Below, piece by piece: positions 1 to 11,085 of a stretch of DNA of 11,085 nucleotides. The position numbers and the translations under genes were made by a program. Every line of letters starts with the position of its first letter. The first letter of the stretch is position 1. The stretch spans positions 1 through 11,085 of the forward strand of contig DUES01000204.1 in NCBI GenBank assembly GCA_011192055.1, given 5' to 3'. A model generated the notes under the pieces. That model worked only from the letters and a program-made list of their open reading frames with translations. It did not search any database and was not told where the DNA came from. This DNA is from Dehalococcoidia bacterium. Lineage in GTDB: Bacteria; Chloroflexota; Dehalococcoidia; Dehalococcoidales; Fen-1064.

Positions 1-168
1 AAATCCGGCTGAAATGGCGGTCCATGAGAAGCACCCTCGTAAGAGTTACCTCCGGAACCGGCATGAATATTCGCTTTATATTAACTTTCAATGGATTCTA
101 CGCAGCGTCTTCCCGAGCTATTCGTATCGCTGGTCCTTACCTTAATCAATGTGCCTGTGGTAAGTCAC

Positions 169-639
169 TTATCCTGCGGCCATGTATTGAATGCTTAACG
201 GCAGCCCCCTCAGCAGACCAAAACCATCACATCCGGCCATATGAGAGGAGTGCTCACAATGCGAATTCTTCTCCAAAGTCTCCTCTACCTGTGTCACCAG
301 GTCAGGAATGGTGAGTGGCTCCGTTAGACAGAAGTCATTACCGAAGTCAAGACCTCGGACGGCACCACATTCGGTGCGCCACGCAGCGAGCATTATGATG
401 GGTATATCGTACAGACACCGGAGACGCAGGCACATCTCCATTCCGTCCAGTTGCGGCATCCCGGCATCGAGGAATATCAGGTCGGGACGTGTCCGGTCCA
501 GTGTGGCCTCCAGTTCCTCAAAGGCGTCCCTGGCATCAACTGCAGAGTAAGATTCTCCCGAGATACTGCTGGACAGCAACCCCTGCAGCACCGGGTCATC
601 GCTGATGACGAGGATTTTCTTGTTTATCACCCTTTCCAT
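169..639 (-). CDS. Solitary degenerate receiver-domain protein
   Basis: A 156-residue protein whose residues 6-122 form a receiver domain that aligns without gaps to the OmpR-type regulator over the region I compared (MLAAW...LTEPLTIPDLV against ILSAR...LTKPFGIAELV). The phospho-acceptor Asp58 (FLDAGMPQLDG) is kept, but the first acidic-pair residue is Ser13, the switch Ser/Thr is Ala85 and the invariant Lys is Glu107. Signal-dependent phosphorylation is therefore unlikely. The last 32 residues (125-156, with His, Cys and Gly) match no winged helix; it may be a regulator whose output domain was lost. The ATG at 639 has an excellent GGAGGAG 6 nt upstream (646-652), which suggests real translation. 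It is separated from the main cluster by 502 nt and may have its own promoter. Confidence 0.75.
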   Translation of the reverse strand: MERVINKKILVISDDPVLQGLLSSSISGESYSAVDARDAFEELEATLDRTRPDLIFLDAGMPQLDGMEMCLRLRCLYDIPIIMLAAWRTECGAVRGLDFGNDFCLTEPLTIPDLVTQVEETLEKNSHCEHSSHMAGCDGFGLLRGLPLSIQYMAAG

Positions 640-645
640 TACGTT

Positions 646-652
646 CTCCTCC
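646..652 (-). promoter_or_regulatory. Strong ribosome binding site of the solitary receiver
   Basis: On the minus strand GGAGGAG ends 6 nt before the ATG at 639, within AAAGGAGGAG. It fixes the start of the degenerate receiver gene and argues that the gene is translated rather than a random frame. Confidence 0.8.
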
Positions 653-913
653 TTTACTGTGGCTTGTAATCTCTACTCTTGAGATAATGATAGCAGCCAG
701 CCGGTTGACAGAACGCAAATTTAGGTGCCGTAACATAAACGTTTCCCAAACAGGTTTTCAGTCGCAGGACGCCAGCGAAGGAGTATGCGGGCGCCTAAAC
801 AAAACACTTCAAGAATGCAGCGGCTCTTGCCAGGAGATTACCCTGCGCTTGAGGTATGGCCATTCGTCCGGACGGGGCAGTGGGAATGACCGAGTGGCAA
901 CACGGGTCTCGCA

Positions 914-958
914 GACAGTATAAAAGGGCTGTCCGGCTTCCAACCAATACCGGAAGCC
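914..958 (-). terminator. Two adjacent inverted repeats, possible weak terminator
   Basis: GGCTTCC (935-941) pairs perfectly with GGAAGCC (952-958) around a 10-nt loop. Next to it, GACAG (914-918) pairs with CTGTC (929-933). Read leftwards, the strand after the first stem runs through CCCTTTTATA inside the second loop. There is no U-run directly after a stem, so this is not a standard intrinsic terminator. It lies about 185 nt after the last operon gene. Confidence 0.25.
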
Positions 959-1141
959 AGGATGTCAGGGTTACTTCCGATGCTTCCTGAACCCGACAGA
1001 CTTTCTGGTCCCAACTATTCCCGACTCAGCATACTCGCCACGGGTCGAAACCGCCACAGTTGTCCGCGGCATCATTCTTGCCCGGGTCACATCAGGGGCT
1101 TTTCTGGTAACGCCGCAGTGAATTCACGGTACCCATTACCA

Positions 1142-1837
1142 TCATGTTCCCGAAACGAGGTGGTAGCCCACACGTGGTACGGTGATAATGTGCTTAGGAT
1201 TTTTAGGGTCTTTTTCCAGTTTGCGGCGCAGCCGGCTGATGAAGACGGTCAGGTACTGCTTCTCACCAGAGTACTCTGCACCCCACACCTTCTGCAGCAG
1301 CATCTGATGAGTAAGCACTTTGTCAACATCCACTGCCAATGCTTGCAGCAGGGAATACTCGGTAGGGGTCATTGTGAGTTCCGTACCCCCGACAGTCACC
1401 CGCCTCTTGAGAAAGTCAATCTCTATTTCGCCACAGGTTAAACTGGGCTTGTCCTGCTCGAATTTGGAAGCGTCCGAATAGCGAAGCGCCGCCTTTATGC
1501 GAGCCACCAGCTCAGCAATGCCGAAAGGCTTCGTGAGATAGTCATTGGCTCCCAGGTCCAGGCAGGTGACCTTATCTTTTTCATTACCCCTTGCACTGAG
1601 TATGATTATGGGCACCCTCGACCATTCCCTCACCCTTCGGCACACCTCTACTCCATCCAGCTTTGGCATCATGATGTCAAGTATAATCAGGTTGAAGAAC
1701 TCCCTTTCGATTGTCTCCAGGGCTTCTTCACCATTCATCGCAGCAGTCACCCCGTAGCCCCGGGCTTTTAAGTTTGTGCGGACCAATCTCGACATGGCCG
1801 GGTCATCATCGACAACCAGGATTTGCGCTTTCTTCAT
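1142..1837 (-). CDS. OmpR/PhoB-type response regulator with winged helix
   Basis: A 231-residue transcription factor of the OmpR/PhoB class and the only DNA-binding output in the window. The receiver (about 4-118) is canonical: Asp10-Asp11, acceptor Asp54 (IILDIMMPKLDG), Ser81 and Lys103 (LTKPF). The winged-helix domain (about 130-229) ends with VFISRLRRKLEKDPKNPKHI and the VGYHLV hairpin. The ATG at 1837 overlaps the hybrid kinase stop as ATGA and has a strong GAGGAGGTG (1845-1853), so high expression relative to the kinase is likely. It resembles KdpE-like regulators, but nothing here points to potassium transport, so I give no specific name. It closes the packed run of genes; 502 nt without a gene follow. 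Confidence 0.95.
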   Translation of the reverse strand: MKKAQILVVDDDPAMSRLVRTNLKARGYGVTAAMNGEEALETIEREFFNLIILDIMMPKLDGVEVCRRVREWSRVPIIILSARGNEKDKVTCLDLGANDYLTKPFGIAELVARIKAALRYSDASKFEQDKPSLTCGEIEIDFLKRRVTVGGTELTMTPTEYSLLQALAVDVDKVLTHQMLLQKVWGAEYSGEKQYLTVFISRLRRKLEKDPKNPKHIITVPRVGYHLVSGT

Positions 1838-3462
1838 GTCTTCTCACCTCCTCGGGCAGATGGTAAGCTGAAACTAAGCATGGCACCGCCGGATAGCCGG
1901 CTCTCAACCCAGATGCGGCCGCCGTGAGCTTCGACAATGCCCTTACAGATACTGAGGCCCAGACCGGCCCCCGGTTTGATTCCCACGGCCGAGGTCTGAA
2001 CACGGAAGAAACGGTCGAACACCTTGCTTTGAAATTCAGGTGGGACACCAGGCCCCTCGTCACTCACGCTGATGACAACATCCCGGGCAGCCAACCGGGT
2101 GCTGACCTCGATACTGGTTCCTTCAGGGGAGAATTTCACCGCGTTCTCAACCAGGCTGATAAGCACTTCGCCAATACGTTCCCTGTCAACACTCACCTGA
2201 GGCAGAGGCTCGGCAATATGAGTCTGAAGATGGTGGTTCCTCACGATATTGCGGAGTTGATTCTCCACTGCCTGTATCACCTCTCTGATATGCCACCGCC
2301 GCCGTTTCATCTCCACAACTCCGGACTCCAGGCGCGACATTATCAGTATCTCCTCAATCAAGTGGTTAAGTCGGTCTGCCTCTTCATCTATGGTCCGGAG
2401 GAAATCATGCAAACTCTGCCGGTCAAAAGTTACGTCCGGCTGCAGGATTGTGCTGGCATAGCCTTTAATAGCCGCCAGTGGTGTTCGCAATCCATGAGAG
2501 ATATTAGCTAAAAGATCGGCACGCATGGTCTCTAACTCCCGAATTGCCCGGGCACTCGATGCCTCCTCATAAAGCTGGGCGTTACGTATTGCGATAGATA
2601 TCTCACGTCCGATCGCAGAGAGCAGTTCCACCTCCGAATCGGTAAAGCGGCGGTCGGCATGGTTAGTCACTCCCAGGACACCAATACTCTGGTTGGCCAT
2701 GACTAAAGGGATGGTAGTGTGCGAGTGATAACCATGCCGGGACAACGACGCTTGTACCAGTTCCAGGCTCCCGTTCACGCTCTGCGGCAACGTATCCGCC
2801 CACCTGAAAACCTTTCCAACTGACTCCTTGCCAATCTCTATTTCTGTCCACGGGTCAAGAATCGAGCTGTCCATTCCGTAACAACCTTCGAGTACCAGCT
2901 GCCTGTTTCTGGCTATATACAGGTAGCTGGCATCTATCCCCAGCGTCTCGTTAACTTTTTCCAGCGCCGAATCCAGTATCTGCTTCAAGTCCAGCGACTG
3001 GGATACGGTCTGGGAAACTGAAAGCAGGATGCCGGTTTCCCGGTTACGCTGCTCCAACTCCTTCAGCAACCGCTGATTTTCAAAAGCCAGGTGCTGTTTC
3101 TCCAGTCCACGGTTAATTACAGACAGCAGAATCTCCGGGTCAGTGGGCTTCTCAAGAAAGGCAAAGGCACCTGAGTTTAGTGACTGGACGGCGTTGTCTT
3201 TGGAGGAATAACCGGTCAGCATTATCGTAATCATGTCCGGGTGCAGGTCAAGGAGCATGGCGAGTAACTCAGTACCGGACATGTCCGGCAGACTTATGTC
3301 CAGGACGGCTACGTTGATGAAGATATCCTCCGTCATGGCTAACGCCTGAGCTGCTGAAGTAGCCTTTTCTACCCGGTAACCCTTTTTACCGAGAATAGGC
3401 TGGGCAACCTGCAGAAAGGCCAGATCATCATCCACCAGAAGTATTCGCTCTCCGTCCCTCAT
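1834..3462 (-). CDS. Receiver-GAF-histidine kinase hybrid
   Basis: A 542-residue soluble hybrid kinase with no membrane segment. The order is: receiver (about 4-118; Asp11-Asp12, Asp55, Thr83, Lys105), short coiled coil (about 120-142), GAF domain (about 145-297), HisKA (about 310-380, His323) and ATPase (about 390-535; Asn440 in LVENAVKFS, Asp468 in DEGPGVP, GAGLGLSI at 498-505). The H-box reads SHGLRTPL, so the Glu normally following the phospho-His is Gly324. In studied HisKA kinases that acidic residue assists phosphotransfer. The receiver at the N-terminus may let an upstream kinase or CheA control this enzyme, and the GAF domain may bind a small ligand. The stop overlaps the next start by 4 nt, so the OmpR-type regulator is the probable target. 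The ATG is preceded by GTGGAG at a suitable distance. Confidence 0.94.
   Translation of the reverse strand: MRDGERILLVDDDLAFLQVAQPILGKKGYRVEKATSAAQALAMTEDIFINVAVLDISLPDMSGTELLAMLLDLHPDMITIMLTGYSSKDNAVQSLNSGAFAFLEKPTDPEILLSVINRGLEKQHLAFENQRLLKELEQRNRETGILLSVSQTVSQSLDLKQILDSALEKVNETLGIDASYLYIARNRQLVLEGCYGMDSSILDPWTEIEIGKESVGKVFRWADTLPQSVNGSLELVQASLSRHGYHSHTTIPLVMANQSIGVLGVTNHADRRFTDSEVELLSAIGREISIAIRNAQLYEEASSARAIRELETMRADLLANISHGLRTPLAAIKGYASTILQPDVTFDRQSLHDFLRTIDEEADRLNHLIEEILIMSRLESGVVEMKRRRWHIREVIQAVENQLRNIVRNHHLQTHIAEPLPQVSVDRERIGEVLISLVENAVKFSPEGTSIEVSTRLAARDVVISVSDEGPGVPPEFQSKVFDRFFRVQTSAVGIKPGAGLGLSICKGIVEAHGGRIWVESRLSGGAMLSFSLPSARGGEKT
1845..1853 (-). promoter_or_regulatory. Ribosome binding site of the OmpR-type regulator
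   Basis: GAGGAGGTG lies 7 nt before the ATG at 1837, inside the last codons of the hybrid kinase. The strong site, together with the ATGA overlap, fixes the start and suggests coupled but efficient translation. Confidence 0.8.
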
Positions 3463-3477
3463 CCTTACTCCACGGTC

Positions 3478-4206
3478 TTAACCGTCAACGAATTCCTGCA
3501 CCAGGCCCATTACCTTAGTCAAGTTAAGAGGCTTGTAAAGGCATGCAGATGCAGCAGATTGCAGTGCCTTGTTTACCAGATCCTTCACCTCATCACGATA
3601 GGCCGTCATCATGACCACCACCAGTTCAGGATCGAATTCCTTCAGTTGAAGACAGGTATCCAGTCCATCCATACGCGGCAACCTGACATCAACAAAAGCT
3701 ATCCGGTACTTCCTGTGTCGAGCACAATTCACTGCCTCCTCACCACTCCCCACTGCCTCAACACGATACCCGTTACACTGAAGTGCCTTCATGAAGATAC
3801 TTCTGAAGTCATCATCATCATCTACAATAAGGACTGGCAGGGGGCAAGTTACCTCTCCTATGAGTTCTACAAGGTGAGATATATCAATTGGCTTGCACAA
3901 TGTGCAATATGCTACTGCATTAGTAGCGGCCGCCATATTCCTGTCTTCAGCATAAGCCGTCATTAGAACTATTTTGGCCTGCGGGTCTGCTTTCTTGATT
4001 GCCCGGGTTGCCTCTATGCCATTCATCTGTGGCATATAGACGTCCATGAGAACTACGTCATACCGCTGCGCCCTGTACTTGTCAATAGCCGAAAGGCCAT
4101 CCGCCGCTGTTTCGACACGGTAGCCCTTGTACCGTAATATCAGAGCAAAGGTGTCCGCCAGGTCCATGTTATCATCGACTACCAGTACACTCACTGCTTC
4201 TCTCAT
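3478..4206 (-). CDS. Double-receiver response regulator
   Basis: A 242-residue protein made of two receiver domains in tandem and nothing else. The first (about 5-119) has Asp11-Asp12, acceptor Asp55 (LMDVYMPQMNG), Thr83 and Lys105. The second (about 123-240) has Asp129-Asp130 within a run of five Asp, acceptor Asp173 (FVDVRLPRMDG), Thr201 and Lys225. Both look able to be phosphorylated. With no DNA-binding or enzymatic output, it probably acts by protein contacts or as a phosphate relay or sink. It starts 5 nt after the membrane kinase stop and ends 15 nt before the hybrid kinase, so it is well placed to sit between the two. An A-rich GGGA about 12 nt upstream is the only visible ribosome site, so translation may be coupled to the kinase gene. 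Confidence 0.93.
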   Translation of the reverse strand: MREAVSVLVVDDNMDLADTFALILRYKGYRVETAADGLSAIDKYRAQRYDVVLMDVYMPQMNGIEATRAIKKADPQAKIVLMTAYAEDRNMAAATNAVAYCTLCKPIDISHLVELIGEVTCPLPVLIVDDDDDFRSIFMKALQCNGYRVEAVGSGEEAVNCARHRKYRIAFVDVRLPRMDGLDTCLQLKEFDPELVVVMMTAYRDEVKDLVNKALQSAASACLYKPLNLTKVMGLVQEFVDG

Positions 4207-4211
4207 CTGAT

Positions 4212-5717
4212 CTATGATTCCCTTTCTGTTAGAGGTAGCTTTATGGTGAAAACAGTACCTCTACTTACCTGGCTTTCTACTTCAATGCTACCGTCATTCT
4301 GCTCGACGAGCCGTTTGGTTATGGCCAGCCCAAGGCCGATTCCTTTGGGTTTTGTAGTGTAGAGAGGCTCAAAGATTTTGCCTAGCGCCTCTTCTGGAAT
4401 GCCGCATCCGGAGTCCTCGAACCGAATCCAACCGAAATTACCATCAACCCCGGTATTGACCATAAGCTCTCCGCTATTTTTCATTGCCTGAATGGCATTA
4501 GAGATGATATTTACGATGGCTCGACCCACCTGTTCGCTATCAACAAGAACCTCCGGAAAATCACGGCAAGTGTCTGTTGTTACCATCACGGCCTCCGGTA
4601 CGGTCACCCCGGATAGCCTCTCCGTAACAAGTTGGTTCAGATCGATCCTTGACTGTACCGGTGGGCTGAGGCGGGTGAAATCAAGCAGGTCAGAGACAAT
4701 CCAGTTGGCGCTGTCAACCTGCTGGTCGAGGATGTCCAGGGTTCTGACTATCTCTCCGTCTGCCTTCCCATCAAGAGTGATCTTAAGCAAGTAGACACAG
4801 TTCCGTATTACGTTAAGAGGATTACGAATCTCATGCCCTACCCCGGAGGCCAGTTCCCCCACCGCAGCCAACCTCTCGGAACGAACCAGTCTTTCCTGAG
4901 TTTCCTCCAAGTCTCTGGTTCTCTTTTCCACCATTTCCTCCAACTGTTCGTAGTACCCGTCAAGTGACCGCTGCAACTCTATCGCCCTGATACCACTGCT
5001 GATTCTCTCGGCCAGTATCCTGGCAAGATGCCGTTGTGTTCCGGAGTCCAGGGCGGAATTCACAGGCTGTATGTCGAACCTGCCAAATGTACCGCCACCC
5101 CCGATCATGTCCTCGCTTGCTGTGTCGACCGACTCCGAAAAACCGGGGGGCTCAAACACCCTGTCCCGCACCGATACTCTCACCCTGATTTCACCGTGAC
5201 GTCGCATGAGATGCGGAATGGCATCGGTTACTGCGTAGACAAAGTCATCCACGGAGCCACTGCTTTCAACCAGCCTGCCGATCTCATAGAGACACTGAAG
5301 CTCCTCTGTGCTACGCTGTCCTTGCTCATCACTCTTCTTCAACATGGCTACCACTGCCCCAACAGCACTGAGAATGATGGCAAACGATGTCGGGCGGAAT
5401 ACTGTGCTCGGAGAACCCTCAAGGGTCAAAGCATAGGGCAGGAGCAGAACCATAGACAACATTGCCACCGCCAGAGTGTAGGTTATGCCGACTGTGTAGG
5501 CGGCATATACCACCGGGGCAAAGAACACCAGGGCAAAGAAATCAATGCCATAGAAATCATGGAACCGGTTCAGGATTTCTTCAGCAGACGTCCAGCCGAC
5601 AATATGGGCAAGCACCGGCAGGTAGTAGACTGCAGAGCATGCCAGTATGATGAGACCAATTCGCCAGAAATACCAATCCCTGGTCCTGCCTCTCGACGAA
5701 CCTCTGGTAGCCTTCAT
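4212..5717 (-). CDS. Membrane sensor histidine kinase
   Basis: A 501-residue membrane-bound histidine kinase. About four hydrophobic segments occupy residues 18-126 (for example IGLIILACSAVYYLPVLA and the run around FFALVFFAPVVYAAYTVG), with little extracellular loop, so sensing may be within the membrane. A diverged GAF-like region (about 135-245) and a coiled coil (about 250-285) lead to the HisKA domain with His295 in GHEIRNPL; the HExxN form is also seen in kinases that act as phosphatases. The ATPase domain has Asn407 (NIISNAIQA), Asp435 (EDSGCGIP), the lid FEPLYTTKPKGIGLGLA and a late GTVFTIKLP. I chose the ATG at 5717 because GGGAGG lies 7 nt upstream; an ATG at 5747, overlapping the previous stop as TAATG, is a fair alternative (10 more residues). 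Five nt separate it from the double-receiver gene, its likely partner. Confidence 0.93.
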   Translation of the reverse strand: MKATRGSSRGRTRDWYFWRIGLIILACSAVYYLPVLAHIVGWTSAEEILNRFHDFYGIDFFALVFFAPVVYAAYTVGITYTLAVAMLSMVLLLPYALTLEGSPSTVFRPTSFAIILSAVGAVVAMLKKSDEQGQRSTEELQCLYEIGRLVESSGSVDDFVYAVTDAIPHLMRRHGEIRVRVSVRDRVFEPPGFSESVDTASEDMIGGGGTFGRFDIQPVNSALDSGTQRHLARILAERISSGIRAIELQRSLDGYYEQLEEMVEKRTRDLEETQERLVRSERLAAVGELASGVGHEIRNPLNVIRNCVYLLKITLDGKADGEIVRTLDILDQQVDSANWIVSDLLDFTRLSPPVQSRIDLNQLVTERLSGVTVPEAVMVTTDTCRDFPEVLVDSEQVGRAIVNIISNAIQAMKNSGELMVNTGVDGNFGWIRFEDSGCGIPEEALGKIFEPLYTTKPKGIGLGLAITKRLVEQNDGSIEVESQVSRGTVFTIKLPLTERES

Positions 5718-5724
5718 CTTCCTG

Positions 5725-5730
5725 CCTCCC
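5725..5730 (-). promoter_or_regulatory. Ribosome binding site deciding the membrane kinase start
   Basis: GGGAGG is 7 nt upstream of the ATG at 5717. The in-frame ATG codons at 5747 and 5768 have weaker purine stretches before them, so the 5717 start is preferred, although the TAATG junction at 5747 keeps that alternative open. Confidence 0.6.
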
Positions 5731-5746
5731 GTATTGTTGTGTTCCA

Positions 5747-6331
5747 TTATTTCTTCCAGGGCCACCATCCGCGCCAGTTATGGTGACCACACTTCGTGCA
5801 TCTGAATACGGTTGCTACCGTACCACGACTTCCGCACTCATCACACTGGAAACTCTGAAAGGCACCATATCCCAGCGTACCCTGGAGTTTAGCCGATATC
5901 CCTGCAACATCGTCACTCAGTTTCTGAACCTGTCTGAGCGCAGATAGCTGGTCTTGCGTCAGCACTTGGTCTGTATTGATAACCCCTATTTTGCGCTCCA
6001 ATTGCTCCAGTCTGCCCAGATGCTTTTCCACCCGGCTCAATCGCTCAGACATCTCAGCCATTCTGGCACTCATATCATCAGGTGCCCCGGGAACAGCCGG
6101 AGGCATCTTTGCCGGCTGTGGTGTTGCAGCCTTTGCAACCGTATTTCTCGCACCATCGGACGACGCTGCCCCCGGTGCCTGGTGCCCTGGTTGCTTCAGG
6201 GGTCGTGGCGCATCCTGGGAGGAGACTTCAGGTGTGATTTTCTCCCCCGCACCAGACTTACGTTTGCTGCCCGCACCGGAGTTCGAGAGCAAAGCGTCTA
6301 TTTCAGATTGTGAGAGCAGTTCATTACTCAT
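5747..6331 (-). CDS. FliM-type CheY-binding peptide joined to coiled coil and zinc ribbon
   Basis: I do not recognise the whole protein as a known family. Residues 1-15 (MSNELLSQSEIDALL) match the N-terminal peptide of FliM and FliY, the segment that binds CheY-P at the flagellar switch (ILSQxEIDALL in E. coli FliM). The switch domains of FliM or FliY are absent. A disordered Ser/Pro/Ala-rich linker (about 18-85) follows, then a probable coiled coil (about 88-150, SERLSRVEKHLGRLEQLERK), then a Cys4 zinc ribbon with CxxC at 163-166 and 178-181, and a Trp-rich basic end (NWRGWWPWKK). There is no signal peptide or membrane segment. The ATG at 6331 has a weak GAGAAG 7 nt upstream. It lies between the HD-GYP and kinase genes. 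Inference: a soluble adaptor that takes the CheY-P signal to a non-flagellar target. Confidence 0.87.
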   Translation of the reverse strand: MSNELLSQSEIDALLSNSGAGSKRKSGAGEKITPEVSSQDAPRPLKQPGHQAPGAASSDGARNTVAKAATPQPAKMPPAVPGAPDDMSARMAEMSERLSRVEKHLGRLEQLERKIGVINTDQVLTQDQLSALRQVQKLSDDVAGISAKLQGTLGYGAFQSFQCDECGSRGTVATVFRCTKCGHHNWRGWWPWKK

Positions 6332-6377
6332 GATTACTTCTCACTAAACACCAATGTTATTACCTCTTTTCGCTACA

Positions 6378-7457
6378 TCAGTACTCCAGGATATCGGTAA
6401 CGAGTCTACTCTGATACTCGGGCTCCTTCAGGTCGATATCATAGAGTTCGGATAACTCTTCGCCGCTTCGGTCATAGCATACTCGCACTTGTGGTCTGCC
6501 TATGTATCCGATGTTGGGTTCAGTAACAATACCACTCTCCCCCGTACTTAATTTGACCAAAATGCCCTTTGGGTAGAACGGGATACTCCTCACAAAGGTC
6601 TGCGCCAACTCGGGGTCGAATAACTCGCCACTATAGGCGGCGATGTACTCGGCTGCATCCGGTGGAGGGAAAGGCTCCTGTCCCGGTCTTCGGGAGACCA
6701 GCCCGTAGTAACTGCTGGCAATCGATATGATGCGAGAAAGAGGAGATATCTGGCTGCCCTTTAGCCCGGCGGGATACCCGCTGCCGTCCCACCTCTCATG
6801 ATGCTGCAGCACGACCTTCGCGATTCCGTCATCCACACCGCTCTGGCTCAGAATACTGTAGCCGGCTTCAGGATGAGCTTTGTATTCCGGCGATTTGTTC
6901 TCGTCCGCTGCCTGGAGGTTCATCAACACGTGTTGCGATACCTGGATATACCCTATATCCTGCAGGAGAGCGGCCATCCCCAGACTGACCAGGTCGGCCC
7001 GATTGTACCCGGCCTTCTTTCCGATGAAGAGGCATAACCCGGCTACCTTCACCGGGTGGATATAGTCGTAATTGCCCAGGGACAAACATCCTTCGGTGTT
7101 TATCTCACCCATGAAGGCGGAGTCAATACTCTGGATCATAACTTTCACCAGTCGGTCAACTTCCGTTAAGTCCAGTTTGATGTGCTTAATCAATTTCCCC
7201 CGGTTACTATCCACCAACCGGTGAAGTAACCGGATAGCCTGAGCCTCGACTTCCTCTGATATCGAGGGAACGATTATGATATCGTCCACACGAGGGTCCT
7301 GGATGATTATTTCCCTCACTCCCAGCCGGGAAAGGACCGGTACATGCACCGCGTCCAGTACTGTGCCAGCATCCAGAAGCAGGGCACCTGCACTATCGTA
7401 GACAGCTCTGCCCAGAATCGTGCCGAGTGTGGCATACTCAACTGAAATCCGTCTCAT
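6378..7457 (-). CDS. HD-GYP-type protein with degraded metal-binding site
   Basis: Active HD-GYP domains hydrolyse cyclic di-GMP (some act on cGAMP) at a metal centre. This 359-residue protein has an N-terminal region (about 1-65) resembling the lead-in of many HD-GYP proteins, then the HD-GYP fold (about 110-295), then a C-terminal extension (about 296-359) of the FYPKGILVKLSTGE type often seen after such domains. His134, His195, His219-His220 and the GYP block (DGSGYP, 224-229) are present. However, the name-giving HD pair is Gln166-Asp167, the following IGK is IGY, and the late ADxxDA motif is ASSYYG, losing another ligand. It is therefore probably a non-catalytic binding protein, or has altered chemistry. 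Its ATG overlaps the cheR stop by 4 nt behind a strong AGGAGGT (7464-7470), so it is co-translated with the chemotaxis genes. Confidence 0.9.
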   Translation of the reverse strand: MRRISVEYATLGTILGRAVYDSAGALLLDAGTVLDAVHVPVLSRLGVREIIIQDPRVDDIIIVPSISEEVEAQAIRLLHRLVDSNRGKLIKHIKLDLTEVDRLVKVMIQSIDSAFMGEINTEGCLSLGNYDYIHPVKVAGLCLFIGKKAGYNRADLVSLGMAALLQDIGYIQVSQHVLMNLQAADENKSPEYKAHPEAGYSILSQSGVDDGIAKVVLQHHERWDGSGYPAGLKGSQISPLSRIISIASSYYGLVSRRPGQEPFPPPDAAEYIAAYSGELFDPELAQTFVRSIPFYPKGILVKLSTGESGIVTEPNIGYIGRPQVRVCYDRSGEELSELYDIDLKEPEYQSRLVTDILEY

Positions 7458-8305
7458 ATTCGCACCTCCTTGGATATCACGTCCGGTAATGCTGCCCCCT
7501 CAATAGTTGCCGGTTCCGGGCGCAGACAGGACTTACTGTAGAATGACGGGTGTTTCATGGAGAAACCAAGATCATCGGGATGCAAAATGACTTCGCTTCC
7601 TCCAACGAACAACATACCGCCAGCCCGAAGAGACCTGTAGAAATTGGCGTATAGTTTGTCCCGCACAGAGTTCGAGAAATAGATTATCACGTTGCGGCAT
7701 ACTATCAGGTCAAAACTATACTCGAAAGGATCTTTCAGCAAATTGTGGTGTCCAATCTCCACCTTCCTCCTGATGAAATCAGTAACCCGGTAACCATCCT
7801 CTTCCTTCACAAAGAACCGGGCAAGGGTATGCCTGTCAATATTCCTTACGTCTGATTGCGAGTAAGGTCCTCCGTTTCCGGCCTGTTCGAGTGCTTTCCG
7901 GTCTATGTCAGTGGCCAGTATGCGGTGTCTGTGCTGAGGGCAAATGTCTTCCAGCATGATAGCGATAGAATATGCCTCGTGTCCACAGGAACACGCGGTG
8001 CTCCAGATGTTGAGCCTCCGGTTACGTGACAGTAGCTCGGGAAGCACAGTCTTCTTCAGGTACTCGAAGCTTGGCAGGTCTCGGAAGAACTCAGACACGT
8101 TTATAGCCAGGTAGTCCATGAGTTCGATAACCATTTCCGGGTTCTGGTCCAACATCCGGCAGTAGCCAGCGATATCCGTAGCACTGCTCTTGTTCACGTA
8201 ACCCTCGAGGCGACGGCGCATCTGCCGGCTCTTGTAAGCATCCAGGTCTATATCCGTCAGCTTCAGTATCTTGTGCTTCAAATAAGAATACTCCAGGTCA
8301 TCCAT
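7454..8305 (-). CDS. cheR: CheR, chemoreceptor methyltransferase
   Basis: CheR transfers methyl groups from S-adenosylmethionine to receptor glutamates, opposing CheB. The 283-residue protein has the N-terminal helical CheR domain (about 1-75, ending in INVSEFFRD) and the methyltransferase domain (about 80-265). The latter shows the SAM-binding stretch WSTACSCGHEAYSIA, ATDID at 131-135, the CRNVIIYF motif at 203-210 and GGSEVI at 235-240. The usual STGEE reads SCGHE here, with one acidic residue replaced by His; the second Glu and YS are kept. The ATG at 8305 is preceded by GGGGGAG with 5 nt spacing and overlaps the cheB stop by 8 nt. A longer ORF from 8398 would run through cheB and adds no homologous sequence. 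The stop overlaps the next start as ATGA. Confidence 0.96.
   Translation of the reverse strand: MDDLEYSYLKHKILKLTDIDLDAYKSRQMRRRLEGYVNKSSATDIAGYCRMLDQNPEMVIELMDYLAINVSEFFRDLPSFEYLKKTVLPELLSRNRRLNIWSTACSCGHEAYSIAIMLEDICPQHRHRILATDIDRKALEQAGNGGPYSQSDVRNIDRHTLARFFVKEEDGYRVTDFIRRKVEIGHHNLLKDPFEYSFDLIVCRNVIIYFSNSVRDKLYANFYRSLRAGGMLFVGGSEVILHPDDLGFSMKHPSFYSKSCLRPEPATIEGAALPDVISKEVRI
7464..7470 (-). promoter_or_regulatory. Ribosome binding site of the HD-GYP-type gene
   Basis: AGGAGGT lies 6 nt before the ATG at 7457, within the final codons of cheR. It fixes the HD-GYP start at the ATGA overlap. Confidence 0.8.
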
Positions 8306-9368
8306 TGTAGCTCCCCCTTCTCTCACCGTTATGCATACGAACCAACTCGGGAACAATCCTGGACAGTGGTAACACCCGGTCAGCGTTTCCGGCATCAATC
8401 ACGCTTCGGGGCATACCCCAGACTATGGAAGTAGATTCACTCTCGGCTATAACTCTGCCACCGACCGCCCGAATCATTCCGGTACCTTCGGTGCCGTCCG
8501 AGCCCATACCAGTTAGTACTGCCGCAACGAGCGAGGCCCCGAAAACCGCGGCAGCGGAACGCATAGTCACATCAACAGAAGGGCGGACCCCACACACCAA
8601 AGGGCCCTGGTTCAGTCCCACCGAATAATCTCTATTGATCATCATGTGATAGCCACCGGGAGCAATCAATACCTCCCCTGTTCTGATTGCGTCTCCCTCG
8701 GCAGCTTCTTTAACCGCGACTCCTGACAACTGATCCAGGCGGTTTGCCATAGACCGGGTGAATCCCTGCGGCATATGCTGGACAACCAGAATGCCAGCCG
8801 GCCGATCGGACGGCAAGGATGGAACAATCTGGTACAGGGCTCGAGGGCCGCCAGTTGAACAACCGATCACAATCGCTCTGTCCGGTGGAAATCCGCCAAC
8901 ATTCCGGTTTTTGGGAACCGCAGTGCAGTCTGCTTTAAGTAACGGCCTGCCAACCCTCGTCACCTTCACCCCGGCGGCCACTCTTATCTTGGTCTTCAGA
9001 TCATCGGCACTACTGTAATCCCCGAGGGGGCCAATCTGTGATGATTTGAGAAAGAAGTCAACAGCTCCTAACTCCAGTGCCCTGATGGTCGTCTCTGTTC
9101 CTGCCCCGGTCAGACTGCTCAACATGATTACCGGCGTAGGATGCTCCAGCATTACCCTATGTAGAGTATCAATGCCATTCAGCTGCGGCATCTCCACGTC
9201 AAGCGTGACTACATCCGGTTTCAGTTCCTTTATCTGTTCCAGGGCCTCAAGCCCATTCCGGGCAAAGCCCACAACCTTTATTCCCGCATCACTTTCCAGT
9301 TCGCGGATAATGGAGTATCTGGCAAAGGCCGAATCATCAACCACCAGCACCCTGATAATGCTTTCCAC
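8298..9368 (-). CDS. cheB: CheB, receptor methylesterase/deamidase response regulator
   Basis: CheB removes methyl groups from glutamate sites on chemoreceptors when its receiver is phosphorylated by CheA. The 356-residue protein has the usual two parts. The receiver (about 1-125) has Asp11-Asp12, acceptor Asp57 (TLDVEMP), Ser84/Ser85 at the switch position and Lys108. The esterase domain (about 163-350) has the catalytic triad Ser171 (GCSTGGP), His198 (VVQHMP) and Asp291 (MGSDG). I chose the GTG at 9368 because GAGGTG lies 6 nt upstream (9375-9380) and the protein then begins directly with the receiver. An upstream ATG at 9446 would overlap cheY and add 26 residues unlike the family. The end overlaps the cheR start by 8 nt (8298-8305). 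Nothing looks impaired. Confidence 0.97.
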   Translation of the reverse strand: MESIIRVLVVDDSAFARYSIIRELESDAGIKVVGFARNGLEALEQIKELKPDVVTLDVEMPQLNGIDTLHRVMLEHPTPVIMLSSLTGAGTETTIRALELGAVDFFLKSSQIGPLGDYSSADDLKTKIRVAAGVKVTRVGRPLLKADCTAVPKNRNVGGFPPDRAIVIGCSTGGPRALYQIVPSLPSDRPAGILVVQHMPQGFTRSMANRLDQLSGVAVKEAAEGDAIRTGEVLIAPGGYHMMINRDYSVGLNQGPLVCGVRPSVDVTMRSAAAVFGASLVAAVLTGMGSDGTEGTGMIRAVGGRVIAESESTSIVWGMPRSVIDAGNADRVLPLSRIVPELVRMHNGERRGSYNG

Positions 9369-9374
9369 GGTACC

Positions 9375-9380
9375 CACCTC
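9375..9380 (-). promoter_or_regulatory. Ribosome binding site deciding the cheB GTG start
   Basis: GAGGTG sits 6 nt upstream of the GTG at 9368. This supports the GTG over the more distant ATG at 9446, which lies within cheY. Confidence 0.75.
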
Positions 9381-9402
9381 ACAGATGCGACTATTCCACA
9401 GT

Positions 9403-9759
9403 TTATTGGAGGATTCTGTCCAGAGCCGCCAGCACTCTATCGGCACTGAAAGGCTTCACCACAAAGTCCTTTGCTCCCGACTTCAATGCCTCAATGACCA
9501 TGGACTGCTGGCCCATCGCCGTAACCATGGCTACCCTGACTCCGTTATCTATCTCGACGAGCTTCTTCAGGGTGTCTATTCCATCCATCTCAGGCATGGT
9601 GATATCCAACAAGACAGCATCAGGCTTGTTTGCAGTGTATTTCTGTATTGCCTCGACGCCATTCGATGCCTCCACCACCTTATGTCCATTCTCAGTCAGT
9701 AACTTGGCGCACCTCATTCGCATGAAGGCAGCATCATCCACAACCATTATCATTGACAC
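9403..9759 (-). CDS. cheY: CheY, single-domain chemotaxis response regulator
   Basis: A single receiver domain of 118 residues that should be phosphorylated by CheA (not in view) and carry the signal to an output target. All canonical residues are present: acidic pair Asp8-Asp9, phospho-acceptor Asp52 in LLDITMPEMDG, switch Thr80 (VTAMG), and Lys102-Pro103 (VVKPF). The start is the GTG at 9759, nine nt after AAAGGAGGT; an ATG two codons later is too far from that site. The VTAMGQQ segment and overall shape resemble the CheY of CheC/CheD-containing systems. It sits between its degenerate paralogue (45-nt gap) and cheB (34-nt gap). The nearby CheC gives a dephosphorylation route, and the FliM-type peptide encoded at 6331 gives a possible docking partner. 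Confidence 0.93.
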   Translation of the reverse strand: MSMIMVVDDAAFMRMRCAKLLTENGHKVVEASNGVEAIQKYTANKPDAVLLDITMPEMDGIDTLKKLVEIDNGVRVAMVTAMGQQSMVIEALKSGAKDFVVKPFSADRVLAALDRILQ

Positions 9760-9768
9760 GTTTCGCAG

Positions 9769-9777
9769 ACCTCCTTT
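9769..9777 (-). promoter_or_regulatory. Ribosome binding site deciding the cheY GTG start
   Basis: AAAGGAGGT lies 9 nt before the GTG at 9759 and 15 nt before the next in-frame ATG (9753). The spacing favours the GTG, giving the 118-residue CheY. Confidence 0.75.
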
Positions 9778-9804
9778 ATGTACAGACGGTAACGGGTTCC
9801 CGGG

Positions 9805-10161
9805 CTATCCAACAGGCTTCTGTACGGTATCGACTACCATCTCACTGTCAGACGGTTTTATGAGAAAATCACTGGCGCCCGACTCCAACGCTTCTATTAT
9901 CACGGAATGCTGCCCTATCACAGAGGCCATATCCACTCCGGCACCGGGGTCTATCTCCAGCAGTCTCCTCGGTGCAGTCATCCCGCCCATGTGAGACACG
10001 ATAATGTCCATGAATACCGCATCCGGGTGATTATCAACGTATCTCTCCAGCATCCCTGTTCCATCTACTACCTCAACTAACTCATATCCTTTCTCACCCA
10101 ACGCTTGCTCGCACCTCGTGCGAACGAACGCGGCACCATCTACAATCGGTATTCTCGGCAT
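9805..10161 (-). CDS. Diverged CheY-like receiver, paralogue of the adjacent CheY
   Basis: A stand-alone receiver of 118 residues from the ATG at 10161, which has an AGAGG ribosome site 8 nt upstream. An ATG at 10185 would add eight residues (MKEKEDVR), but its GAGG lies only 1 nt away, and the shorter form aligns end to end with the next gene's CheY (also 118 aa) without a gap. By my count about 48 of 118 residues are identical. The phospho-acceptor Asp52 and Lys102 remain and the switch Thr80 is Ser, but the acidic pair Asp8-Asp9 has become Asp-Gly and the MPEMDG loop has become VSHMGG, losing Pro56 and Asp59. Mg2+ binding and phosphorylation are therefore doubtful. It may be a phosphate sink, a phosphorylation-independent binding partner, or a decaying copy. 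The intact frame argues that it is, or recently was, expressed. Confidence 0.85.
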   Translation of the reverse strand: MPRIPIVDGAAFVRTRCEQALGEKGYELVEVVDGTGMLERYVDNHPDAVFMDIIVSHMGGMTAPRRLLEIDPGAGVDMASVIGQHSVIIEALESGASDFLIKPSDSEMVVDTVQKPVG

Positions 10162-10169
10162 CCGGACAT

Positions 10170-10174
10170 CCTCT
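10170..10174 (-). promoter_or_regulatory. Ribosome binding site deciding the diverged receiver start
   Basis: AGAGG lies 8 nt before the ATG at 10161. The upstream ATG at 10185 has GAGG only 1 nt away, which is too close, so the shorter protein that aligns exactly to CheY is preferred. Confidence 0.6.
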
Positions 10175-10188
10175 TTTTCTTTCATACC

Positions 10189-10692
10189 TCATATCTTGAT
10201 CGGCTGTCCACCGGCCACTTTGACGAAGACATCACCTGAATCCAGAAGCATCTGCACTGAACGGCCGGACGTACCTCCAGTTTCAGCACCACTCAGGGAA
10301 ACCCTTTCTCTGACCAGAGCTTCCTTGGTTGCCACGATGTTCCTCTCGCCGATATCAAGCCGGTTATTACCCGGTATCGACAGCATCCGGGCGCCACCGG
10401 CTATCTTCACCTTCAGCCGGGACCTGAGTGCACCCTGCTCTATCGCCTTCTGAATCAGCAGGGGGACGCCGGAATTCACGTACTTCGCCGGTAGCCCATC
10501 GCTGCTCTTCGAATTTCCTTCAGGCATCACCATATGCGCCATTGCACCGATACGGGAAACAGGGTCATAGATACACAGGGCAATACACGATCCCAGGCCA
10601 ATACAGCTCAGTACCGACATCGACCCTTTTAATACTTGCATCTCTCCCAAGCCAACTACTATCGATTCGCGTTGTTCCGTCAATACGGTCAT
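10189..10692 (-). CDS. cheD: CheD, chemoreceptor glutamine deamidase
   Basis: CheD deamidates specific Gln residues of chemoreceptors and, in CheC/CheD systems, is bound by CheC, which links receptor modification to CheY-P level. The 167-residue length is normal. The nucleophile motif LGSC gives Cys36, and His53 lies 17 residues later in GAMAHMVMP, the same Cys-to-His spacing as in characterised CheD. The KIAGGARML and IGERN blocks and the late GRSVQM segment are also family-typical. The catalytic Thr found six residues before the Cys in family members I recall is Cys30 here (motif SCIGLGSC), an uncommon change that could affect activity. The ATG overlaps the cheC stop by 4 nt, and the pairing with cheC fits the family. 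The family assignment is firm; full catalytic competence is inferred. Confidence 0.95.
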   Translation of the reverse strand: MTVLTEQRESIVVGLGEMQVLKGSMSVLSCIGLGSCIALCIYDPVSRIGAMAHMVMPEGNSKSSDGLPAKYVNSGVPLLIQKAIEQGALRSRLKVKIAGGARMLSIPGNNRLDIGERNIVATKEALVRERVSLSGAETGGTSGRSVQMLLDSGDVFVKVAGGQPIKI

Positions 10693-11085
10693 CCGGTTTC
10701 TCCTCCGCCACCGTTTCCTTTCTTGTCAAATGCGGGCAGAACCAGGAAATGCCCCTGTATTTCCCTGCCAACAGCACTGAAGGTCAATCTCAGTACGAAC
10801 ACAGACTCATTCTCCATAAGCGCCTCAGCCATGACTGAGTTGACCAGTGCCCCGACCATGTCTTCAACAACCGCTGGCGGTGAAGGCATAAGACGTACGT
10901 CAGCACTGTCCGCCAGAGCATTCAGGAAGAACGTCCCAACGATGTTACCCATCTCGCCAAGGACAGACCGTTCCATCTCTTCCAGGCTCGTGGTGGACCC
11001 TGTTGGAATGCCCATCGCCATGTCCACCAGTTCAAAGGCCACGCTGGGCTGAAAAGCCAGCAGTATCTGACCGTGAGTAGCACCA
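10689..11085 (-). CDS. cheC: CheC-type CheY-P phosphatase, 5' end off the window
   Basis: CheC-family proteins remove phosphate from CheY-P in the cytoplasm and partner with CheD. The reading frame is open to the right edge of the window: in-frame codons continue upstream of the GTG at 11042 (translated GATHGQILLAFQPS), so that GTG is internal and the true start is outside. The visible 131 residues correspond to the second half of a CheC protein. They contain the phosphatase signature S-x3-E-x2-N-x22-P (SVLGEMGN, then a Pro-Pro), followed by a helix typical of the family (VEDMVGALVNSVMAEAL). The C-terminus is a short Gly-rich tail. The stop codon overlaps the cheD start as ATGA (10689-10692), so translation is probably coupled. 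Whether a first phosphatase motif exists, as in two-site CheC or FliY, cannot be seen. CheX is a less likely alternative. The match to CheC is strong. Confidence 0.88.
   Translation of the reverse strand, partial: GATHGQILLAFQPSVAFELVDMAMGIPTGSTTSLEEMERSVLGEMGNIVGTFFLNALADSADVRLMPSPPAVVEDMVGALVNSVMAEALMENESVFVLRLTFSAVGREIQGHFLVLPAFDKKGNGGGGETG

What the first reader, a model, noticed from the sequence alone, without database searches (positions are those of the whole stretch)
5747..6331. A FliM-type CheY-P docking peptide on a zinc-ribbon protein: candidate non-flagellar chemotaxis output adaptor
Seen directly: residues 1-15 (MSNELLSQSEIDALL) are almost the FliM/FliY N-terminal consensus, yet there is no switch domain. 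The rest is a Pro/Ala linker, a coiled coil, a CxxC-x11-CxxC zinc ribbon and a Trp-rich tail. Established knowledge: in FliM and FliY this peptide binds CheY-P. Inference: with intact cheY and cheC in the same operon and no flagellar gene visible, the peptide has been placed on a different scaffold to route CheY-P to another machine (for example pilus, surface or transcriptional). The coiled coil would allow oligomers, mimicking the many copies in a switch ring. I know of no described family with this layout.
Basis: partly seen in the sequence, partly recalled or inferred. Interest (0 to 1): 0.82.

Follow-up and report, generated by a model that had tools for sequence, protein, structure and literature searches.

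The report
FliM-peptide adaptor for bacterial archaella
A small, undescribed protein in some Chloroflexota bacteria carries the short peptide that chemotaxis normally uses to steer flagella, but it occurs in bacteria that carry genes for an archaeal-type swimming motor, so it is probably the missing link that lets chemotaxis steer that borrowed motor.

Summary
The 194-aa protein (5747-6331, minus strand) begins MSNELLSQSEIDALL, has no switch domain, and ends in a C-x2-C-x11-C-x2-C ribbon and a Trp-rich tail. Relatives form a family of at least 144 clusters; the N-terminal peptide is in 137, and the other 7 are short, apparently N-truncated entries. Peptide and ribbon are conserved; the linker is not. 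All nine match the archaellin family, in four the gene lies near a complete archaellum cluster on the same contig, and FliM was found in none. In 400 evenly drawn Chloroflexota, 12 match the archaellin family; only two of those 12 have CheW/CheA, and exactly these two have the protein. Published work reports that CheF, the archaeal CheY-to-archaellum adaptor, is absent from Chloroflexota and suggests another component. Best reading: this protein is that component. CheY-P docks on a FliM-type peptide, and the coiled coil and ribbon attach to the archaellar switch. Linkage and co-occurrence are shown; binding, docking partner and switching are inferred. The window's own genome is not held, so its archaellum was not seen.

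The parts
5747..6331 (-). Adaptor gene, 194 aa: FliM-type peptide, Pro/Ala linker, coiled coil, Cys4 zinc ribbon, Trp-rich tail
   Evidence: ORF; family alignments; AlphaFold2 models
6287..6319 (-). Codons of residues 5-15 (LLSQSEIDALL), the FliM-type CheY-P docking peptide
   Evidence: Sequence; 65% identity across 23 non-redundant members; carried by 137 of 144 clusters; chance control
5759..5881 (-). Codons of residues 151-191: GTLGY motif, C-x2-C-x11-C-x2-C ribbon and WRGWWP tail
   Evidence: 57% identity; Cys4 pattern in 143 of 144 clusters
6378..7457 (-). HD-GYP domain protein, gene directly upstream of the adaptor (46-nt gap)
   Evidence: Pfam HD_5/HD; gap
7454..8398 (-). cheR
   Evidence: Pfam CheR E 4e-52
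8298..9446 (-). cheB
   Evidence: Pfam CheB_methylest E 4e-62
9403..9759 (-). cheY, intact receiver, the proposed ligand of the peptide
   Evidence: Pfam Response_reg; best solved matches are archaeal and Thermotoga CheY; comparison of the FliM-binding face
9805..10185 (-). Second, degenerate receiver (acidic pair DD replaced by DG)
10189..10692 (-). cheD
   Evidence: Pfam CheD
10689..11084 (-). cheC, cut at the window edge
   Evidence: Pfam CheC E 1e-7
4212..5768 (-). Sensor histidine kinase downstream of the adaptor
   Evidence: Pfam HisKA, HATPase_c

Best explanation
The protein is an adaptor that connects a bacterial chemotaxis pathway to an archaellum acquired from archaea. CheA phosphorylates CheY; CheY-P binds the N-terminal FliM-type helix (LSQSEIDALL); the long flexible linker acts as a tether; [quoted passage not shown] This brings CheY-P to the motor and changes its rotation. 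It would do the job that CheF does in archaea, but with the flagellar docking peptide on a new scaffold. Shown: architecture, conservation, operon linkage, co-occurrence with archaellum plus che genes, and FliM not found. Inferred: CheY-P binding, oligomer state, zinc binding, docking partner and effect on rotation.
For: (1) Linkage: cheR lies upstream in 9 of 9 genomes. In G616, G934 and G954 the order is che genes-HD-GYP-adaptor-kinase/regulators-arlB-arlCDE-like-arlG-arlF-arlH-arlI-arlJ on one strand; in G600 the adaptor gene is convergent with the arl operon, one ORF between. ArlI, ArlH, ArlJ and archaellin of G616 and G600 by Pfam; ArlI of G616 by NCBIfam, 672.9 bits, cut-off 550. (2) Co-occurrence: adaptor in 2 of 400 Chloroflexota, archaellin-family match in 12 of 400, both adaptor genomes among the 12 (chance 8e-4). 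CheW in 2 of the 12, the same two. In 80 of 110 relatives of G616, archaellin family in 9 and adaptor in 7, all 7 within the 9 (chance 1e-8). Both chances ignore relatedness. (3) In the ArlI tree the che-less, adaptor-less G564 is sister to adaptor-bearing G600 in both copies (91/89 and 96/93), so the adaptor follows che rather than archaellum ancestry alone. (4) FliM in 0 of 9 adaptor genomes. (5) The alpha4-beta5-alpha5 stretch of nine CheYs is 61-67% identical to Thermotoga CheY and 46-54% to Pyrococcus CheY, while the rest is 48-56% and 54-59%; FliM binds in the alpha4/alpha5 groove, CheF near the phosphorylation site (PMC9126983, passages). (6) PMC12488501 (passages and two sections) reports CheF absent from Chloroflexota and suggests another component took its role.
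Against: No binding, complex structure or motility experiment. The ribbon's partner is not identified: Foldseek found nothing, and the ArlC/D/E-like proteins, assigned by position, have no Pfam hit of that kind and occur with and without the adaptor. A ribbon-only relative in G937, which has no archaellin-family match, shows the ribbon is not confined to archaella. Two archaellin-family-positive relatives (G996, G1006) lack the adaptor and were not tested for che genes. Of the 12 archaellin-positive genomes, ArlI was found near the match in 8; it was not in the stretches I fetched of G640, G811, G825 and G846, so these may lack a full archaellum. In G975 the archaellin-family match (4.6e-7) is an ArlF-like protein in a cut arl cluster, not archaellin itself. 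Samples are small, genomes related, completeness unknown. The Thermotoga/Pyrococcus comparison rests on one protein each, and the best solved match of the window CheY is the archaeal one. The window's own archaellum was not seen.
Confidence: 0.8

Rival explanations
1. The protein binds CheY-P but is a sink or scaffold that tunes CheY-P lifetime or array position (with CheC/CheD), while another unknown protein contacts the archaellar motor.
For: The gene lies with cheC and cheD in the window and in several genomes; a peptide that binds CheY-P could compete with other targets.
Against: A sink would have no reason to occur only where archaella occur; in the samples the adaptor is confined to genomes with an archaellin-family match and lies near the archaellum cluster in four genomes.
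Confidence: 0.1
2. The protein carries CheY-P to a gene-expression or second-messenger target: the neighbouring kinase/response regulators or HD-GYP proteins, for example to control archaellum expression.
For: HD-GYP genes lie directly upstream in the window and in nine genomes; kinase/regulator genes lie downstream in the window, G616, G934, G954 and G957; Cys4 ribbons occur in transcription proteins (general knowledge).
Against: In G600 the arl operon, and in G935 unrelated genes, follow the adaptor with no kinase between; the Pfam scans of the adaptor show no DNA-binding domain over cut-off.
Confidence: 0.08
3. The peptide is a chance resemblance or a relic of FliM without CheY binding, and the protein is a structural part of the archaellum or che array.
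For: No binding data; nine clusters have Asn, Glu or Lys in place of Ser/Thr at the second peptide position.
Against: Conservation of the peptide (65%) against the neighbouring linker (14%); motif in the first 40 aa of 13 of 3003 ORFs, all read as FliM/FliY; not found in ten archaellin-positive genomes without CheW.
Confidence: 0.02

Closest known systems
FliM / FliY (flagellar switch proteins), N-terminal CheY-P docking peptide
   Same: N-terminal LSQxEIDALL-type helix followed by a flexible linker; weak profile match to solved FliM residues 1-27.
   Different: No FliM middle domain or SpoA domain hit; coiled coil and Cys4 ribbon instead; FliM not found in the nine carrier genomes.
CheF, the archaeal CheY-to-archaellum adaptor
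   Same: Proposed role: CheY-P to the archaellar switch.
   Different: No CheF family among the Pfam hits. CheF is an elongated dimer with PH-like domains that contacts CheY near the phosphorylation site (PMC9126983, passages); the peptide here is of the FliM type, which uses the alpha4/alpha5 groove. Reported absent from Chloroflexota (PMC12488501, passages).
Bacterial archaellum of Chloroflexota (Litorilinea aerophila and others)
   Same: Same arl gene set (arlB, arlCDE-like, arlG/F, arlH, arlI, arlJ) in Chloroflexota.
   Different: In the passages and sections read no CheY-motor adaptor is named; this family would supply it in the lineages that have che genes.

Membership tests
FliM/FliY | N-terminal EIDALL docking peptide | tested here: met
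   Residues 10-15 are EIDALL; 137 of 144 family clusters carry the peptide or a close variant
FliM/FliY | FliM middle domain (PF02154) or C-terminal SpoA domain | tested here: not met
   No hit at E<=1 in the window protein and none in two relatives at E<=5
FliM/FliY | Occurs with a flagellar motor | tested here: not met
   PF02154 in 0 of 9 adaptor genomes; it rang in G607, G700 and G1006 of the 25 searched; other flagellar genes were not searched
CheF | Sequence match to the archaeal CheF family | tested here: not met
   No CheF family among Pfam hits at E<=1 or, for two relatives, E<=5; that Pfam holds a CheF model is recalled
CheF | Works with che and archaellum genes | tested here: met
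   che genes upstream in 9 of 9, arl cluster nearby in 4 of 9 and arl genes elsewhere in the other 5
CheF | PH-like domains and CheY-binding C-terminal domain | tested here: not met
   The model, of moderate confidence, shows only helices, disorder and a small ribbon; no fold match in the PDB
CheY-P output adaptor (function) | Phosphorylation-dependent binding to CheY and contact with the motor | not testable with these tools
Cys4 zinc ribbon | Two CxxC knuckles | tested here: met
   C-x2-C-x11-C-x2-C in the window protein; Cys4 pattern in 143 of 144 clusters; metal binding itself not tested

The most novel reading that the evidence does not exclude
Some Chloroflexota that took an archaellum from archaea did not keep CheF but re-wired the archaeal motor to a bacterial chemotaxis system by moving the flagellar FliM docking peptide onto a new coiled-coil zinc-ribbon scaffold. 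This is a previously undescribed adaptor family and a third kind of CheY-P receiver at a rotary motor besides FliM/FliY and CheF.
Probability: 0.75. Interest if true: 0.88.

Novelty: new variant of a known kind. Interest (0 to 1): 0.84.

Why it matters
How chemotaxis reaches the archaellum in bacteria is an open question stated in the 2025 paper on the Chloroflexota archaellum (PMC12488501, passages): CheF is absent and its replacement unknown. This family gives a concrete, testable candidate. It also suggests that the CheY-P docking peptide is a portable module that can be joined to a different motor, which bears on how a transferred motor is brought under the control of its new host.

Tried and rejected
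Pilus, surface or transcriptional targets were considered and set aside after archaellum clusters were found near the gene. Chance resemblance was rejected by the ORF control. The family could not be reached directly in genome contigs (nothing) or viral contigs (nothing); a cheB query gave 80 loci, none titled Chloroflexota. A Thermomicrobium plasmid led only to its own record. A 16S pattern found nothing in 386 genomes. In one search, two weak matches in 150 genomes (E 1.5e-4 and 6.3e-4) lie in the coiled coil and were taken as chance. In one search, three of the five matches were not counted as adaptors: G607 (its own FliM), G700 (E 8e-6, coiled-coil stretch; the genome has FliM) and G693 (E 2e-4, linker and coiled coil); the last two matches were not read further. 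In one search, G937 was not counted because only a ribbon at the end of another protein is there; G935 was counted after its short but complete adaptor was read. Foldseek gave no match with E<=0.001. PHROGs, PADLOC and the viral fold library were not searched.

Full report
WHAT IS THERE. The finding's protein is encoded on the minus strand at 5747-6331. It is 194 aa long: MSNELLSQSEIDALL, a Pro/Ala-rich linker, two helices, and a C-x2-C-x11-C-x2-C ribbon ending WRGWWPWKK. Pfam gives no family over its cut-off; NCBIfam gives nothing near a cut-off. AlphaFold2 with 49 rows gives a helix at 8-17, low confidence about 20-76, helices 84-117 and 126-149, and a ribbon at pLDDT about 87; overall mean 65.8, pTM 0.28. 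With 27 rows the ribbon was poorly predicted. The gene follows cheC, cheD, a degenerate receiver, cheY, cheB, cheR and an HD-GYP gene, with a gap of 46 nt.

IS IT MORE THAN CHANCE. Three protein searches gave 144 clusters (counted); the last two scored only about 8000 candidates each, so this is a lower bound. A strict peptide pattern fits 128 of 144 and a looser one P0019 as well. Eight more have Asn or Glu at its second position. The remaining seven are 104-142 aa entries that start inside the protein, two of them (P0047, P0126) on long contigs where I did not settle why. The Cys4 pattern is in 143 of 144; the exception, P0001, ends early. In 23 non-redundant members (of 49 rows; rows under 170 aa and rows at or above 75% identity to one already kept were dropped), mean pairwise identity is 65% in the peptide, 14% in the linker, 27-29% in the helices and 57% in the ribbon. 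As control, 3003 six-frame ORFs of at least 100 aa from 80 bacterial cheB loci contain the motif in the first 40 aa 13 times; from the printed N-termini I read all 13 as FliM or FliY. A profile search of solved structures lists FliM, residues 1-27 against profile positions 1-27, E 0.064, below many coiled-coil matches.

WHO HAS IT. Seven rows bear an organism name, all Dehalococcoidales, Dehalococcoidia or Chloroflexi. No whole genome is held for the window. I reached Chloroflexota genomes through G221, judged Chloroflexota from its genes. In 400 genomes drawn evenly from its phylum the family profile found two full-length members, G616 (E 1e-44) and G600 (E 8e-33); three weaker rows were not counted. 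Among 110 relatives of G616 it found G616 itself, six further full-length members and two ribbon-only rows. One of these, G935, has a complete 126-aa member directly overlapping the HD-GYP gene; the other, G937, carries only a ribbon at the end of another protein. The member of G945 is identical to P0052, named Chloroflexi bacterium.

WHERE IT LIES. In all nine genomes the gene follows cheR (Pfam, 9 of 9) and one or two HD-GYP genes (Pfam in 8, signature motif in G600). cheA was seen on the same contig in G616, G600, G934, G935 and G957; in the other four the contig ends before it would be reached. In G616, G934 and G954 the gene is followed, on the same strand, by kinase and regulator genes and then an archaellum cluster with arlB, arlCDE-like, arlG, arlF, arlH, arlI and arlJ; in G600 it is convergent with an arl operon, one ORF between. 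Archaellin, KaiC-like ArlH, ArlI and ArlJ were confirmed by Pfam in G616 and G600 (ArlJ of G600 just under its cut-off), and by NCBIfam in G616: ArlI over its cut-off, ArlH over one of its models, ArlJ and ArlG below theirs. In G945, G950, G957 and G975 the adaptor contigs are short and arl genes lie on other contigs, only partly held for G945, G957 and G975; in G935 the two loci are on separate long contigs.

CO-OCCURRENCE. The archaellin family (PF01917, which here also picks up ArlF/ArlG-like proteins) matches in 12 of the same 400 genomes, including both adaptor genomes (chance 8e-4). ArlI lies near the match in 8 of the 12; it was not in the stretches fetched of G640, G811, G825 and G846. 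CheW is in 3 of 13 genomes searched: G600 and G616 among the 12, and the flagellated control G607. Thus in this sample adaptor means archaellum plus chemotaxis, and the ten archaellin-positive genomes without CheW lack it. In 80 of the 110 relatives of G616, PF01917 matches in 9; the adaptor is in 7, all within those 9 (chance 1e-8). In G975 the match is an ArlF-like protein inside a cut arl cluster. The two others of the 9, G996 and G1006, have arl clusters and were not tested for che genes. FliM (PF02154) is in 3 of 25 genomes searched: G607, G700 and G1006; it is in 0 of the 9 adaptor genomes. The chances ignore relatedness. The ArlI tree of 17 rows puts che-less, adaptor-less G564 beside adaptor-bearing G600 and needs three changes of the adaptor label.

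HOW IT MOST LIKELY WORKS. In bacteria CheY-P binds the EIDALL helix of FliM/FliY; in archaea it binds CheF, which sits on ArlCDE (PMC9126983, passages read). CheF is reported absent from Chloroflexota, and the authors suggest another protein component (PMC12488501, passages and two sections read). The nine intact CheYs compared from these loci, the window's included, are closer to Thermotoga CheY over alpha4-beta5-alpha5 (61-67% against 46-54% to Pyrococcus CheY) but not over the rest (48-56% against 54-59%). This fits a retained FliM-binding face but rests on two reference proteins; over its whole length the window CheY scores slightly better with the archaeal one. I infer that CheY-P docks on the peptide and that the coiled coil and ribbon hold the protein at the archaellar switch. 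The partner is unknown: an ArlC/D/E-like protein, assigned by position, is present with and without the adaptor, and fold search gave nothing.

NOVELTY. Nine text searches of the held open-access library were made; no title or abstract start in their listings describes such a protein. Only PMC12488501 and PMC9126983 were opened, by passages and (the first) two sections. Subscription papers and preprints were not searched. The kind of function, a CheY-P receiver at a rotary motor, is known; this architecture and its pairing with an archaellum are not described in what I could search.

Noticed in passing
window 9805-10185 (-): A second receiver next to cheY has lost part of the acidic pocket (DD to DG) and the usual KPF end, while a second receiver in G600 keeps the DD pair; a pseudo-receiver in the window's operon.
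   Followed up: partly
L130:13075-16566; L178-L179; L253:3715-7217: G600, G564 and G1006 carry two tandem arlI genes that form two separate clades in the ArlI tree: an old duplication of the archaellar motor ATPase.
   Followed up: partly
L254 (G1006, contig of 5956 bases): FliM and neighbouring motility-type genes (read by eye) on a short contig of a genome that also has an archaellum cluster; either an exception to the published mutual exclusion or a mis-binned contig.
   Followed up: no
L209:6011-6124 (-): A ribbon like the adaptor's, ending TWLGWWPE, at the C-terminus of another protein in a genome without an archaellin-family match; no docking peptide in the part read.
   Followed up: partly
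window 6378-7457; L127; L205; L206; L207: One or two HD-GYP genes lie between cheR and the adaptor in the window and in all nine genomes, which suggests a cyclic-di-GMP input to the same output.
   Followed up: partly
P0031-P0046: A 293-295 aa subfamily with a much longer coiled coil and a very constant N-terminus; its genome context was not seen.
   Followed up: no
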